A stretch of DNA of 64,000 nucleotides. It comes from an uncultured Pelagibacteraceae bacterium. GTDB lineage: Bacteria; Pseudomonadota; Alphaproteobacteria; Pelagibacterales; Pelagibacteraceae. Made by a program: the position numbers and the translations under genes. The stretch covers positions 1-64,000 of the forward strand of contig CACHCL010000001.1 in assembly GCA_902578315.1 (NCBI GenBank), given 5' to 3'. The notes under the pieces were generated by a model, which ran no database searches, was not told where the DNA came from, and was given only the letters and a program-made list of their open reading frames with translations. Below, piece after piece: positions 1 through 64,000 of this stretch (position 1 is the stretch's first letter; each line of letters opens with the position of its first letter).

Positions 1-434
1 TGACTATGTAATATTAAACCAAGTTTAAAATCTTTTGTGATGCCTCTAATCTTGACTAGATTGCTTTCTTTAAAAGAAATAAAATAAACATTCTTCTTAA
101 AACCATTACATGTTTCAAGCAATCGATTTAAAGTATTTTTCCTAAGCAGAGGCTTAATCTCAACTAACACTTTTGTATTTACAGTTAAAATTTTTAAAAG
201 ATCACATAGTTTTGTTATCTTGTATTTTTTTAAATTCTTATCAAGAATTGTTCTAGTTTTTTTTCTGATATTGAATAACCTTCTTAAGCTATAATCATGA
301 AAGCAAATGGGTGTATTGTTTTGGGTAAAGTGAATATCAGTCTCAATATTAAACTTTTTTTTTATACACTCTTTAAATGAAGTAATATGATTTTCTCTAA
401 AGTTTTTTTCAATTAATCCTCTGTGTATAAACAT
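1..434 (-). CDS. Glycerophosphodiester phosphodiesterase family protein (3' part outside window)
   Basis: This reading frame opens at an ATG at 434 and runs without a stop to the window edge, so about 144 N-terminal residues are visible. The start shows the GDPD pattern: H4-R5-G6, then E31-T-D33, H46-D47 and E92-x-K94. These are the catalytic histidines and metal-binding acidic residues of the TIM-barrel phosphodiesterases that hydrolyse glycerophosphodiesters to glycerol-3-phosphate and an alcohol. There is no signal peptide, so a cytoplasmic enzyme is likely. The ATG overlaps the stop of the upstream MFS gene by one base (TAATG), so the two are probably cotranscribed and translationally coupled. 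The family call is firm; the physiological substrate is unknown. Confidence 0.85.
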   Translation of the reverse strand, partial: MFIHRGLIEKNFRENHITSFKECIKKKFNIETDIHFTQNNTPICFHDYSLRRLFNIRKKTRTILDKNLKKYKITKLCDLLKILTVNTKVLVEIKPLLRKNTLNRLLETCNGFKKNVYFISFKESNLVKIRGITKDFKLGLILHS

Positions 435-1648
435 TATTTTAATCCCTTGGTTCTATGCAATATGATCCATCCAAAAAAGAGCAGTAAAAGAACTGAGGCA
501 AAACCTATCCTTTGATTTTCAGTTATGAAAGTAATGGTTCCTACTAAAAATGGGCCAAAAAAAGACGTTAGCTTTCCAGAAGTAGCAAATAAACCAAAGG
601 CTTTATTCTGATCCTCAATTTTTGTTAATTTAGTTATCATGACCCTACTAGCTGATTGTATTGGTCCTATAAATAATCCCAAGAAAAATGAAAAAATAAA
701 AAAACTAATTTTTGACTGTGTAAAAATGATTAAAATGGAGAAGAAAATAAGACATATCAAGGAAAAGGAAATTGTTTTTTTTGAATTATATTTATCATTG
801 AAATATCCACCAAAACTAGCACCTATTAAAGCAGCAACATTCATTAAAACAGACATCATTAAAAGTTCATTTATTGATAGTTTAAATACCCCAACAGCAA
901 AAATACCTCCCATGACAAAAATGGTATTTAAACCATCAGCATAAAGTAGCCGTGCAAACAAAAAACGAGTTGTGTTAGTTAGACCATTATTCCAAAGAAT
1001 CTTTTTTAAACTATTTGATTTTTTTTTGTTTGGTTCAACTTTTTTATATTTTGTTTGACTTAATAGTGGATAGGAAAAAATGAGAAACCAAAGGGCTACA
1101 AAAATGGCAGTGGATCTAAAATTAATTTTTTGATCTAAATCGATTAAATAATTTGATTGAATTAATAAAATAATGGTCAAAATAAGTGTGATAATGCCAC
1201 CTAAATACCCCAGCGCAAAAGCAAAACCAGACACCTTTCCCACATGTTGTTTATCCGCTGAATGAATTAATAATGAATTATAGAAAATAGAACTTAGTTC
1301 ATAAAAATAGTTTGCCAAACAAACTATGATTAAGGTAAATAAAATATATTCAGTAGATGGTTTTGCAAACCATAATGCTGCTGTAAAAAGTATACATAAA
1401 TAGGTGCTTGATTTTAAGATAATTGAGTTTAAATTCTTCTTATCAGCTAAATTTCCTAAAAAGGGTCCGCTTAATGCAATGCATAGTCCTGATACTGAAA
1501 TGGCCCAACCCCAATATGCCTGGCCATTAACCATATCTTGAACAATTGACTCCGCAAAATAATTTGAGAAAACAAAAGTTATAATAACTGTTGTAAAGGC
1601 AGAATTAGCAAAATCATAAAGAGAAAATTTATAAGATTTTAAATTCAT
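434..1648 (-). CDS. MFS transporter, UMF1/Atg22-like family
   Basis: A 404-residue polytopic membrane protein with roughly twelve hydrophobic segments. The N-terminus (YDFANSAFTT near residues 11-20, then an immediate first membrane helix) is characteristic of the UMF1 branch of the major facilitator superfamily, related to fungal Atg22 effluxers. A GNLADK loop after the second helix resembles the MFS loop 2-3 motif. The bacterial substrates of this branch are not settled; small organic solutes are a reasonable guess. Its stop overlaps the start of the GDPD-family gene, so import or export linked to glycerophosphodiester use is possible, but this is inference from position only. Confidence 0.8.
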   Translation of the reverse strand: MNLKSYKFSLYDFANSAFTTVIITFVFSNYFAESIVQDMVNGQAYWGWAISVSGLCIALSGPFLGNLADKKNLNSIILKSSTYLCILFTAALWFAKPSTEYILFTLIIVCLANYFYELSSIFYNSLLIHSADKQHVGKVSGFAFALGYLGGIITLILTIILLIQSNYLIDLDQKINFRSTAIFVALWFLIFSYPLLSQTKYKKVEPNKKKSNSLKKILWNNGLTNTTRFLFARLLYADGLNTIFVMGGIFAVGVFKLSINELLMMSVLMNVAALIGASFGGYFNDKYNSKKTISFSLICLIFFSILIIFTQSKISFFIFSFFLGLFIGPIQSASRVMITKLTKIEDQNKAFGLFATSGKLTSFFGPFLVGTITFITENQRIGFASVLLLLFFGWIILHRTKGLK

Positions 1649-1702
1649 GCTAATTTAATATCTTATAAATCCAGAACCACGATCGCTAAAAGTTTTTTCA
1701 TT

Positions 1703-2665
1703 TTAAAGTTTATTACAATTGTACCCTAAATTTATTAGGTTTAATTTATTACATTGATCTGCAAATCTTATTTCATCTATGTACAAAATTTGAACTGTTG
1801 TCGCTTCCTCATACTTCCATTTAGTTTTCACTTTTTTTCCTTTAGCCTTTATTTGATTTGCTCTGTCTTGATAAATACCAAAATTTGTTGACGAGAGTGA
1901 TGAGTTTCCTGGCATTTTATTTTGCATATCTACAATTTTTTTGCCGTTAACCCATATGAATAAACTTTTCTTATTTGGTGTATGTACTATTACATCTATC
2001 CACTTTCCTAAGTGATTAGAAAAATGTTTTAAATCAAAAAAAGGTGGATCGTGATATTTTTCGCTTATTTTTCTACAAATATTTTTTCCCAGAAGTTTTT
2101 TGCTAATTTTCACGCACTCATTGTCGTGAAGAAAACTTCTTAACTGTACATTTACAATTCCTTCAGGTGAAATACCCATTCTATAATGTGCACCTTTGCC
2201 TTTTCTATGTATTTGATTGAATATAAGTGGCGTATTTGAATGAATATAATTTTTAGGGATTAATACGGAAAATGAAAGCCATTTACTTCCCCAATCCCGA
2301 TACTTTGTTCCTATAAAAACTCGTCGTGCTCCCTCATAGCAATTGTTCCAGTTATTTTTGCTATCATTTGATTTCTTGTATATCCCACAATCACCTGGAT
2401 GACTTTCAAATTTAATAGAGATATTATCATCTCTTGAAATTTCATCTGTGATTATCAAACAGTGATCAGGTCCTTTACCATTTTGCCAGCATGAATCCCA
2501 ATGGTTCATTCTTAATTTTTTACCTTCAAGAACATTATCAGGTAAATTAATTAAACGACTATTACCACTACTTTTGCTTCCAGCTAATTCTTTCCACACT
2601 ATTGGATCAGCATATGAATTATTTAAAAAGAGAAAAAATAATAAAAATATAGACAAACTTTTCAT
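1703..2665 (-). CDS. Secreted polysaccharide-lyase-like protein (heparin lyase fold)
   Basis: A 320-residue protein with a clear signal peptide (basic start, long hydrophobic stretch, likely cut after Ala19). The mature part carries the GDCG motif, several cysteines suggesting disulfides, RRVFIG, a WLSFSVLIP strand and a C-terminal FGIYQDR plus ILYIDEIRF. This pattern fits the jelly-roll heparin-lyase/glucuronan-lyase superfamily (Polysacc_lyase, PF14099). It would act in the periplasm or be secreted and cleave uronic-acid-containing glycans. A diverged relative with the same GDCG and GIYQ signatures lies at 47936-48745. Catalytic residues cannot be assigned with certainty from sequence alone, so lyase activity is inferred from fold resemblance. 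Confidence 0.65.
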   Translation of the reverse strand: MKSLSIFLLFFLFLNNSYADPIVWKELAGSKSSGNSRLINLPDNVLEGKKLRMNHWDSCWQNGKGPDHCLIITDEISRDDNISIKFESHPGDCGIYKKSNDSKNNWNNCYEGARRVFIGTKYRDWGSKWLSFSVLIPKNYIHSNTPLIFNQIHRKGKGAHYRMGISPEGIVNVQLRSFLHDNECVKISKKLLGKNICRKISEKYHDPPFFDLKHFSNHLGKWIDVIVHTPNKKSLFIWVNGKKIVDMQNKMPGNSSLSSTNFGIYQDRANQIKAKGKKVKTKWKYEEATTVQILYIDEIRFADQCNKLNLINLGYNCNKL

Positions 2666-2741
2666 CGTTAAAATTTAAATTATCAGTATTAAATATTTAT
2701 GAAAAGTAAAAATTATCTTACCAAATTTTCCCTTTCTGTCT

Positions 2742-2763
2742 CCTAGTTTGCACCTAGTCTGCA
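2742..2763. repeat. Paired 11-bp direct repeat, putative integrase arm site (left element)
   Basis: The two units cctagtttgca and cctagtctgca abut exactly and differ by one base. They begin 127 bp to the left of the tRNA-Leu-derived core at 2869. The paired repeat on the other side of the islet (7905-7924) begins 129 bp left of its own core, also has an 11-bp period, but a different sequence. The layout resembles arm-type binding sites of tyrosine recombinases; the role is inferred. Confidence 0.55.
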
Positions 2764-2834
2764 CAAATTAATTTGTCTTGATTTCTAATGTTAATTGAAA
2801 GGTTAAATAAGAAAGTTAAGATTGATAATGTTTT

Positions 2835-2860
2835 GAGACTACCTGAGACTGTCCGAGACA
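2835..2860. repeat. Three 10-bp-phased direct repeats, putative excisionase or arm sites (left element)
   Basis: The hexamers gagact, gagact and gagaca start at 2835, 2845 and 2855, one helical turn apart. The first begins exactly 34 bp before the core at 2869. An equivalent triplet begins exactly 34 bp before the second core (8000, 8010, 8020). Phased direct repeats next to a core are typical of excisionase or integrase binding, but no such gene is present here to test the link. Confidence 0.5.
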
Positions 2861-2868
2861 ATGAAGTT

Positions 2869-2923
2869 AGTGAATCCCTGGTGTTTTAAGTCCTTTGTGT
2901 CTACCAATTTCACCACGAGGGCA
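2869..2923 (-). repeat. Attachment core A: 5' half of tRNA-Leu(UAA), truncated
   Basis: A 55-bp sequence matching 8034-8088 with three mismatches, all within the four bases 2879-2882. Read on the minus strand it begins with an acceptor 5' strand GCCCTCG, a D-arm with TGGTAGACAC and an anticodon loop containing TAA (CTTAAAA), which is the 5' half of a bacterial tRNA-Leu(UAA). There is no variable arm, T-arm or 3' acceptor strand, so it cannot make a tRNA. It is best read as an integration footprint (att core). Calling it a tRNA pseudogene would also be fair. Confidence 0.8.
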
Positions 2924-3001
2924 TAAATGAATTTCATAAGTGTTTATGCCAATATTTATAATTGAACAAGAGGAATAAGTAAATTTTTTTTATTTTATCT
3001 T

Positions 3002-3026
3002 TTTAGGTACTGGTCTGGTACAGGTT
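3002..3026. repeat. Paired 11-bp repeat, putative P'-side arm site
   Basis: Contains ggtactggt at 3006-3014 and ggtacaggt at 3017-3025, an 11-bp period. The 25-bp block matches 7901-7925 at 22 positions in the same orientation. It lies about 80 bp right of core A and ends about 30 bp before the stop of the restriction-modification gene. The same motif therefore flanks both ends of the cargo gene, as expected for integrase arm sites on the two sides of an attP. Confidence 0.6.
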
Positions 3027-3057
3027 ATCCTAGAAGGTCCTATACCTTATATAAAGT

Positions 3058-6000
3058 TTATACTAAATTAATTTTTGGAATTTTTTTTATCAATTTTTGT
3101 GTTTCCACTGAAATATGAATTATTTTTAACAATAAATTAAAAGAATAAGACGGATCTTTCATAGCTTCTTTGTTAAATTCATTAATATCATTTGTAAAAC
3201 CAGTTTTATCATCCTTTTTAACTGAATGTCGTTCCATTATCCATTCGATTGCAGATTTTCCACTTAATCTATAATCATAAGCCTCAAGTGGTATATCTTT
3301 AATAGTAATATAATTATTAAATTTAATTTGAGTTTTATCAGGACTAGATCTTGTACCAACAAAATTTATTTGAGATATATTGTAAAACTCTTCTTTAGGA
3401 TATTTTTTTTTGTTATTATGAAAATCTACATTAAATTTTGCACCATATAATCTTTGATTATCAAAATCTAAATGTAGGTTTGATAGTTTTTTTCCTATAT
3501 CATAGATTTGCATAAAATCTTTATACTTTACTATTGGAATTCTAGGCATTCCCTTTATTAAATTATTATGAAATTTTTTCCTGTAATGATCTGAATGTAA
3601 AATTCCATATACATAATAAAAAATTTGGTCCTCAGTTACTTTTTTATTTAATTTTTTTTTAAAAAGAGAGACTATTTCTGGATTTAAGTTATTTACTACA
3701 GTAGATTTGTCTTGGAATAAACTACTCTGATTATCATCATCATTATTATTTTTATCATTGTAATAAATATACCTTGGAAATGTATGTGAAGTATTAAGCA
3801 AATGATATTCAAAAGGTTTATTTACCATTAAACAACTAAATTCACTAAAACCAGTGGTAATAACTATCGACATATTTTTATGTTTTTTTGGAAAGATTTG
3901 CTGGTGTTTTCTAGGTCTTGATACAATAAAATTATCTAAATAACACCATGTAGAAACAAATGGTCGATACAAAACTTTTTGAATTTTTTTTTCATCAAAT
4001 CTATATTTTTGTTTTCTCCTAAATTGAGCTTCTAATGTACTATCCCACTTTATATCTTTATCCTTAAAATTAATCTTATTATAATTTATTTTTTGATCAA
4101 TTAAGCTATTAAATTTTTTTGTCATATTTCTTGTTATATTTATTAATTTTGATTTAGAAAAATTAATAGCATACGAGTCTCTTGCTGATGCAAAACCACT
4201 TGATGTAATTGAAAAAAGATAATTTTTAAAGTCTACATCATTTTTGTTAATTGAAATATATTTATCAAATTCTTTGTTGGTTTGGTTAATCCAATCATTA
4301 TTTTTATCAGGTGTAATTGATACAAAAAGATTCTTATCTTCGATATTCTTTATAGATTTTAAATTAAATATTTTATTTAATTTTTGTTCTTTTGTTAAAT
4401 AATCTCCAATATCATAATATTTAATATCAGCTTTTTTATTTTGTTTATTTTTATTTTTAACAAGAATTGTAATTGCAACTGGTGTCCTCGAACCCTCACC
4501 AAAAACATTACCTTTTTCCTTACGTCTTATTTCACCTTGAGTTCTCGCATTTCCTCTCAGATTAAATATATAAATACTGCTAAATTCTTCTTCAAAACAT
4601 TTCCTTAATCCATCTGTTGCATTAGCATCTATCCAACTTGCATTGGTAACAAATCCTATAATACCCTCATCTTTTATTCTATCTGATGCCCATCTAAATG
4701 CCCTTATATAACTATCATATATCTTATTTTTATTTGAAGAATTTGAGTTCTTCACATAGGTTTCATAGATTTTTGAATCTAAATTTCTATAAGAAACATT
4801 TGCAGCATCATCACTAAAAGATTTTTGACCAGCTGAATATGGTGGATTACCAATTATCACTCTAATATCTCTTTTTTTTTGATTAGTTCTTCTGTTAGAA
4901 TTATCAGGTAGTAAATCAGCTATTAAATCTCTCTCTTGTTCATATAACTGAAAAGTATCAGTCAACACTGACCCACTAAAAGGTCGATACGAGTTCTCTT
5001 TAATTATTTCTTGGTAAACAGACTCTATATTAATACCAGCGATATAGTATGCTAATAGAACAATTTCATTACAATGTATTTCGTTTATGAATTTATGTTT
5101 TAAATTTTTTTTATCAATCAATTTCGATTGAATTAATCTTGTTATAAAGGTTCCAGTTCCTGCAAACGGATCCAAAATATGTATATTTTTTTCAGATAAA
5201 GATGAATTAAAATCTCGAATAAGTACATCATTAGTAGATTTTAATATAAAATCTACTACTTCAACTGGAGTATAAACTATTCCAAGTTTATTAGTTGTTA
5301 TTGGGAATGCATTTTTGAAAAATCTTTCATACAACTCATTAATTAATGTTGTTCTTCCTTTGGATGTTACTATATCTGAAGCTCTTCTTTTTACGCTGTC
5401 ATAAAATTTTTCAAGTGATTTTGTCTCAACTTTTATATTATAATCATAAATATTTGTTAAAACATTGTGAATTGCTTTTGAAACTGCATTATCTTTTACG
5501 AATTCATTTCCTTGAAATAATGTATCAAAAACGGGTTTTGTTATTATATGTTGAGCCAGCATTTCAATTGCATCATTTTCAGATATTTCAGGATTCAAAT
5601 CGTCTCTAATTTCTCTTAGAAACAGTTCAAATGTTTTCCTTTCTTTAGACTTTTTATTTACTAAAATTGAATTTAATCTTGAAATATGTGTCTGAGCTAT
5701 TTTGGCGATATCATTTGCCCAATTTTCCCAATAATCTCTTGTTCCGCATTTATCAACTATTTTTGCCTTAATTGCTTTGGATAAATCATTTATTTCAAAA
5801 GATAATTGATTTGTTTTTAAATCATCATCTTTTTTATTTTCAATATTAATAATATTATCATCAGTGTCTGATACTACTTTTGCTGAGGTTTTAATGTCAT
5901 CAATTTCAGCAGTTAAGGACTCAAGTTCATCATTATAGTTAATTATATCTATTTTATCTGAAACATCTTCACCTAACTTTATTTTGTTAATTGTACTATC

Positions 6001-7884
6001 TAGTCTTTCATCATGTGCTCTAAGAGCATTTAAAATTTGCCATACAACACTGTATTTCTCGTTATTATCAAGAGCTCTTTCAGGTGTTACACCTGGTGCG
6101 ATTGTGACAGGTATCACCACATAACCAATATCTTTTCCCTCTGCTTTTCTCATTACTCTTCCAACAGACTGAACAACATCTACTTGACTTTTTTTAGGGT
6201 GAAGAAACATTATTGCATCAAGAGATGGCACATCTACTCCTTCAGATAAACACCTAACATTTGATAAAATTCTACATTGATCATCTGGAATTTCTTCTTT
6301 AAGCCAATTTAAATGTTCTGTTCTCCTATCAGCATTAAAGGTTCCATCAATATGTTTTACATCAATATTAAGTTCTATTTTTTCATTTTTGTTTTTGTAG
6401 GTATAATCTTTAATTACATTTTTAAATTCACTTTCAAAAATTTTGGAAATTTCTATATTTTGGGAAAAGGCTAGAGCTCTTTTTATTGGGCTATGATTAT
6501 TATTGTCAAAACCAACTTTAGCTAAGGCTTTATAGCAACCAATAATTTTTGTAGCATCGTCAAGTCTAAGCTCTGAGCCGTCTTCAAATGATTTTTGAAG
6601 ATCTCTACTTACTTTTGTTTCATCTATTGCAAGAATAACTACTTTATAGTCTGATAAAAGATTATTTTCTACAGCCCAATTAAATCCTCTAAAAAAAAGT
6701 GTTTCACCATAAATTTTTTTATCATCCATTGAAGCTAACGCAATATCCTCTCCTTTTGCTTTAGATTTAGCTTTCTCTCCATAAATTTTTGGTGTAGCAG
6801 TCATGTAAAGTCTTTTTTTTCCTTTAATAACTGCATTGTCATGAATTTTTACAAAATTAGTTTCATCTTCATCAAATAAAGTCGCACCTGTAGTTCTGTG
6901 AGCTTCATCACAAATAATTAAATCAAAGTCTGGGATATCAAATTGTTTTTGAGCTTTTTCTATAACATCAATTGATTGGTAGGTCGAAAAAATAACTATC
7001 ATTTTATTTTTTTCACAATTTTTAATTTGTTTTGATAAATCCTCTGAATTTGTTGTCGCTGGAAATGCAAGATCATTCAATGATATTTCAATTTTATCAT
7101 CTGATGGTTTTCTTTTTCCCACTTTCACATCTGAACAAGCTGAAAAAGCATAAAAATCATCAATAGAATCATTTTTCCACTCTCTTACAGTTTGAGACAT
7201 GAGTGCTAAAGATGGAACAATATATAAAATCAATTTATTTTTTGATTTTAATTTTTCAGCGATATTTAAGGCTGTGAAAGTTTTTCCAGTACCACAAGCC
7301 ATAATAAGTTTACCACGATCGTTTTTATTTAAACCAGATAAAACAGCATCCACTGCTTTCATTTGATGGTCCCGTAATTCTTTTTTTTTGTTTAATACAA
7401 CTTTTTCATCTTTTAAATATGATAACCAATCAATCCGACTCTCTTGTAATTCATTCAATTGAATTCTTTGATATTTTTTGTCTAAATTATTAAATACTTT
7501 TTTTGCATTTATTCCTATATCTTGAGAAGAAGTATCTATAAGAATTAGTCTTTCAAAATCATCAGTTGAAGAAGCTGAAATAAATGAGTCTATATCTGAT
7601 TTAGAAATAGTATGTTCAGATTTATAACACTTACATTGAATTGCACAAAATTTATCACTTCCATTTATTTTTGCTACTAAATCTATTCCAATGTCTAATT
7701 TAGAATAATTTTTGTTTGCTTTTGACCAATCTTTATAATGCCAAATTTTTGAAAATTGTTGTTTTTGTAATGGATCATTTTCAAAAAAAATTTTACACAT
7801 TTTTTCAAAAACATCCCCTAGATCTTTATCATTTTTAGCTTTTTTTCTGATAATTTTAATAGCTTCTGAAAAATTTGAGTCCAT
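3058..7884 (-). CDS. Single-chain restriction-modification enzyme, Type ISP-like (Mrr-like nuclease, SF2 translocase, N6-adenine methyltransferase)
   Basis: A 1608-residue protein that unites restriction and modification. Residues 1-160 form an Mrr-like PD-(D/E)xK nuclease (GID68, Q83-C-K85). Residues 165-600 are a superfamily 2 translocase: Walker A ACGTGKT at 196-202, DEAH at 326-329, TAT at 362-364, SEGVDVP at 547-553 and QSVGRVMR at 572-579. A helical spacer follows. Residues 870-1100 are a gamma-class N6-adenine methyltransferase with DPFAGTGTF at 905-913 and NPPY at 1013-1016. The C-terminal 450 residues should hold target recognition. Order and length match Type ISP enzymes such as LlaGI and LlaBIII. 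The frame is intact and all key motifs are present, so it is probably active. It is the only gene between the two tRNA-derived repeats, and its start lies 17 bp from an arm-like repeat. Confidence 0.88.
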   Translation of the reverse strand: MDSNFSEAIKIIRKKAKNDKDLGDVFEKMCKIFFENDPLQKQQFSKIWHYKDWSKANKNYSKLDIGIDLVAKINGSDKFCAIQCKCYKSEHTISKSDIDSFISASSTDDFERLILIDTSSQDIGINAKKVFNNLDKKYQRIQLNELQESRIDWLSYLKDEKVVLNKKKELRDHQMKAVDAVLSGLNKNDRGKLIMACGTGKTFTALNIAEKLKSKNKLILYIVPSLALMSQTVREWKNDSIDDFYAFSACSDVKVGKRKPSDDKIEISLNDLAFPATTNSEDLSKQIKNCEKNKMIVIFSTYQSIDVIEKAQKQFDIPDFDLIICDEAHRTTGATLFDEDETNFVKIHDNAVIKGKKRLYMTATPKIYGEKAKSKAKGEDIALASMDDKKIYGETLFFRGFNWAVENNLLSDYKVVILAIDETKVSRDLQKSFEDGSELRLDDATKIIGCYKALAKVGFDNNNHSPIKRALAFSQNIEISKIFESEFKNVIKDYTYKNKNEKIELNIDVKHIDGTFNADRRTEHLNWLKEEIPDDQCRILSNVRCLSEGVDVPSLDAIMFLHPKKSQVDVVQSVGRVMRKAEGKDIGYVVIPVTIAPGVTPERALDNNEKYSVVWQILNALRAHDERLDSTINKIKLGEDVSDKIDIINYNDELESLTAEIDDIKTSAKVVSDTDDNIINIENKKDDDLKTNQLSFEINDLSKAIKAKIVDKCGTRDYWENWANDIAKIAQTHISRLNSILVNKKSKERKTFELFLREIRDDLNPEISENDAIEMLAQHIITKPVFDTLFQGNEFVKDNAVSKAIHNVLTNIYDYNIKVETKSLEKFYDSVKRRASDIVTSKGRTTLINELYERFFKNAFPITTNKLGIVYTPVEVVDFILKSTNDVLIRDFNSSLSEKNIHILDPFAGTGTFITRLIQSKLIDKKNLKHKFINEIHCNEIVLLAYYIAGINIESVYQEIIKENSYRPFSGSVLTDTFQLYEQERDLIADLLPDNSNRRTNQKKRDIRVIIGNPPYSAGQKSFSDDAANVSYRNLDSKIYETYVKNSNSSNKNKIYDSYIRAFRWASDRIKDEGIIGFVTNASWIDANATDGLRKCFEEEFSSIYIFNLRGNARTQGEIRRKEKGNVFGEGSRTPVAITILVKNKNKQNKKADIKYYDIGDYLTKEQKLNKIFNLKSIKNIEDKNLFVSITPDKNNDWINQTNKEFDKYISINKNDVDFKNYLFSITSSGFASARDSYAINFSKSKLINITRNMTKKFNSLIDQKINYNKINFKDKDIKWDSTLEAQFRRKQKYRFDEKKIQKVLYRPFVSTWCYLDNFIVSRPRKHQQIFPKKHKNMSIVITTGFSEFSCLMVNKPFEYHLLNTSHTFPRYIYYNDKNNNDDDNQSSLFQDKSTVVNNLNPEIVSLFKKKLNKKVTEDQIFYYVYGILHSDHYRKKFHNNLIKGMPRIPIVKYKDFMQIYDIGKKLSNLHLDFDNQRLYGAKFNVDFHNNKKKYPKEEFYNISQINFVGTRSSPDKTQIKFNNYITIKDIPLEAYDYRLSGKSAIEWIMERHSVKKDDKTGFTNDINEFNKEAMKDPSYSFNLLLKIIHISVETQKLIKKIPKINLV

Positions 7885-7900
7885 GAAACTATATTATCTC

Positions 7901-7925
7901 TTTAGGTACTGGTTTGATACTGGTT
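7901..7925. repeat. Paired 11-bp repeat, putative P-side arm site
   Basis: Contains ggtactggt at 7905-7913 and gatactggt at 7916-7924 (11-bp period). It is the same-orientation counterpart of 3002-3026. It sits immediately upstream of the restriction-modification start codon at 7884 and 129 bp left of core B, so it may also overlap that gene's promoter and couple recombinase binding to expression. That coupling is speculative. Confidence 0.6.
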
Positions 7926-7999
7926 TTAAAGATTAATATACTGAGATTCTTTATGAAAATGTTTACAAATTATAAAGATGCTAATGTTTAAAAGAATTT

Positions 8000-8025
8000 A
8001 AGACTACGTTAGACTACTATGGACT
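8000..8025. repeat. Three 10-bp-phased direct repeats next to core B
   Basis: Hexamers aagact, tagact and tggact begin at 8000, 8010 and 8020. The set starts exactly 34 bp before core B, the same distance as the gagact triplet has from core A. The shared centre is (a/g)gact. Candidate excisionase or accessory-factor sites; alternatively operator sites for the nearby gene. Confidence 0.5.
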
Positions 8026-8033
8026 GACTAAAA

Positions 8034-8088
8034 AGTGAATCCCTCGGCTTTTAAGTCCTTTGTGTCTACCAATTTCACCACGAGGGCA
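8034..8088 (-). repeat. Attachment core B: 5' half of tRNA-Leu(UAA), truncated
   Basis: The direct counterpart of 2869-2923. On the minus strand it reads as tRNA-Leu from the acceptor 5' strand through the anticodon loop (TAA anticodon), then departs from any tRNA fold. The four variable bases fall in the expected 3' anticodon stem. To its right begins ordinary chromosomal sequence without arm-like repeats, so this copy is likely the chromosome-side junction of the islet. No intact tRNA-Leu is present in the window. Confidence 0.8.
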
Positions 8089-8154
8089 CATTAATTTTAT
8101 TATGTATATGATATTTATATTATTATTTAAATCTTATAAAATATACTTTTTTTA

Positions 8155-9108
8155 ATGGAAAGAATCTTAATATATAACTCGGGGGGCGGACTTGGGGACT
8201 CGATTCAGCTATTTCCTCTAATAATTAGTCTAAAAAGTCATTTTAAAAAATCAAAGTTTTATTATTTGGGTGCTCATGCAAATCATTTTAATGGGAGATT
8301 GAAAGAATATAATATTAAATTAGAAACTTTAGATTTAGGGTTAAAATATTTTGGCTTCAGATGGTGGCATGTGCTTTTTGTGAAAAAACGTTTCACAAAA
8401 GCAGCATTAGGTAAATTTAGTTTGATAATAGATTTACAAAGTAAACTAAGAAATACGATGATATTAAAACAAATACCTCATAATTTTTTTTATTCAAGAA
8501 CCTTAAATGGGCGTTTGTCCTCAAAAAAAATCAAATCATTCTCATCAGACCATTTTGAAAATTTAAGTTTATTTTTTGAAGAAGATATTCTGAAGCTTGA
8601 CTTCAAGGTAAAAAAATTACCGAAACAGATCTTATCAGAAGCTAAAAAACTTTTACCAAATTCAAATTATGTGGGGTTTTCAGTTACACAAGGTAACGAG
8701 TATAGGAAAAAAAGTTGGTCAATTTTTAAATTTACAGCCTTAGCAAATAAAATACTTTCAAAAAATAAAATCCCTGTTTTTTTTGTAGAAAAGAATAGAG
8801 TCGACCTGATTGAGAAAATTAAAAGTCAAGTTCCAGCAGCAATTTTTCCTGAAATTAATTCCGAATTAGCTTGCCCTGCCCTTGTAACAGCATTAGCTTC
8901 TAGATTAGAAACTGCAGTATCTATAGATAATGGTGTTATGCATATGATGGCTTTAGCTAAAATACCCATGATAGTTTTATTTGGTCCTACTAAATCTGAA
9001 AAATTCGCTCCAAAAAATAAATTTACAAAAATTTTAGATAGTAAAAAAATTCATAACTCAAAAGATATTAATTCAATTGAGGTTGATGAAGTTCTTAGTT
9101 TAATCTAA
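8155..9108 (+). CDS. Glycosyltransferase family 9 (heptosyltransferase-like)
   Basis: A 317-residue GT9 protein of the WaaC/WaaF type, which transfers heptose from ADP-heptose to the lipopolysaccharide core at the inner face of the membrane. The N-terminus has the glycine-rich loop NSGGGLGDSIQ, and the C-terminal half carries DNGVMHMMALAKIP followed by LFGPT, the family nucleotide-sugar binding signature (usually NDSGPMH). The serine of that signature is replaced by asparagine-glycine here, so the exact donor is uncertain. It follows the chromosome-side junction of the islet, from which it is separated by 66 bp of AT-rich sequence that probably holds its promoter. It is convergent with cinA, sharing the bases CTAA of the two stops. 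Confidence 0.8.
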   Translation: MERILIYNSGGGLGDSIQLFPLIISLKSHFKKSKFYYLGAHANHFNGRLKEYNIKLETLDLGLKYFGFRWWHVLFVKKRFTKAALGKFSLIIDLQSKLRNTMILKQIPHNFFYSRTLNGRLSSKKIKSFSSDHFENLSLFFEEDILKLDFKVKKLPKQILSEAKKLLPNSNYVGFSVTQGNEYRKKSWSIFKFTALANKILSKNKIPVFFVEKNRVDLIEKIKSQVPAAIFPEINSELACPALVTALASRLETAVSIDNGVMHMMALAKIPMIVLFGPTKSEKFAPKNKFTKILDSKKIHNSKDINSIEVDEVLSLI

Positions 9109-9860
9109 ATATTTAATATTTTTATTTTTTTTGCTCTAACTGCACTAATAATTTCTTTATTAACTTTTGATAATTCTATTTTTGAAGTGGATCTTAAAAC
9201 TACAGAAACTCCAATCTTTCCTAATCTAAAAAAAGGATAACTGCCTATATCAACAAGTTTTTTATATTTTTTTTGGATCAATCCTAATTGTTTTGAAATA
9301 TTACTTTCAACTGTGAAAAGATTTATTGTTTTACTGTGAACCTTAGAACCTTTTTTTAAATATCTTTTACAATTTTCTATCATCGAGTTCAAAATGGATG
9401 GTACACCAGGTAACGATAAAACGTTTTTTGTTATAAACCCTGGCGCTGCACTTGATGGGTTATAAATTAATTTTGATTTTACAGGCATCTTTGCCATTTT
9501 TTTTCTTCCATCATTAAATTTTTCTTTTCCATAATAATTTTCCAGTATTTTAAAGGCTTCTTTATGAAATCCATATTTAACTTTAAAAGCTTTAGCTATG
9601 GACTTTGCTGTAATATCGTCATGGGTAGGTCCAATACCTCCAGTAGTAAATACATAATTAAAAGATTTTGATAAAAGTCTAATATTATTTACAATAGTTT
9701 TTTCAACGTCAGGTATAATTCTGACTTCTGAAACTGATATTCCGCATTGTGAGTTAAGCCAATTACTTAAAAATGCAATATTTTTATCTTGGGTTCTTCC
9801 GGATAAAATTTCATTTCCAATAATTAAAATTGCTGCATTTACTTTCTTTTTTTTCCTCAT
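9105..9860 (-). CDS. cinA: CinA-like molybdopterin-binding domain protein
   Basis: A 251-residue protein of the MoaB/MogA/CinA fold. It has the opening IIGNEILSGRTQD and the TTGGIGPTHDD motif near residue 90, diagnostic of the CinA N-terminal domain. The C-terminal nicotinamide-nucleotide amidase domain (PncC) of full-length CinA is absent, as is common in alphaproteobacteria. The family includes ADP-ribose or NMN-recycling pyrophosphatases, but the activity of the short form is not established. The start at 9860 leaves only 16 bp to the divergent sfsA start, so the promoter of each must lie partly inside or very near the other gene. Confidence 0.82.
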   Translation of the reverse strand: MRKKKKVNAAILIIGNEILSGRTQDKNIAFLSNWLNSQCGISVSEVRIIPDVEKTIVNNIRLLSKSFNYVFTTGGIGPTHDDITAKSIAKAFKVKYGFHKEAFKILENYYGKEKFNDGRKKMAKMPVKSKLIYNPSSAAPGFITKNVLSLPGVPSILNSMIENCKRYLKKGSKVHSKTINLFTVESNISKQLGLIQKKYKKLVDIGSYPFFRLGKIGVSVVLRSTSKIELSKVNKEIISAVRAKKIKILNI

Positions 9861-9876
9861 AGATTATTAATTATAC

Positions 9877-10572
9877 ATGAAATTTAATCAAACATTAATA
9901 TCAGGAGAATTTATAAAAAGATATAAACGTTTTTTTGTCGATATCAAAATTGGTAATAGCATAATAACAGCGCATTGCCCTAATACCGGTTCTATGATGG
10001 GTTTGTTGAAAAAAGGTAACAACGTTTGGCTAACTAAATCTGATAATCCTAATAGAAAGCTTAAATACACATTACAAGTTATTCAGGATCAAAAATCGAA
10101 AGTTGGTATAAATACTCACTTAACTAATAAAATTGTTTATGATGCATTAATAAAAGGAATAATTAAAAATTTCAAAAATTTGAATAATATTCAACAAGAG
10201 GTAAAATTTAGTGAAAATACAAGATTTGATTTTTTATTGACAAAAAAAACTAAACAAACTTTTGTAGAAGTTAAAAATGTAACTCTTTCAAGAAAAAAAC
10301 AAATCGCGGAATTTCCTGATGCGATTACCTCTCGTGGTCTTAAGCATATACGAGAGTTATTAAAAGCTAACAAAAAAGGTTATGAAATTTACCTTCTTTT
10401 TGTAATTCAAAGAGATGATTGTAATACATTTGAACTAGCAAAAGATATAGATCCTAAATATTGTGAATTATTGGCAAAAGCTGTTAAAAAAAATCTAAAA
10501 ATACTTTGCTTTGATTGTAAATTTTCGTCAAAAGGAATAAAACTAAATCGTGAAATAAATTTCAAAATTTAA
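9877..10572 (+). CDS. sfsA: Sugar fermentation stimulation protein homolog SfsA
   Basis: A 231-residue SfsA family protein. The N-terminal OB-like part has FVDIKIGNSIITAHCPNTGSM, followed by the catalytic-looking segment TRFDFLL, then EVKNVTL and the FPDAITSRGLKHIREL block typical of the family. SfsA combines an OB fold with a PD-(D/E)xK-like nuclease fold; the D and ExK residues are visible (RFD and VEVK). Its cellular role is poorly defined. The stop overlaps the map start by one base (TAATG), making it the first gene of a plus-strand operon that continues into the purine genes. Confidence 0.9.
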   Translation: MKFNQTLISGEFIKRYKRFFVDIKIGNSIITAHCPNTGSMMGLLKKGNNVWLTKSDNPNRKLKYTLQVIQDQKSKVGINTHLTNKIVYDALIKGIIKNFKNLNNIQQEVKFSENTRFDFLLTKKTKQTFVEVKNVTLSRKKQIAEFPDAITSRGLKHIRELLKANKKGYEIYLLFVIQRDDCNTFELAKDIDPKYCELLAKAVKKNLKILCFDCKFSSKGIKLNREINFKI

Positions 10573-11324
10573 TGATTGAAAATTATAAAGAAGCTTTTGA
10601 AAAAACTCGATCTGCTGGAATAATAGCTGCAGGTGCTTTAGATGAAGTTGCAAAAATTGCACGACCTGGAATACGAACTGAACAGATCGACAATTTATGT
10701 TATGAATACCTTAATGACCATGGTGCTTTCTCAGCTCCGCTTTTTTACAGAGGTTTTCCAAAATCATGTTGCACATCAGCTAACCATGTTGTTTGTCACG
10801 GAATACCATCTAATAAGATTTTAAATAACGGAGATATTATTAATGTAGATGTAACTGCAATTAAAGATGGTTGGCATGGTGATACGAGTAGAACATTCGA
10901 AATTGGCGAAGTTTCAATTAAAGCAAAAAAATTAGTTCAAACGACTTATGAAGCTATGATGAAAGCTATTAAAATTATTAAAGAAGATATTTTCTTAGGA
11001 GATATCGGTTGTACAATCCAAAATCATGTGGAGGCTGAGGGATTTTCAGTTGTTCAAGATTTTTGTGGTCATGGTATAGGACAACAATTTCATAAGGAGC
11101 CTAATGTTTTGCATTATGGAAAAAAAGGAACTGGTGCAAAAATTAAAGCTGGAATGATTTTTACAATTGAACCTATGATAAATCTTGGTAAATATGAAAC
11201 AAAAACCTTAAAAGATGGCTGGACTGCGGTTACAAAAGATAAATCTTTATCTGCACAATTTGAACATACTATAGGTGTAACAAAAACTGGTTATGAAATA
11301 TTTACATTGTCAAAAAATAGATGA
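10572..11324 (+). CDS. map: Methionine aminopeptidase, type I
   Basis: A 250-residue type I methionine aminopeptidase, which removes the initiator methionine from nascent proteins with small second residues. The metal ligands are visible in order: the aspartate of NVDVTAIKDGWHGDTSR, the histidine of CGHGIGQQFH, the glutamate of TIEPMIN and the glutamate of FEHTIGVT. There is no N-terminal zinc-finger extension, so it is the short bacterial form. It overlaps sfsA by one base and purB by four. Several proteins encoded nearby, such as the tautomerase at 55814-56257 and Anbu at 37594, need methionine removal to expose the catalytic Pro1 or Thr1. Confidence 0.95.
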   Translation: MIENYKEAFEKTRSAGIIAAGALDEVAKIARPGIRTEQIDNLCYEYLNDHGAFSAPLFYRGFPKSCCTSANHVVCHGIPSNKILNNGDIINVDVTAIKDGWHGDTSRTFEIGEVSIKAKKLVQTTYEAMMKAIKIIKEDIFLGDIGCTIQNHVEAEGFSVVQDFCGHGIGQQFHKEPNVLHYGKKGTGAKIKAGMIFTIEPMINLGKYETKTLKDGWTAVTKDKSLSAQFEHTIGVTKTGYEIFTLSKNR

Positions 11325-12619
11325 TTGAAAGATATTCAAGAGAAGAAATTAAAAATATTTGGGAAGATAAAAATAAATACTCTATATGGTTAAAAATTGA
11401 ATTAGCTGCGGCTGAGGCTATGGAAAAGTTAAAGATTATTCCAAAAGGTGTTTCAAAGAAAGTTAAATCAAAAGCAAAAATTAATGTAAAAAGAATTTTA
11501 CAAATTGAGGAAAAAGTAAAGCATGATGTAATTGCATTTTTAACCTCTATTACAGAAAAAGCTGGTAAAGATGCAAAATATTTGCACAAAGGAATGACTT
11601 CATCTGATGTTTTGGATACCTGTTTTAATCTACAATTAAAACAATCTGGTGAAATCTTATTAAAAGATATTGATCAATTACTAGTTTCGATAAAACGTCA
11701 GGCATTAAAACATAAATTTACTTTATGTATGGGTAGAAGCCACGGTATCCATGCCGAACCAATTACATTTGGTCTAAAAATGTTAACGTTTTATCAAGAA
11801 TTTAAAAGAAACAAAAAAAGACTGGAAAATTCAATTAAAGAAATCTCAACGTGTGCTATTTCAGGTGCAGTAGGAACTTTTGCTAATGTTCATCCACAGG
11901 TAGAGCGTTATGTTGCAAAAAAACTTAAACTGAGCGTAGAACCTATTTCTACACAAATAATACCTAGAGATAGACACGCACAATTTTTTTCTACTCTTGG
12001 AATTATAGCAAGTTCGATTGAGAGGTTTGCGATTGAAATAAGACACCTGCAGAGAACTGAAGTTGCAGAAGTCGAAGAATTTTTTGGAAAAAAACAAAAA
12101 GGATCATCAGCAATGCCTCATAAAAAAAATCCAATATTTAGTGAAAACCTAACTGGATTAGCTAGACTGATAAGATCAAGTGTTATTCCCGCTTTAGAAA
12201 ATGTTGCTTTATGGCACGAGCGAGATATTTCTCATTCGGCTGTAGAAAGGAATATTGGTCCAGATGCGACTATCGCCTTGGATTTTGCTTTAGCGAGATT
12301 ATTAAATGTTGTGCAAAATTTAAATATATATCCCAAAAATATGAAGAAAAATTTAAATATAACTAATGGTATCTTTTTTTCTCAAAGAGTTTTACTTGAA
12401 ATGACATCTGCTGGTTTCTCAAGAGATGAAGCTTATAGGATTGTACAAAAGAATGCTCTTAGTGCTTGGAAAGAAAATTCATCTTTTTATGATAAAATAG
12501 TTTCAGATAAAAAGATTAATAATAAAATACCTGTTAATAAACTTAAAAAGTTATTTGATTTTAGTTATCATACGAAAAAAATTAATATAATTTTTAAACG
12601 TAATCTAAAAAAAAGGTAA
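11321..12619 (+). CDS. purB: Adenylosuccinate lyase
   Basis: A 432-residue fumarase/aspartase superfamily enzyme that catalyses two steps of purine synthesis, releasing fumarate from SAICAR and from adenylosuccinate. The superfamily signature GSSAMPHKKNP is at 261-271, with the catalytic serine in the flexible loop. H141 (RSHG) and TSSD at 93-96 are the other conserved active-site regions. Length is normal for the shorter bacterial PurB. It begins four bases inside map (ATGA overlap) and leads into purC, purS, purQ and purL on the same strand, so de novo purine synthesis is run from one transcription unit here. Confidence 0.95.
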   Translation: MIERYSREEIKNIWEDKNKYSIWLKIELAAAEAMEKLKIIPKGVSKKVKSKAKINVKRILQIEEKVKHDVIAFLTSITEKAGKDAKYLHKGMTSSDVLDTCFNLQLKQSGEILLKDIDQLLVSIKRQALKHKFTLCMGRSHGIHAEPITFGLKMLTFYQEFKRNKKRLENSIKEISTCAISGAVGTFANVHPQVERYVAKKLKLSVEPISTQIIPRDRHAQFFSTLGIIASSIERFAIEIRHLQRTEVAEVEEFFGKKQKGSSAMPHKKNPIFSENLTGLARLIRSSVIPALENVALWHERDISHSAVERNIGPDATIALDFALARLLNVVQNLNIYPKNMKKNLNITNGIFFSQRVLLEMTSAGFSRDEAYRIVQKNALSAWKENSSFYDKIVSDKKINNKIPVNKLKKLFDFSYHTKKINIIFKRNLKKR

Positions 12620-12623
12620 TCAA

Positions 12624-13415
12624 GTGAATAAAGGCAATAAGTTATATGAAGGCAAGGCTAAAATTATCTATGAGACTAAAGATAAGAATTTAGTAATTCA
12701 ACATTTTAAAGATGATGCAACAGCTTTCAATAATTTAAAAAAGGCAAAAGTTGAAGGTAAAGGAGTGTTAAATAATAGGATCTCAGAATATATTTTAACT
12801 AATTTATCTCAATGCGGAATCAACACCCACTTTATAAAAAGACTAAATATGAGGGAGCAATTAATTAAAAAAGCTGAAATTTTTCCTATTGAGTTCATTG
12901 TTAGAAACATTGCAACTGGCTCACTTACTAAAAGACTGGGTATTCCTGAGGGAACAGTTTTAGAAAAGCCTTTGTTAGAATATTGTTACAAAAAAGATCA
13001 ATTGAATGATCCTATTATTTCAAAAGAGCATATTTATTCATTTGGTTGGGCAGAAGAAGAGGAAATAAACGAAATTGATAAAATTACGTTGCGCATTAAT
13101 GATATTTTAGTAGGAATGTTTAGAGCAATTGGTATAAAACTTGTAGATTTTAAAATTGAATATGGAAAAGCATGGAACAAGGAGACTGAAAAAAAGGAAA
13201 TAGTTTTAGCAGACGAAATAAGTCCTGATACATGTAGATTGTGGGACTCAAAAACAGAAAAAAAATTAGATAAAGATAGGTTTAGAAAAGATTTAGGTAA
13301 TATAATACAAGCTTACCAAGAAGTTGCGAGAAGACTGGGTATTATGCCTGAAGAGACAAATATAAGTGAAGTAAATTTTGGAAAAACTATTCCAATTAAA
13401 TTCAAAAAAAAATAA
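12624..13415 (+). CDS. purC: Phosphoribosylaminoimidazole-succinocarboxamide (SAICAR) synthase
   Basis: A 263-residue SAICAR synthase joining aspartate to CAIR with ATP. The start LYEGKAKIIYET, the central FIVRNIATGSLTKRLGIPEG and the LVDFKIEYG and DEISPDTCRLWD signatures are all present. Translation begins at a GTG (12624), four bases after the purB stop; this start keeps the conserved YEGK motif close to the N-terminus, as in other PurC proteins. A coding region for purS follows at once. Confidence 0.95.
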   Translation: MNKGNKLYEGKAKIIYETKDKNLVIQHFKDDATAFNNLKKAKVEGKGVLNNRISEYILTNLSQCGINTHFIKRLNMREQLIKKAEIFPIEFIVRNIATGSLTKRLGIPEGTVLEKPLLEYCYKKDQLNDPIISKEHIYSFGWAEEEEINEIDKITLRINDILVGMFRAIGIKLVDFKIEYGKAWNKETEKKEIVLADEISPDTCRLWDSKTEKKLDKDRFRKDLGNIIQAYQEVARRLGIMPEETNISEVNFGKTIPIKFKKK

Positions 13416-13416
13416 A

Positions 13417-13659
13417 TTGAAATTTTCAGTAATAGTAACCCTTAAAAAAGATGTATTGGACCCACAAGGTAAAGTTGTGCAGAATACTTTGGCCAATCTG
13501 GGTATGGATAATTTGAAAAGTATACGTCAAGGAAAATATTTCGAAATAGATGTTGAGGAGCAAGACCAAGTTAAAGCAGAAGAAAAAGTAAATCAAATGT
13601 GTGAAAAGCTATTAGTTAATTTGATTATTGAAGATTACAAAATAGATAAAGTAAAATGA
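13417..13659 (+). CDS. purS: Phosphoribosylformylglycinamidine synthase subunit PurS
   Basis: An 80-residue PurS, the small subunit that bridges PurL and PurQ in the three-part FGAM synthase. The family start (KFSVIVTLKKDVLDPQG) begins at a TTG at 13417, one base after the purC stop. An in-frame ATG exists at 13378 inside purC and would add 13 residues. The TTG is preferred because PurS is normally about 80 residues and its first beta strand should begin at residue 2 or 3. The stop overlaps the purQ start by four bases. Confidence 0.88.
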   Translation: MKFSVIVTLKKDVLDPQGKVVQNTLANLGMDNLKSIRQGKYFEIDVEEQDQVKAEEKVNQMCEKLLVNLIIEDYKIDKVK

Positions 13660-14333
13660 AATCATGTGTAATTGTTTTTCCAGGTTCTAACTGTGATCGT
13701 GATATTGCAACAGCATTAGAAAAGATGCAGTTTAAAAATAAGATGGTTTGGCACAAAGAAACTGCTCTTCCTAAATCTGACTTAATAGTAATTCCAGGAG
13801 GATTTTCCTATGGGGATTATCTTAGATCTGGAGCCATAGCTGGGAAATCTATTATCTTAGATGAAGTAATTAAAGCAGCTAATTCTGGATGTTTAATTCT
13901 AGGTATATGTAATGGATTTCAGATCCTCACTGAGACAGGGTTGCTAAGTGGAACTTTGTTAAGAAATAAAAAACTAAAATTTATCAATAAAGATGTAAAC
14001 ATAAAAGTTATGAATAATAAAACGAAATTTTCATCTAACTATCGATTGAATCAAGTTTTGAAAATTAATATTGCACATAACGAGGGAAATTTTTTTACAA
14101 ATGAAAAACATCGTGAACAATTAAAAAAAGAAGATTTAATAGCTTTTAAATATTGTGATGAAAAGGGTGATATATCTGAAAGAGTAAATCCAAATGGCGC
14201 GATGGATAATATCGCTGGTATTTATAATTCTAAAAAAAATATTTTAGGAATGATGCCTCATCCAGAGAGAATGATTGATGAAATGATTTCTAATACAGAT
14301 GGTATAAATTTATTTAAAAGTCTCCTAAATTAA
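13656..14333 (+). CDS. purQ: Phosphoribosylformylglycinamidine synthase subunit PurQ (glutaminase)
   Basis: A 225-residue class I glutamine amidotransferase that supplies ammonia to PurL. The triad is visible: C85 in [10 protein letters not shown]202 and E204 in PHPE. The oxyanion region [10 protein letters not shown] is conserved. It overlaps purS by four bases and ends two bases before purL, consistent with stoichiometric production of the PurSQL complex. Confidence 0.95.
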
Positions 14334-14335
14334 AA

Positions 14336-16516
14336 ATGAAAATTACTGAAAAAATAATAGAAAAACATGGTCTTAAAAAAGAGGAATATGAAAATATAAA
14401 AAAACTACTTAATAGAAATCCTAATTTACTTGAGCTTGGAATTTTTTCAGCAATGTGGAATGAACATTGTTCTTATAAATCATCAAAAATTCATTTAAAG
14501 AAGCTACCTACAAAAGGAAAGCAAGTTATTCAAGGGCCAGGTGAAAATGCGGGTGTGATCGATATTGGAGATGATGATGCAATTGTTTTCAAAATAGAAA
14601 GTCATAATCATCCTTCTTATATCGAGCCTTACCAAGGTGCCTCTACAGGTGTCGGGGGAATTCTAAGAGATGTTTTTACCATGGGTGCTAGACCCATAGC
14701 TTTGTTAAACTCTATACATTTTGGTTCTCCGTCACATCCTAAAACTAAAAGTTTGCTAAATGGAGTAGTCTCAGGAATAGGTGGATATGGAAATTGTATA
14801 GGCATACCTACGGTGGCTGGAGAGACAAAATTCAATGAGACTTACAATGAAAATATTTTAGTAAATGCTATGGCCGTAGGACATGCAAAGAAAAATAAGA
14901 TATTTTACTCGAAAGCAAAAGGATTAAATAAGTCAGTTGTCTACGTTGGGTCAAAGACTGGTAGAGATGGAATTCATGGAGCTTCTATGGCTTCTGCTGA
15001 ATTTGATGAAAATTCTGAAGAAAAAAAACCTACAGTTCAAGTTGGTGATCCCTTCACAGAAAAGTTGCTTTTAGAGGCATGTTTAGAATTAATGAAAGAT
15101 GACTCGATCATTTCTATTCAAGATATGGGCGCAGCAGGATTAACTTCATCAAGTGTTGAAATGGCTTCTAAAGGGTCGCTAGGAATAGAGCTTGAATTAG
15201 ACAAAGTTCCATGTAGGGAAGAAAATATGACACCTTATGAAATGATGTTATCTGAAAGTCAAGAGAGAATGTTGATGATTCTAGAAGACGGTAAAGAGAA
15301 ACATGCAAAACAGATTTTTGAAAAGTGGGATTTAGATTTTGTTATAATTGGTAAAACTACAAACACAAAAAAATTAACTCTAAAATATAAAAATAAAATT
15401 GAGGGTGAAATTCCTATCGATGCTTTAGCCGCAAATGCTCCTATTTATGATAGAAAGTGGTCTAAAAAAAAGAATGAAAAAAATACAATTGATTTTAAAA
15501 AACTAAAAAAAATTAAAATTGAAGATGCTTTAATTAAAATTTTATCTTCCCCAAACCATTCAAATAAAAGTTGGATTACAGACCAATATGATCAAATGGT
15601 CATGTGCGATACTGCCCAAAGGTCCGGCTCTGACGCAGCTATAATTAGAATACATAATAAAGATAAAGCTATAGCCGTATCAGTAGACTCCTCAGCAAAC
15701 TATTGCAAGTCTCATCCTTTAACTGGTGGAAAACAAATTGTTTGTGAAAATTGGAGAAACTTAATAACCGTTGGAGCAAAACCACTAGCTATAACAAATT
15801 GTTTAAATTTCGGAAATCCAGAAAACGAGGATGTAATGGGAGAATTCGCTGAATGTTTAGAGGGAATTAAAAAAGCATGTGAATTTTTGAATTATCCAAT
15901 CGTATCGGGAAATGTTTCTTTTTATAACGGGACTAATAAGAAAAATATTTTTCCAACTCCAGTTATTGGTGGTGTTGGGCTTATTAAAAAAATTTTTAAA
16001 CCAATAGGTCATAGTTTAAAAAAAGATAAAAGTTTTTTAATTTTAATTGGTAAAACTTTTGGACATTTAGGACAGAGTTGTTTTCTTCAAGAAAATTACT
16101 CAATTACTGAAGGAAAACCACCGGAGGTAAATCTAACAAACGAAAAAAATAATGGTGAAGCTGTTTTAAAGCTTATAAATGAAAACTTAATAGACTCTGC
16201 TCATGATGTATCAAATGGAGGGTTGCTTGTGGCTTTAAGTGAAATGACGATTAGCTCTAATTTAGGCGTCAAAATTGAAAAACCAAAAAAATTAAATAAC
16301 ACAATTGAATATTTTTTTGGAGAAGATCAAGGAAGATACATTTTAGAAATAGGTGAAAGAAATTTCAAAAAAGTAGAGAAAATACTCAAAACTGGAAATA
16401 TTTTTTATGAAAAAATCGGAGTTACACAGCAAGAATTTTTTGAGGTTGAAGGAGAACTTAAAATTGCTAAAAATGACCTATTTAAAATTAATAACCAATG
16501 GTATAATAATTATTAA
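14336..16516 (+). CDS. purL: Phosphoribosylformylglycinamidine synthase subunit PurL
   Basis: A 726-residue small-type PurL, the ATP-dependent synthetase half of FGAM synthase. It has the two AIRS-like repeats: the first with [21 protein letters not shown] and the glycine-rich [12 protein letters not shown], the second with [11 protein letters not shown] and GNVSFYNGT. It lacks the fused glutaminase and PurS-like domains of the large gammaproteobacterial form, which agrees with the separate purS and purQ just upstream. The stop overlaps the following bolA-like start by one base. Confidence 0.96.
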
Positions 16517-16746
16517 TGCCTTTACCTAAAAATGAAATTGAAAAATTAATTAAGATGGCCATACCCGATGCTTCAATTGAAATTAAAGATTTAATGGGAG
16601 ATAATAATCACTACTCTGCTATTATAAAATCAAAAATATTTAATAATCTAAATAAAATTGATCAACATAAATTAGTTTACAAATCTTTAAAAGGTAAAAT
16701 GGGGAATGAACTTCATGCTTTATCAATAATTACAGAAGGGAAATAA
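16516..16746 (+). CDS. BolA/IbaG family protein
   Basis: A 76-residue BolA-fold protein with the conserved DLMGDNNHYSAIIKS and the helix-turn-helix-like segment DQHKLVYKSLKGKMGNELHALSI. BolA proteins pair with monothiol glutaredoxins and help traffic [2Fe-2S] clusters; the histidine in NHYS and the C-terminal histidine (ELHALS) are the usual cluster or partner contacts. The next gene, overlapping by one base, is a monothiol glutaredoxin, which supports a BolA-Grx4 pair acting together. Confidence 0.92.
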   Translation: MPLPKNEIEKLIKMAIPDASIEIKDLMGDNNHYSAIIKSKIFNNLNKIDQHKLVYKSLKGKMGNELHALSIITEGK

Positions 16747-17063
16747 TGGAAATAAAAGAAAAAATTAAAAATTTAATCAAAGAAAATGAAGTTTGTTTAT
16801 TTATGAAAGGTACACCTGACTCTCCCCAGTGTGGCTTTTCAATGGCAGTTTCAAATGTGCTTAAGCATTTAAAAGTAAACTTTAAAGGTATTAATGTTTT
16901 AGAAGATGAACAGCTAAGGCAGGGTATAAAAGACTTTAGCGATTGGCCTACTATACCACAACTTTATGTTAAAGAAGAGTTTGTAGGTGGATGTGATATT
17001 GTTAAAGAAATGTTTGAAAAAGGTGAACTTAAAGAATTGCTAAAAAATAAAAAAATAATTTAA
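16746..17063 (+). CDS. grxD: Monothiol glutaredoxin, Grx4 type
   Basis: A 105-residue monothiol glutaredoxin. The CGFS active site is at 29-32 within SPQCGFSMAV, followed by the WPTIPQLYV strand and the GGCDIVKEM glutathione-binding segment. These proteins bind a bridging [2Fe-2S] cluster as homodimers or as heterodimers with BolA, whose gene directly precedes. The stop lies four bases from the convergent rpsD stop, with no room for an ordinary terminator. Confidence 0.96.
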   Translation: MEIKEKIKNLIKENEVCLFMKGTPDSPQCGFSMAVSNVLKHLKVNFKGINVLEDEQLRQGIKDFSDWPTIPQLYVKEEFVGGCDIVKEMFEKGELKELLKNKKII

Positions 17064-17067
17064 TTTT

Positions 17068-17685
17068 TTATCTTGAATAATATTCAATTACTAAATTAGG
17101 CTCCATTACTACAGGGTAAGGTACTTCTGAAAATTTTGGTTTTCTTACTAATTTCGCTGTCTTATTTTTATTATCTAATTGAATATATTCTGGAACATCT
17201 CTTTCTTTATTTTGTAAGGAGCCATCAATGATATTTAAATTTTTAGATTTATCTCTTACTTCAATGATATCGGTGTCTTTTACTACATAACTAGATATAT
17301 TAACTTTTTTTTTGTTCACCTTGAAATGACCGTGATTAATCATTTGTCTAGCTGAAAAAACAGTTGGTGCAAATTTTGCTCTATATATAACTGTATCAAG
17401 TCTGCTCTCTAGAAGAACAATAAGATTTTCTGTCGTATCACCTTTTTTTGACAAAGCTTTTCGATATATATTTCTAAATTGCCTCTCATTTATATTTCCA
17501 TAGTAAGCTTTTAACTTTTGTTTTGCTTGTAGTTGAATTCCATAGTCTGTTGGTTTACCTTTTTTATTTTGGCCATGTTGGCCTGGGGGATATGCTCGAG
17601 TATTAAAAGGACTTTTTGGTCTACCCCAAATATTAGCCTTTAATCTTCTATCAACTTTATGTTTAGATTTAAGTCTTTTTGTCAT
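17068..17685 (-). CDS. rpsD: 30S ribosomal protein S4
   Basis: A 205-residue S4, which binds 16S rRNA early in small-subunit assembly. The start [26 protein letters not shown], the RNA-binding S4 domain ([29 protein letters not shown]) and the C-terminal [19 protein letters not shown] are diagnostic. It stands alone rather than in the alpha operon with rpsM, rpsK and rpoA, as is usual in alphaproteobacteria. The 55 bp to trmJ should contain its promoter. Confidence 0.97.
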
Positions 17686-17740
17686 TTTTTTTCGATAAAT
17701 GTTTATAAGGTTTCAAATTTATTTGTCAATTATCGTTTGC

Positions 17741-18457
17741 TCATAATTTTTTACTTAAAGAGCTTATAATACTGGCTAAAATCCTTAATTCTTTATCATT
17801 AGGCTCAAGTCTATAAATTAGGTTATTTATATTAGTTATCATTGACTGTTTTTTTTCGTGGGGTTTGAAGAAATTTTTAGTCTCCAATAGTTTTAATAAG
17901 TGATTAACAAACGATGAAACTTTAAATTTTGAAGATATCTTATTTTTTTTCCCTTTTTTTTCAAAGGATTTGAGACTCATAATTTTAAATATTTCATAAC
18001 AAATTATAGTAACAGAATGAGACAAGTTTAAAGATCTAAATTTTTTTGATGTTGGTATTTGTAAAATGTAATTTGAATAAGAAAGATCTTTATTTGAAAG
18101 ACCTGATGCCTCAGGCCCAAACATTAATCCAAAACTAACGTTTTGATTTTTGTTTATTATATCTTTAAAATCTTTCATTGTAATATGTTTTTTATTTATA
18201 TCTCTTCTTCTAGCGCTTAAAGAAATTATAATTTCAAATTTATTAATTGCCTCGTCTATCTCATCGTAAATTTTAGCTTTATTAATGATATCGTAAGCCC
18301 CAACAGAAGTGACTTTTGTTTTATGATTAGGAAAAGTGAATTTAGGAGAAACTATGTTTAATTTATCAAATCCAAAATTTTTCATAGAGCGTGCACAAGC
18401 GCCTATGTTTTCACCTAATTGAGGTTTAATTAGTAAAAACCCAAATTTATTTTTCAT
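17741..18457 (-). CDS. SPOUT-fold RNA methyltransferase, TrmJ/TrmH family group 1
   Basis: A 238-residue SpoU-type methyltransferase with the deep trefoil knot motifs: the N-terminal NIGACARSMKNFGF (motif 1, arginine), FGPEASGLSN (motif 2) and LNLSHSVTIICYEIFK (motif 3). Motif details resemble TrmJ, which makes 2'-O-methylated Nm32 in tRNA anticodon loops, and the related LasT. An acidic, lysine-rich C-terminal extension follows the knot. It overlaps the end of cimA by 11 bases. Family assignment is strong, the exact target nucleotide is inferred. Confidence 0.85.
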   Translation of the reverse strand: MKNKFGFLLIKPQLGENIGACARSMKNFGFDKLNIVSPKFTFPNHKTKVTSVGAYDIINKAKIYDEIDEAINKFEIIISLSARRRDINKKHITMKDFKDIINKNQNVSFGLMFGPEASGLSNKDLSYSNYILQIPTSKKFRSLNLSHSVTIICYEIFKIMSLKSFEKKGKKNKISSKFKVSSFVNHLLKLLETKNFFKPHEKKQSMITNINNLIYRLEPNDKELRILASIISSLSKKL

Positions 18458-20051
18458 TTAAATTTGCAGGTGCTTTTTCCTTATATAATTTATAGTCTAA
18501 GCTATCGATTAATGCTTTGAAAGAAGCTTCAATTATATTAGGAGAAACTCCAACTGTAAACCAGCTCACTCCAGATTTATCTGTGCTCTCTATTAACACT
18601 CTAGTTGTTGCTTCTGTTCCAGTATTTAAAATTCTTACTTTATAATCAAGAAGTTTCAAATCGGAGAAAAAATTATAATACTTGGTAACTTTTTTAAAAT
18701 TCGATCTTATAGCGTTATCTAATGCATTTACTGGACCATTTCCTTCACCATGACATTCAATTTCTTTTCCATCAATTAAAAATACAACTTTTGCTTTGGT
18801 TTGAATTTTTTCAGATTTTGAAACATTCACATCGTAGCTCTTTACTTTTAAATAATTTGGAACCTTTCCAAGAAGTCTGCTTGCCAATAACTCGAACGAA
18901 GCGTCTGCCCCATCGTATGAATAACCACTAAACTCTCTATCTTTAACTTCATCTAAAATTTTTTGTACTTTGGGATCTTTAGAGTCAATTCTCACTCCAT
19001 ATTTCTCAAGTCTTGATAATATATTTGATCTGCCAGATTGATTAGATATTATTATATTTCTATGATTTCCGATTAATTTTGGATCTATATGTTCATAAGT
19101 CTTTGGATCTTTTTTTACCGCAGAAACATGTAACCCGCCCTTGTGAGAAAAAGCTGAAGCACCTACATAAGCCATGTTTTTATTTGGTTTTCTATTTAAA
19201 ATTTCGTCAAGCAATCTTGAACACTCTGTTAGTGATGACAATTTTTCCTTCTTAATATTAACTTCATATTTATCACTAAATGTTTTTTTAAGACAAAGAC
19301 TTGGAATTATTGACATTAGGTTAGCATTTCCACATCTCTCTCCTAAACCATTAATTGTTCCTTGAATTTGCCTCACACCGCACTCAACAGCTGCTAAAGA
19401 GTTTGCTACAGCATTTTCAGTATCGTTATGAGCATGAATTCCAAGATTTTTGCCAGGAATTACTTTAATAACTTTAGAAATAATTTCTCTGACCTCATTT
19501 GGTAAAGTTCCTCCATTTGTATCGCATAAGACTATCCACCTAGCTCCATTATCAAAAGCTTGTTTTAAACAATTTAATGCGTAATCTGGATTAGCTTTGT
19601 AACCATCAAAAAAATGTTCAGCATCAAAAAGAAATTCCTTTTTATTTTTAATTAAATGTTTTGCTGTCTCCCTTATGTTTTCTAAATTTTCTTCATTGTT
19701 AATACCTAAGGCTACTTTAACATGAAAGTCCCATGACTTTCCTACCACGCAAACAGCAGGTGTATTTGCATTTATAAGCGAGGCTAAACCGGGATCATTA
19801 TCTGCACTTCTTCCAGTTTTTTTTGTCATTCCAAAAGCAGTAAATACTGTTTTACCCGTTTTTGGTTGGTTAGAAAAAAATTTTGTATCGACTGGATTAG
19901 CCCCAGGCCATCCCCCTTCAATATAGTCAACCCCAATATCTGATAATACAGATGCTATTTTGTTTTTATCCTCTAAAGAGAAATCTACACCTTCCGTTTG
20001 TGCACCATCTCTTAAAGTTGTATCAAAAATATACAATTTTTCCTTACTCAT
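18447..20051 (-). CDS. cimA: Citramalate synthase (2-isopropylmalate synthase family)
   Basis: A 534-residue DRE-TIM metallolyase family enzyme with LRDGAQTEG near the start, the HAHND metal site, GLGERCGNANL and a C-terminal LeuA-like regulatory dimer domain (from about 400). The pattern matches the CimA branch, which condenses acetyl-CoA with pyruvate to make (R)-citramalate for threonine-independent isoleucine synthesis. An ATG at 20063 would add four residues, but the ATG at 20051 forms the classic ATGA overlap with the cysS stop and is preferred. Homocitrate or isopropylmalate synthase activity cannot be excluded without residue-level comparison. Confidence 0.85.
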   Translation of the reverse strand: MSKEKLYIFDTTLRDGAQTEGVDFSLEDKNKIASVLSDIGVDYIEGGWPGANPVDTKFFSNQPKTGKTVFTAFGMTKKTGRSADNDPGLASLINANTPAVCVVGKSWDFHVKVALGINNEENLENIRETAKHLIKNKKEFLFDAEHFFDGYKANPDYALNCLKQAFDNGARWIVLCDTNGGTLPNEVREIISKVIKVIPGKNLGIHAHNDTENAVANSLAAVECGVRQIQGTINGLGERCGNANLMSIIPSLCLKKTFSDKYEVNIKKEKLSSLTECSRLLDEILNRKPNKNMAYVGASAFSHKGGLHVSAVKKDPKTYEHIDPKLIGNHRNIIISNQSGRSNILSRLEKYGVRIDSKDPKVQKILDEVKDREFSGYSYDGADASFELLASRLLGKVPNYLKVKSYDVNVSKSEKIQTKAKVVFLIDGKEIECHGEGNGPVNALDNAIRSNFKKVTKYYNFFSDLKLLDYKVRILNTGTEATTRVLIESTDKSGVSWFTVGVSPNIIEASFKALIDSLDYKLYKEKAPANLNEK

Positions 20052-21394
20052 TTCACTTTCCAAGTAGTTTTACCTTTTTGATCCTCAATTATTATTCCTT
20101 TGGAGGATAATTCTTTTCTTATTTCATCTGCCTGAGAAAAGTCACCTTTATTTTTAGCTTTTATTCTCTCTTCAATTTTTTTTAAAATATAATCTTCAGA
20201 CACACTAATTTTACTTTTTTTAGAATCTTCCCACTCTTTTTTACTTTGATTAAACAATCCAATGAGTTTGCAAGCATTATTAAACTTTATTCTTTTACTT
20301 TCGTCACCTTTGTTTGCAGCATTATACAACTCATGTATCTTAGCTATATAGCCGGGGGTGTTAAGGTCATCTAGCAATATTTCATCAACTTCATAATTGT
20401 TATTATTTTCATTTGTGTAAAGATTATACCATTTTTTTAATACACTTTCTTGATTCATTAAAAGCTGATCGTTCCAATCAAGAGGTTGAGTGTAATGTGA
20501 GCTTAAAAGAGCTAACCTCACAACCTGACCTGAATACTTTTTAACTGCTTTAGTTATTGAAATTATATTTCCCAAAGACTTAGACATTTTTTCTTTATTA
20601 AAAGTAAGGAATCCATTATGAACCCAATAATTTGCAAAATTTTTAGTATTATTATTACAACAAGATTGTGCAATTTCATTTTCGTGATGAGGAAAAATTA
20701 AATCTAAACCCCCTCCATGTATGTCAAATCTTTTACCTAAGTACTTCTCACTCATTACAGAACATTCTAAATGCCAACCAGGTCTACCTCTCCCCCAGGG
20801 TGACTCCCATCCGGGGTCCTCTTTATTTGATGGTTTCCATAAAACAAAATCCATTGGATTTTTTTTTAAATCTGAAATCTCTACTCGTGCTCCTGTTTTA
20901 AGATCATCTAAGTTTTTATTGGATAATTTTCCATAATCTTTAAATTTATCAATAGCAAAATAAACGTGCCCTTTATTTTCATACGCAAAACCTTTCGAAA
21001 TCAATGAAGATGTCATCTCTTTCATCTCTTTTATATGATCGGTTGCCTTAGGTTCGACCGAGGGTTTTAAACAATTTAAACTTTCACAGTTTTCATGAAA
21101 AATTTTAGTAATTTCATTAGTAATTTCATATATCTTTTTTTTATTTTTTTTTGAGGCTTCTATAATTTTATCATCAACATCAGTGATATTTCTTACATAG
21201 GTCACATTTGAATTATAAAGAATCTTCAATACTCTAAACAAAACATCAAAAACTATTAAACTTCTAGCATTACCAACATGTGGACTGTCATATACTGTCG
21301 GACCGCATGCATACAAAGAAACATTTTGTGGATTAATTGGTTTAAAGATTTCTTTTTTTTTAGATAATGAATTAGTGAGTCTGAGATTATTCAT
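20048..21394 (-). CDS. cysS: Cysteinyl-tRNA synthetase
   Basis: A 448-residue class I synthetase. The HIGH-type motif appears as PHVGNAR near residue 38, the zinc ligands as C29 (YACGPTVY), C and H in LECSVMS and GGLDLIFPHHENE, and KMSKS in FNKEKMSKSLGN. The C-terminal anticodon-binding region is present though the protein is slightly short. It sits between nadE (8-base overlap at its start) and cimA (4-base overlap at its end) in a tight minus-strand operon. Confidence 0.97.
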   Translation of the reverse strand: MNNLRLTNSLSKKKEIFKPINPQNVSLYACGPTVYDSPHVGNARSLIVFDVLFRVLKILYNSNVTYVRNITDVDDKIIEASKKNKKKIYEITNEITKIFHENCESLNCLKPSVEPKATDHIKEMKEMTSSLISKGFAYENKGHVYFAIDKFKDYGKLSNKNLDDLKTGARVEISDLKKNPMDFVLWKPSNKEDPGWESPWGRGRPGWHLECSVMSEKYLGKRFDIHGGGLDLIFPHHENEIAQSCCNNNTKNFANYWVHNGFLTFNKEKMSKSLGNIISITKAVKKYSGQVVRLALLSSHYTQPLDWNDQLLMNQESVLKKWYNLYTNENNNNYEVDEILLDDLNTPGYIAKIHELYNAANKGDESKRIKFNNACKLIGLFNQSKKEWEDSKKSKISVSEDYILKKIEERIKAKNKGDFSQADEIRKELSSKGIIIEDQKGKTTWKVK

Positions 21395-22124
21395 TGAATT
21401 TGCAAACAGGTATAGGATTCATTTTGTGTAAATTTTTTTCTCTTATTTCTAAATATTTTTTATAATTTGGATCATTTTTATCTTCCATAGCTTTCTCAAG
21501 ATCTTCATAACTCATGCCAAGTTGTTGAACATCATTTCGGCCATCATCCCACAATCCATCAGTAGGAGGTGTATTTATTATATTTTCAGACACCCCTAGA
21601 TACTTTCCTAATTCCCAAACTTGTGATTTGGTACAATCAGCTATCGGGGAGATATCAACTCCTCCATCTCCATATTTAGTATAAAAACCGACACCAAAAT
21701 CTTCAACCTTGTTTCCAGTACCTACAACAATTCCATTGTTGGCTGCAGCTACTTGATATAAGGAAGCCATTCTAAGTCTTGCTCTTGAATTAGCATATCC
21801 ATGCTCATTATTAAATTTATTTAAAACTTGTGAAAATGAATTAAAGATTTTATCCATTTCTAATAAATGATGATCTACATTTTTATATTTTTGTTTTAAC
21901 CATTGAGCATGTAACAAACTCAGATCATGTTGCGACTTAATTTGCTTTATAGGCATCGTTAACACAATTGTTCTACGACCAGTGTTTGCACACAGAGTAC
22001 TAACCACTGAAGAGTCAATTCCACCCGAGATTCCAACAACTAAAGCTTTAGGTTTATAAGATATCGAATCACAATAGTTATTAATCCAATCGGTGATTAT
22101 TTGAGCTCTTTTTTTTACGTTCAT
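21387..22124 (-). CDS. nadE: Ammonia-dependent NAD+ synthetase
   Basis: A 245-residue NAD synthetase that adenylates deamido-NAD and amidates it with ammonia. The PP-loop SGGIDSS is at 33-39, and GTGNKVEDFGVGFYTKYGDGGVDI is the family nicotinate-binding segment. There is no glutaminase domain, so free ammonia is the nitrogen donor. It is the first gene of nadE-cysS-cimA-trmJ. The spacer to the upstream DAHP synthase contains a perfect AT-only hairpin (22158-22182). Confidence 0.95.
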   Translation of the reverse strand: MNVKKRAQIITDWINNYCDSISYKPKALVVGISGGIDSSVVSTLCANTGRRTIVLTMPIKQIKSQHDLSLLHAQWLKQKYKNVDHHLLEMDKIFNSFSQVLNKFNNEHGYANSRARLRMASLYQVAAANNGIVVGTGNKVEDFGVGFYTKYGDGGVDISPIADCTKSQVWELGKYLGVSENIINTPPTDGLWDDGRNDVQQLGMSYEDLEKAMEDKNDPNYKKYLEIREKNLHKMNPIPVCKFNE

Positions 22125-22157
22125 AATTAGTACCTTTCCTCTCTTTTAAGGTTTGAT

Positions 22158-22182
22158 CTTAATAATTACAATAATTATTAAG
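22158..22182 (-). other. Perfect 11-bp AT-rich inverted repeat spanning the DAHP synthase stop
   Basis: The arms cttaataatta and taattattaag flank a three-base loop. The hairpin overlaps the stop codon at 22178-22180 and lies 34 bp upstream of the nadE start in the direction of transcription. It has no G+C-rich stem, and no clear U-tract beyond the stem, so it is a poor intrinsic terminator. It might slow 3' decay or bind a regulator. Confidence 0.45.
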
Positions 22183-23560
22183 ACGCGGCTTGAATAATTT
22201 TGTTTGATATTTTTGAATTTTTCTTGATTTCGTCAGATATTAAAAAAGCCAACTCTAAAGCTTGATTGGCATTTAGTCTTGGATCACAATGAGTTCTGTA
22301 TCTGTTAGAAAGATCATTTTCTGAAATTTTTTGAGCTCCACCGGTACATTCAGTCACATCTTGACCTGTCATTTCAATATGAAGACCGCCAGCATAAGTG
22401 TTCTCTGCTTGATGTACCGCAAAGAAATTTTTAACCTCTTTTACAACGCTGTCAAAAGTTCTTGTTTTGAAACCAGTAGCTGCTTTAATTGTATTTCCAT
22501 GCATAGGGTCACAAGACCATACTACATTTAGACCCTCTTTTTTAACAGCTTGAATTAAATTTGGTAAAAACTTTTCAACATTGTCAGCACCAAACCTTGA
22601 AATTAAAGTCATTCTTCCTGGTTCATTTTCTGGATTTAAAATATTACAAAGTTTTATTAATTCATCAGGTTTTAAAGAAGGACCACATTTAAGGCCAATA
22701 GGATTTTTAATTCCTCTGCAAAATTCTACGTGTGCTCCATCAAGTTGTCTGGTTCTGTCACCTATCCAAACAAAATGAGCAGATGTGTCGTGAAACTCAC
22801 CTGTAGTCGAGTCAACTCTTGTCATTGACTCTTCAAAAGGTAATAGTAGTGCTTCGTGAGATGTATAAAAATTTACAGTTCTAAGTCTTCGATTATTGTC
22901 TGAATTGATACCACAAGCTTCCATAAAAGCTAAAGCGTCACTTATTTTGTCTTCAATTTCTTTGTATTTACCTTTTGTTTTATCTTTAATAAATCCTAAA
23001 TTCCACAAATGAACCTGTCTTAAATCTGCAAAACCTCCTTGTGAGAAAGCTCTCAATAAATTTAGAGTAGATGCTGATTGTGAATAAGCTCTGAACAATC
23101 TTTTGGCATCTGGAATTCTTGCCTTCTCAGTAAATTCCATTCCATTAATATTATCACCCAAGTAACTTGGTAATTCTTTTCCATCTTTTTTTTCTGTTGG
23201 AGCACTTCTTGGTTTTGAAAATTGACCTGCAATTCTTCCAACTTTTACAACTGGTACTGATGCAGATGCAGTCAGAACTAAAGACATTTGTAAAATTACT
23301 TTAAATGTATCTCTTATATTATCTGGATGAAATTCTGCAAAACTTTCTGCACAATCACCTCCTTGAAGCAAGAATGCTTTACCCTCAACTACTTGAGCTA
23401 AAGCTTTTTTTAAAGATCTTGACTCCCCTGCAAAAACTAAAGGAGGGTATTTTTTAATTTTACTTAAAACTAAGTCCAATTCTTTCTTATCTTGATAAAC
23501 CGGTAAATGTTTAACAGGGTATTTAGTCCAACTATTTAAGTTCCATTTTTTCATATTCAA
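22178..23560 (-). CDS. 3-deoxy-7-phosphoheptulonate (DAHP) synthase, class II
   Basis: A 460-residue class II (plant/actinobacterial type) DAHP synthase, the first enzyme of the shikimate pathway, joining phosphoenolpyruvate and erythrose-4-phosphate. Diagnostic segments are LPPLVFAGE-like [24 protein letters not shown] with the metal-binding cysteine, [37 protein letters not shown] and [11 protein letters not shown]. Class II enzymes are unrelated in sequence to the AroF/G/H type. No other aromatic pathway gene is in the window. An in-frame ATG two codons downstream is an alternative start. Confidence 0.95.
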
Positions 23561-23637
23561 CTCAAGGTATATATATAATGCAAAAGAGATTTTTCCAAGT
23601 AAGAATGTAGATTATATGGTTAAAAATTCCCGAAAAA

Positions 23638-24051
23638 TCAAAATTTTTCAACTTTTTTATTTAAAGACATAAGAATGGTTTCAATCTTAAGCTTAGGGTA
23701 TTTCTTTTTAAATATCTTTTTTATTTTTTTAAATGAAGAGCGATGTAGTAGGGTTTCATTAAGCTTAGTAAATTCTTTTTTACCGTTTAAAATTTTAGCT
23801 GCCCCACAATCTCGGTGATTAATTACTATTAATTTTTTGATTTTATGCAGCCTTATAGAAATTTCAAGATTTTCCCAAAATGTTCTATGCCACTTTTTAA
23901 ATTTTAGTCCAGTCACTCCAATTGATGAACCAGCTATTGTAAAACTGCTATATTTTCCTATTAATTTTTTTTTTCTAAGATGATTAAAAATGATGGATTG
24001 AAACCTCGGGTCTATGCAAGATAAAACCATAGCTTTATACTTAATAGACAT
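23638..24051 (-). CDS. Small beta-carbonic-anhydrase-like protein
   Basis: A 137-residue protein that keeps the zinc site of beta-class carbonic anhydrases: C12-x-D14-x-R16 in SCIDPRF and H79-x-x-C82 in INHRDCGAAK. Ordinary beta enzymes have about 200 residues or more, so this is a compact version lacking most of the C-terminal helices. The conserved Asp-Arg dyad suggests that hydration chemistry is possible, but related small proteins have other or unknown functions. It sits one base from the glmS start in the same direction, so it may be cotranscribed after glmU-glmS. Confidence 0.65.
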   Translation of the reverse strand: MSIKYKAMVLSCIDPRFQSIIFNHLRKKKLIGKYSSFTIAGSSIGVTGLKFKKWHRTFWENLEISIRLHKIKKLIVINHRDCGAAKILNGKKEFTKLNETLLHRSSFKKIKKIFKKKYPKLKIETILMSLNKKVEKF

Positions 24052-24052
24052 T

Positions 24053-25870
24053 TCACTCCACTGTAACGGATTTTGCTAAATTTCTTGGCTTATCTATGTC
24101 ACAATTTTTTAGAAGTGCCACATGGTAGGCTAAAAGCTGCAGAGGCACTGCTAATAAAATTGGCGATAATAAACTATCCAAATATGGGACTCTTATTCCA
24201 AATCTAATATTTTCACTGATGGAGTCCTTTTTATTATCAGTAATAAAAAAAATTTTTCCACCTCTAGCAATTACTTCCTGCATATTCGATAAAGTTTTTT
24301 CAAAATATTTATCTTTAGGTGCAATAACAATTACTGGTAATCCCTCCTCAATCAAAGCTAAAGGACCATGCTTCATTTCACCAGCAGGATATCCCTCGGC
24401 ATGAAGATAGGATAGCTCTTTCAGTTTAAGCGCACCTTCCAAGGCTATAGGAAAAGAACTTCCTCTACCTAAGAACATTGATCCCCGTGCGTTTAAAAAT
24501 TCTTTTGCCATCAATTGAATATTTGACTCTAGTGCTAGAGTTTTTTTAATAGAATTTGAAAGATTTTCTAGATTTTTAATTTTTTGATTATAAATTTTCT
24601 TATCAAGATCACCTCTTAAAAAAGAAATTTTTAAACTAAGAATATATAGAACTATTAGTTGGCCTATGAAAGCTTTTGTAGAAGCTACTCCTATTTCAGG
24701 CCCAGCGTGTATAGGTAAAACCCAATCAGAGTTTCTTGCGATTGTACTCTCTATTACATTTACAATAGAACAGGTTTTGACATTATTTTTTTTGCAAATA
24801 TCTAAAGCTGCCGCGGTATCTGCGGTCTCACCAGACTGCGATACAAATATGTATAAGTTATCACTGTCAAATTTTAATTTTCTATACCTGAACTCTGAGG
24901 CAATATCTATTTCGATGTCTAAACTTGTAAGTTCCTCTAACCAATATTTTGCGACAAGACATGAGTGAAAAGCTGTCCCACAACCAATTAAAATTATTTT
25001 TTTTATATTTCGAGGATCAAGAGGAAAATTAATAATATTTATATCCTTTTTTAAACTATCAAGGTACTCACTAATACAATTTTTAGCAGTTAAAGGTTGT
25101 TCAAATATTTCTTTGGACATAAAATTTTTAAAATCTCCCTTATCAGAGATATTTTTTTCATCTGAAACAGTATGTATTTTTTTATTTATTTTTTTTTCAT
25201 TTGAGTCATAAAAGCTTACATTGTCCTTACTTAATACACATAGTTCACCGTCATCTAAATATGAGATTTTATTTGTCATAGATTTTAATGCATAGGAGTC
25301 TGAGCCTAAATAATTTTCCTTGCTTGAATAACCAACTGCTAATGGGCTACCTCTTCTAGCTCCAATAATAAAGTCAGAGAAATCTTTAAAAATTATACCC
25401 AGCGCAAAACTTCCCTTAAGTTTTTTAATGGTTTTAAATACCGATTTAAGTGGTTGAGATTTTTTGAGTTCCTCTGTAATCAATAATGTAATAACTTCGG
25501 TATCTGTATCTGATTTAAATATAGCACCTTTTGCTTCTAACTCTTTTTTCAAGTCGTCAGAATTTTCAATTATACCATTATGTACTACTGAAACACTTTC
25601 TGATGAGTGAGGGTGAGCATTTGCAATATTTGGGACTCCATGAGTTGCCCATCTTACGTGACCAATACCAATATTTCCATCTGATGGGCTCTTAAATAAG
25701 ATCTTTTCTAATTCATCTACTCTTCCTGAACATTTTTTTTCATTAATAAAATTATTCTCAAGTGTAGCAATACCTGCAGAGTCATAGCCTCTGTACTCTA
25801 ATTTTTTAAGAGAATTAATGATATTTATTGATACAGGTTTGCTGCTAGCGATTCCAATAATTCCGCACAT
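24053..25870 (-). CDS. glmS: Glutamine-fructose-6-phosphate aminotransferase (isomerizing)
   Basis: A 605-residue enzyme making glucosamine-6-phosphate, the entry to UDP-GlcNAc for peptidoglycan and lipid A. Cys2 (MCGIIGIAS) is the N-terminal nucleophile of the class II glutaminase domain (residues 1-230, with GHVRWATHG and HNGIIEN). Two SIS domains follow, with CGTAFHS, SQSGETADT and the C-terminal LAKSVTVE. Length is standard. It overlaps the upstream glmU acetyltransferase gene by one base. Confidence 0.97.
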   Translation of the reverse strand: MCGIIGIASSKPVSINIINSLKKLEYRGYDSAGIATLENNFINEKKCSGRVDELEKILFKSPSDGNIGIGHVRWATHGVPNIANAHPHSSESVSVVHNGIIENSDDLKKELEAKGAIFKSDTDTEVITLLITEELKKSQPLKSVFKTIKKLKGSFALGIIFKDFSDFIIGARRGSPLAVGYSSKENYLGSDSYALKSMTNKISYLDDGELCVLSKDNVSFYDSNEKKINKKIHTVSDEKNISDKGDFKNFMSKEIFEQPLTAKNCISEYLDSLKKDINIINFPLDPRNIKKIILIGCGTAFHSCLVAKYWLEELTSLDIEIDIASEFRYRKLKFDSDNLYIFVSQSGETADTAAALDICKKNNVKTCSIVNVIESTIARNSDWVLPIHAGPEIGVASTKAFIGQLIVLYILSLKISFLRGDLDKKIYNQKIKNLENLSNSIKKTLALESNIQLMAKEFLNARGSMFLGRGSSFPIALEGALKLKELSYLHAEGYPAGEMKHGPLALIEEGLPVIVIAPKDKYFEKTLSNMQEVIARGGKIFFITDNKKDSISENIRFGIRVPYLDSLLSPILLAVPLQLLAYHVALLKNCDIDKPRNLAKSVTVE

Positions 25871-26517
25871 TACTTTTTTTTCTTTCTTTTATAATTTTTT
25901 ACTTCTATTTGAGAAGCTCTTGTTAAAGCAAGAGATTTTTTTTTAACATTTTTTGTAATAACTGATCCTGCGCCAACTATGCTACCTTCATCTATTCTTA
26001 AAGGCGCAACTAAAGATGAATTTGAACCTACAAATACATTATTAGAGATTTTTGTTTTATTTTTTTTTGTTCCATCATAATTACAAGTTATTGTCCCAGC
26101 GCCGATATTAGAATTTTTACCTATTGAAGTGTCTCCAATATAAGATAGATGATTTACTTTTGAATTTTCACTTATAGATGATTTTTTTGTTTCTACAAAA
26201 TTTCCAATTTTAGTATTTTTTTTTAAAGTAGTTCCCGTCCTCAATCTTGCATAAGGACCTACAACTACATTTTTTTCAATTTTGGTTCCCTCCAAATGAC
26301 TAAAAGATTTTATATGAGAATTATCTCCAATTTTTACTTTTGGACCAATAACAACGTAAGGTTCTATTGTTACGTTTTTCCCGAAAAAAGTATCTTGGGA
26401 TAAAAAAATTGTTTCTGGAGCAATTAAATTTACTCCTTTCCTAAGAGCTTTGTTTCGTAATAATTCTTGAGAAAGCCTGTATGAATTAGCTTTATTTAAT
26501 TTATTATTTGTATTCAT
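25870..26517 (-). CDS. glmU: GlmU acetyltransferase domain, stand-alone (no uridylyltransferase domain)
   Basis: A 215-residue left-handed beta-helix protein equal to the C-terminal half of GlmU. It begins in the linker (LRNKALRKGVNLIAPETIFLS) and continues through hexapeptide repeats to VGPYARLRTGTTL, VGNFVE-like IGNFVETKKS, SYIGDTSIG and NIGAGTITCNYDGTKK, the acetyl-CoA and glucosamine-1-P site. The catalytic-type histidine is in NHLSYIGD. The N-terminal GlcNAc-1-P uridylyltransferase domain is missing and the 69 bp upstream hold no remnant of it. That step must be encoded elsewhere. Directly followed by glmS, so the operon is a dedicated amino-sugar unit. Confidence 0.88.
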   Translation of the reverse strand: MNTNNKLNKANSYRLSQELLRNKALRKGVNLIAPETIFLSQDTFFGKNVTIEPYVVIGPKVKIGDNSHIKSFSHLEGTKIEKNVVVGPYARLRTGTTLKKNTKIGNFVETKKSSISENSKVNHLSYIGDTSIGKNSNIGAGTITCNYDGTKKNKTKISNNVFVGSNSSLVAPLRIDEGSIVGAGSVITKNVKKKSLALTRASQIEVKNYKRKKKK

Positions 26518-26586
26518 TAAAAATTTCTTTACATTAATATTTTAACTGAAATAAGTCACAAAATATTTCTTTTTAATACTTTTAAA

Positions 26587-27249
26587 ATGAGTCAAATTTA
26601 TACAATTCTTTTTGATCTAGACGGTACGATTGTTAACACTGCACCAGATTTAATGGCTGCACATAACCACGTTATGAGAAAATATGGACACTCTGAAAAA
26701 AAAATGGAGGATATAAAATCTCTAGCAGGTAAAGGTGCATGGGTTATGATGCAAAGGTCTTTTAGAGAAGAAATTAAAGATGAGATAACAAAAAAAGAAA
26801 TGACTAAAGAATTTTTAGATTTTTATTCCAAAAATATTGATAAGCATAGTGTTCCGATCAAGGGTGTAATTGATTTTCTCAAATGGGCAAAAAATAAAAA
26901 GATTTCAATGGCAGTTTGCACTAACAAACAAGAGAGACTTGCAATAGATTTGTTAAAAAAACTCGATTTATTTAAATTTTTTGAATATGTTGCTGGTTCT
27001 GACACTTTTGCATTTAACAAACCTGACCCTAGGCACCTAACAGATGTTGTCGAAATAGTAGGAGGTGATTTAAAAAAAACAATTATGATTGGAGATAGCG
27101 AGGTTGATGCTACGTCTGCGCAAAATGCTAAATTGCCATTTGTTTTAGTAAAAGATGGCTATACTGAAAAAACTGAAAAAGAAATTAAACACGACGAATT
27201 AATTTCTGATTTTGTGAATTTTGAAAAAGTTATTAAAAAGTATTTATGA
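26587..27249 (+). CDS. HAD-family phosphatase, phosphoglycolate phosphatase-like
   Basis: A 220-residue HAD hydrolase with a four-helix cap. The nucleophile and acid/base pair are D10 and D12 in FDLDGTIVNTAPD; the CTNK threonine, a lysine around 146 (FNKPDP) and IGDSEVDATSA complete the motifs. The overall pattern, including the TAPD and NKPDP segments, is that of Gph, which clears 2-phosphoglycolate. Other small phosphoesters are possible. It starts a plus-strand operon and overlaps the next gene by four bases. Confidence 0.85.
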   Translation: MSQIYTILFDLDGTIVNTAPDLMAAHNHVMRKYGHSEKKMEDIKSLAGKGAWVMMQRSFREEIKDEITKKEMTKEFLDFYSKNIDKHSVPIKGVIDFLKWAKNKKISMAVCTNKQERLAIDLLKKLDLFKFFEYVAGSDTFAFNKPDPRHLTDVVEIVGGDLKKTIMIGDSEVDATSAQNAKLPFVLVKDGYTEKTEKEIKHDELISDFVNFEKVIKKYL

Positions 27250-27845
27250 TTAGTTTTGCTCTTTTTTCGGCTTTAGCAACTTTTTATTTTACAATGTTTT
27301 TCACCCCAGGTCCAAATAACGCAATGCTTACAGCTTCGGGTATGAAATTCGGATTTGTAAGAACGTTACCACATTTAATTGGAATTCCTTTAGGACATAT
27401 TTTTCAAATTGGACTCACATGTTTTGGTTTAGCAAATTTGTTTTTAATATATCCTCAAATCCAATTTTACATGAAAATATTATGCTTTATTTATTTAATT
27501 TACTTAGGGTGGAAAATGATTGGTTCATTTTCTATGGTTCAAAAAGAAACTGGAAGACCATTACGATTTTATGAAGCATCTTTATTCCAATTCATTAACC
27601 CAAAAGCTTGGTCTATTGCAATCACTGTTGCTTCAGGTTTTTTTCCAACTGAGGAAAATATTTTTATAGGTGTTGCATTTGTTACTATTACTGCTGCAGT
27701 AATATGTTTTCCTACGATTAGTCTTTGGGCGCTTTTTGGAAGCGGATTAAGAAAATTCGTGGGGAATATTAAAACAAAAAAAATTGTAGAATATGTTTTA
27801 GCGTTTTTGTTAGTATTAACTGGTATATTTATTCTAATAAAATAA
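27246..27845 (+). CDS. LysE/RhtB family amino-acid exporter
   Basis: A 199-residue inner-membrane protein with about six hydrophobic segments. The FTPGPNNAML motif after the first helix and the GIPLGHIFQI segment are typical of LysE/RhtB exporters, which move amino acids or related small molecules outward. It overlaps the upstream phosphatase by four bases. The exported compound cannot be told from sequence. Confidence 0.87.
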   Translation: MISFALFSALATFYFTMFFTPGPNNAMLTASGMKFGFVRTLPHLIGIPLGHIFQIGLTCFGLANLFLIYPQIQFYMKILCFIYLIYLGWKMIGSFSMVQKETGRPLRFYEASLFQFINPKAWSIAITVASGFFPTEENIFIGVAFVTITAAVICFPTISLWALFGSGLRKFVGNIKTKKIVEYVLAFLLVLTGIFILIK

Positions 27846-27888
27846 TAGCCTTTGATTTTTATTACTCTCTTTAATATAAACTTTGCAG

Positions 27889-28785
27889 ATGCATTTTACT
27901 AAAAAGAATAGTTCTGAAAAAAGATTAGAATTTGTAAAAAATTTACAATCAAAAAAACTTCTTAGATTCCCTGGTGCGTATAATCCTTTGTGTGCAAAAC
28001 TTATAGCTGAAATTGGATTTGATGGAGTTTACATCTCAGGCGGAGTTATGTCTAATGATCTAGGTTTACCAGACATAGGATTAACAACTTTAGATCAAGT
28101 TAGTTATAGAGCCAACCAAATTTCTAGAGTGACAGACCTTCCCACAATTGTGGATGCAGATACAGGATTTAAAGATTGTAAAAAAACAATAAAAACCTTT
28201 GAAGAAAAAGGTTTGGCTGGCTGTCATATAGAAGACCAGATTGCTGAAAAAAGATGTGGGCATTTAGACAACAAAGAACTTATTTCAAAAGATAAAATGG
28301 TAAAAAAGATTAAAGAGTCGGTAAATGCTAGAAAAGACAAAAATTTTTTAATCATTGTAAGGACTGATGCAAATACTGTTGAGGGTATAGATAAAACACT
28401 AGAAAGAATTAAATCTTATGAAGATGCTGGCGCTGATATGATTTTTCCAGAGGCTATGAAAGATGAAAAGGAATTTGAAAAAGTTAGAAAAATATCAAAA
28501 GGCTATTTGCTAGCTAACATGACAGAGTTTGGGAAATCCAAATTATTAAATAGATCACAATTAGAAAATTTAGGCTATAATTTAGTTATTTATCCTGTGA
28601 CAACACAGAGGCTCGCTATGCAGAATGTTGAATTAGGTCTTAAATCAATATTTAAAGAGGGCCATCAAAATAATATCATTGACAAAATGCAGACTAGAAA
28701 AAGGTTGTACGAGTTAGTAGAATATGAGAAATACAATACGCCTGATAAGAAAATCACAGATTTTTCTACAGAAGGACATGAATAA
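27889..28785 (+). CDS. prpB: 2-methylisocitrate lyase
   Basis: A 298-residue member of the isocitrate lyase/PEP mutase family. The catalytic KRCGH motif (EKRCGHL), the metal-binding VDADTGF and IVRTDAN strands, and YISGGVMSNDLGLPDIG support the PrpB branch, which splits methylisocitrate to pyruvate and succinate in propionate oxidation. The ATG at 27889 is chosen over an in-frame TTG two codons upstream. prpC follows with a one-base overlap. No prpD is nearby, so dehydration of methylcitrate would fall to an aconitase elsewhere. Confidence 0.9.
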   Translation: MHFTKKNSSEKRLEFVKNLQSKKLLRFPGAYNPLCAKLIAEIGFDGVYISGGVMSNDLGLPDIGLTTLDQVSYRANQISRVTDLPTIVDADTGFKDCKKTIKTFEEKGLAGCHIEDQIAEKRCGHLDNKELISKDKMVKKIKESVNARKDKNFLIIVRTDANTVEGIDKTLERIKSYEDAGADMIFPEAMKDEKEFEKVRKISKGYLLANMTEFGKSKLLNRSQLENLGYNLVIYPVTTQRLAMQNVELGLKSIFKEGHQNNIIDKMQTRKRLYELVEYEKYNTPDKKITDFSTEGHE

Positions 28786-29909
28786 TGAGTGAAGAAATTA
28801 AAAAAGGTTTGTTAGGTATAGTAGTAGATGAAACTACAATTTCACATGTAGTTCCTGAACTCAGTGCCTTAACTTATAGAGGTTATACGGTTCAAGAACT
28901 TTGCGATAAATGTGATTTCGAAGAAGTAGCATATTTAGTTCTAAACGGAGAGCTACCTAACAAAAGTCAGCTGAAAAAATTTATCAAACAAGAAAGATCG
29001 GAAAGAAAACTTTCTAAGCAAATATTAAATGATATTAAAAAAATGCCTCGAAACGCTCATCCTATGGATGTAATTAGAACTTGTGTAAGTTTGATGGCCT
29101 TAGAAGATAAAGACACTAAAGACAATTCTCCTAAAGCAAACATGAGAAAGGCAATGAGAATATTCGCTAAAACACCAACAGCTGTTGCTGCTTATTTCAG
29201 AACACGAAAAGGTAAATCTATTATAGCTCCAAGTAAAAAATTATCTTTTTCAGAAAATTTCTTTAAAATGATGTTCAACAAAGTTCCAGATAAAGAAATT
29301 GTAAGAGCATTTGATATTTCGTTAATATTATACGCTGAACATAGTTTCAACGTTTCGACATTCACAGCTAGAACAATTACATCCAGCTTATCCGATTTAC
29401 ATGGTGCAATAACTGGAGCTATAGCCTCTTTAAAAGGTCCATTACATGGTGGGGCTAATGAAGCAGTAATGCATATGATGAAAGAGATTGGAAAACCTGA
29501 GAAAGCAAAAGCTTGGATTGAAAATGCATTAAATAAAAAAAAGGTAGTAATGGGATTTGGACACAGAGTTTATCGTACAGGAGACTCAAGAGTACCAACA
29601 ATGAAACATTACATGTTTAAAGTAGCTAAGCTTTTGAAAAAAGAAAAATATACGAGAATGTATGAAATTTTGGAAAAAGTAATGTTACAAAGAAAAAATA
29701 TCCATCCAAATGTAGATTTTCCATGTGGTCCAACTTATTACATGATGGGTATCGATATAGATTTCTATACACCAATATTTGTAATGTCTCGTATTACTGG
29801 TTGGTCTGCTCACATCATGGAACAGCATGCCTCCAATAAGCTAATTAGGCCTTTATCAAAATATAGAGGAGCAGAAGTAAGAGAAGTAATGCTTTTGAAC
29901 CAAAGATAA
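28785..29909 (+). CDS. prpC: 2-methylcitrate synthase
   Basis: A 374-residue citrate-synthase-fold enzyme. The catalytic residues appear in AEHSFNVSTFTART, LHGGANEAV and GFGHRVYRTGDSR, with the aspartate in NVDFPCG. The short length (about 370 rather than 430) and pairing with prpB favour propionyl-CoA plus oxaloacetate condensation over the housekeeping citrate synthase. The stop overlaps the start of a 58-residue membrane protein by one base. Confidence 0.9.
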   Translation: MSEEIKKGLLGIVVDETTISHVVPELSALTYRGYTVQELCDKCDFEEVAYLVLNGELPNKSQLKKFIKQERSERKLSKQILNDIKKMPRNAHPMDVIRTCVSLMALEDKDTKDNSPKANMRKAMRIFAKTPTAVAAYFRTRKGKSIIAPSKKLSFSENFFKMMFNKVPDKEIVRAFDISLILYAEHSFNVSTFTARTITSSLSDLHGAITGAIASLKGPLHGGANEAVMHMMKEIGKPEKAKAWIENALNKKKVVMGFGHRVYRTGDSRVPTMKHYMFKVAKLLKKEKYTRMYEILEKVMLQRKNIHPNVDFPCGPTYYMMGIDIDFYTPIFVMSRITGWSAHIMEQHASNKLIRPLSKYRGAEVREVMLLNQR

Positions 29910-30085
29910 TGATTACCTTAACAGATTTACTTTTATTTTTTATTCTAGTCACACTAGCCACTTACACATTTATGCCTTGGAAAGGTATTGATAAGGGCTC
30001 AGGTTTTAAGCTCTACGGACAGTGGTTTATTTGGTTTACTATTTTTGGTGTGGTTATCTTAGTATTTAATAGTGTCATTAATTAA
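29909..30085 (+). CDS. Small membrane protein, 58 residues, unknown function
   Basis: A short reading frame starting at an ATG that shares one base with the prpC stop (TAATG) and ending 14 bases inside the next gene. The product has a first hydrophobic segment at about residues 5-22, a short polar loop with PWKGIDKGSGFK, and a second hydrophobic segment at about 38-56, so two membrane helices with a loop between them. The coupling on both sides and the protein-like composition suggest a real gene. No family is recognised. A link to propionate metabolism or to the methyltransferase that follows is suggested only by position. Confidence 0.7.
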   Translation: MITLTDLLLFFILVTLATYTFMPWKGIDKGSGFKLYGQWFIWFTIFGVVILVFNSVIN

Positions 30086-30971
30086 AAATTTTTTTCAAGA
30101 GACTAGAATTCTCGATGGCGGAATGGGTCAGGAGTTACTTAACCGTGGAGTAAAACCTCACGGAAGTCTGTGGGGAGCCTCAGCATTATATAATCGAAAA
30201 TATCATAAGACAGTCGTCGAAACGCATTTAGATTTTATAAAAGCCGGAGCAGAAATTATAGTAACTAATAGCTTTGGTAGCAGAAAAAGAAGGCTAATCG
30301 AAAATGGTTTAGTAAAAGAATATAAAAATCTGAATATTCTAGCAGGAAAACTGGCAAAAAAAGCCGTAGCAATATCTAAAAAAAAAATTTTAATTGCTGG
30401 AAGTCTTCCGCCTCAAAATTTTACTTATTTTGCTGATCTTGGAAAAGATCTTAAATTTATAAAAGAAAGTTTTAGATCCCAGGCAAAATATCTCAATCCA
30501 TATGTTGATTTCTTTTATTTAGACGTAATGAGTAGTTGGAAAGAGTGTGCATTGGGTTTGAGTGCAATTAAAAAATACAAGAAAAAAATTTTAGTTGGTA
30601 TCCACATTAGGAGTAAAGGATTATTACCCTCAGGTGAAAAATTTATAACTGTTGCAAAAAAAGTCCAAAAATATAAGCCCATTGGAATTATGGCTTCTTG
30701 TGTTTCGTTTGAAGATTTAAATGAAGTAATTAAGGATTCTAAAAAACTTAAAGTTCCATTTGGATTTAAAATCAATGCTTTTGAACATATTCCGCCAGGT
30801 TGGAAACCAGACTCGAATAATCCTAAGGTTCAGCTTGGAAAAAGAAAAGATCTTACTCCTAAAAAATTCTTTGAAATTTGTAAAAGATTAAAGAACAAGG
30901 GTGCAAAAATTATTGGAGGATGTTGTGAAATTACTCCTAAGCATATTAAATACTTAAACAGTTTGAAATAA
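30072..30971 (+). CDS. Homocysteine S-methyltransferase family protein
   Basis: A 299-residue TIM-barrel methyltransferase that would make methionine from homocysteine. The start ILDGGMGQELLNRG, the MASCVSF cysteine and the paired cysteines C284-C285 of GGCCEITPKHI form the zinc site of the family. Methyl donors in this family are S-methylmethionine, betaine or dimethylated sulfur compounds. A betaine transporter (proXW) is encoded head-on next to it, which makes glycine betaine or DMSP attractive donors, though this is inference. Translation starts at a GTG (30072) inside the small membrane protein gene. Confidence 0.82.
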   Translation: MSLIKNFFQETRILDGGMGQELLNRGVKPHGSLWGASALYNRKYHKTVVETHLDFIKAGAEIIVTNSFGSRKRRLIENGLVKEYKNLNILAGKLAKKAVAISKKKILIAGSLPPQNFTYFADLGKDLKFIKESFRSQAKYLNPYVDFFYLDVMSSWKECALGLSAIKKYKKKILVGIHIRSKGLLPSGEKFITVAKKVQKYKPIGIMASCVSFEDLNEVIKDSKKLKVPFGFKINAFEHIPPGWKPDSNNPKVQLGKRKDLTPKKFFEICKRLKNKGAKIIGGCCEITPKHIKYLNSLK

Positions 30972-31865
30972 TTATTTTTTCGCTTCTTTATGTTTTTGAA
31001 TTCTTCTAGCATAATTTTGAGAAATTCGATCAAATATTATTGCTAGTGCAACTATAGCTAATCCATTCATTAAACCCAGTGCAAGAAATTGATTGGAAAT
31101 AGATCTTAAAATTGGAACTCCTAAACCACTTACACCAATCATTGAAGCAATAACTACCATTGCTAATGCCATCATTATAGTTTGATTTACTCCAGTCATG
31201 ATTGAAGGTAACGCTAAAGGTATTTCAATTTTAAATAAGATTATTCTTTTTTTTATTCCTAAAGCTTTCGCTGCCTCCACTACTCTCCTATCTACCTCCC
31301 TAATACCTAAATTTGTAAGCCTTACAATTGGTGGTATCGCATAAACACAGACGGCTAACAATCCTGGTACTTTACCAATTCCTAAAAGCATAATAATTGG
31401 AATTAAATAAACGAACGTTGGAATAGTTTGCATCATGTCTAACACTGGGGACAAAATATTTTTTAATCTTTCAGATCTAGCCATAAAAACTCCAATAGGT
31501 GTACCTATTATTAAACAAATTAAAGTGGCTACAGATATGATTGCCATTGTAGACATAGTATCTTTCCACATACCAAAATAACCGATTACAAAAAAACTTA
31601 TCGCTGTACCTATTGATAACTTAAGACTTCTTGAGCTTAACCAGGCTAAAAAAGATAATAAAAAGATTATTAAAGGCCAAGGAGTAGTTATAAGAAACTT
31701 TTCAAACCAAACTAAAAATTTTAATAGAGGGCCAAAAAAGCCCTCTATTGAATCTCCGTACTCTCGAGAAAAGTCTTTAAAGGTAAGGTCAATACCTTTT
31801 TTCAAATCTCTTAAACTTTCCCTCTCCATTGAGGGAAATTTTAAGAAGAATTCGAGTTGCATCAA
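30972..31865 (-). CDS. proW: Glycine betaine/proline ABC transporter permease
   Basis: A 297-residue inner-membrane subunit with about six helices and the EAA loop EVDRRVVEAAKALGIKKRI that contacts the ATPase. The core LICLIIGTPIGVFMARSERL and QTIPTFVYLIPIIMLLGIG is typical of ProW/OpuAB. An N-terminal cytoplasmic stretch precedes the first helix, as in ProW. It follows proX with a 15-bp gap. No ATPase (proV) gene is adjacent on either side. Confidence 0.92.
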   Translation of the reverse strand: MMQLEFFLKFPSMERESLRDLKKGIDLTFKDFSREYGDSIEGFFGPLLKFLVWFEKFLITTPWPLIIFLLSFLAWLSSRSLKLSIGTAISFFVIGYFGMWKDTMSTMAIISVATLICLIIGTPIGVFMARSERLKNILSPVLDMMQTIPTFVYLIPIIMLLGIGKVPGLLAVCVYAIPPIVRLTNLGIREVDRRVVEAAKALGIKKRIILFKIEIPLALPSIMTGVNQTIMMALAMVVIASMIGVSGLGVPILRSISNQFLALGLMNGLAIVALAIIFDRISQNYARRIQKHKEAKK

Positions 31866-31880
31866 AAACAGTAATTTAAA

Positions 31881-32885
31881 TTAAATTCCTGCTTTAATTT
31901 TTTTTGCAACAGATGAAGAAACCCACTTAGACCAAACTTTTTCATGTTTCTTCATAAACTCAATTGCTGCATCTTCACCTTCAGCTTGATTATCAGTCAT
32001 GTAAACTAACATTGAATTCATCACTGTTCCTGGATAAATTCTTTTTTTCATGAATTTCATAGCTTCCGGGCCTGCAGATTTTTTAAAGTTATCAGTAACT
32101 ACTGAATAAACTTCAGAGTCTACCCATCTAGTTTTTTTTGGTGTGGCACACTCTTGTTCTGGTTTAACCACACATTTGTGCCAATTATCATCTCCACCCC
32201 ACTTAACTCCAAAATCTAAAAGTCTCATATCGTACTTTCCGATTATTGCAGTTGGGCTCCAATAATAACCAACCCAGTTTTCTCCTCTTTCAACAGCCTT
32301 AGCAATTGAACCGTCAAGTCCTGCTGCTGATCCTGGATCAACTAATTTCCAGCCTTTTGCTTCCATATCGAAAGCTTTAAAAAGTTGATTGTTAATTAGT
32401 TGGCATCCCCAACCAGCTGGACATCCTACAAACGCTCCTTTTGATTTGTCTTCAGGGTGTGGAAATAGATCAGGTCTTTTTAACAAGTCCTGAACAGTTT
32501 TAATTCCATGTTTTTCCATAGTGTAAGGTGGAACAAACCAACCTTCTCCAAGTCCAGTTATCGGACCTTTATTTACAATATGAATTCTTCCCTCACCTAC
32601 AGCTTTTTTGAGCGGACTCATTACTGAATTAGCCCAAAGCTCTGGTGCAACATCCGGCTGACCTTTTTCATTCATAGAAGTGAATGAAGGCATTGTATCG
32701 CCAGGTAATAATTCTACCTCGCAACCATATCCTTTTTCCAAAATAATTTTATCAATATTCGCCATTAATGAAGCTGAAGCCCAGTTCATGTTTGCATAAG
32801 TGATTTTTCCGCACGCAGCATTAGCGAAATTATTGAAAAACAAGGCAGTGACTATAACTGCCAATAGTTTAGTTAATGATTTCAT
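31881..32885 (-). CDS. proX: Glycine betaine/proline ABC transporter substrate-binding protein
   Basis: A 334-residue periplasmic binding protein with a signal peptide (cut after ANA near residue 23). The mature protein begins with a ProX-like segment (ITYANMNWASASLM) and has tryptophans suited to an aromatic cage for quaternary amines, for example YYWSP and GWGCQ. An unusually strong ribosome-binding site, aggggggtta, directly precedes the ATG, consistent with the high expression expected of a binding protein. Substrates may include glycine betaine, choline, proline betaine or DMSP. Confidence 0.92.
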   Translation of the reverse strand: MKSLTKLLAVIVTALFFNNFANAACGKITYANMNWASASLMANIDKIILEKGYGCEVELLPGDTMPSFTSMNEKGQPDVAPELWANSVMSPLKKAVGEGRIHIVNKGPITGLGEGWFVPPYTMEKHGIKTVQDLLKRPDLFPHPEDKSKGAFVGCPAGWGCQLINNQLFKAFDMEAKGWKLVDPGSAAGLDGSIAKAVERGENWVGYYWSPTAIIGKYDMRLLDFGVKWGGDDNWHKCVVKPEQECATPKKTRWVDSEVYSVVTDNFKKSAGPEAMKFMKKRIYPGTVMNSMLVYMTDNQAEGEDAAIEFMKKHEKVWSKWVSSSVAKKIKAGI

Positions 32886-33019
32886 TTAACCCCCCTAGAG
32901 TTATTAATATTTTAATTAATGTAACAAAATGTAGTGTGTAATGTAACCGGAACTCAACTAAAAAGTGAAATATGGAAGATATACGTCTGAGATCTATTTG
33001 ATGGCTTATATAGAAAAAA

Positions 33020-33412
33020 TTACTTACATTTTTTACATAAACCGAAAAATTCCAGGTTAAATCTTTTAAATTTCATTCCTTTTTTGTGATTAAAACTTGA
33101 TAAATATTTTGAGAGCTTAGCGTCACTAATTTCGTCAACCATCTCACAACTTTCACAAATTGAAAACGCTGTAGCTTTAGAAATTTCACAATCTGAACTT
33201 CTACATGCGACGAAAGCATTTTTGCTTTCAATTTTATGAATTTTACCCATTTCAATTAACTTGTCTAAAGCTCGGTAAATTTGTTGAGGCGCGTTAATTC
33301 CTTTTTTTTGTACATTAAAAAGTATCGAATAAGCTTTTAAAGGACCTTTTGCCTTCTCAATAATATCTAAAACTATTTGTTGGTTTCTAGAAAGTGTTTG
33401 TGCTCTTGCCAT
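33020..33412 (-). CDS. zur: Fur-family zinc uptake regulator
   Basis: A 130-residue Fur-family repressor with an N-terminal winged helix (QQIYRALDKLIEMGKIHKI as the recognition region) and a C-terminal dimer domain. The structural zinc cysteines are C86-x-x-C89 and C126-x-x-C129. The stretch C70-RSSDC lacks the histidines usual in the regulatory zinc site of Zur, with a cysteine (C75) nearby instead. Its position beside znuB/znuC/znuA, and the Zur-type palindromes upstream of znuA, identify it as Zur rather than Fur or PerR. The 23-bp gap to znuB suggests cotranscription with the transporter genes. Confidence 0.87.
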   Translation of the reverse strand: MARAQTLSRNQQIVLDIIEKAKGPLKAYSILFNVQKKGINAPQQIYRALDKLIEMGKIHKIESKNAFVACRSSDCEISKATAFSICESCEMVDEISDAKLSKYLSSFNHKKGMKFKRFNLEFFGLCKKCK

Positions 33413-33435
33413 AAATATAATTTACTAATTAATTA

Positions 33436-34239
33436 TCATTTTTTCAATTCGGAATATTTTTTAAAATTTAAAAGTGAAAAACAAAAAAGTATTAAAGCTG
33501 CGGTTATTATTGATGGACCTGATGCGGTATTAAATTCTAAAGAAGAAAATAATCCTATTAAAATAGATAATAGTCCTCCAATTGTCGATAAAATAACCAT
33601 CTGTAATGGATTGTTAGATATATTTCTTGCAAGAGCTGCGGGAATTATTAGCATTCCAGTTATTAAAAGAAGTCCGACTATTTTAATTGAAATAGCAATT
33701 ATTGCTGCCATCAAAATTGTGAATATTGCATTATACCTATCAGGGTTCATCCCTTCTGCTTTAGCTAAATCATAATTTATTGTGGAAGCAAACAAAGGTT
33801 TCCAAATAATCTTTAAAATTATTAAAATAAATACGCCACCACCCCAAATTAATAACAAATCACTTTGACTTACAGCTAATATATCGCCAAATAACAAACC
33901 CATAACATCAAATCTAATAGTTGTTAAAAATCCAATAATTACAAGTCCTATTGCTAGCGATGAATGGGCTAATAAACCTAACAAAGCATCGTTAGGAAGA
34001 TTTGTTTTAGTTTGTAATTGAAGGAGAAAAATTGCTAAAACTGCTGATATTAAAAAAACTGAAAAAGCAATATTAAGTTCAAATACCAAAGCCATAGTTA
34101 CACCTAATAAAGCTGAATGCGCAAGTGTACCTGCAAAAAAAGACAATCTTCTCCAAATTACAAAGCATCCTATTGGACCTGTTATTAAAGCTATTCCAAT
34201 TCCTGCAAGTAAAGCTCTTATAAAAAAATCATTAAGCAT
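33436..34239 (-). CDS. znuB: Zinc ABC transporter permease
   Basis: A 267-residue ABC-3 family permease with about eight helices. The start FFIRALLAGIGIALITGPIGCFVIWRRLSFFAGTLAHSALLGV is the classic ZnuB opening, and GLLLITGMLIIPAALARNIS is the conserved C-terminal helix region. It starts one base after the znuC stop, so the two are cotranscribed. It imports zinc delivered by ZnuA across the inner membrane. Confidence 0.94.
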   Translation of the reverse strand: MLNDFFIRALLAGIGIALITGPIGCFVIWRRLSFFAGTLAHSALLGVTMALVFELNIAFSVFLISAVLAIFLLQLQTKTNLPNDALLGLLAHSSLAIGLVIIGFLTTIRFDVMGLLFGDILAVSQSDLLLIWGGGVFILIILKIIWKPLFASTINYDLAKAEGMNPDRYNAIFTILMAAIIAISIKIVGLLLITGMLIIPAALARNISNNPLQMVILSTIGGLLSILIGLFSSLEFNTASGPSIITAALILFCFSLLNFKKYSELKK

Positions 34240-34240
34240 A

Positions 34241-34987
34241 TTATTTTTGATCTATTGTTCCATCTTGAGAGTGAGTATGATCATGTTTATGCTCATATAA
34301 AGATAAGATATTGGAAGCTCTATCTCCGAACAATTCCTTATATTTACTGTCTTTAACGACTTTATGAGGTGCTCCAGAACAACATACATGTCCATTTAAA
34401 CATAATACAAAATCAGTTGCAGACATTACTACATGTAGATCATGTGAAATTAAAAGAATTCCACATTTCATTTTTTCTGAAATTTGTTTGATTAATTCAT
34501 ATAGAGCAATTTCACCTTTAAAATCAACACCTTGTACTGGCTCATCAAGAACTAATAATTCTGGTTTTTTAGAAATAGCTCTTGCTATCAAAACTCTTTG
34601 GAACTCTCCTCCAGATAAATTACTTAAACTTTTATTTTTTAGGTGTTCAACACCAGTTAAATTTAAAGCAATATTAATTTGATCTTGAGTTAATTCTTCT
34701 GTCAAAGTCATAAAATCCAATACTCTTATTGGCAAGGTCCAATCTATTGAAATTTTTTGAGGCACGTATCCAATTTTGTCAGTATATTTTTTAACTTTGC
34801 CATCTATCTTTTTATAAATTCCTAAAGCAATTTTTGCTGTTGTTGATTTCCCAGAGCCATTTGGACCTATCAAAGTGACTATCTCACCTTGTTTAATCTC
34901 AAATGAAACTCCTTTAACTAAAGATTTGTCATTTATAGAAACGCCAGCATTTTCAACCTTTAGTAGAACTTTATTTTTATTTTCCAT
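34241..34987 (-). CDS. znuC: Zinc ABC transporter ATP-binding protein
   Basis: A 248-residue ABC ATPase with Walker A GPNGSGKST near residue 40, the Q-loop in YVPQKIS, signature LSGGEFQRV and Walker B ELLVLDEPVQGVD. A histidine-containing tail (HKHDHTHSQDG) is typical of zinc-transport ATPases and may bind metal. It is transcribed away from znuA out of the shared operator region and leads a znuC-znuB-zur operon, so Zur represses its own synthesis along with the transporter. Confidence 0.94.
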   Translation of the reverse strand: MENKNKVLLKVENAGVSINDKSLVKGVSFEIKQGEIVTLIGPNGSGKSTTAKIALGIYKKIDGKVKKYTDKIGYVPQKISIDWTLPIRVLDFMTLTEELTQDQINIALNLTGVEHLKNKSLSNLSGGEFQRVLIARAISKKPELLVLDEPVQGVDFKGEIALYELIKQISEKMKCGILLISHDLHVVMSATDFVLCLNGHVCCSGAPHKVVKDSKYKELFGDRASNILSLYEHKHDHTHSQDGTIDQK

Positions 34988-35010
34988 ATTAAAAACCTTG
35001 ACCTCAAATA

Positions 35011-35042
35011 TGTTATATTATAACAAACGTTATATTATAACA
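35011..35042. promoter_or_regulatory. Tandem Zur operators in the divergent znuC/znuA promoter
   Basis: The 13-bp palindrome gttatattataac occurs twice, at 35012-35024 and 35029-35041, with centres 17 bp apart. This matches the known proteobacterial Zur consensus (TGTTATANTATAACA). The second copy ends three bases before the znuA start codon, so a bound repressor would block both the promoter and the translation start region; the first is within 25-40 bp of the znuC start. Confidence 0.85.
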
Positions 35043-35044
35043 CT

Positions 35045-36040
35045 ATGATAAACAAATTTATTAAGCTTACAATTACTTTATTTTTTACATTAACTCTAAG
35101 TTTTTCTGCCAATGCAGAAATTAAAGTTGTGGCTTCTATTAAACCAATACATTCACTAGCTAGTTATTTGATGGATGGAGTGGGTAAACCAGATTTAATT
35201 GTTGATGGATATAATTCTCCACATGGATTTGCATTAAAACCATCACACGCTAAAATGTTGCAAAATGCTGACTTAATATTTTGGGTTGGCGAAGACTTAG
35301 AAACTTTTTTAGAAAAACCATTAAAATCAATAGCAAAAAAAGCTGAAAAAATAGAATTAATGGAAATCAAGGGTGTAAAAAAATTAGAATTCAGAGAAAG
35401 AAACATATTCGAAGGGCATGATGATCACGGACACGATGATCATAAAGAACATGGTCATAAAGAGGATAAACATGATGATCATAAAGAACATGGTCATAAA
35501 GAGGATAAACATGATGATCATCACGAGCATGCTCACGGCGAACACGATCCGCATATTTGGCTTGATCCAATAAACGCAAAAGCAATCTTAAGTGAGATGG
35601 CAGAGCATTTAATTGAAAAAGATCCAAACAATGCATCTGCTTATAAAGCTAATTTAAAGAAGGCTCATAAAGCTTTAGACAATCTTACAAAAAAAGTTAA
35701 ATCTGAGCTAAAAGGAGATTTTAAATCTATTGTATTCCATGATGCCTACCAGTATTTTGAAAAAAGATTTAATGTAAATGTTTTGGGAGCTTTTACAGTT
35801 AATACAGATGTATTACCAGGAGCTGAGCAATTGGCTGAAATCAGAGAAATAATTGAACATGAAAAAGTAACTTGTGTATTTTCAGAACCTCAATTTAATC
35901 CAGATATTATAAAAGCAGTTGCAAAAGATACCAATATTAAGACTGGAGTTATAGATCCATTAGGAGCAACTCTTGATCCAGGAAAAGATTTATACTTTGA
36001 TTTAATAAGAAATATGTATGCTTCTTTTAAGAGTTGTTAA
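35045..36040 (+). CDS. znuA: Zinc ABC transporter periplasmic binding protein
   Basis: A 331-residue metal-binding protein with a signal peptide (cut near ANA, residue 24). Zinc ligands are the histidine of SPHGFALKPS, the histidine of EHDPHIWLDP, the histidine of FHDAYQYFEKRF and the C-terminal DPLGAT aspartate. A charged, histidine-rich loop at about residues 121-166 is made partly of two identical 13-residue units (DDHKEHGHKEDKH) encoded by a perfect 39-bp tandem repeat. Such loops act as zinc collectors. It is controlled from the double Zur operator. Confidence 0.95.
   Translation: MINKFIKLTITLFFTLTLSFSANAEIKVVASIKPIHSLASYLMDGVGKPDLIVDGYNSPHGFALKPSHAKMLQNADLIFWVGEDLETFLEKPLKSIAKKAEKIELMEIKGVKKLEFRERNIFEGHDDHGHDDHKEHGHKEDKHDDHKEHGHKEDKHDDHHEHAHGEHDPHIWLDPINAKAILSEMAEHLIEKDPNNASAYKANLKKAHKALDNLTKKVKSELKGDFKSIVFHDAYQYFEKRFNVNVLGAFTVNTDVLPGAEQLAEIREIIEHEKVTCVFSEPQFNPDIIKAVAKDTNIKTGVIDPLGATLDPGKDLYFDLIRNMYASFKSC
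35435..35512 (+). repeat. Perfect 39-bp tandem repeat in the histidine-rich loop of znuA
   Basis: Units 35435-35473 and 35474-35512 are identical, each encoding 13 residues. A third, partial copy of the first nine bases follows. The exact identity indicates recent duplication, and copy number could vary between strains without breaking the frame. Confidence 0.95.
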
Positions 36041-36045
36041 ATAAT

Positions 36046-37488
36046 TTATCTTTCAATAACCATAGTATCTTTAGAGCCACCACCTTGAGAACTGTTTACA
36101 ATAGTGCTTCCTTTTTTAAGAGCTACTCTAGTTAATCCACCTGTTGTAACCCAGGTTTTTTTACCGGTTAATACAAATGGTCTAAGGTCTAAATGTCTTG
36201 GCTCAATTCCCTCTTCAGAAATTGTGGGATTAGTAGATAAAATTTCTAATGGTTGTGCAATATAATCGCAAGGTTTAGCTTTAATTTTATCTATCATATT
36301 TTCTCTTTCTTCTTTTGAAGCTTTAGGACCAATTAATATTCCATTACCACCTGATCCATTAGTAGGTTTTACAACTAATTTAGAGATATTTTCTATAACA
36401 TGATCTTTATGGATTTTTTTTCTACATAAAAATGTTTTTACTTGTTTTAGTTTTGGTTCTTCGTTTAAATAAAACTTAATCATCTTATCAACGTAAGAAT
36501 AGATAGCTTTATCATCTGCTATTCCTGTCCCAGGTGCATTTACAATACCAACATTACCTTTACGCCAACATTTAAATAGACCAGGTACTCCCAGCAAAGA
36601 ATGTTTATAAAAAACTTTTGGATCTAAGAAGTTATCGTCTATTCTTCTATAAATACAATCAACTTTCATAGGACCTGTCACAGTTTTCATATAAACAAAA
36701 TCTTTTTCAACGAATAAATCTTTTCCTTCAACAAGCGCGATACCCATTTGTTCTGCTAAAAATCTATGTTCGAAATAAGCTGAGTTATATCTTCCCGGAG
36801 TTAAAACACACATATGTGGGTTTCTTGTTTTTCGAGGGACACATTCAAGCATGCAATGATACAATTTATTTGGATATTGATGGACTGAGGAAACTTTATA
36901 TTTTGTAAATAATTCGGGAAAGACATCTCTCATCACCATTCGATTTTCAAGCATGTAAGAAACTCCTGAAGGAACTCTTAAATTATCCTCAAGAACCATG
37001 AACTCACCATTGATATTTCTTATTAAATCAATTCCTGAAATGTTGGACCAAGCTTTATATTTTGGTGAAAAACCATAGCACTCTCTTAGATAAAATGGAG
37101 AGTTAAAAACTAAATCTTCAGGAATAATATTATCTTTAAAAATTTTTCTGTCGTTGTAAACATCGTCTATAAAAAGGTTAAGAGCTTTTACCCTTTGAAG
37201 TAGTCCCTTTGAAACCTTGGCCCAATCTTTTTTTAGAATAATTCTCGGAATAATATCTAAAGGCCACTTTTTCTCTTGGAGTTTTTTCCCAGAAGAATAA
37301 ACTCGAAAATTTATCCCTCTAGCATTTATTGTACTTGCACAATTCTTTTCAATTTCATTTAACTTCTTGATGCCATGTCTCTCTAAAATGTGAGAGATAA
37401 TAACAGCTTGCCTACGCAACTTATGTTCAGAGTTAAGATACTCGTCATAAGTTTTTTTAGAATCGTACTTTTTCCACAAATTAACCAT
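36046..37488 (-). CDS. Circularly permuted ATP-grasp type 2 family protein
   Basis: A 480-residue protein of the circularly permuted ATP-grasp family (formerly DUF404/DUF407). The NLRVPSGVSYMLENR, GIVNAPGTGIADDKA and KPTNGSGGNGILIGP segments, and the C-terminal QPLEILSTNPTI...RHLDLRPFV, are diagnostic. ATP-grasp enzymes form amide-like bonds using acyl-phosphate intermediates, and related genes usually sit with an alpha-E protein, a transglutaminase-like protease and the Anbu peptidase. Here only Anbu is present, divergent across a 105-bp spacer. The peptide or metabolite product is not known. Confidence 0.88.
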   Translation of the reverse strand: MVNLWKKYDSKKTYDEYLNSEHKLRRQAVIISHILERHGIKKLNEIEKNCASTINARGINFRVYSSGKKLQEKKWPLDIIPRIILKKDWAKVSKGLLQRVKALNLFIDDVYNDRKIFKDNIIPEDLVFNSPFYLRECYGFSPKYKAWSNISGIDLIRNINGEFMVLEDNLRVPSGVSYMLENRMVMRDVFPELFTKYKVSSVHQYPNKLYHCMLECVPRKTRNPHMCVLTPGRYNSAYFEHRFLAEQMGIALVEGKDLFVEKDFVYMKTVTGPMKVDCIYRRIDDNFLDPKVFYKHSLLGVPGLFKCWRKGNVGIVNAPGTGIADDKAIYSYVDKMIKFYLNEEPKLKQVKTFLCRKKIHKDHVIENISKLVVKPTNGSGGNGILIGPKASKEERENMIDKIKAKPCDYIAQPLEILSTNPTISEEGIEPRHLDLRPFVLTGKKTWVTTGGLTRVALKKGSTIVNSSQGGGSKDTMVIER

Positions 37489-37593
37489 ATATTAATTCTT
37501 AATAGTTTGTTGCCTTTATCAAATGCACAAATTAGATAATAGCTATGATAATTAAGAATTGAATATTTACTGTTTTTTAAATAAGAATTCACC

Positions 37594-38316
37594 ATGACAT
37601 ATTGTATAGGTATTAAGACTAATGAAGGTGTTGTATTAGCTTCTGACTCTAGAACAAATGCAGGTTTAGATAATGTAAACATTTATTCAAAAATGCTTAC
37701 TTATGATGTAGGCGACAGGACAGTTGTGATTGTTACTTCAGGAAATTTGGCAACATCTCAGGCAGTTTTTAAGTCCATAGAAAAAGATATTAAAGAAAAT
37801 TCTGTTTCAAATCTTAACAAATGTAAAGATTTTGAACAAATAGCATCATATGTTGGAAAACTCACGATTAAACATTCGTCTCCAGACGGAGTGAACACTG
37901 ACAGCCTTGTTTTAGGAGCTACATTTATCATAGGAGGGCAAATTAGAGGCCAGGATTTAGAATTGTATCTAGTTTATCCTCAAGGAAATTATATAAGGCC
38001 AGCAGATAGTAAGCCATATTTAGTAATTGGTGAAGTGAAATACGGTAAGCCTATTCTCGATAGAGTTATAACTCCAGATGTATCCATAGGAGATGCATCT
38101 AGATGTGCATTGATCTCGATGGACTCCACTCTCAAAAGTGATTTAACAGTTGGCCCACCGATTGACATTGCTGTTTATAAAAAAGATCAAAAAAAATTAT
38201 CTTACCTTAAATGTTTGAATACTTCTGACGAAGATTACAAAAAAATTTGCAACCAATGGTCCGATAAAGTTCTTCAAGTATTTGATACTTTCCCAAAATT
38301 CGATTGGGAAAAATAA
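37594..38316 (+). CDS. Anbu, proteasome-type (HslV-like) peptidase
   Basis: A 240-residue Ntn-hydrolase of the bacterial proteasome homolog family. The second residue is threonine (MTYCIG), which becomes the N-terminal nucleophile after methionine removal. LASDSRTNAGLDN contains the conserved acidic residue, and SKMLTYD the usual catalytic lysine region. Anbu forms open helical or ring-like assemblies with weak or undetected peptidase activity in known cases. The partner ATP-grasp gene is divergent. No unfoldase is nearby, which agrees with ATP-independent Anbu. Confidence 0.9.
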   Translation: MTYCIGIKTNEGVVLASDSRTNAGLDNVNIYSKMLTYDVGDRTVVIVTSGNLATSQAVFKSIEKDIKENSVSNLNKCKDFEQIASYVGKLTIKHSSPDGVNTDSLVLGATFIIGGQIRGQDLELYLVYPQGNYIRPADSKPYLVIGEVKYGKPILDRVITPDVSIGDASRCALISMDSTLKSDLTVGPPIDIAVYKKDQKKLSYLKCLNTSDEDYKKICNQWSDKVLQVFDTFPKFDWEK

Positions 38317-38319
38317 TCT

Positions 38320-39327
38320 TTAAGCAAAAACCTCGCCCCATGTACCTTTTGTAGAAGCTTTAGAATATTCTGTAGCTCTACCTTCAAAAAAGTTCATGTG
38401 CTCTACTCCGTTAAGCATCGTATCTAACCATGTTAATGGATTTTTCTTAACGTCGTAAATAGGATTTAGGCCTAATTGCTCTAATCTTCTATTACCAATA
38501 AATCTAATGTATTGTTTAACTTCATCTGCCGTTAAACCTTGCATTGGACCCATTTGAAAAGCAAGATCGATAAATGCATCTTCGTGGTGGACAATTGTTT
38601 TACACGCCTCATAGATTTCATTTTTTAATTTGTCGTTCCAAATTTGCGGTTCCTCTTTAACGAAATCTCTGAAGAGTCTAATCATTGAGTTACAGTGTAA
38701 AGTTTCATCTCTAACTGACCAAGTAACTATTTGGCCCATCCCTTTCATTTTATTGAACCTAGGGAAGTTCAATAAAATTGCGAAACTTGCAAACAATTGT
38801 AAACCTTCTGTGAAAGCAGAAAATACAGCCATCGTCATTGCTATGTTATGTTTTGACTTAACATCAAAGCCTTGCATGTAATCGTATTTATCTTTCATTT
38901 CTTTATACTGTAAGAATGCTGAATATTCTGTCTCTGGCATCCCAATAGTATCTAATAGATGAGAGTAAGCAGCAATGTGAACGGTTTCCATTGCAGCAAA
39001 AGCCGTCATCATCATTAAAACTTCTGTTGGTTTAAATACTGTCGTGTAATGTCTTAAGTAACAGTTATTAACCTCTACATCGGCTTGAGTAAAAAATCTA
39101 AAGATGTGAGTTAAAAGATTTTTTTCTTCAACTGACAAGTTTTTTTGCCAATCTCTTACATCATCTCCTAGTGGCACTTCTTCAGGTAGCCAATGAATTC
39201 TTTGTTGAGTTAACCAAGCATCGTAACACCATGGATATCTAAAGGGTTTGTATACTGGATTTTCTACTAATAAGCCCATTTTATTTGGCTGAATTATTGT
39301 TGGTTTAGTTTTTTCTGCTACTGACAT
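38320..39327 (-). CDS. nrdB: Ribonucleoside-diphosphate reductase subunit beta (class Ia)
   Basis: A 335-residue R2 subunit that holds the di-iron tyrosyl radical cofactor. Ligands are visible in QADVEVNN (Asp), MMTAFAAMETVHIAAYSHLL (Glu, His and the radical tyrosine four residues after the histidine) and in the second helix pair EGLQLFASF and RDETLHCNSM. An in-frame GTG at 39336 would add three residues. The ATG at 39327 is preferred because a ribosome-binding site (gaggag) lies eight bases before it. It overlaps the end of nrdA by ten bases. Confidence 0.95.
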   Translation of the reverse strand: MSVAEKTKPTIIQPNKMGLLVENPVYKPFRYPWCYDAWLTQQRIHWLPEEVPLGDDVRDWQKNLSVEEKNLLTHIFRFFTQADVEVNNCYLRHYTTVFKPTEVLMMMTAFAAMETVHIAAYSHLLDTIGMPETEYSAFLQYKEMKDKYDYMQGFDVKSKHNIAMTMAVFSAFTEGLQLFASFAILLNFPRFNKMKGMGQIVTWSVRDETLHCNSMIRLFRDFVKEEPQIWNDKLKNEIYEACKTIVHHEDAFIDLAFQMGPMQGLTADEVKQYIRFIGNRRLEQLGLNPIYDVKKNPLTWLDTMLNGVEHMNFFEGRATEYSKASTKGTWGEVFA

Positions 39328-41267
39328 GATAAACACTCCTCATAGTTATTGGTTTCATTATTTGATTCTTGTTTTCCAGAGTAAACATTTTTTGTCACAT
39401 CTGTTGAAGATCCGTTGTTTACATTTTCAGCTCTCTGGATTGATTTGGATCTACAGTAATAAAGGCTTTTCAAACCTTTTTTCCATGCTTGAAAATGAAT
39501 ATCGTGAAGTTCTTTTTTATGAATATCTGCTGGAACAAAGATATTTACTGACTGTGCTTGTGAGATATGCGGAGTTCTATCAGCACCAAGTTCAACAATC
39601 CATCTTTGATCGATTTCAAAAGCAGTTTTGAATGTATCTTTTTCATTAGCAGTTAAAAAATTTAAATGTGACACAGACCCTTGATTAGTTGTTATTGTTG
39701 ACCAAACTTCGTCTGTATCCTTGTTATACTTTTGAAGTATCTTTTTTAAATATTTATTTCTAACGTTAAAGGAACCTGAAAGTGTTTTATGAGTGTAGCT
39801 ATTAGCAGCAATAGGCTCAATACCTGGAGAAGACCCGCCACAAATAATTGATATAGAAGCTGTTGGAGCAATTGCAGTTTTATTCGAAAATCTCTCTTTA
39901 ATTCCATATTCTGCTGCGTCAGGGCATGATCCTCTTTCCTCTGCTAAAGTCTTTGATGCTTCATCAACTTTCTCTTGAATGTTTTGGAATATTTTTTTGT
40001 TCCACACTTTGCTCATTACTGATCCAAAAGGGATATTTTTTTGCTGAAAGTATGAATGTAGTCCCATAACTCCAAGACCAACACTTCTTTCTCTCATTGC
40101 TGAGTATTTTGCGTGAGCAAATTCATCAGGAGCTCTATTAATAAAATCAGTCATCACATTATCTAAAAATCTCATTACATCCTCAACAAACTGCGGATCA
40201 TCTTTCCACAGATCGTAAGTGTCTAAGTTTAATGATGATAAACAACAAACAGCTGTCCTTTGGTTTCCTTCGTTATCTATGCCAGTTGGTAAAGTAATTT
40301 CACTACAAAGGTTTGAAGTTTTAACCTTTAGGCCTGCGAGCTTATGGTGCTGCGGGATCTGTCTATTAACAGTATCTATGTAAACGATGTAAGGCTCACC
40401 TGTTTCAATTCTTGCGGTCAATAATCTTATCCATAAATTTCTTGCTGGTATAGTTTGTTGAACAGATCCATCATAAGGACTTCTTAATGCCCATTGACCA
40501 TCTGTTTCTACTGCTCTCATAAATTCATCTGTTACTAAAACACCATGGTGTAAATTTAGAGATCTTCTATTTACGTCTCCACCTGTTGGTCTTCTCATTT
40601 CGATAAACTCTTCGATCTCTGGATGATCAATTTGTAAATAGCAAGCTGCTGATCCTCTTCTTAAAGAGCCTTGACTTATTGCCAAAGTTAAAGAGTCCAT
40701 AACTTTGATGAATGGAATTATCCCAGAAGTTTTTCCAACTTTTCCTATTTTTTCTCCGATTGATCTTAGATTTCCCCAATAACTTCCGATACCACCGCCT
40801 CTAGCTGCAAGCCAAACATTTTCTTCCCAAAGATTTGTAATTCCTTCAAGGCTATCGCTTGCTTCATTTAAAAAACAGGAAATTGGTAATCCTCTCTCAG
40901 TTCCACCGTTAGATAAGACTGGAGTAGCTGGCATGAACCAAAGATTGCTAATATAATTATAAATCCTTTGTGCATGAAGGTTGTCATCAGCATAAACACT
41001 TGCGACTCTTGCAAACAAATCTTGAAAGCTCTCACTTTGACCTAAATATCTATCTGTTAGAGTTGCTCTTCCAAAATCAGTTAAATTTTCATCTCTTGAT
41101 CTATCAATTTTAATAGTGATGCCCTTATCATTTTGAAATAATTCAGTCTCTCCAGATAATGAGAACAAATCCGGTTTTTTTGGTCCGTTAGTCTTTAGTT
41201 CGTTTTGGTTTTTTTGGCTTATTGAGCCGACAGCTTTCTCTATTGCCAATGATACACTTTTATTCAT
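39318..41267 (-). CDS. nrdA: Ribonucleoside-diphosphate reductase subunit alpha (class Ia)
   Basis: A 649-residue catalytic subunit with SCFLNEASDSLEGI, the finger-loop NLCSEITLPTG...AVCCLSSLNL containing the active-site cysteines, and the PTASISIICGGSSPGIEP segment. The tail ends in ECLSCQ, giving the C-terminal redox cysteine pair that exchanges with thioredoxin or glutaredoxin. The N-terminal ATP-cone of longer enzymes is absent, so allosteric activity control by dATP through a cone is not expected. A palindrome resembling an NrdR box lies upstream. Confidence 0.95.
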   Translation of the reverse strand: MNKSVSLAIEKAVGSISQKNQNELKTNGPKKPDLFSLSGETELFQNDKGITIKIDRSRDENLTDFGRATLTDRYLGQSESFQDLFARVASVYADDNLHAQRIYNYISNLWFMPATPVLSNGGTERGLPISCFLNEASDSLEGITNLWEENVWLAARGGGIGSYWGNLRSIGEKIGKVGKTSGIIPFIKVMDSLTLAISQGSLRRGSAACYLQIDHPEIEEFIEMRRPTGGDVNRRSLNLHHGVLVTDEFMRAVETDGQWALRSPYDGSVQQTIPARNLWIRLLTARIETGEPYIVYIDTVNRQIPQHHKLAGLKVKTSNLCSEITLPTGIDNEGNQRTAVCCLSSLNLDTYDLWKDDPQFVEDVMRFLDNVMTDFINRAPDEFAHAKYSAMRERSVGLGVMGLHSYFQQKNIPFGSVMSKVWNKKIFQNIQEKVDEASKTLAEERGSCPDAAEYGIKERFSNKTAIAPTASISIICGGSSPGIEPIAANSYTHKTLSGSFNVRNKYLKKILQKYNKDTDEVWSTITTNQGSVSHLNFLTANEKDTFKTAFEIDQRWIVELGADRTPHISQAQSVNIFVPADIHKKELHDIHFQAWKKGLKSLYYCRSKSIQRAENVNNGSSTDVTKNVYSGKQESNNETNNYEECLSCQ

Positions 41268-41300
41268 AATTTCCTTGTTTTTACTCGATTTGTTAACAAA

Positions 41301-41315
41301 ACAACTATATGTTGT
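41301..41315. promoter_or_regulatory. Possible NrdR box upstream of nrdA
   Basis: The sequence acaactatatgttgt is a palindrome apart from its centre and resembles the NrdR consensus (acaCWATATATWGtgt). It lies about 35 bp upstream of the nrdA start. NrdR sites usually come in pairs about 31 bp apart; a weaker palindromic element (41326-41345) has centres about 27 bp away, which is not the standard spacing, so the call is tentative. Confidence 0.4.
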
Positions 41316-41453
41316 GTTACAGATATGTTAATATACTATATAACATCTAAATCAATAGAACATTATAAGAACATATGATTAATTTTGCAAGTGGAAAGTT
41401 TTGTTAATAAACATTTAATAACAAATGCCTATATTCTCTAGTATTTATTACTA

Positions 41454-42896
41454 ATGAAAATCAATCCAAATGGTTTTAGAGAGTACGACGCGAGGTGGGT
41501 CTTCGAAAAAGAGATCGATATTGAGGGAATCACTAATTTAGGCAAAGGTCTTGGAACTCAAATCATTCAAAGTACTAAGAAAAAAAATCCAAGAGTTATA
41601 GTCGGTCATGATTATAGATCTTATAGTGAAAAAATTAAACAAGCTCTTACTGATGGATTAGTTTCAACTGGGTGTAATATTGAAGATGTAGGTTTGTCCC
41701 TTTCTCCAATGGTTTATTTTGCTCAGTTTAATTTAAACTCAGATGCAATAGCTATGGTAACTGCTAGTCATAATGAGAACGGCTGGACAGGTGTGAAAAT
41801 GGGTATTCAAAAAGGTTTAACCCATGCACCAGAAGAAATGGAAAATTTAAAAGATATTACTTTGAGTAATAAATTTTTAAATGGAAAAGGTACATTAAAA
41901 AAAATTGATGATTTTAAAAAAATATATATTCAAGATTTGGTAAAAAAAAATAAGATAAACAAAAAGATAAAAGCTGTAGTCGCGTGTGGAAATGGGACAG
42001 CGGGAATATTTGCGCCACAAATTTTAAGAGGTATTGGATGTGAAGTTGTAGAATTAGATTGTAATTTAGATTGGTCTTTTCCTAAATATAATCCAAATCC
42101 TGAAGATCTTGAAATGCTACATGCTATAGCAAAAGCTGTAAAAGATAATAAAGCCGATATTGGATTTGGTTTTGATGGTGATGGAGATAGATGTGGGGTA
42201 ATAGATGAACAAGGAAATGAGATATTCTCTGATAAAATTGGGTTGCTAATTGCAAGAAATCTATCTGGTAAACATAAAGATTCAAAATTTGTAGTTGATG
42301 TTAAATCAACTGGTCTGTTTAAAAATGATAAAATCCTCAGTCAAAATGGATGCAAAACTATATATTGGAAAACTGGTCATTCACATATTAAAAGAAAAGT
42401 TAATAAAGAAAAAGCGTTAGCTGGCTTTGAAAAGAGTGGGCACTTTTTCTTTAATCAGCCATTGGGCTATGGTTATGATGATGGGATTCATTCAGCAATA
42501 CAAGTTTGCCACCTCATCGTAGATCAAAATAAAAAAATGAGTGAAATTATAAGATCATTACCAGTAACTTATCAAACCCCAACAATGGCTCCTTATTGTA
42601 AAGATGAAGAGAAATATAAAGTAGTTGATGAGATGGTAAAAGAGGTAAAAAAATTAAAAGATGAAGATATTAAAATTGATAATCAAAGTATTATAGAAGT
42701 ATTGACAGTTAATGGTGTGAGATTTTCCCTAGAGGATGGGTCATGGGGCTTAATAAGAGCATCATCAAATAAGCCTTCTTTAGTTATTGTGACTGAGAGT
42801 ACCAAATCTAATGAGAGTAAGAAAAAAATTTTTGAATTTATAGATAATCTTTTACAAAAAACTGGAAAGATTGGAGATTATGATCAAAAAATTTAG
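41454..42896 (+). CDS. Phosphomannomutase/phosphoglucomutase
   Basis: A 480-residue alpha-D-phosphohexomutase. The phosphoserine loop is TASHNENGWTG near residue 103 (the usual TASHNP has Glu in place of Pro), the metal loop is GFDGDGDRCGV near 241-251, and the sugar-binding loop is GFEKSGHFFF. The C-terminal phosphate-binding segment (RASSNKPSLVIV) is complete. It would interconvert hexose 1- and 6-phosphates for GDP-mannose or UDP-glucose sugars used in the surface polysaccharide. Convergent with the TauE gene; the two stops share TTAG. Confidence 0.9.
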   Translation: MKINPNGFREYDARWVFEKEIDIEGITNLGKGLGTQIIQSTKKKNPRVIVGHDYRSYSEKIKQALTDGLVSTGCNIEDVGLSLSPMVYFAQFNLNSDAIAMVTASHNENGWTGVKMGIQKGLTHAPEEMENLKDITLSNKFLNGKGTLKKIDDFKKIYIQDLVKKNKINKKIKAVVACGNGTAGIFAPQILRGIGCEVVELDCNLDWSFPKYNPNPEDLEMLHAIAKAVKDNKADIGFGFDGDGDRCGVIDEQGNEIFSDKIGLLIARNLSGKHKDSKFVVDVKSTGLFKNDKILSQNGCKTIYWKTGHSHIKRKVNKEKALAGFEKSGHFFFNQPLGYGYDDGIHSAIQVCHLIVDQNKKMSEIIRSLPVTYQTPTMAPYCKDEEKYKVVDEMVKEVKKLKDEDIKIDNQSIIEVLTVNGVRFSLEDGSWGLIRASSNKPSLVIVTESTKSNESKKKIFEFIDNLLQKTGKIGDYDQKI

Positions 42897-43723
42897 AGTT
42901 TAAAATATTCGTATAAAAATCTAGTTCCAATAATTATAAGAAACAGTCCAAAATATTTTGTCATTCTCATTTTATCGACTCTATGGCTTGCTTTTGCTCC
43001 AAGTCTTGCCATGAATGCGGTAATAGGAAAAAAAACTAAAAAGGCAGGAATATTCAAAAATCCAATACTTAAAGGTAAATCAGCATCTAGGTATGAGCCG
43101 GAGATTAAAAACCCCCCTGCACCGAATAAAGCAATAATAAAACCAATTGCAGCTGCACTACCAATAGCTTTATTTATTGGATAACCAAAAAATTTTAAAA
43201 TTGGTACATTCATAACAGCTCCACCAATGCCCATTGGTGCAGAAATAAAACCGCTTACGATACCTGAGATGGCTTTTGAGAATAATCCTATTTTGATTTC
43301 TATATTTGTCTCTTTTTCTTTTAAGAAAAGTAAGTAAAAAGCAAGAACATATACAATTATAGTAAAAAATAATATCAAAGGTTTTGTTTCTAAGCTTGCA
43401 GCGAAAATTGTTCCTAGAATTACTCCAGTAGCAACAAAAAAGCCAAAACCTTTTACAATACTAAAATCTACAGCTTTGTGTTGATGGTGGGTTAGTACAG
43501 AAACTGTTGAGGTAGGTATAATAATTCCAAATGAGGTTCCTACTGCTAAATGCATAACATAAGCTGTTTCTATTCCAGAAAAACTGAAAATATAAAACAA
43601 TATAGGGACTGTTACTAATCCTCCCCCAATACCAAAAAGTCCAGCCGCAAACCCTGCAGGTATTGCTGTAGCAATCATTATTAAAACTAAATAAATTATT
43701 TCTGATTGAGAAAGGATATCCAA
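42893..43723 (-). CDS. TauE/SafE family permease
   Basis: A 276-residue polytopic protein with about eight helices in two repeats, each having a glycine-rich opening (GLFGIGGGLVTVP and SAPMGIGGAVMNVP). This internal duplication and those motifs define the TauE/SafE family (anion exporters such as sulfite, sulfoacetate or related C1/C2 sulfur compounds). The substrate is not predictable. It ends three bases after the dusA start region and may be coregulated. Confidence 0.88.
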   Translation of the reverse strand: MDILSQSEIIYLVLIMIATAIPAGFAAGLFGIGGGLVTVPILFYIFSFSGIETAYVMHLAVGTSFGIIIPTSTVSVLTHHQHKAVDFSIVKGFGFFVATGVILGTIFAASLETKPLILFFTIIVYVLAFYLLFLKEKETNIEIKIGLFSKAISGIVSGFISAPMGIGGAVMNVPILKFFGYPINKAIGSAAAIGFIIALFGAGGFLISGSYLDADLPLSIGFLNIPAFLVFFPITAFMARLGAKASHRVDKMRMTKYFGLFLIIIGTRFLYEYFKL

Positions 43724-43725
43724 AA

Positions 43726-44709
43726 CTATCTCTCTAGAGAAACAGGATTATTTTTTCTAACTTGATCCATAATATGATTTACTTTTTGTAAATCCGCATC
43801 TCTTATACACATATTTTTAGATAGATATTGTTTCCAAGTTTTTGAACCGTTTTGCCCATGAAACAAACCAACCGTATGTCTCATAATATGATTTAACTGT
43901 ACACCTTTTGATGTTTGTTCTTGAATATAAGGAATTAGATTTTCCATTACTTCTGTTCTTGTCGGTACATTTTCATTTTTAAAAATATCTTTTTCAATAT
44001 CTGCCAAAAAATAAGGTGAGTGATATATAGCTCTACCAATCATCACTCCGTCTACTTTTGTAAAATGTTTTTTTATTTCTTCTGTTGTTTTTACTCCTCC
44101 ATTAATAATTATTTCATCATCTTTAAAATAATCTTTCAATTTATAAACAAAATCATATTTCAATGGCGGGATATTTAGATTTTCTTTTGGTGTTAGTTTT
44201 TTAAGTAAAGCTTTCCTAGCGTGAATTATAAATTTTTTTGAACCTGCATCTTTAGTGGTTTGAATAAAAGATTTTAAAAATTCAAAATTTTCAACATCGT
44301 TGTAACCAATTCTTGTTTTAATTGTTACAGGTAATTTAGTTGCTTTAGTCATTGCTTCAATGCATTTAGCTACAAGATCTGATTCTTGCATTAAACAAGC
44401 ACCAAATTTATTTTTTTGTACTTTTTTACTTGGACAACCTAAATTCAAATTTATTTCTTGATATCCGTAGTCTTCGGAAATCTTACATGCTTCAGCTAGC
44501 TCGTTTGGATTTGATCCGCCGACTTGAAGTGTCACTGGATTATTAATTTTTTTAAATGAAAGTAATTTAGTTCTATCTCCTCTTATAATTGCATTAGCAA
44601 CAATCATCTCAGTGTACAGATGTACGTTTTTGCTTATAAGACTTAGAAAATAAATTTCGTGCTTATCAGTGCAATCCATCATAGGCGCAACTGAAACAAT
44701 TTTCTTCAT
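43726..44709 (-). CDS. dusA: tRNA-dihydrouridine synthase A
   Basis: A 327-residue flavoenzyme reducing uridine in the tRNA D-loop (positions 20/20a). Diagnostic segments are VAPMMDCTDKHE at the start, LQVGGSNPNELAEA, INLNLGCPSKKVQKNKFGACLM with the catalytic cysteine, and VTIKTRIGYND. The HARKALL and NGGVKTTEE loops bind FMN. It lies three bases after rpoZ and before the TauE gene in the same direction. Confidence 0.93.
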   Translation of the reverse strand: MKKIVSVAPMMDCTDKHEIYFLSLISKNVHLYTEMIVANAIIRGDRTKLLSFKKINNPVTLQVGGSNPNELAEACKISEDYGYQEINLNLGCPSKKVQKNKFGACLMQESDLVAKCIEAMTKATKLPVTIKTRIGYNDVENFEFLKSFIQTTKDAGSKKFIIHARKALLKKLTPKENLNIPPLKYDFVYKLKDYFKDDEIIINGGVKTTEEIKKHFTKVDGVMIGRAIYHSPYFLADIEKDIFKNENVPTRTEVMENLIPYIQEQTSKGVQLNHIMRHTVGLFHGQNGSKTWKQYLSKNMCIRDADLQKVNHIMDQVRKNNPVSLER

Positions 44710-44712
44710 AAT

Positions 44713-45210
44713 CTATTCAGATTTGTTTTCTTCTGCCGGAACTTCTTCACTTAATTCAAGAGGAGCTTCCTCTGTGTCTAAGTTTTCTTCTTTAATCTCT
44801 GGTTGCTCTGCTTTTAACTCTGAAAGAGCTTCGTCAGCTAAACTTGGTTTTTTTACTTCTGGAATTCTTCTTGTTCTTTTTGAAGGCAATATAGCAACAC
44901 CACTTTTAGAAACCTGCCCTTTATACAAATTTTCAAAATCGTCGTTAGTTTCCTCTTCAATTTCCTCTTGTTCTTCAGACTCGTCTGGTTCTTTTCTTAA
45001 TCTTTTAACTGCGCTAGCTTCAACTTCCTTAACATCTATCTTTCCATCTCCAATTTCTCTTAATGATATAATTGTTCGTTTGTCGTTATCCTCTTCAACT
45101 AACATTGGAGCGCCAGCATTTAATTGAACTGTTCTTTCTTTAGCTAACAAAACTAGATCATATTGATTATCAACTTTTTCTAAACAGTCTTCTACGGTAA
45201 TTCTTGCCAT
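44713..45210 (-). CDS. rpoZ: RNA polymerase omega subunit with long acidic tail
   Basis: The first 65 residues are a normal omega subunit (MARITVEDCLEKVDNQYDLV, LAKERTVQL, KRTIISLREI), which helps assemble the beta-prime subunit. The protein then continues to 165 residues, about twice the usual length, with a low-complexity, glutamate-rich tail (EESEEQEEIEEE-type and a proline/glutamate end) interrupted by one basic island (PSKRTRRIPEVKK). The tail is probably disordered. No stop or frameshift separates the two parts. Confidence 0.9.
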   Translation of the reverse strand: MARITVEDCLEKVDNQYDLVLLAKERTVQLNAGAPMLVEEDNDKRTIISLREIGDGKIDVKEVEASAVKRLRKEPDESEEQEEIEEETNDDFENLYKGQVSKSGVAILPSKRTRRIPEVKKPSLADEALSELKAEQPEIKEENLDTEEAPLELSEEVPAEENKSE

Positions 45211-45248
45211 GATGCAGAGTGTATATTCAAATAATCTTAAGAAATCAA

Positions 45249-46463
45249 TTATTTTCTAAGCTTAATAGGTTCAAGCTTATTTCTTATTAATATTAAAAGA
45301 AATAACGAAATAACTATGTATATGCCCGATACAAAAGCAATATTTTCAATTGAAAAACCATTATCGATCATTAAACCGAATACTGCTGTTCCAAAAGCAG
45401 TTGAAAACACCATAAAAGCTGTGGTCAAAGCTTTTATAGATCCAATAAATTTTACTCCATATATTTCGGCCCAAGTAGATGACCCAAGTACGTTAGCTAA
45501 TCCATTTGAAATACCTACTAAACCTAAAAAAATAAACGCCGAAATTTCTTGTTGATAATAAAATAATACAAACATCGATATTAAGAGAGGTATGTTCATA
45601 ATTGGAATTAATTTTCTACTCGTAAATTTATCGACTAAAAAACCTGAGAAGAATAAAGTTATAATTGAAGCTAATGAATAAATCATAAATGCTTTTGGTA
45701 TTGTGTAAATGTTCCACATTTTTGAGTCTGAAATAAATGACTGATATACAAATACTCCAGTGGCTATCCAAGGCATTGCAAGCATATTAAGCGAGACAAT
45801 ATAAAATCTATAATCTTTGATTACTTCTCTTCTTCTCCAGCTTTTAATTTTAAAATTTTTTTTAGGATCTAAATCTTTTTCTCTGGAGTCTAATTTAATT
45901 TGTTTAATTGTATTCAAAACAACAAATGGCAAAAATATGATTACAATAATTGCTATTCCTTGCCAAACTGATCTCCAAGAATAAATTATAAAAAGATAAG
46001 TTACTAATACAGGTAAAATAAATTCTGCAGATGACAATCCAAACCAAATTGTGCTTAGAGCTTTCCCTCTAGACTTTTCAAAAAATCTTGAGATTGTAGT
46101 CGTAGATGTATGGCTCATCAAACCTTGGCCAGAAAATCTCATTAAAAATATACCGATTGATAAAAAAATAATACTATTGATAAAAGAAAAAAATAAAGAT
46201 GAAAAAAACAATAATATAATAACAAAAAAGGAGTAATAGATTATTTGATATTCATCGATTTTCTTTCCTACCCATATAAGTAAAAGGCTAGAAAAAATTG
46301 TTGCTGTTGCATAAATATTTCCGAATTGTCCGTGAGTAATACCTAATTCATTTCTAATTGGTGCGTTAAACAATCCCAAAAAAAAACTCTGTCCAAAACT
46401 TGAAAAAAATGTAAATATAAATCCAAATATAATTATTTTTTTATTTATTGAGAGGTTTATCAT
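45249..46463 (-). CDS. MFS transporter
   Basis: A 404-residue major facilitator with about twelve helices. Recognisable features are GNIYATATIFSSLLLIWVGKKIDE for the loop 2-3 motif, a large basic central loop (KSWRRREVIKD) and a second-half DKFTSRK. It resembles the OFA/monocarboxylate-type branch in overall form but no substrate motif is clear. The start codon lies only two bases from the divergent dehydrogenase start, so the promoters must lie within the opposite coding regions. Confidence 0.8.
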   Translation of the reverse strand: MINLSINKKIIIFGFIFTFFSSFGQSFFLGLFNAPIRNELGITHGQFGNIYATATIFSSLLLIWVGKKIDEYQIIYYSFFVIILLFFSSLFFSFINSIIFLSIGIFLMRFSGQGLMSHTSTTTISRFFEKSRGKALSTIWFGLSSAEFILPVLVTYLFIIYSWRSVWQGIAIIVIIFLPFVVLNTIKQIKLDSREKDLDPKKNFKIKSWRRREVIKDYRFYIVSLNMLAMPWIATGVFVYQSFISDSKMWNIYTIPKAFMIYSLASIITLFFSGFLVDKFTSRKLIPIMNIPLLISMFVLFYYQQEISAFIFLGLVGISNGLANVLGSSTWAEIYGVKFIGSIKALTTAFMVFSTAFGTAVFGLMIDNGFSIENIAFVSGIYIVISLFLLILIRNKLEPIKLRK

Positions 46464-46465
46464 TT

Positions 46466-47335
46466 ATGACTTGTAAAGTTGCTTTCATAGGTTTGGGTGT
46501 AATGGGTTACCCTATGGCAGGTTATATATCAAAAGCTGGTCACGATGTAACTGTTTATAATCGAACTAAAGCTAAAGCAGAAAAATGGGTCAAAGAATAC
46601 AAAGGTAAAACAGCAGATACTCCAATGGATGCTGCAAAAGACTGCGATTTTATTTTTACATGTGTTGGAAACGATAATGACTTAAGAGAGGTAACGTTAG
46701 GTGACAAAGGTTTATTTAAAACTGCAAAAAAAGGTGCGATCTACGTAGATAATACTACTGCATCTGCAAATATTGCAAGAGAACTTTACAAAGAAGCAAA
46801 ATCAAAAGGTTTTGATTTCTTGGATGCACCTATTTCAGGCGGACAAGCGGGCGCTGAAGGTGGAATTTTAACTGTTATGGTTGGAGGAGATGAATCTCCC
46901 TATAAAAAAGCTGAACCGGTAATCGATTGCTACAGTAAAAAGATTAAACTTCTTGGTCCATCTGGCAGTGGTCAATTAACTAAGATGGTAAATCAAATTT
47001 GTATCGCAGGATTAGTACAAGGATTATCAGAAGCAATAAATTTTGGGATGAATGCAGGATTAAATATGCATGATGTGATTGAAGTAATTTCAAAAGGTGC
47101 AGCTCAATCTTGGCAAATGGAAAATAGACATAAAACAATGATTGAAGATAAATTTGACTATGGTTTTGCAGTTGATTGGATGAGAAAAGATTTAAAAATT
47201 GCGATGGATGAAGCTAAGAAAAATAACTCACCTTTGCCTATCACAAAAATAATTGATGAATATTATGCTGAGGTACAAAAGATGGGTGGTCAAAGATGGG
47301 ATACTTCAAGTTTAATCAAAAGATTTAGAAAATAA
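46466..47335 (+). CDS. Beta-hydroxyacid dehydrogenase (3-hydroxyisobutyrate dehydrogenase family)
   Basis: A 289-residue NAD(P)-dependent dehydrogenase. The Rossmann motif GLGVMGYPMAG is at the start (FIGLGVMG), the substrate-binding DAPISGGQAGAEGG and the catalytic lysine in KMVNQICIAGLVQG follow, and DWMRKDLKIAMDEA is the family C-terminal signature. Members reduce tartronate semialdehyde, succinate semialdehyde or hydroxyisobutyrate. An in-frame TTG at 46448 could add six residues, but the ATG at 46466 is the better start. The divergent MFS gene might carry the same organic acid. Confidence 0.88.
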   Translation: MTCKVAFIGLGVMGYPMAGYISKAGHDVTVYNRTKAKAEKWVKEYKGKTADTPMDAAKDCDFIFTCVGNDNDLREVTLGDKGLFKTAKKGAIYVDNTTASANIARELYKEAKSKGFDFLDAPISGGQAGAEGGILTVMVGGDESPYKKAEPVIDCYSKKIKLLGPSGSGQLTKMVNQICIAGLVQGLSEAINFGMNAGLNMHDVIEVISKGAAQSWQMENRHKTMIEDKFDYGFAVDWMRKDLKIAMDEAKKNNSPLPITKIIDEYYAEVQKMGGQRWDTSSLIKRFRK

Positions 47336-47338
47336 ATC

Positions 47339-47947
47339 GTGTCAGAAGCAGTTAGTTATTACGAAGATTCAAAAGAGATTGAAAAAAAAATCTGGGATTT
47401 ATTATCAAAAGCTGTCAAAGATAGATCTTCCGAGTTTAGGACTCCAGTATTTATTTGTGGAAATGATATGAATCTTGATGGAAGAGTGGTAGTTCTCAGA
47501 AAGGCAGATCAACAAAATAATTTTATTCAGTACCATAGCGATATTAGATCTTCAAAAATTGAAAAAATAAAAAAGAATCCTAAGTGTTCTATTTTATTTT
47601 ATGGTAAAGAAGAAAAAATACAGCTTAGAGTAAAGGCTGAGTGCGAAGTAAATTACAACAATGATGTTACAAAAGAGTCTTGGGAAAAAACTGGCCATGT
47701 CAGTAGAAAATGTTACTTGGTTACTAATGGACCTGGAACAGAATCTGAAAAACCTACCTCAGGGTTAGATAATAAGTTTGATAATTTTGATTTTACTAAA
47801 GAAGAAAGCGAAGCCGGTTATAAAAACTTTTGTGTCATAAGATGCAACATTAAAAGTATTGAATGGCTTTATTTGGCAGCCAAAGGTCATCGAAGAGCTT
47901 TAATTGATTTGAATGGGTCTAAAAAATTTACTTGGTTAGTTCCCTAA
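47339..47947 (+). CDS. Pyridoxamine-phosphate-oxidase-like flavin protein
   Basis: A 202-residue FMN-binding split-barrel protein. GRVVVLRKADQ, YHSDIRSSKIEKIKKNPKCSILFYG and the C-terminal RCNIKSIEWLYLAAKGHRRALI fit the PNPOx superfamily and FMN phosphate contacts. It is shorter than, and differs from, PdxH at the pyridoxal site, so another flavin oxidoreductase or general stress role is possible. A GTG start (47339) lies three bases after the dehydrogenase stop. Its 3' end overlaps the convergent lyase by 12 bases. Confidence 0.72.
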   Translation: MSEAVSYYEDSKEIEKKIWDLLSKAVKDRSSEFRTPVFICGNDMNLDGRVVVLRKADQQNNFIQYHSDIRSSKIEKIKKNPKCSILFYGKEEKIQLRVKAECEVNYNNDVTKESWEKTGHVSRKCYLVTNGPGTESEKPTSGLDNKFDNFDFTKEESEAGYKNFCVIRCNIKSIEWLYLAAKGHRRALIDLNGSKKFTWLVP

Positions 47948-48745
47948 TTTTTTGGTAACCTTTTCTTTTGTCGAGCCTAAATTAACTTCATCAAAATAAA
48001 CAACCATATTAGGATAGGGTTTATCTCCATGTTCCCTTTTCCACCCGCTTACAAATGTCTGATAAATTCCAAAATCTAGTCCGACACCTCTTTTAGTATA
48101 TGGCGTAATATTTTTTATATTCTCAGCATTTAATATCAATTTATTATTAATCCAAACTTTCATGAATCCATTTTCTTCTCTTGAGTATCGAGCATTAATT
48201 AGTACATCAGTCCATTTTCCTCTCATATCATTTATCCTGATTGCCTTTTTCATTTCAACATACTCGCCACTCCACATTCTTCCTACTTCTAACCATTCAC
48301 CACTTCTATCTGTAACCATAAGAATAGGTTTCCAACCTTTTTCATAAAGTTGAGCAAAAGTAGTTCTAACAGGGGCTACTGATTGATAGTTTTCGGGTAA
48401 ATAAATTGATGCAGAATACCAATGATCTTTTTTACCCATTTGATGTTTTTTGAATTGAAGCTCACTTCTTTGTCTATCTTTTTTGCAATCATCATGTCCG
48501 CTATCTTTACCGCAATCACCTAGTCTTACTTCAAATCTGTAAGATTTTTTTCCAGATCTTACAGGATGACCATCTTTACTATTAGCTAAAGTTAGAGAAT
48601 ATTTTTTTTTGTGAGAGATAGTTTTTCTTTTTACCTCAGTATTAGATACATCTTTACTATTTTTAGCTTCCAGATCTGAAACACCTGATAATAAAATGGC
48701 AAATAAAAAAAAACTATTTCTTATATTTTTTAATATTTTCAACAT
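47936..48745 (-). CDS. Secreted polysaccharide-lyase-like protein
   Basis: A 269-residue secreted protein of the heparin-lyase fold (PF14099 type). The signal peptide (hydrophobic NSFFLFAILLSGVSD) is likely cut near EA, residue 27. The mature part has FEVRLGDCG followed by a cysteine-rich loop, RQRSELQF, a WYSASIYLP strand, WTDVLINARYS, WINNKLILNAENI and GIYQTFVSGWK near the C-terminus. GDCG and GIYQ are shared with the protein at 1703-2665, so the two are paralogs. The start overlaps the gamma-carbonic anhydrase gene by 32 bases; no later methionine would keep the signal peptide. Confidence 0.7.
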   Translation of the reverse strand: MLKILKNIRNSFFLFAILLSGVSDLEAKNSKDVSNTEVKRKTISHKKKYSLTLANSKDGHPVRSGKKSYRFEVRLGDCGKDSGHDDCKKDRQRSELQFKKHQMGKKDHWYSASIYLPENYQSVAPVRTTFAQLYEKGWKPILMVTDRSGEWLEVGRMWSGEYVEMKKAIRINDMRGKWTDVLINARYSREENGFMKVWINNKLILNAENIKNITPYTKRGVGLDFGIYQTFVSGWKREHGDKPYPNMVVYFDEVNLGSTKEKVTKKLGN

Positions 48746-49217
48746 AATCTCTAGCGTTTTCTTTGATATGTTCTATTTCCTCGTCTGTTACTTGTCTAAC
48801 TACTTTACCAGGGCTTCCTAGAACAAGTGATCTGTCTGGAATAACTTTGTTTTCTGTTACTAATGAGTTTGCCCCGATGATGCAGTTTTTACCGATCTTT
48901 GCTTTATTTAAAATAGTTGAACCTATTCCTATAATACAATCGTCTGAAATTTCACATCCGTGAAGCATTACCATATGCCCTACTGTAACTCCTTTACCCA
49001 CAATAGTTGGGCAGCCTGGATCTGTGTGGATTACGCTACCATCTTGAATGTTCGAACCTTCGCCAATAATAATTGGTTCTAAATCACCTCTTAAAGTTGC
49101 ATTGAACCAAATATTAGAATTCTTTTTTAACTCTACTCTGCCAATGATAACCGCGTTAGAAGCTACCCAGCTGTCTGGATCCATTTTTGGAGTGTGACCG
49201 TTAATATCGTAAATCAT
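48714..49217 (-). CDS. Gamma-class carbonic anhydrase-like hexapeptide protein
   Basis: A 167-residue left-handed beta-helix protein (YrdA/PaaY/CaiE group). The zinc histidines are in SVIHTD and in GHMVMLHGC, with the supporting residues R (LRGD), D and Q (NIQDG) all kept, as in gamma-carbonic anhydrases and ferripyochelin-binding relatives. Activity as a carbonic anhydrase is plausible, but many homologs have other or unknown roles. This is the second candidate carbonic anhydrase in the window, the other being 23638-24051. Confidence 0.8.
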   Translation of the reverse strand: MIYDINGHTPKMDPDSWVASNAVIIGRVELKKNSNIWFNATLRGDLEPIIIGEGSNIQDGSVIHTDPGCPTIVGKGVTVGHMVMLHGCEISDDCIIGIGSTILNKAKIGKNCIIGANSLVTENKVIPDRSLVLGSPGKVVRQVTDEEIEHIKENARDYVENIKKYKK

Positions 49218-49258
49218 AAATTTGCTGTAATGTATTATTAATTATCTTATAATATATT

Positions 49259-49816
49259 ATGGCTTTAACAAAGACACCAGTATGCGATTTTGGAAAAAAA
49301 GCTGAGGATTTCAATCTAAAATCAATAGAAAATAAAATAATCTCCCTTAATGATGTTAAAGGTGAAAAAGCTACACTTATTATGTTCATATGTAATCACT
49401 GTCCTTATGTAAAAGCTATTATTCGTGATTTAGCGCAGGATTGTAACGAATTAAAAAAAGATGGGATTAACACTGTTGCAATCATGTCTAATGATACTAA
49501 AAATTATCCTGAAGACTCTTTCGATAATATGATTAAATTTGCAAAAACAAATAATTTTAGAGAGATAAATTATTTAATAGATGAAACACAAGAGATTGCA
49601 AGAAAGTACGGTGCAGTTTGTACACCTGATTTCTTTGGATACAATAAGGAATTAAAGCTTCAGTATCGAGGAAGATTTAGAGAGCTTAAAGATTTAAAAC
49701 CTGTTTCAGGTGGAGATAGTGATTTAAAAATAGCGATGAAAATGATTTCTGAAACGCAAGCTGGTCCGAAAGAGCAAATTCCTAGTATGGGGTGTAATAT
49801 AAAGTGGTTTAATTAA
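49259..49816 (+). CDS. Thioredoxin-fold redoxin family protein
   Basis: A 185-residue AhpC/TSA-redoxin family protein with an N-terminal FGKKAEDFNLKS, a CNHCPY motif near residue 44-49 in place of the peroxiredoxin PxxxTxxC, and DxxxQxxxYGAVCTPDFFGY with a second cysteine in a cis-proline loop. The CxxC spacing suggests a thiol-disulfide oxidoreductase. It has no signal peptide. The stop overlaps the glycosyltransferase start by one base (TAATG). Confidence 0.8.
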   Translation: MALTKTPVCDFGKKAEDFNLKSIENKIISLNDVKGEKATLIMFICNHCPYVKAIIRDLAQDCNELKKDGINTVAIMSNDTKNYPEDSFDNMIKFAKTNNFREINYLIDETQEIARKYGAVCTPDFFGYNKELKLQYRGRFRELKDLKPVSGGDSDLKIAMKMISETQAGPKEQIPSMGCNIKWFN

Positions 49817-50901
49817 TGTTTTTAGTATCTACAAGAAATTTTCCTCCTGAACTTGGTGGAATGCAGAACCTAATGGAGGGTTTATCTAACGCTCTTACAA
49901 ATCATGGTCCAGTCAAGGTTTTTGCGGATAACCATGAGGATGCTATTAGATATGATCAAAATTCGAAATTAAATATAGAAAGAATTTCAGGTTTTAAAAT
50001 ATTTAGAAAGTATAGAAAAGCTAATTTAGTCAAAGATTTTATTAAACAAAATCAAATAAGAGCATGTTTCTTTGATCATTGGAAAAGTATTGAAAATATT
50101 GAATTAGAGACCCTCAAGAAAACAAAATCTTTCTGCTTAATTCACTCAAAGGAAATAAATCATCCTGTTGGTACATCGTTGAATAAAAGAGTTTTACAAT
50201 CATTAGAAAAAGCAGATTTTATAATTGCTAATTCAAAATTTACAAAGGAATTAGGTTTAAAACTTGGATTAAAAGATATTCATGTCATTAATCCTGGTTG
50301 TAACTATCCTATTGCTGTTAGTGAAACAGCTAGAGAGTTTTCCAAAAATATTTTTGGCAACGCGTCACCAAAGTTAATTACTGTTTCAAGGTTAGATGGG
50401 CGTAAAAGCCATCAAAATATTTTAATGTCAATTAAAAATCTTTTGCCAAAATTTCCAAATTTAAAATATGTATCAATTGGTGACGGGGATGAAAGAAAAA
50501 ATCTTGAGAAATTGAGAAAAGAATTAGGTTTAGAAAAAAATGTCGAATTAATTTTTAGCTCTACAGAGCAAGAAAAAGTTGGTTTAATTGAACAATCAGA
50601 TGTATTCGTAATGCCTTCGGTTGTTTATAAAAAATCAGTTGAGGGATTTGGTATTACTTATATTGAGGCCGCATCCTACGGGAAGCCGTCAATTGGAGGA
50701 ATATATGGCGGTGAAGGAGATGCAATAAAATCTGGTGTAACAGGATATCTTTGTAATGGTAACGATTTAAATGCTATTTACGATACACTTTTAAAAATTT
50801 TATCAAACCAAAAATATAAAGAACTCGGTGCTAATGCTTTTGAATTTTCTAAAGGCTTTGCTTGGAATAAAATTATTAAGAATTACATCAATTTAATTTA
50901 G
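49816..50901 (+). CDS. Glycosyltransferase family 4
   Basis: A 361-residue GT-B glycosyltransferase. The N-terminal NFPPELGGMQNLMEGLSNAL, the SRLDGRKSHQNIL donor loop, SIGDGDERKNLEKL and the EX7E-type GFGITYIEAASYGKPSIGG are the GT4 signatures. It would add a sugar from a nucleotide donor to a lipid or polysaccharide acceptor at the inner membrane. Convergent with the following heptosyltransferase-like gene, with a 14-base overlap. Confidence 0.88.
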   Translation: MFLVSTRNFPPELGGMQNLMEGLSNALTNHGPVKVFADNHEDAIRYDQNSKLNIERISGFKIFRKYRKANLVKDFIKQNQIRACFFDHWKSIENIELETLKKTKSFCLIHSKEINHPVGTSLNKRVLQSLEKADFIIANSKFTKELGLKLGLKDIHVINPGCNYPIAVSETAREFSKNIFGNASPKLITVSRLDGRKSHQNILMSIKNLLPKFPNLKYVSIGDGDERKNLEKLRKELGLEKNVELIFSSTEQEKVGLIEQSDVFVMPSVVYKKSVEGFGITYIEAASYGKPSIGGIYGGEGDAIKSGVTGYLCNGNDLNAIYDTLLKILSNQKYKELGANAFEFSKGFAWNKIIKNYINLI

Positions 50902-51820
50902 ATTTCACTTTTTCTATAACGGTTTCGACTGTTAAATTCTTTAGATTTTCAACACTGATTGCTTTAAAATTAAAATTCTCGATACTTACTTTCTTTGCAG
51001 TCGTGTGGCTTCCAAAAAGTACAATTCCTGCTTTATCTAAATGTGAAGCTATATGAGCGGGTCCCGTGTCATTTGCAATGATAAATTTAGCGTTACTTAT
51101 TAAAGATACTAAAGTTTTAATATTAATTGGCTGATCATTATCTAAAACTACTTTAGCATTCAACTTATTTGCTTCATCAATTTCGTCTGGTCCTGGAGCT
51201 AACAGAATTGGATATTTATTTTTATAATTTTGTTTAAGTCGTAAAATTAAATCTTTGAAAAAAGGCCATTTTTTTTGAGGAAGTTTTTTTGAGCAAAATG
51301 GAAATAGTAAGATGTAATCATTATTCGCATATTGTTTTTTTAACCTGGAGATATCAGATATAGCCCAATTTAAATCTATATTTTTTACAAATTCAGTTTG
51401 CACACCACTTTTTTTTAATTGAATTTCCATTCTATCAAGAACAGGATCTTTATCAAAATCACTCTTTTTTTGACCAGGCTCTAGTGAAGTTTCAGTGGAT
51501 GACCAATCAATATTTTTTAAAATAAATTTTTTATAAAATTTAGTCCTGCTTGAATTTTGCAAATCGAAGATTTTTGAAAAATTGTATTTTGCAAGTTTTT
51601 TTTTAAGATTATTTAGATAAAATAAATTCCATCTAGGCAACCTCTTATCTATTATGACACCATCTAAATAAGGGCATTCTGACATAAAAATTGCGTAAGG
51701 CTGAGCTGTAAGTAAAAATACTTTTCTGTTTATGTAAAAATTTTTTATATCTTTGATAGCGCCATTTGCTTGAATTAAATCACCTAGAGATCCGTGTTTT
51801 ATTATTAATATATTTGACAT
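50888..51820 (-). CDS. Glycosyltransferase family 9 (heptosyltransferase-like)
   Basis: A 310-residue GT9 protein, a second one besides 8155-9108. The start ILIIKHGSLGDLIQANGAI and the C-terminal IANDTGPAHIASHLDKAGIVLFGSHT are close to the canonical NDSGPMH signature. This one therefore looks more like a classic LPS core heptosyltransferase. It ends inside the convergent GT4 gene. A 131-residue coiled-coil gene begins 46 bp away on the other strand. Confidence 0.85.
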   Translation of the reverse strand: MSNILIIKHGSLGDLIQANGAIKDIKNFYINRKVFLLTAQPYAIFMSECPYLDGVIIDKRLPRWNLFYLNNLKKKLAKYNFSKIFDLQNSSRTKFYKKFILKNIDWSSTETSLEPGQKKSDFDKDPVLDRMEIQLKKSGVQTEFVKNIDLNWAISDISRLKKQYANNDYILLFPFCSKKLPQKKWPFFKDLILRLKQNYKNKYPILLAPGPDEIDEANKLNAKVVLDNDQPINIKTLVSLISNAKFIIANDTGPAHIASHLDKAGIVLFGSHTTAKKVSIENFNFKAISVENLKNLTVETVIEKVKSKLN

Positions 51821-51866
51821 TGTTATTTCGAAGTATATTTAATGATTAATATAGTCAAATATTAAT

Positions 51867-52262
51867 ATGAGCAAGAAAATGGACAAAATATTGGCAGAAA
51901 TATCAGCTGGCGAATTAATAGATAAAATTACCATTTTAGAAATCAAAAAAGAAAAAATAAGTAATAAAGAAAAATTAGTTGAAGTGAGTAAAGAGTTATT
52001 TTCATTAAATGAAACTTTAAAAAAATCTATAAATGATGAAAGTAAAATTTTGAGTTTTAAAAATGATCTTAAAAATATAAATTTAAAACTTTGGGATATA
52101 GAAGACGGTAAAAGATTAGCTGAGAAAAATAGTCAATTTGACGAAACATTTATCGAACTTGCTAGAAGCGTTTATAAATTTAATGACGAAAGAGCAAAAA
52201 TCAAATTAGCAATAAACAATGCTCTTGGATCAAATATAAAAGAGGTAAAATCCTACGAATAG
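51867..52262 (+). CDS. Small coiled-coil protein, DUF6165-like
   Basis: A 131-residue, charged, mostly helical protein. The conserved-looking start EISAGELIDKITILEIKKEKI matches what I recall of the DUF6165 family, which often sits by glycosyltransferase or LPS genes. Heptad-like leucine/isoleucine spacing continues to about residue 70, and a second helical region includes NINLKLWDIEDGKRLAEK. There is no membrane segment or signal peptide. No function is known. It abuts the convergent amidase gene without a spacer. Confidence 0.6.
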   Translation: MSKKMDKILAEISAGELIDKITILEIKKEKISNKEKLVEVSKELFSLNETLKKSINDESKILSFKNDLKNINLKLWDIEDGKRLAEKNSQFDETFIELARSVYKFNDERAKIKLAINNALGSNIKEVKSYE

Positions 52263-53060
52263 TTAGTGACCCTTTAAGCTAGGTATTCTTATTCTAAGAT
52301 TTTTTGATAGTTTGGGATTTATAGAAGCTGTAATCACTCCTTCTGATTTCTTTAATTCTTTTAATATTTCTCCATCTGGAGAAATTATTAATGAATGTCC
52401 GAAAGTTTTTCTTCCGTTATAATGAGTTCCACCTTGTGCAGGAGCAAAAATATAACAAAAATTTTCTATAGCTCTAGCTTTCAATAAAGAGTGCCAATGT
52501 TTCCTGCCGGTAGTCTCGGTAAAGGCAGATGGAACAGTTATAAATAATGATCCCGCCTTAGCTAGTTTTCTATATAGAATTGGAAATCTAAGGTCATAAC
52601 AAATGGTTAGACCAATCTTTCCCCAAGGTAAGTTGAAAGTCTTTACTTTATTTCCTGGATTAAAACTCTTTGACTCAAAATATTTCTCTTTTTTGCTTAA
52701 AACAACGTCGTACATGTGAATTTTATCATAGTAAGTTCTTATTTTACCACCCCTATCAATTAAAAGAGATCTATTTACTAATTTATTTTTTGTAATTTTA
52801 ATTATCAAAGAGCCTATCAAAATCCATTTCTTATATTTTTTTGCAAGTTTTTTAATTCCATTTAGGTAAATATCATTTTGCATTGACGTACAAACTTTTA
52901 GCAATTCTTTTTTGTTTAAAGAGAAATGTGAAGAAACTTCAGGAGTAATTATGAAATCGGTTTTTTGCTTTACTGCTTTTTTAATTAGTTTTGATGTTTT
53001 GTTTAAATTAAAATGTATATTATTATTTGATCTTAATTGAATACAAGAAACACGAAACAT
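52263..53060 (-). CDS. Nitrilase-superfamily amidohydrolase (Nit2/omega-amidase-like)
   Basis: A 265-residue carbon-nitrogen hydrolase with the Glu-Lys-Cys triad visible in FIITPEVS, YDKIHMYDV and IGLTICYDLRFP. Members hydrolyse simple amides, for instance alpha-ketoglutaramate or deaminated glutathione. An upstream in-frame ATG at 53090 would add ten residues, but the ATG at 53060 overlaps the speDE stop as TGATG and gives the normal family start (FRVSCIQLRS). It is the last gene of the polyamine/MTA operon, so a role in nitrogen recycling there is inferred. Confidence 0.85.
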   Translation of the reverse strand: MFRVSCIQLRSNNNIHFNLNKTSKLIKKAVKQKTDFIITPEVSSHFSLNKKELLKVCTSMQNDIYLNGIKKLAKKYKKWILIGSLIIKITKNKLVNRSLLIDRGGKIRTYYDKIHMYDVVLSKKEKYFESKSFNPGNKVKTFNLPWGKIGLTICYDLRFPILYRKLAKAGSLFITVPSAFTETTGRKHWHSLLKARAIENFCYIFAPAQGGTHYNGRKTFGHSLIISPDGEILKELKKSEGVITASINPKLSKNLRIRIPSLKGH

Positions 53061-54100
53061 CACTTCATTATAGATGAAGCAAAATTCCATTTACAGTCAA
53101 AACTAGGGATATAAGCCCCGGATAATTTAACGTTTCCAAAGCTTTTTCCTAAAACCTTACACCAATTATCAACTTGTTTAGGTTTTTTATCCTGGCTTCC
53201 GACTTGAGCAGTAATTACACCACCTTTTTTCAGTATTCTTTTTAAACCTTTCATATTTTTTTTAGCTAAATCAATGCAGTATTGATCATCATTTAAATCT
53301 ACAAAAATTTTATCATATTTTGAGTCCTCTATTTCTTTTATACTTTTAAATGCGTCTCCCCAGTACGTTTTAATTTTATTGCTTTTTTTTACTTTTGAGC
53401 AAACTTTTGGTAAATGACGATAGCAAACATCTACAATCTCAGGATCTAATTCAAACCAATCGATGTAATTGGAATTATTCTCCAAACATGCTCTAGCTAC
53501 TCCTCCATCTCCCCCACCAATAATCGCAACATTATTATTTTTTTTACTTAAATCATAACTAGATTTGAAAAAACTTGAGCTATAAATTTTTTCATCTTTT
53601 TCAGCTACTTGAATTTCATGATCAATAAACAAAGCATGTCCGAATTCTTCTAAATCCATTATTTCAACAAATTGGCCAACTTTAGAAGTAAATTTTTCTA
53701 AAACATCTTTGACAACATAAAATTTCTTTTGTCCAGGCGTACTGTAAATGTCATCATAAAGACCTATGCTACTTCTATCAAAAGCATTGGTAACTACCCT
53801 TTTGTGGTCTATCTCTTTTCTTAAAATTTTAAGAGCAACTTTAGGGTTTACCTTTCCACAAGTAAAAAAATCAAAGCTTATTACGCCCCTTTCAGGGAAA
53901 GTATGAAAACTGAAGTGACTTTCTGACAATAAAGCAACTAAGGTAAAGCCTTGTGGTTCAAATTTATGAGAAGCAACGTTTAGTATTTCAACCTTTGCAG
54001 CTTTTGCTATTTTGTAAATAACCTTTTCATAAAATTCAGGTGAATAATCTTTTTTAACACCAAGAAAATCAATGGTAATGTGCTCACCAACTTTAATCAT
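53060..54100 (-). CDS. Fused S-adenosylmethionine decarboxylase and spermidine-synthase-like protein
   Basis: A 346-residue fusion. Residues 1-120 are a class 1b AdoMet decarboxylase: E60-S61 cleavage site making the pyruvoyl group, H66 and C81 (FFTCG) all conserved. Residues 125-346 are an aminopropyltransferase: GHALFIDHEIQVAEKDEKIYS, the AdoMet-binding GGGDGG at 195-200 and FELDPEIVDVC. The usual catalytic DPxGPA segment is replaced by VDLNDDQYCID around 267-277, so the amine acceptor may differ from putrescine. Decarboxylated AdoMet could be passed directly to the transferase. It lies five bases after the aldolase gene. Confidence 0.88.
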   Translation of the reverse strand: MIKVGEHITIDFLGVKKDYSPEFYEKVIYKIAKAAKVEILNVASHKFEPQGFTLVALLSESHFSFHTFPERGVISFDFFTCGKVNPKVALKILRKEIDHKRVVTNAFDRSSIGLYDDIYSTPGQKKFYVVKDVLEKFTSKVGQFVEIMDLEEFGHALFIDHEIQVAEKDEKIYSSSFFKSSYDLSKKNNNVAIIGGGDGGVARACLENNSNYIDWFELDPEIVDVCYRHLPKVCSKVKKSNKIKTYWGDAFKSIKEIEDSKYDKIFVDLNDDQYCIDLAKKNMKGLKRILKKGGVITAQVGSQDKKPKQVDNWCKVLGKSFGNVKLSGAYIPSFDCKWNFASSIMK

Positions 54101-54105
54101 TAAAA

Positions 54106-54750
54106 TTATCCTTTTTTATAATTTTTAAATTTACCCAAGACAATTTTTATTTCTTTTTTCGAAAGAATCTTAGGTATTCCAATTCTTATGGCATTTATAT
54201 ATTGATGGCAAATATTTTCGATTTCTTGAGCTAGCTCAAAAGTCTTTTCTAAATTTTCTCCGAAAGCAACCTGACCGTGATTAGCAATCAAACATGCTGT
54301 TCTATTTTTTAGAGCTTTAATAATATTTCTAGAAAGATTTTTTGTTCCAAAAGTTGCGTATTTACTGCACTTAATGTCCTCTCCACCGGCTACTGCAACC
54401 ATATAGTGAAAAGCTGGAATAGTTTTTTGATGAGTTGAAACTGCAGTAGCACAAGTCGAGTGTGCGTGGACTATTGCTTTTGCCTCTTTTTTATTCACAT
54501 AAATATCTTGATGAAATCTCCATTCTGATGAAGGTTTTCCTTTTTTTTTATCATAAACACCTTTAAGTGAAACAAATATAATGTCTTTAGGTTTTAAAGA
54601 GGAATACTTTCTTCCGGATGGAGTAATGTAAAAACCATCTTCTCCTTTCTCTTTTGCTCTTGCAGAAATATTTCCTGATCTTAAAGCAGATAGATTTGTT
54701 ATATTTAATTTTTTTGAATATTTAATAACTTCAGCTTTTAATTTGCTCAC
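54106..54750 (-). CDS. Class II aldolase/adducin family protein, methylthioribulose-phosphate aldolase-like
   Basis: A 214-residue zinc-dependent class II aldolase of the FucA/MtnB fold. The zinc histidines are in VHAHSTCATAVS and ANHGQVAFG; a catalytic acid lies in PSSEWRFHQDIY. Homologs act on L-fuculose-1-P, on methylthioribulose-1-P as dehydratase (MtnB), or on that compound as aldolase in the DHAP shunt (Ald2). Its place directly after mtnA supports methylthioribulose-1-P as substrate. No mtnC or mtnD is present, so the aldolase route to DHAP and methylthioacetaldehyde is favoured over the classic dehydratase route. Confidence 0.8.
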   Translation of the reverse strand: MSKLKAEVIKYSKKLNITNLSALRSGNISARAKEKGEDGFYITPSGRKYSSLKPKDIIFVSLKGVYDKKKGKPSSEWRFHQDIYVNKKEAKAIVHAHSTCATAVSTHQKTIPAFHYMVAVAGGEDIKCSKYATFGTKNLSRNIIKALKNRTACLIANHGQVAFGENLEKTFELAQEIENICHQYINAIRIGIPKILSKKEIKIVLGKFKNYKKG

Positions 54751-55817
54751 TTAAATAAACCTTTCAATCCATTTTCCGAAGCTTCGCAAATTCCTTTTTC
54801 TGTAATTAAACCTGTAACTAGTTTAGCAGGTGTTACATCAAAGGCTAGGTTTAATGACTTACTTTTTTGTGGGTAAATTCTAACCTTCTTAATTTCATTA
54901 TTTTCATCAATTCCCTCAACATGGGATAGCTCATCTGAATTTCTCTCTTCGATGGGAATTTGTTTATGATCTTTAATGCTCCAGTCTATGGTTGAACTTG
55001 GTAAAGCAACATAAAAAGGGACATTGTTATCTTTTGCTGATAAAGCCTTTAGGTAAGTTCCAATTTTATTACAAACATCTCCATTTGATAAAGTTCTATC
55101 GGTCCCAACAATACACATATCTACTTGCCCTCTTTGCATAAGTATACCCCCAGCGTTATCAGTAATAACAGTATTTGATATCCCCTCTTCATTTAATTCA
55201 TATGAAGTTAAATTAGCTCCTTGATTTCGTGGTCTTGTCTCATCCACCCAAACATGAACCTTTATACCTTTTTGGTAAGCATGATATATTGGCGATGTAG
55301 CAGTTCCCCAGTCTATAGTTGCTAACCATCCAGCATTACAATGAGTTAGAATATTAACTGTATCTTTTTTTTTATTAGCAATGTCTTCAATAAGTTTAAG
55401 ACCATTCAAACCGATATTTTTACAAAATTTTTCATCCTCTTCTGTAATCGCTTTTGCTTCATCTAAAGCTATTTTCAATATATCTTTATTGTTAACTCCA
55501 GAAAGCTTTCTCATCATCCTGTCTACTGCCCATTTAAGATTGATTGCGGTGGGTCTTGATGCAATTAACTCCTCACTCGATTTCTTTAGAAAAGATAAAT
55601 CATTTTTTTCGATTATAGATAAAGCTAAACCATAGGCAGCTGTTGCACCGATTAATGGAGCGCCTCTCACCTCCATTCTTTTAATAGCATTTATTGCATC
55701 TTTTACGGTCTTTAAATCTTTAATGATAAACTGATGAGGAAGTTTTGTTTGATCAATGATTTTTACTAAATTATTCTTAAACCAAATAGTTTTGTATGAT
55801 TTACCCTCTATTTTCAT
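54747..55817 (-). CDS. mtnA: S-methyl-5-thioribose-1-phosphate isomerase
   Basis: A 356-residue enzyme converting methylthioribose-1-P to methylthioribulose-1-P. Diagnostic parts are RGAPLIGATAAYG, THCNAGWLATIDWGTA with the catalytic cysteine, DETRPRNQGANLTSYEL, and the aspartate in VGTDRT. It resembles eIF2B-alpha subunits but the CNAG and GTDR motifs identify MtnA. It overlaps the tautomerase by four bases and the aldolase by four bases, showing tight coupling. Confidence 0.95.
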   Translation of the reverse strand: MKIEGKSYKTIWFKNNLVKIIDQTKLPHQFIIKDLKTVKDAINAIKRMEVRGAPLIGATAAYGLALSIIEKNDLSFLKKSSEELIASRPTAINLKWAVDRMMRKLSGVNNKDILKIALDEAKAITEEDEKFCKNIGLNGLKLIEDIANKKKDTVNILTHCNAGWLATIDWGTATSPIYHAYQKGIKVHVWVDETRPRNQGANLTSYELNEEGISNTVITDNAGGILMQRGQVDMCIVGTDRTLSNGDVCNKIGTYLKALSAKDNNVPFYVALPSSTIDWSIKDHKQIPIEERNSDELSHVEGIDENNEIKKVRIYPQKSKSLNLAFDVTPAKLVTGLITEKGICEASENGLKGLFK

Positions 55818-56257
55818 TTAATTTCCATTTTTTTTAATCTTTTTCTTAAACTTGGTGATAACGAATTAAACCATTTTTTTTCCTGTCCTGATTTAGGCAA
55901 AACCTCGCCATACTCAATCATTTGATCTGGTAATAATTCTTCTAAATAAACCCATACAAAGTCACTCTGCAACTTTGTGTTCTTAATCAAAATTTTTCTT
56001 AAACCTAAAATGAGTTGCTTTTTGACTTTTGATGTTCGTCCAGATCTTATTTGTCCATTTAAGAAAATTTCTTTAGTTTTTACTAATTTACCACCCATGA
56101 AATGAGTATTTTTTTGATTTTTTTGAAAAATTACTTGGGCAAAAAATGTATTTGCTCCTGTATATTTACTATGAATACTCGTTATATCACTCGCAATAGA
56201 ATTTTTTTGTTTTTGTGAAAGATTTATATTTGAATATTTTACCGTATAAGTTGGCAT
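55814..56257 (-). CDS. cis-3-chloroacrylate dehalogenase-like tautomerase superfamily protein
   Basis: A 147-residue tautomerase with catalytic Pro1 exposed after methionine removal (start MPTYTV). Counting from Pro1, all six residues known to matter in cis-CaaD are at identical positions: Pro1, His28, Arg70, Arg73, Tyr103 and Glu114. Length also matches (cis-CaaD and Cg10062 have about 149 residues). Those enzymes hydrate 3-substituted acrylates or acetylene acids with loss of the substituent. The gene sits between mtnP and mtnA, overlapping mtnA by four bases. A natural substrate with a methylthio group is an attractive inference, but no known step of MTA salvage uses this enzyme. Confidence 0.88.
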   Translation of the reverse strand: MPTYTVKYSNINLSQKQKNSIASDITSIHSKYTGANTFFAQVIFQKNQKNTHFMGGKLVKTKEIFLNGQIRSGRTSKVKKQLILGLRKILIKNTKLQSDFVWVYLEELLPDQMIEYGEVLPKSGQEKKWFNSLSPSLRKRLKKMEIK

Positions 56258-56262
56258 TGAAA

Positions 56263-57138
56263 TTATTTTTTATTTAAAACTCTTCCAGCAATATTTTTTA
56301 ATTTTTTTATTGTTTTTTTTGTTCTTAACTTTGCATCGGTAATTATAGCTACATCTAAACAATCGTTTGCAGGATCTTTTTCTACTGAATAGTCTTTAAA
56401 TGTTTTTATTATTTCTTTGATCATATTTTGTGCATTTGCTGCATTTTTCATTAAAGTTTGAACTACCATGCTAACATCAACTTCATCATGATCAGGATGC
56501 CAACAATCGTAGTCTGTCACCATAGCAACAGTGCTGTATCTTATTTCTGCCTCTCTAGCTAATTTTGCTTCAGGCATATTGGTCATTCCAATTACATCAG
56601 CCCCCCAAGATCTATATAAATTTGACTCGGCTAAAGTAGAAAATTGTGGTCCCTCCATGACAACGTATGTTCCCCCGGTCTGATACTTTATATTCAATTT
56701 TTTTAATGCTCCCTCACAACACTTTGCTAATCCAGGACTTGTGGGTTTAGCCATGGAGACATGAGCGACGATTTCCTCATTAAAAAATGTTTTAATTCTT
56801 GAAAAAGTTCTGTCTATAAATTGATCAACAATTACAAATTTTCCTGGCTCCAAGTTCTCTTTTAGTGATCCAACCGCTGACACAGAGATGATATCAGTTA
56901 CTCCCAGCTGTTTCATTGCGTCAATATTAGCTCTAAAATTAATATTTGTTGGGTTTATTTTATGCCCTCTTGAATGACGAGGAATGAAACAGATTTCCTC
57001 TTTTTCAAAGTGAGCTATCAAGATCTCGTCTGAAGGTTTTCCCCAAGGCGTGTTTATTTTTTTCCAATTCGTTTTTTTAAAACCTTCCATTTTGTAAAGG
57101 CCGCTACCTCCAATTATCCCGAGTTTTCTTTTTTTCAT
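56263..57138 (-). CDS. mtnP: S-methyl-5'-thioadenosine phosphorylase
   Basis: A 291-residue nucleoside phosphorylase that splits MTA into adenine and methylthioribose-1-P. The start LGIIGGSGLYKMEG, the phosphate-binding PRHSRGHKINP, NFRANIDAM, VVMEGPQFSTLAES and VIGMTNMPEAKLAREAEI are typical. The MTNMPEA asparagine and C-terminal DYDCWH aspartates favour a 6-aminopurine (adenine) nucleoside. It is the first gene of the minus-strand operon and is divergent from apt, which would recycle the released adenine. Confidence 0.95.
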   Translation of the reverse strand: MKKRKLGIIGGSGLYKMEGFKKTNWKKINTPWGKPSDEILIAHFEKEEICFIPRHSRGHKINPTNINFRANIDAMKQLGVTDIISVSAVGSLKENLEPGKFVIVDQFIDRTFSRIKTFFNEEIVAHVSMAKPTSPGLAKCCEGALKKLNIKYQTGGTYVVMEGPQFSTLAESNLYRSWGADVIGMTNMPEAKLAREAEIRYSTVAMVTDYDCWHPDHDEVDVSMVVQTLMKNAANAQNMIKEIIKTFKDYSVEKDPANDCLDVAIITDAKLRTKKTIKKLKNIAGRVLNKK

Positions 57139-57182
57139 TATTTAATTATTAATGCTTTTTTGTTAGAACTTGAAGTATAATT

Positions 57183-57710
57183 ATGGACTTAAAAAAATAT
57201 ATTAGATCAATTCCAGATTACCCGAAAAAAGGTATATTGTTTAGAGATATTACAACTTTAATTAAAAACCCTGAAGCTTTCAAATTTGCGAATGATAAAA
57301 TTATTGAAATCGCAAAAAAAATAGATTTTGATAAAGTTTCTGCAATAGAGTCCAGGGGCTTTGTTTTTGCATCAACTGTATCATATATTTTAAATAAGCC
57401 TTTTATTTTGTTAAGAAAAAAAGATAAATTACCTGCTGAAACTCATTCTGTAGATTTTAAACTTGAATATGGAGAGGCTACCATAGAAGTTCATAAAGAC
57501 TCCATAGCAAAAGATGAAAAAATTCTTGTGATTGATGATCTGATCGCCACGGGTGGTACGGCTGAAGCAGCAGCAAAATTGATTGAAATATCTGGTGGAA
57601 AAGTTGCAGGATTTATTTTTGTAATTAATCTTTTTGATTTACCTGGGAGTAAACTGCTTTCAGAAAAGGGGTATAAAACATCTAGCTTGATTGAATTTCC
57701 TGGTCACTAA
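57183..57710 (+). CDS. apt: Adenine phosphoribosyltransferase
   Basis: A 175-residue enzyme making AMP from adenine and PRPP. The IPDYPKKGILFRDITTL start, ESRGFVFAS and the PRPP-binding VIDDLIATGGTAEAA are all present. It diverges from mtnP with 44 bp between starts, which must hold both promoters. Functionally it removes adenine, the product of MtnP, pulling MTA breakdown forward. The stop shares bases with the convergent epimerase gene (CTAA). Confidence 0.96.
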   Translation: MDLKKYIRSIPDYPKKGILFRDITTLIKNPEAFKFANDKIIEIAKKIDFDKVSAIESRGFVFASTVSYILNKPFILLRKKDKLPAETHSVDFKLEYGEATIEVHKDSIAKDEKILVIDDLIATGGTAEAAAKLIEISGGKVAGFIFVINLFDLPGSKLLSEKGYKTSSLIEFPGH

Positions 57711-58594
57711 TGACTTGATGTAATTAAATTTCTTATATAATCTTTTAATTCAATTTTTCCAAAAGTTTTGTAAATTTTATTTGATAAATTTTTATCTGTA
57801 AGTGAGGAAGCGTAACGTTCTCCTGCTCTACGAGGTAAAAATCTAATTTTTGAATTAAACATTTTTGCCACTTCTAGAACGGAGTAAGTTTTTTTACTTG
57901 CAATACTGTAATGACGACATAAATTTTTTTTCCATGCTATAAAACAAACATGAATAGTATCATCAATATGAGTAAATCTTCTGGTTTGAGATCCAGGCTT
58001 CACAACAGGAAGAGCTTTTTTTCTTTTCCAGTGATCTTCAAATATTCCAATTACAGTTGACATCGCACCTTTGCAAATTTGATTTGGACCGTATACATTA
58101 TAAAAATAAATTACTTCATATTTAAAATTAAACCACTCTTTTAGGTTTTCCAATAATTCTAAATTTTTTGATTTTGAAAATGCATAAGGTGAAAGATTTT
58201 TATCTTTACCTTTGTTTCCTAATGAAGCAGATGTAGCAGAATAAATTAATTTAATATTGTGTTTTAAACAAAAATTAAATACAGAGTTTGATCCAATCGA
58301 ATTAGATTCTAAGCATTGATTCATTTTCAGAAAGCTTTGATAAATTCTGGCAAATTCACCAAAATGAAAAATTGTTTTTATATCCTTGGGTTTTTTTATA
58401 ATTTGGGAAATATTTTTTGTATTTCCTTTAATGTACTTTACTCTTTTATTTTTAATATGATTTCTTTTAGTCCCCGATGAATAATCGTCTAAACTTATAA
58501 TGTTGAAGTTTGTTTTCTTTAAAATATATTTTATTAAATTAGAGCCTACAAATCCTGCTCCCCCGGTTACAAGAATTTTTTTATTTTTACTCAT
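57707..58594 (-). CDS. NAD-dependent sugar epimerase/dehydratase (extended SDR)
   Basis: A 295-residue extended SDR of the GalE/WbpP type. The GGAGFVGSNL Rossmann motif near residue 11, the YAFSK catalytic pair (Y-x-x-x-K) and the FYNVYGPNQ and RRFTHIDD segments are conserved. It would act on a nucleotide-linked sugar, most likely UDP-glucose or UDP-GlcNAc epimerisation, but substrate cannot be fixed by motif. It starts 32 bp after the following glycosyltransferase on the same strand. Confidence 0.85.
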   Translation of the reverse strand: MSKNKKILVTGGAGFVGSNLIKYILKKTNFNIISLDDYSSGTKRNHIKNKRVKYIKGNTKNISQIIKKPKDIKTIFHFGEFARIYQSFLKMNQCLESNSIGSNSVFNFCLKHNIKLIYSATSASLGNKGKDKNLSPYAFSKSKNLELLENLKEWFNFKYEVIYFYNVYGPNQICKGAMSTVIGIFEDHWKRKKALPVVKPGSQTRRFTHIDDTIHVCFIAWKKNLCRHYSIASKKTYSVLEVAKMFNSKIRFLPRRAGERYASSLTDKNLSNKIYKTFGKIELKDYIRNLITSSH

Positions 58595-58626
58595 TTACAA
58601 ATTATTATCGTTAAGATCTTTATAAA

Positions 58627-59457
58627 TCAATCTAATGATGGTCTGTACCAAGATTTTTTACCTAAAATCGAATTTAAAATTCCACTCATTCTACAAAAGT
58701 AAATGTCACGTTTTTCTTTATTAAATATGAGTTGAAAAAAAATAATTTTTATTAATGAAGAAAAAAACTTAGGAATGATAATCGTTAAAGCTAAGAGGAA
58801 CCCTTTATGTTTTTTGTGAAAATAAAAAGTTGACCACATCCAATGCCAATTTCTATTTTTTTCTAGTTCAAGTTCATTTTCTCTTTTTACAGAACTTCCT
58901 CCTTCATGGTCTACGATAATATTTTTATCCAAATAAATTTGTCCACCTTTTTTTTTAACTTTTTTGCACAAGTCAATTTCCTCGAAGTATAAAAAGAAAT
59001 TTTCGTCAAAAAAATCATTATTAAATTTTTCTATATTTAAAAAGATTGCAAAGCCTTTTAAGTCATTTACCTCAAAAATATCATCGTTAATTGAATGATC
59101 ATAATTTTGATCATTGCCAGGTCCAATTATTGAAAAATTGGGATTTTTTTTTACAGAGTCGAAAAAATTGTCTAATGTATTTTTTTTTAATTTAGCATCT
59201 GGATTTAAAACTAGAGCATACTTTGTTTTGACTTTTTTAAGCCCATTATTATTGGCAACTGAATATCCACTGTTTTGGTTATTAAGGAAACATCTAACGT
59301 TGGTATACTTATTCTCTAATTTTTCTTTAAAATTTATATTATTGGAATTTTCAACTACGATTACATCTACATTTGTTGGAATAGAATCTATGCATGAAAA
59401 TATCTTACTTTCGCTTTTAAATGTAACGATTACTACAGTTAGTTCTTTTTTTTCCAT
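58627..59457 (-). CDS. Glycosyltransferase family 2, rhamnosyltransferase-like
   Basis: A 276-residue GT-A protein. TVVIVTFKSESKIFSCIDSIP, the ALVLNPDAKL motif holding a DxD-like NPDA, and EIDLCKKVKKKGG are the GT2 hallmarks, closest to rhamnosyl- and related O-antigen transferases. The C-terminal 60 residues contain a hydrophobic segment (LALTIIIPKFFSSLIKII) that probably anchors it to the membrane. The adjacent dTDP-rhamnose genes fit this role. Confidence 0.85.
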   Translation of the reverse strand: MEKKELTVVIVTFKSESKIFSCIDSIPTNVDVIVVENSNNINFKEKLENKYTNVRCFLNNQNSGYSVANNNGLKKVKTKYALVLNPDAKLKKNTLDNFFDSVKKNPNFSIIGPGNDQNYDHSINDDIFEVNDLKGFAIFLNIEKFNNDFFDENFFLYFEEIDLCKKVKKKGGQIYLDKNIIVDHEGGSSVKRENELELEKNRNWHWMWSTFYFHKKHKGFLLALTIIIPKFFSSLIKIIFFQLIFNKEKRDIYFCRMSGILNSILGKKSWYRPSLD

Positions 59458-59535
59458 AAAATAATAATATTTGATTTTGAAAGCTAATTCTTTTACTAAT
59501 TTATCACATTAATCGTATAATTCTAAAATTATATT

Positions 59536-60561
59536 ATGAAAAAAATCATTGTTACAGGCGGATCAGGTTTTATTGGAAGTAATTTAGTAAATTTTTTGAT
59601 AAAGAAAAAATATTATGTAATAAACATTGATAAGCTTACATATTCTTCAAATAAATACGATGACTCTATAAGAAATAAAAAAAATTATAAATTTTTTAGA
59701 TTAGATATTAATAATAAGATTAAACTTGTAAAAATAATTAAAAAGATAAAACCAAAGGCAATTTTTAATTTAGCTGCAGAGACTCATGTTGACAGATCAA
59801 TTGATGACCCAAAAGCATTCATTCATACTAACATAAATGGAACTTTTAATTTACTAGAGTCATTAAGATTTTTAAAAAAAAGGGGGGTTGAATTAAAGTT
59901 AATTCATATTTCTACTGATGAAGTTTATGGAGATATTGGCATAAGTAAAAGATCCGATGAGAATTTTAAATATGAACCAAGTTCACCTTATTCAGCATCG
60001 AAAGCTAGTGCAGATCATTTGGTCAAATCCTACATTAGAACTTATAAAATAAATGCAGTAATTTCTAATTGTTGTAACAATTATGGCCCATATCAATTTC
60101 CTGAAAAATTAATTCCAAAAATAATATCAAACATTTTTAATAATAAGGCTCTACCAATTTATGCAAAAGGCAAAAATTCAAGAGAATGGATACATGTAGA
60201 TGATCATTGTGAAGCCTTATTAACGCTATATTTAAAAGGTAAACCTGGAGAAAGTTACAATGTTGGCTCTGGAAAAAATATGAATAATCTTAATCTAGTA
60301 AAAAAAATCTTAAAAATTTGTAACTCAATAGGAATTAAAATAAACAAAAAAACTAAAATAAAATTTGTTGCAGATAGGCCTGGCCATGATTTTAGATATG
60401 CTTTAGATAATAGGAAAATTTTGAAAGAGCTAAAATGGCGTCCAAAAATAAATTTTGATCAAGGCTTAGCTTCAACAATTAAATGGTACTTTTCAAATAA
60501 GAAATTTTTAAAACAAATTTCGAAAAAAAAATATGAAAAAAGATTAGGTCTTAAAATATGA
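59536..60561 (+). CDS. rfbB: dTDP-glucose 4,6-dehydratase
   Basis: A 341-residue extended SDR. The start VTGGSGFIGSNLVNFL, NLAAETHVDRSIDDP, STDEVYGD, the catalytic YSASKA and NCCNNYGPYQFPEKLIPK are the RfbB signatures. It makes dTDP-4-keto-6-deoxyglucose, the second step to dTDP-rhamnose. It overlaps rfbA by four bases and begins the operon rfbB-rfbA-rfbD-like-rfbC. Confidence 0.95.
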   Translation: MKKIIVTGGSGFIGSNLVNFLIKKKYYVINIDKLTYSSNKYDDSIRNKKNYKFFRLDINNKIKLVKIIKKIKPKAIFNLAAETHVDRSIDDPKAFIHTNINGTFNLLESLRFLKKRGVELKLIHISTDEVYGDIGISKRSDENFKYEPSSPYSASKASADHLVKSYIRTYKINAVISNCCNNYGPYQFPEKLIPKIISNIFNNKALPIYAKGKNSREWIHVDDHCEALLTLYLKGKPGESYNVGSGKNMNNLNLVKKILKICNSIGIKINKKTKIKFVADRPGHDFRYALDNRKILKELKWRPKINFDQGLASTIKWYFSNKKFLKQISKKKYEKRLGLKI

Positions 60562-61427
60562 TAAAAAAAGGAATTATATTAGCTGGTGGTTTAGGTTCAA
60601 GAATGAGCCCGCTAACAAAAGCTGTAAACAAACAACTTCTTCCTTTATTCGATAAACCTTTAATTTTTTACCCGCTTTCAATTTTAATGTTAGCAGGTAT
60701 TAAAAATATTTTGATTATTGTAAATAAGGGACAGCTAAACCAGTTTAGAAAAATCTTACCTGAAAAAAATAATCTTGGGATAAGAATTGAATATAAGGAA
60801 CAATCAAAACCAACTGGTTTGCCTGAAGCATTTACTATTGGAGAAAAGTTTATAGGAAAAGATAGTGTTTCGCTAATCTTAGGGGATAATTTTTTTTACG
60901 GTCAAAGTCTTACTAAAATTTTAAAAAAAAATATTTCATTTAAAAAGGGAGCTAAGATTTTTCTACACCCCGTTAAAAATCCAAATAATTATGGTGTAGC
61001 TCACTTAAATAACAAAAATAAAGTCGTTAGTCTTGTTGAAAAGCCAAAAAAAACAAAATCAAATTTAGCAGTCACCGGACTTTACTTTTTTGATAATAAA
61101 GTGGTTGAATTTTCAAAAAGGTTGAAACCGTCAAAAAGAGGTGAGTTGGAAATTATAGATCTTCTTAATATTTATAGAAAAAGAAATATTTTATCTGCTG
61201 ATCTTATAGGTAGAGGTGGTGCTTGGTTAGATACTGGTAATGTTAAAGATTATTATAATGCTTCAAATTTTATTTCAGCTATAGAAAATAGACAAGGCTT
61301 GAAAATTGCTTGCCTAGAAGAAATATCTTACAAAAATAATTGGATTAATAAGCAGGATATTAAAAAATCAATATTATTTTATGGGAACTGTGATTATTCA
61401 AAATATTTAAAATCTTTAATAAATTAA
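60558..61427 (+). CDS. rfbA: Glucose-1-phosphate thymidylyltransferase
   Basis: A 289-residue nucleotidyltransferase with LAGGLGSRMSPLTKAVNKQLLP at the start, LILGDNFFYG carrying the metal-binding aspartate, and VEKPKKTKSNLAVTGLYFFD. This is the RmlA pattern for dTDP-glucose synthesis. It overlaps the upstream rfbB by four bases and the downstream reductase by one. Confidence 0.95.
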   Translation: MIKKGIILAGGLGSRMSPLTKAVNKQLLPLFDKPLIFYPLSILMLAGIKNILIIVNKGQLNQFRKILPEKNNLGIRIEYKEQSKPTGLPEAFTIGEKFIGKDSVSLILGDNFFYGQSLTKILKKNISFKKGAKIFLHPVKNPNNYGVAHLNNKNKVVSLVEKPKKTKSNLAVTGLYFFDNKVVEFSKRLKPSKRGELEIIDLLNIYRKRNILSADLIGRGGAWLDTGNVKDYYNASNFISAIENRQGLKIACLEEISYKNNWINKQDIKKSILFYGNCDYSKYLKSLIN

Positions 61428-62131
61428 TGATAAAAATACTTGTCACAGGTTCAGATGGAAGATTTGCAAAAATCTTAAAAAAAATTAATTCCAAATATAA
61501 ATTTATTTTTAGAAACAAAAAACAACTTAATGTACTTTCAACAACGTCGATTTTAAATAACTTTAAAAGGTTTAAACCAAAACTTGTGCTACATCTTGCT
61601 GGGCTTTCAAGACCAATGAATGTTCATGAGAAAAATATATCAAAAAGTATAAATCTAAATATAATTGGTACTTGTAATATTGTTAACCAAGCTTCTAAAA
61701 GAAAAATTAAAGTTATCTATCTTTCAACAAGCTATGTGTATCCAGGAAAAAAAGGTGGATATACTGAAAATGATCCCTTGAAGCCGTGGAATAATTACTC
61801 GTGGTCAAAACTTGGCGGCGAGTGTGCTGTTCAAATGTATAAAAATTCTTTGATTGTGCGGCTTTGCATGACTGAAAAGCCTTTTGTTCACTCCAAAGCT
61901 TTTGCTAATGTAAAATCTAATTTTATCTTTCAGGAAGATGCAGCTAAAATAATTTTAAAAATATTAAATAAAAAAGGTGTGATTAATGTGGGAGGTATTT
62001 CTCAATCTATTTATAAATTTGCAAGAAAAAATAATAAAAAAGTTAAAAAAATCTATTCAAAAGGAGAATTTCCTTTAAGAACTGACATGAGTTTAAAAAA
62101 ATTAAAAGGTTTACTCAAAAATGCAAATTAA
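61427..62131 (+). CDS. Sugar nucleotide reductase, dTDP-4-dehydrorhamnose reductase-like (short)
   Basis: A 234-residue SDR, shorter than typical RfbD (about 290). It retains an N-terminal GSDGRFAK nucleotide loop, HLAGLSRPMNVHEKN, the STSYVYPG strand, and YSWSKLGGE with the catalytic Tyr and Lys. The C-terminal substrate region is reduced. Its place between rfbA and rfbC supports reduction of a 4-keto sugar to give dTDP-rhamnose or a related deoxysugar. It overlaps rfbC by 11 bases. Confidence 0.75.
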   Translation: MIKILVTGSDGRFAKILKKINSKYKFIFRNKKQLNVLSTTSILNNFKRFKPKLVLHLAGLSRPMNVHEKNISKSINLNIIGTCNIVNQASKRKIKVIYLSTSYVYPGKKGGYTENDPLKPWNNYSWSKLGGECAVQMYKNSLIVRLCMTEKPFVHSKAFANVKSNFIFQEDAAKIILKILNKKGVINVGGISQSIYKFARKNNKKVKKIYSKGEFPLRTDMSLKKLKGLLKNAN

Positions 62132-62654
62132 AAAAACAAGTTTAAAGGGTTTATTAATAGTAAAACAAAAAAACAATTCTGATAATAGAGGTAATCTAAG
62201 AGAAACATTCAATGATAAAATTTTAAAAAGAAAATTTGTATTTGATTATTGTACTACGTCTAAAAAAGATGTTTTAAGAGGATTTCACTTTCAAACTAAG
62301 TTTAAACAATCGAAATACGTAAATGTGGTAAAAGGAAAAATTTTAGATGTTGTAATCGATTTAAGAAAAAAATCTAAAACATTTGGAAAAGTTTATAAAA
62401 TTATTCTGTCCAAGAAAAATGCTATAAGTTTATATATTCCAGCTGGATTTGCTCACGCGTATTACAGCTTTGATAAAGAAAATATTATTTATTATAAGCT
62501 TGATAATTATTACTCACCAAAGAATGAGCATGGAATAAGATATGATGATAAAGATCTAAAGATTAAGTGGCCAAAAAAGAGGCTTATTGTTTCAAAAAAG
62601 GATAAAAATCTTTTATCATTTCAGGAATTTAAAAAAAAATTTAAAAGCCTTTAA
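62121..62654 (+). CDS. rfbC: dTDP-4-dehydrorhamnose 3,5-epimerase
   Basis: A 177-residue cupin-fold epimerase. RGNLRETF, DVLRGFHFQTKFKQSKYVNVVKGKILDVVIDLR and the PAGFAHAYYS segment contain the catalytic His and substrate loops of RmlC. It makes the 3,5-epimer that the reductase converts to dTDP-L-rhamnose. The stop abuts the convergent DUF4422 gene without a spacer. Confidence 0.92.
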   Translation: MQIKKTSLKGLLIVKQKNNSDNRGNLRETFNDKILKRKFVFDYCTTSKKDVLRGFHFQTKFKQSKYVNVVKGKILDVVIDLRKKSKTFGKVYKIILSKKNAISLYIPAGFAHAYYSFDKENIIYYKLDNYYSPKNEHGIRYDDKDLKIKWPKKRLIVSKKDKNLLSFQEFKKKFKSL

Positions 62655-63461
62655 TTAATTTAATTCGGAAATATCCTTAAATATTATTGGCAATGTAGTT
62701 GACTTTGTATATTTCTTGAACCAAAACGACATATATCTTTCTGCAAGAAAACCATATATTCTTTTCAAACCATAACCTTCTAAATTAAAGCCAAATTTAC
62801 TTTCACACTTTTCAAGCCAGGGAAAAATTGAGTTATAATATTCATTAAGTATTTTTGGTGATTTACAAATAAACATGTTGTGTGGATTAAATGATAATTT
62901 TGAATTTACAAAATTATAAAAATCATCGCGATCATTTTCAGGCAAAAGCTTAACAGCTATATCTAAGTTTCCCTCTCCATGCATCATATCAAAATGAAAT
63001 TTTATATTCCTTTTATTTTTATCGAAAAGAAGAGAAGGATTCTTTAAAATTTTTATAAAATTTTTCTTGAGAAATTTAGAGATTCGTAATTGATTTATAA
63101 ATAATTCTTCGCCTAAAATACTTTCAAAATTTTTAAGTTCGTTTGGTATTTCACTTAAAATATTTTCTCTCAAACTCTTTAAAGAATTATCATTGTTGAT
63201 TTTTAAATCTTTAGTCCAGAATTTTCTGTATTGGCAAAATCCTATCCACTCATCTTGAAGTTCAATTTTTTTATTCTTCCATAACCAATAATGATAAGTA
63301 TATTCTCCATAAAAAGGGTTTTTTTCTGCTATATTGCTTTGTGTGTTATCTCTATGAAATTCTGGGTCGGTTATATCCGTGCCTAAACCCACAGGTAAAT
63401 ATCCAAGTTTTTTTATTTTATCACAATGATTATTATTAATAGTAATACAAAACATTTTCAT
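62655..63461 (-). CDS. DUF4422 domain protein, predicted glycosyltransferase
   Basis: A 268-residue protein. The NPFYGEYTYHYWLWKNKK segment and EWIGFCQYRKFW match the DUF4422 family often found in capsule and O-antigen loci and thought to transfer sugars. The conserved His/Tyr/Arg set (Y-x-YWLWKN and QYRKFW) is present. Downstream SPKILNEYYNSIFPWLEKCE is also family-like. It lies nine bases after the methyltransferase gene on the minus strand. Activity is predicted, not established. Confidence 0.75.
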   Translation of the reverse strand: MKMFCITINNNHCDKIKKLGYLPVGLGTDITDPEFHRDNTQSNIAEKNPFYGEYTYHYWLWKNKKIELQDEWIGFCQYRKFWTKDLKINNDNSLKSLRENILSEIPNELKNFESILGEELFINQLRISKFLKKNFIKILKNPSLLFDKNKRNIKFHFDMMHGEGNLDIAVKLLPENDRDDFYNFVNSKLSFNPHNMFICKSPKILNEYYNSIFPWLEKCESKFGFNLEGYGLKRIYGFLAERYMSFWFKKYTKSTTLPIIFKDISELN

Positions 63462-63470
63462 AGTAAATTT

Positions 63471-64000
63471 TTAAAATAATTCTTTAAGTTTTTGGTGATC
63501 GATTAGATTCATATACAATTTGTGATTAATAAAATAATCTTTAAACTTTAAATCTTTAAAATTACTTATATTTGTTTTGAGTATATTTTTGTTTTTTCTT
63601 TTAAATATAATTCCCAATCCGTGATCAGCTATACATGTGTAAGTGTCTGCATAGTTATATGTTCTAGAATGCACAATTGCTTTCCATACATCGCCATTCC
63701 AATGACCATACATTCTTGGCACAATTTGATTCCAAATTTTTTTTGGTAAACAATCATGAATTAATATGACACCTCTCTCATTTAAGATCTTTAATGAATT
63801 ATCAATATCTTTAATTGTTTGCTCATAAGTATGAAGTCCATCTAAAAAGATCAAATCAAATTTTTTGATATTATTTTTAAAAAAAACATCACTAGTCATT
63901 CTTAATGTGCCCCCTCTAAGCGGATCTACACCAACTTTATTCTGGATGTTAATTTTGGAAAAATTTTCATTTCTATCGCATCCAATTTCTAAATAATTAT
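63471..64000 (-). CDS. Class I SAM-dependent methyltransferase (5' end outside window)
   Basis: The reading frame continues upstream of its first internal ATG (63899) without a stop to the window edge. The extra 33 residues carry YLEIGCDRNENFSKI and KVGVDPLRGGTLR, which are motif I and the post-I acidic region of a class I methyltransferase, so the true start is beyond 64000. LIFLDGLHTYEQTIKDI and GVILIHDCLP further on match the Methyltransf_24 group found in polysaccharide loci. The acceptor is probably a glycan or lipid-linked sugar. Confidence 0.8.
   Translation of the reverse strand, partial: NYLEIGCDRNENFSKINIQNKVGVDPLRGGTLRMTSDVFFKNNIKKFDLIFLDGLHTYEQTIKDIDNSLKILNERGVILIHDCLPKKIWNQIVPRMYGHWNGDVWKAIVHSRTYNYADTYTCIADHGLGIIFKRKNKNILKTNISNFKDLKFKDYFINHKLYMNLIDHQKLKELF

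What the first reader, a model, noticed from the sequence alone, without database searches (positions are those of the whole stretch)
2742..8088. Integrase-less islet with a complete attP-like architecture around one restriction-modification gene
Seen directly: 55-bp direct repeats (2869-2923, 8034-8088; 52 of 55 identical) with a 5165-bp period; a paired 11-bp repeat motif at both ends of the gene (3002-3026, 7901-7925; 22 of 25 identical); three 10-bp-phased repeats starting exactly 34 bp before each core. A joined circle would have arm pair, phased triplet, core, spacer, arm pair, which is the plan of a tyrosine-recombinase attP with possible excisionase sites. Known: arm and core sites of this kind are typical of integrases such as lambda Int; tycheposons in Prochlorococcus are tRNA-flanked. 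Inference: this is a minimal non-autonomous element moved by a recombinase supplied in trans, with a single defence gene as cargo.
Basis: partly seen in the sequence, partly recalled or inferred. Interest (0 to 1): 0.9.

Follow-up and report, generated by a model that had tools for sequence, protein, structure and literature searches.

The report
Mobile gene cassettes lacking an integrase
In the abundant ocean bacterium SAR11, single genes (here a DNA-cutting defence gene) sit in a row of small mobile cassettes beside one tRNA gene; the cassettes carry no recombinase of their own, but their ends match the docking site of rare virus-like satellites that do encode one.

Summary
The 55-bp repeat is 15 bp plus a 40-bp copy of the 5' half of tRNA-Leu(UAA), cut at the anticodon loop. 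The intact tRNA lies on another contig of the same genome beside a further cassette with the same ends; the window element is probably the last of three tandem integrase-less cassettes between tRNA-Leu and a glycosyltransferase gene. Related Pelagibacteraceae have empty sites or other cassettes there. One neighbouring cassette is 98.8-99.9% identical in 11 other loci whose flanks are only 68-83% identical. I parsed 39 cassettes. 37 share a phased triplet at a near-constant distance from the core, and arm sequences differ between cassettes but match at the two ends of each (p = 5e-5). Joined ends resemble the contiguous attP of four IMG/VR elements; the triplet-plus-core pattern hit only these four, as did a protein search for their integrase. 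Best explanation: CIME-like, satellite-dependent cassettes moved in trans by this tyrosine-integrase family. Recombination was not observed, no helper with the window's own arms was found, and homologous recombination remains a rival.

The parts
434..1648 (-). Cargo of neighbouring cassette 2: UMF1/Atg22-like MFS transporter
   Evidence: Pfam ATG22/MFS_1; 100% aa in L049, L050, L053 and L054
1703..2665 (-). Cargo of neighbouring cassette 2: polysaccharide-lyase-like protein, start reads as a signal peptide (by eye)
   Evidence: Pfam PF14099; 96-99% aa in L049, L050, L053 and L054
2740..2764 (+). Arm pair at the right end of cassette 2 (CTCCTAGTTTGCACCTAGTCTGCAC)
   Evidence: same position and form in other class I cassettes
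2835..2859 (+). Class I 10-bp-phased triplet, right end of cassette 2
   Evidence: ends 24 bp before the core
2869..2923 (+). Left 55-bp repeat; 40-bp tRNA-Leu(UAA)-derived core at 2884-2923 (boundary of cassettes 2 and 3)
   Evidence: same 40 bp at the 5' part of the tRNA-Leu gene at G000:C18:1213-1298(-)
2924..3001 (+). Class II spacer (TAAATGAATTTCATAAG...AATTGAACAAG)
   Evidence: matches to left ends in 14 other loci, 76-91% over 63-134 bp
3002..3026 (+). Arm pair, left end of the RM cassette (contains GGTACTGGTCTGGTACAGGT)
   Evidence: matches the right-end pair 22/25
3058..7884 (-). Cargo: 1,608-aa Type ISP restriction-modification enzyme (Mrr-type nuclease, ResIII helicase, coupler, NPPY methylase motif, ISP specificity domain)
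   Evidence: Pfam PF13156, PF04851, PF22240, PF18135; NPPY read from the translation
7901..7925 (+). Arm pair, right end of the RM cassette
8000..8024 (+). Class II 10-bp-phased triplet, right end of the RM cassette
   Evidence: ends 24 bp before the core, as in the four integrase-bearing elements
8034..8088 (+). Right 55-bp repeat; 40-bp core at 8049-8088 (end of the array)
8155..9108 (+). Chromosomal flank: glycosyltransferase family 9 gene that directly follows tRNA-Leu in empty sites
   Evidence: Pfam PF01075; empty sites

Best explanation
The window holds the last unit of a tandem array of small site-specific mobile cassettes at tRNA-Leu(UAA) in a Pelagibacteraceae (SAR11) genome. SHOWN: each cassette lies between copies of the 5' half of the tRNA gene. 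Its left end carries spacer plus arm pair, its right end arm pair plus triplet, so joined ends would form a lambda-type attP. Cassettes carry cargo but no detected integrase, differ between genomes, and are absent at empty sites. The same attP plan is contiguous and next to an integrase gene in four IMG/VR elements. INFERRED: the tyrosine integrase of such a satellite-like element, when present, binds the arm pairs, exchanges strands in the 7-bp anticodon-loop sequence TTTTAAG, and excises or inserts cassettes in trans; the triplet may be the site of a directionality factor. Insertion restores the tRNA because the cassette brings an identical 5' half. Arms differ between cassettes but match within each, so each cassette probably answers to helpers with a matching arm-binding part. 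The cargo here is one Type ISP restriction-modification gene.
For: Own genome: four core copies, two in the window and two on contig C18, one of them in the tRNA-Leu gene. Empty sites in 7 loci, GT9 102-110 bp after the core start. 39 core-to-core units: triplet recognised in 37, at constant distance from the core in 36 and 1 bp less in one. Left and right arms match within a cassette: p = 5e-5, n = 25 nonredundant; also p = 5e-5 for class I alone, n = 18. Spacer and triplet class agree within a cassette in 22 of 25, across a core in 16 of 29 classifiable cores. Cassette 2 is 99.3% identical over 2,859 bp to L214 and 98.8-99.9% to 10 other loci; in these loci the GT9 side is 73-83% (8 with a match) and the NAD kinase side 68-78% (10 with a match). 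Exact core in 122 of 169 genus genomes, two or more copies in 33. IMG/VR: the triplet-plus-core pattern hit 4 contigs, the same 4 found by protein search for the 545-549-aa integrase. Same 24-bp spacing and TGTGAATCC flank; arm pairs on both sides. L112 and L166 end in exact 99-bp direct repeats, consistent with circles. The 13-mer CAGATCCTAGTTT is shared by the arms of cassette L041 and element L137.
Against: No helper with the window's own arms (GGTACTGGT) was found: the viral scan gave two contigs without the core whose hits lie in predicted coding genes. The integrase has no relative in genome contigs by the two peptide patterns used and one distant relative (33%) in 169 genus genomes, so helpers are rarely resident. 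The helper's downstream spacer is not similar to the window's: scores 11-14 against shuffle means 10.6-12.3, none above the shuffle maximum; over all pairs downstream exceeds the maximum in 8 of 24. Pfam sees no arm-binding domain in the helper integrase and the structure model is unusable (mean pLDDT 34). Three of 25 cassettes mix classes, and a cassette's own right end ranks first in only 10 of 25.
Confidence: 0.72

Rival explanations
1. The cassettes are immobile remnants of old integrase-bearing elements. They now spread only by homologous recombination (natural transformation) between the conserved ends or shared flanks, with no recombinase involved.
For: Cassette ends share stretches of up to about 200 bp of similar sequence between cassettes. 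Helper integrases are nearly absent from the genomes searched. Composite units carrying the cargo of two cassettes occur (L054, L216, L218, L219).
Against: Within-cassette arm matching and class matching point to linkage through a circular attP. Units are bounded at the core. Near-identical cassettes lie in diverged flanks. Arm pairs and the 24-bp spacing are kept although arm sequence varies.
Confidence: 0.18
2. A pelagiphage integrase (HTVC105P type), which uses the same tRNA-Leu core, moves the cassettes.
For: Pelagiphage HTVC105P and uncultured phage S35-C6 carry a 41-bp match to the core region with 100% identity beside an integrase gene; HTVC109P carries a 94.6% match.
Against: Their attP flanks lack the triplet and the arm pairs (read by eye). 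The IMG/VR triplet-plus-core pattern hit only contigs with the other integrase family.
Confidence: 0.05
3. The host's own single tyrosine recombinase (317 aa, contig C3) moves the cassettes.
For: It is the only PF00589 match in the window's genome; 35 of 55 genomes searched from its family have a PF00589 match.
Against: It is short: a SAM-like domain (17-81) and a catalytic domain (123-304) leave little room for an arm-binding part. Its presence does not track with cassettes: G015, G042 and G049 have it with an empty site, while G029, G035 and G052 have cassettes and no match, though these genomes are incomplete.
Confidence: 0.05

Closest known systems
CIMEs (cis-mobilizable elements) and tandem accretion; Dehalococcoides ssrA islands without integration modules were discussed in these terms (PMC3146451, passages seen)
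   Same: No integrase; flanked by att sites; tandem arrays at one site; thought to move with recombinases of neighbouring or related elements
   Different: Here many units carry one to a few genes; the candidate helper is a small satellite-like element not seen in the array; arm sites form cassette-specific matched pairs
Additive flexible genomic islands with tRNA-fragment direct repeats: 'Ca. Actinomarinales' (PMC7771536, passages) and 'Ca. Methylopumilus' (PMC10872708, passages)
   Same: Small gene cassettes or islands accumulating at a tRNA with repeated tRNA fragments, in streamlined aquatic bacteria
   Different: Other lineages and tRNAs; in the passages I saw no attP arms or helper integrase were identified for these islands
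Tycheposons and VEIMEs (named in PMC11389934, passage; primary papers not held)
   Same: tRNA-targeting tyrosine-recombinase elements of ocean bacteria, satellite-like (recalled): resembles the helper elements L112, L137, L146 and L166
   Different: The window cassette has no recombinase or replication genes. Whether the helper integrase belongs to these families was not tested
Integron cassettes / CALINs (passages)
   Same: Works like them: arrays of exchangeable genes without their own integrase, moved in trans
   Different: Cores at a tRNA with arm pairs, not folded attC sites (recalled; no integron search was run)
Pelagiphage integration at tRNA-Leu (PMC3861242, passages)
   Same: Same tRNA-derived core
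   Different: Different arms and a different integrase

Membership tests
CIME (integrase-less att-flanked element) | Flanked by attL/attR of an integrating element | tested here: met
   Core repeats with attP half-sites at both ends, same plan as the contiguous attP of integrase elements
CIME (integrase-less att-flanked element) | No integration or transfer genes | tested here: met
   One long cargo ORF in the window unit. tblastn of three integrases on 39 cassettes: best E = 0.46. Pfam tally of 52 of 57 cargo clusters: no integrase among the 25 families displayed of 49
CIME (integrase-less att-flanked element) | Mobilised by accretion with, or in trans by, a related element | not testable with these tools
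   Needs an excision assay or junction reads
Tycheposon / VEIME / phage satellite | Own tyrosine recombinase and replication genes | tested here: not met
   Window cassette encodes only the RM enzyme. Candidate helpers do have an integrase and a primase-like gene
Tycheposon / VEIME / phage satellite | Insertion at a tRNA gene | tested here: met
   tRNA-Leu(UAA)
Integron / CALIN | attC sites and integron integrase | not tested
   No integron search run
Type ISP restriction-modification enzyme (cargo) | Nuclease, helicase, coupler, methylase and ISP specificity domains in one chain | tested here: met
   for four domains; methylase judged by the NPPY motif in the translation
Lambda-type tyrosine integrase attP | Core flanked by arm-type sites bound by the integrase N-terminal domain | tested here: inconclusive
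   Arm pairs and spacing shown; no arm-binding domain recognised by Pfam in the helper integrase; model unusable

The most novel reading that the evidence does not exclude
SAR11 bacteria keep an integron-like platform at tRNA-Leu(UAA): one- to few-gene cassettes, each with its own matched arm-site 'address', that parasitise rare virus-like satellites by borrowing their integrase. They would be hyperparasites that carry defence and surface genes between distantly related SAR11 cells, with the arm code setting which helper can move which cassette.
Probability: 0.45. Interest if true: 0.88.

Novelty: new variant of a known kind. Interest (0 to 1): 0.74.

Why it matters
SAR11 is among the most abundant cells in the ocean and is streamlined (recalled), so how it gains and loses genes is an open question. 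This gives a concrete, testable vehicle: a single tRNA site where small cassettes, some with restriction systems, turn over faster than the chromosome around them. It also links them to a specific integrase family through DNA sites alone. The varied but end-matched arm pairs would be a rare natural code for integrase specificity, with possible use in genetic engineering of SAR11.

Tried and rejected
Ordinary intergenic repeats: rejected, because the repeats track insertions and empty sites exist. Rfam search of 2500-8300 gave one weak microRNA match (E 0.51, below its gathering score). Pelagiphage integrase as mover: same core, different arms. Finding a helper with the window's own arm sequence: two contigs, no core, hits in predicted coding genes. 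Triplet pattern alone in IMG/VR: 39 contigs, of which only L112, L137 and L146 have the core; I did not study the other 36. Core alone in IMG/VR: 23 stretches, most with phage or tRNA context and other flanks. Blocks after the core in L044, L045, L046, L057, L075 and L076 looked at first like integrases; Pfam shows a sugar ABC transporter and amylase in L044. The L057 unit (degenerate second core, no triplet) and the second L220 unit (no recognised triplet) are in the 39 but were dropped before the permutation test, as were units with near-identical left ends, leaving 25. The five L057 clusters were left out of the Pfam and PADLOC tallies (52 of 57 clusters given). Structure prediction of the integrase failed, so no fold search was made; no PDB sequence relative at E 1. 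tblastn of the integrase on phage records gave no match. Contig G155:C23, with two weak DUF5906 matches, first looked like a circle but its ends are an inverted duplication. Literature: no paper describing integrase-less cassette arrays at SAR11 tRNA-Leu turned up in the listings of searches of the held library; the two DOIs I tried from memory for the primary tycheposon and VEIME papers were not held.
Full report
WHAT WAS CLAIMED AND WHAT IS THERE. The direct repeats, the arm pairs and the phased triplets are present at the stated coordinates and are not chance: a 31-bp stretch of the repeat has expectation 0.00 in shuffles. The DNA between them encodes one protein of 1,608 aa on the minus strand (3058-7884). 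Pfam finds Mrr-type nuclease, ResIII helicase, ISP coupler and Type ISP specificity domains, and the translation holds the methylase motif NPPY. It looks like a complete Type ISP restriction-modification enzyme; its activity is not tested.

THE CORE IS HALF A tRNA GENE. Searching the window's own genome (957,569 bases, 26 contigs, 84% complete) found four copies of the core: two in the window and two on a 4,295-bp contig, C18. On C18 one copy is the 5' part of an intact tRNA-Leu(UAA) gene (1213-1298, minus). The 40 bases shared by the copies run from the anticodon loop to just past the 5' end of the tRNA. The loop, read on this strand, is TTTTAAG, flanked in the tRNA by AAGGA/TCCTT. A 7-bp strand exchange at the anticodon loop is common for tRNA-targeting tyrosine integrases (recalled), so this is where I place the crossover; that is inference.

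AN ARRAY, NOT A SINGLE ISLET. C18 carries a cassette of 2,374 bp between the tRNA core and the next core, and then the start of another unit. Its two genes are a prolyl-oligopeptidase-family-like protein and a 396-aa protein with only a sub-threshold beta-lactamase-family match (E 0.0014). Window bases 1-2868 are 99.3% identical over 2,859 bp to a cassette of genome G185 (L214). The C18 end matches the beginning of the same cassette (L214 5278-5898), and window base 1 corresponds to L214 6137. C18 and the window contig therefore most likely abut with a gap of 238 bp. The inferred order is tRNA-Leu, cassette 1 (2.4 kb), cassette 2 (about 3.8 kb, MFS transporter and polysaccharide lyase), cassette 3 (5.2 kb, the RM gene), GT9. 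The join itself is inferred.

COMPARISON WITH RELATIVES. The genus genomes held are nameless, but public contigs matching the triplet-plus-core pattern are Pelagibacteraceae, Pelagibacterales or Candidatus Pelagibacter by title in all 80 rows listed, of at least 119 stretches. Of 169 genus genomes (own included), 122 have the exact core pattern and 33 have two or more copies, counted from the table; the reversed control is 0. Among the 40 loci fetched, which were chosen partly for having several cores and so give no frequency, 7 are empty: tRNA-Leu with the GT9 gene starting 102-110 bp after the core start (L062-L065, L067, L068, L070; NAD kinase on the other side in 6 of the 7). One more, L061, keeps only a spacer-and-arm remnant. 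The closest relative of the window's flanks (L052, 95.4% DNA identity) has one different 1.3-kb cassette instead. Cassette 2 is shared with L214 and, at 98.8-99.9%, with 10 other loci (nine over 2,719 bp, one over 2,671 bp). In those 11 loci the GT9 side is 73.4-83.0% identical (8 loci with a match) and NAD kinase 67.7-78.0% (10 loci with a match; one locus, L221, has neither). Cargo moves across lineages; the chromosome around it does not move with it. The window's RM protein matches 3 of 169 genomes at E 1e-50 or better: its own, and two partial matches at 36% and 30% identity.

ANATOMY AND TEST OF LINKAGE. I parsed 39 core-to-core units, 1.0-8.3 kb, from 30 genomes. 37 have a recognisable triplet: 31 class I and 6 class II. 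The distance to the core is constant within a class, except for one class II unit 1 bp shorter; measured alike in the window it is 24 bp for both classes. The arm pairs vary between cassettes (for example CTCCTAGT, CTTCCAGT, GTACCAGT, GCTCTAGT, CTCCAAGT, GTACTGGT) but correspond at the two ends of each. In 25 nonredundant cassettes the summed left-right match is 427; the best of 20,000 permutations reached 392 (p = 5e-5). Within class I alone (n = 18) p is also 5e-5. The match is not perfect: the own right end ranks first in 10 of 25 cassettes and as low as 16th. Spacer and triplet class agree within a cassette in 22 of 25 (Fisher p = 0.0055), but across a core, where different cassettes meet, in 16 of 29 classifiable cores (20 further cores could not be classed). 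This is what insertion of circles carrying one attP predicts.

NO INTEGRASE IN THE CASSETTES; A CANDIDATE HELPER ELSEWHERE. The window genome has a single PF00589 match, on another contig. Three integrases searched against the 39 cassettes give nothing significant. In IMG/VR the triplet-plus-core pattern matched four contigs: L112, L137, L146 and L166. A separate search with two peptide patterns found those same four as the only relatives of the L112 integrase. Each has arm pair, triplet, 24 bp, core, spacer and arm pair, with a 545-549-aa tyrosine integrase starting beside the triplet; in L166 this holds across the contig ends. L112 and L166 end in exact 99-bp direct repeats, consistent with circles of 7.7 and 8.9 kb. 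Other genes include a DUF5906/AEP primase-like protein and a RusA-like protein in L112, and DUF5906 in L166, which is satellite-like. L146 also carries a restriction-type helicase-nuclease gene. The left arm pair of all four lies inside the first codons of the integrase. Pfam finds only the catalytic domain in the integrases tested (L112 and L166). Reconstructed cassette attP sequences compared with the four helper attPs exceed the best of 300 block shuffles upstream of the core in 18 of 24 pairs (window cassette: 4 of 4) and downstream in 8 of 24 (window cassette: 0 of 4). The L041 cassette, also an RM system, shares the 13-mer CAGATCCTAGTTT with the L137 element's arm. No helper with the window's own arm sequence was found.

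CARGO. 102 ORFs fall into 57 clusters. They include other restriction-modification sets (L041, L209), and many proteins begin with what reads by eye as a signal peptide. The 25 PADLOC families displayed of 160 are mostly methyltransferases and restriction enzymes.

MECHANISM, WITH STATUS. Shown: ends, spacing, tRNA identity, empty sites, cargo exchange, and a shared attP plan with integrase-bearing elements. Inferred: when a helper element enters the cell, its integrase acts on the cassette ends in trans, and cassettes excise, circularise and reinsert at tRNA-Leu. How circles pass between cells is unknown; packaging with the helper, transformation and vesicles are all possible. The main rival is homologous recombination between conserved ends (18%).

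COMPARISON WITH KNOWN KINDS. By anatomy the unit is a CIME-like element; Dehalococcoides ssrA islands without integration modules were discussed in those terms (PMC3146451, passages). Cassettes with tRNA-fragment repeats were described as additive islands in Actinomarinales (PMC7771536, passages) and repeats of a tRNA end beside islands in Methylopumilus (PMC10872708, passages). Tycheposons and VEIMEs are possible kin of the helper, but the primary papers were not available and the relation was not tested. What I have not seen in print (listings of searches) is the attP anatomy with cassette-specific matched arms, the SAR11 tRNA-Leu array, and its link to one integrase family. I therefore rate it a new variant of a known kind.

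Noticed in passing
L112 143-190, L137 4504-4550, L146 8775-8821, L166 84-130: The left arm pair of the integrase-bearing elements lies inside the first codons of the integrase gene (proteins begin with KLGxxLG-like stretches in three of four); DNA site and peptide constrain each other. The distant relative L203 looks alike by eye.
   Followed up: partly
L005 2576-2626 and 3415-3465; also L039, L040, L047, L058, L216: Non-homologous cargo genes (15 of 102 ORFs, 7 clusters) start with nearly the same signal-peptide sequence MKKLLxIVVLGLL. In the window's genome the DNA pattern occurs only in the two genes of the C18 cassette; two of 25 relatives have one match each, one of them (G015) with an empty tRNA-Leu site, so the leader is not confined to this array.
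   Followed up: partly
L156 4423-5094 (IMGVR_UViG_3300025897_000973): A phage-like contig (PhoH region 72% to cyanophages) carries one class II cassette end (core, spacer, arm pair) with a small lipoprotein-like gene: a possible phage-borne cassette or a chimera.
   Followed up: partly
G000:C3:76882-77427 (L079): In one search, 35 of 55 genomes of the window's family have a PF00589 match, 30 of them just one, mostly 308-325 aa with low scores, while the sister family mostly has two strong Xer-like ones. P. ubique is reported to lack dif/Xer (PMC2731167, passage). The role of this recombinase is unknown.
   Followed up: no
L359 (G155:C14) 3796-10294: A DUF5906 satellite-like element with a 465-aa integrase (Pfam: catalytic plus arm-binding domain) sits beside tRNA-Pro in a SAR11 genome that also has a tRNA-Leu cassette array.
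   Followed up: partly
L203 (G198:C13), about 465-505: A related element with a 33%-identical integrase has a different 10-bp-phased CACTA triplet before the integrase; perhaps another site specificity of the same kind.
   Followed up: no
L054, L216, L218, L219: Composite cassettes: cargo found in separate cassettes elsewhere (MFS transporter with lyase; 396-aa protein) lies between one pair of cores, suggesting loss of internal cores or recombination between cargo genes.
   Followed up: no
L360 (G155:C23): Contig ends are an inverted duplication of the same genes, perhaps an amplification or assembly artefact.
   Followed up: no
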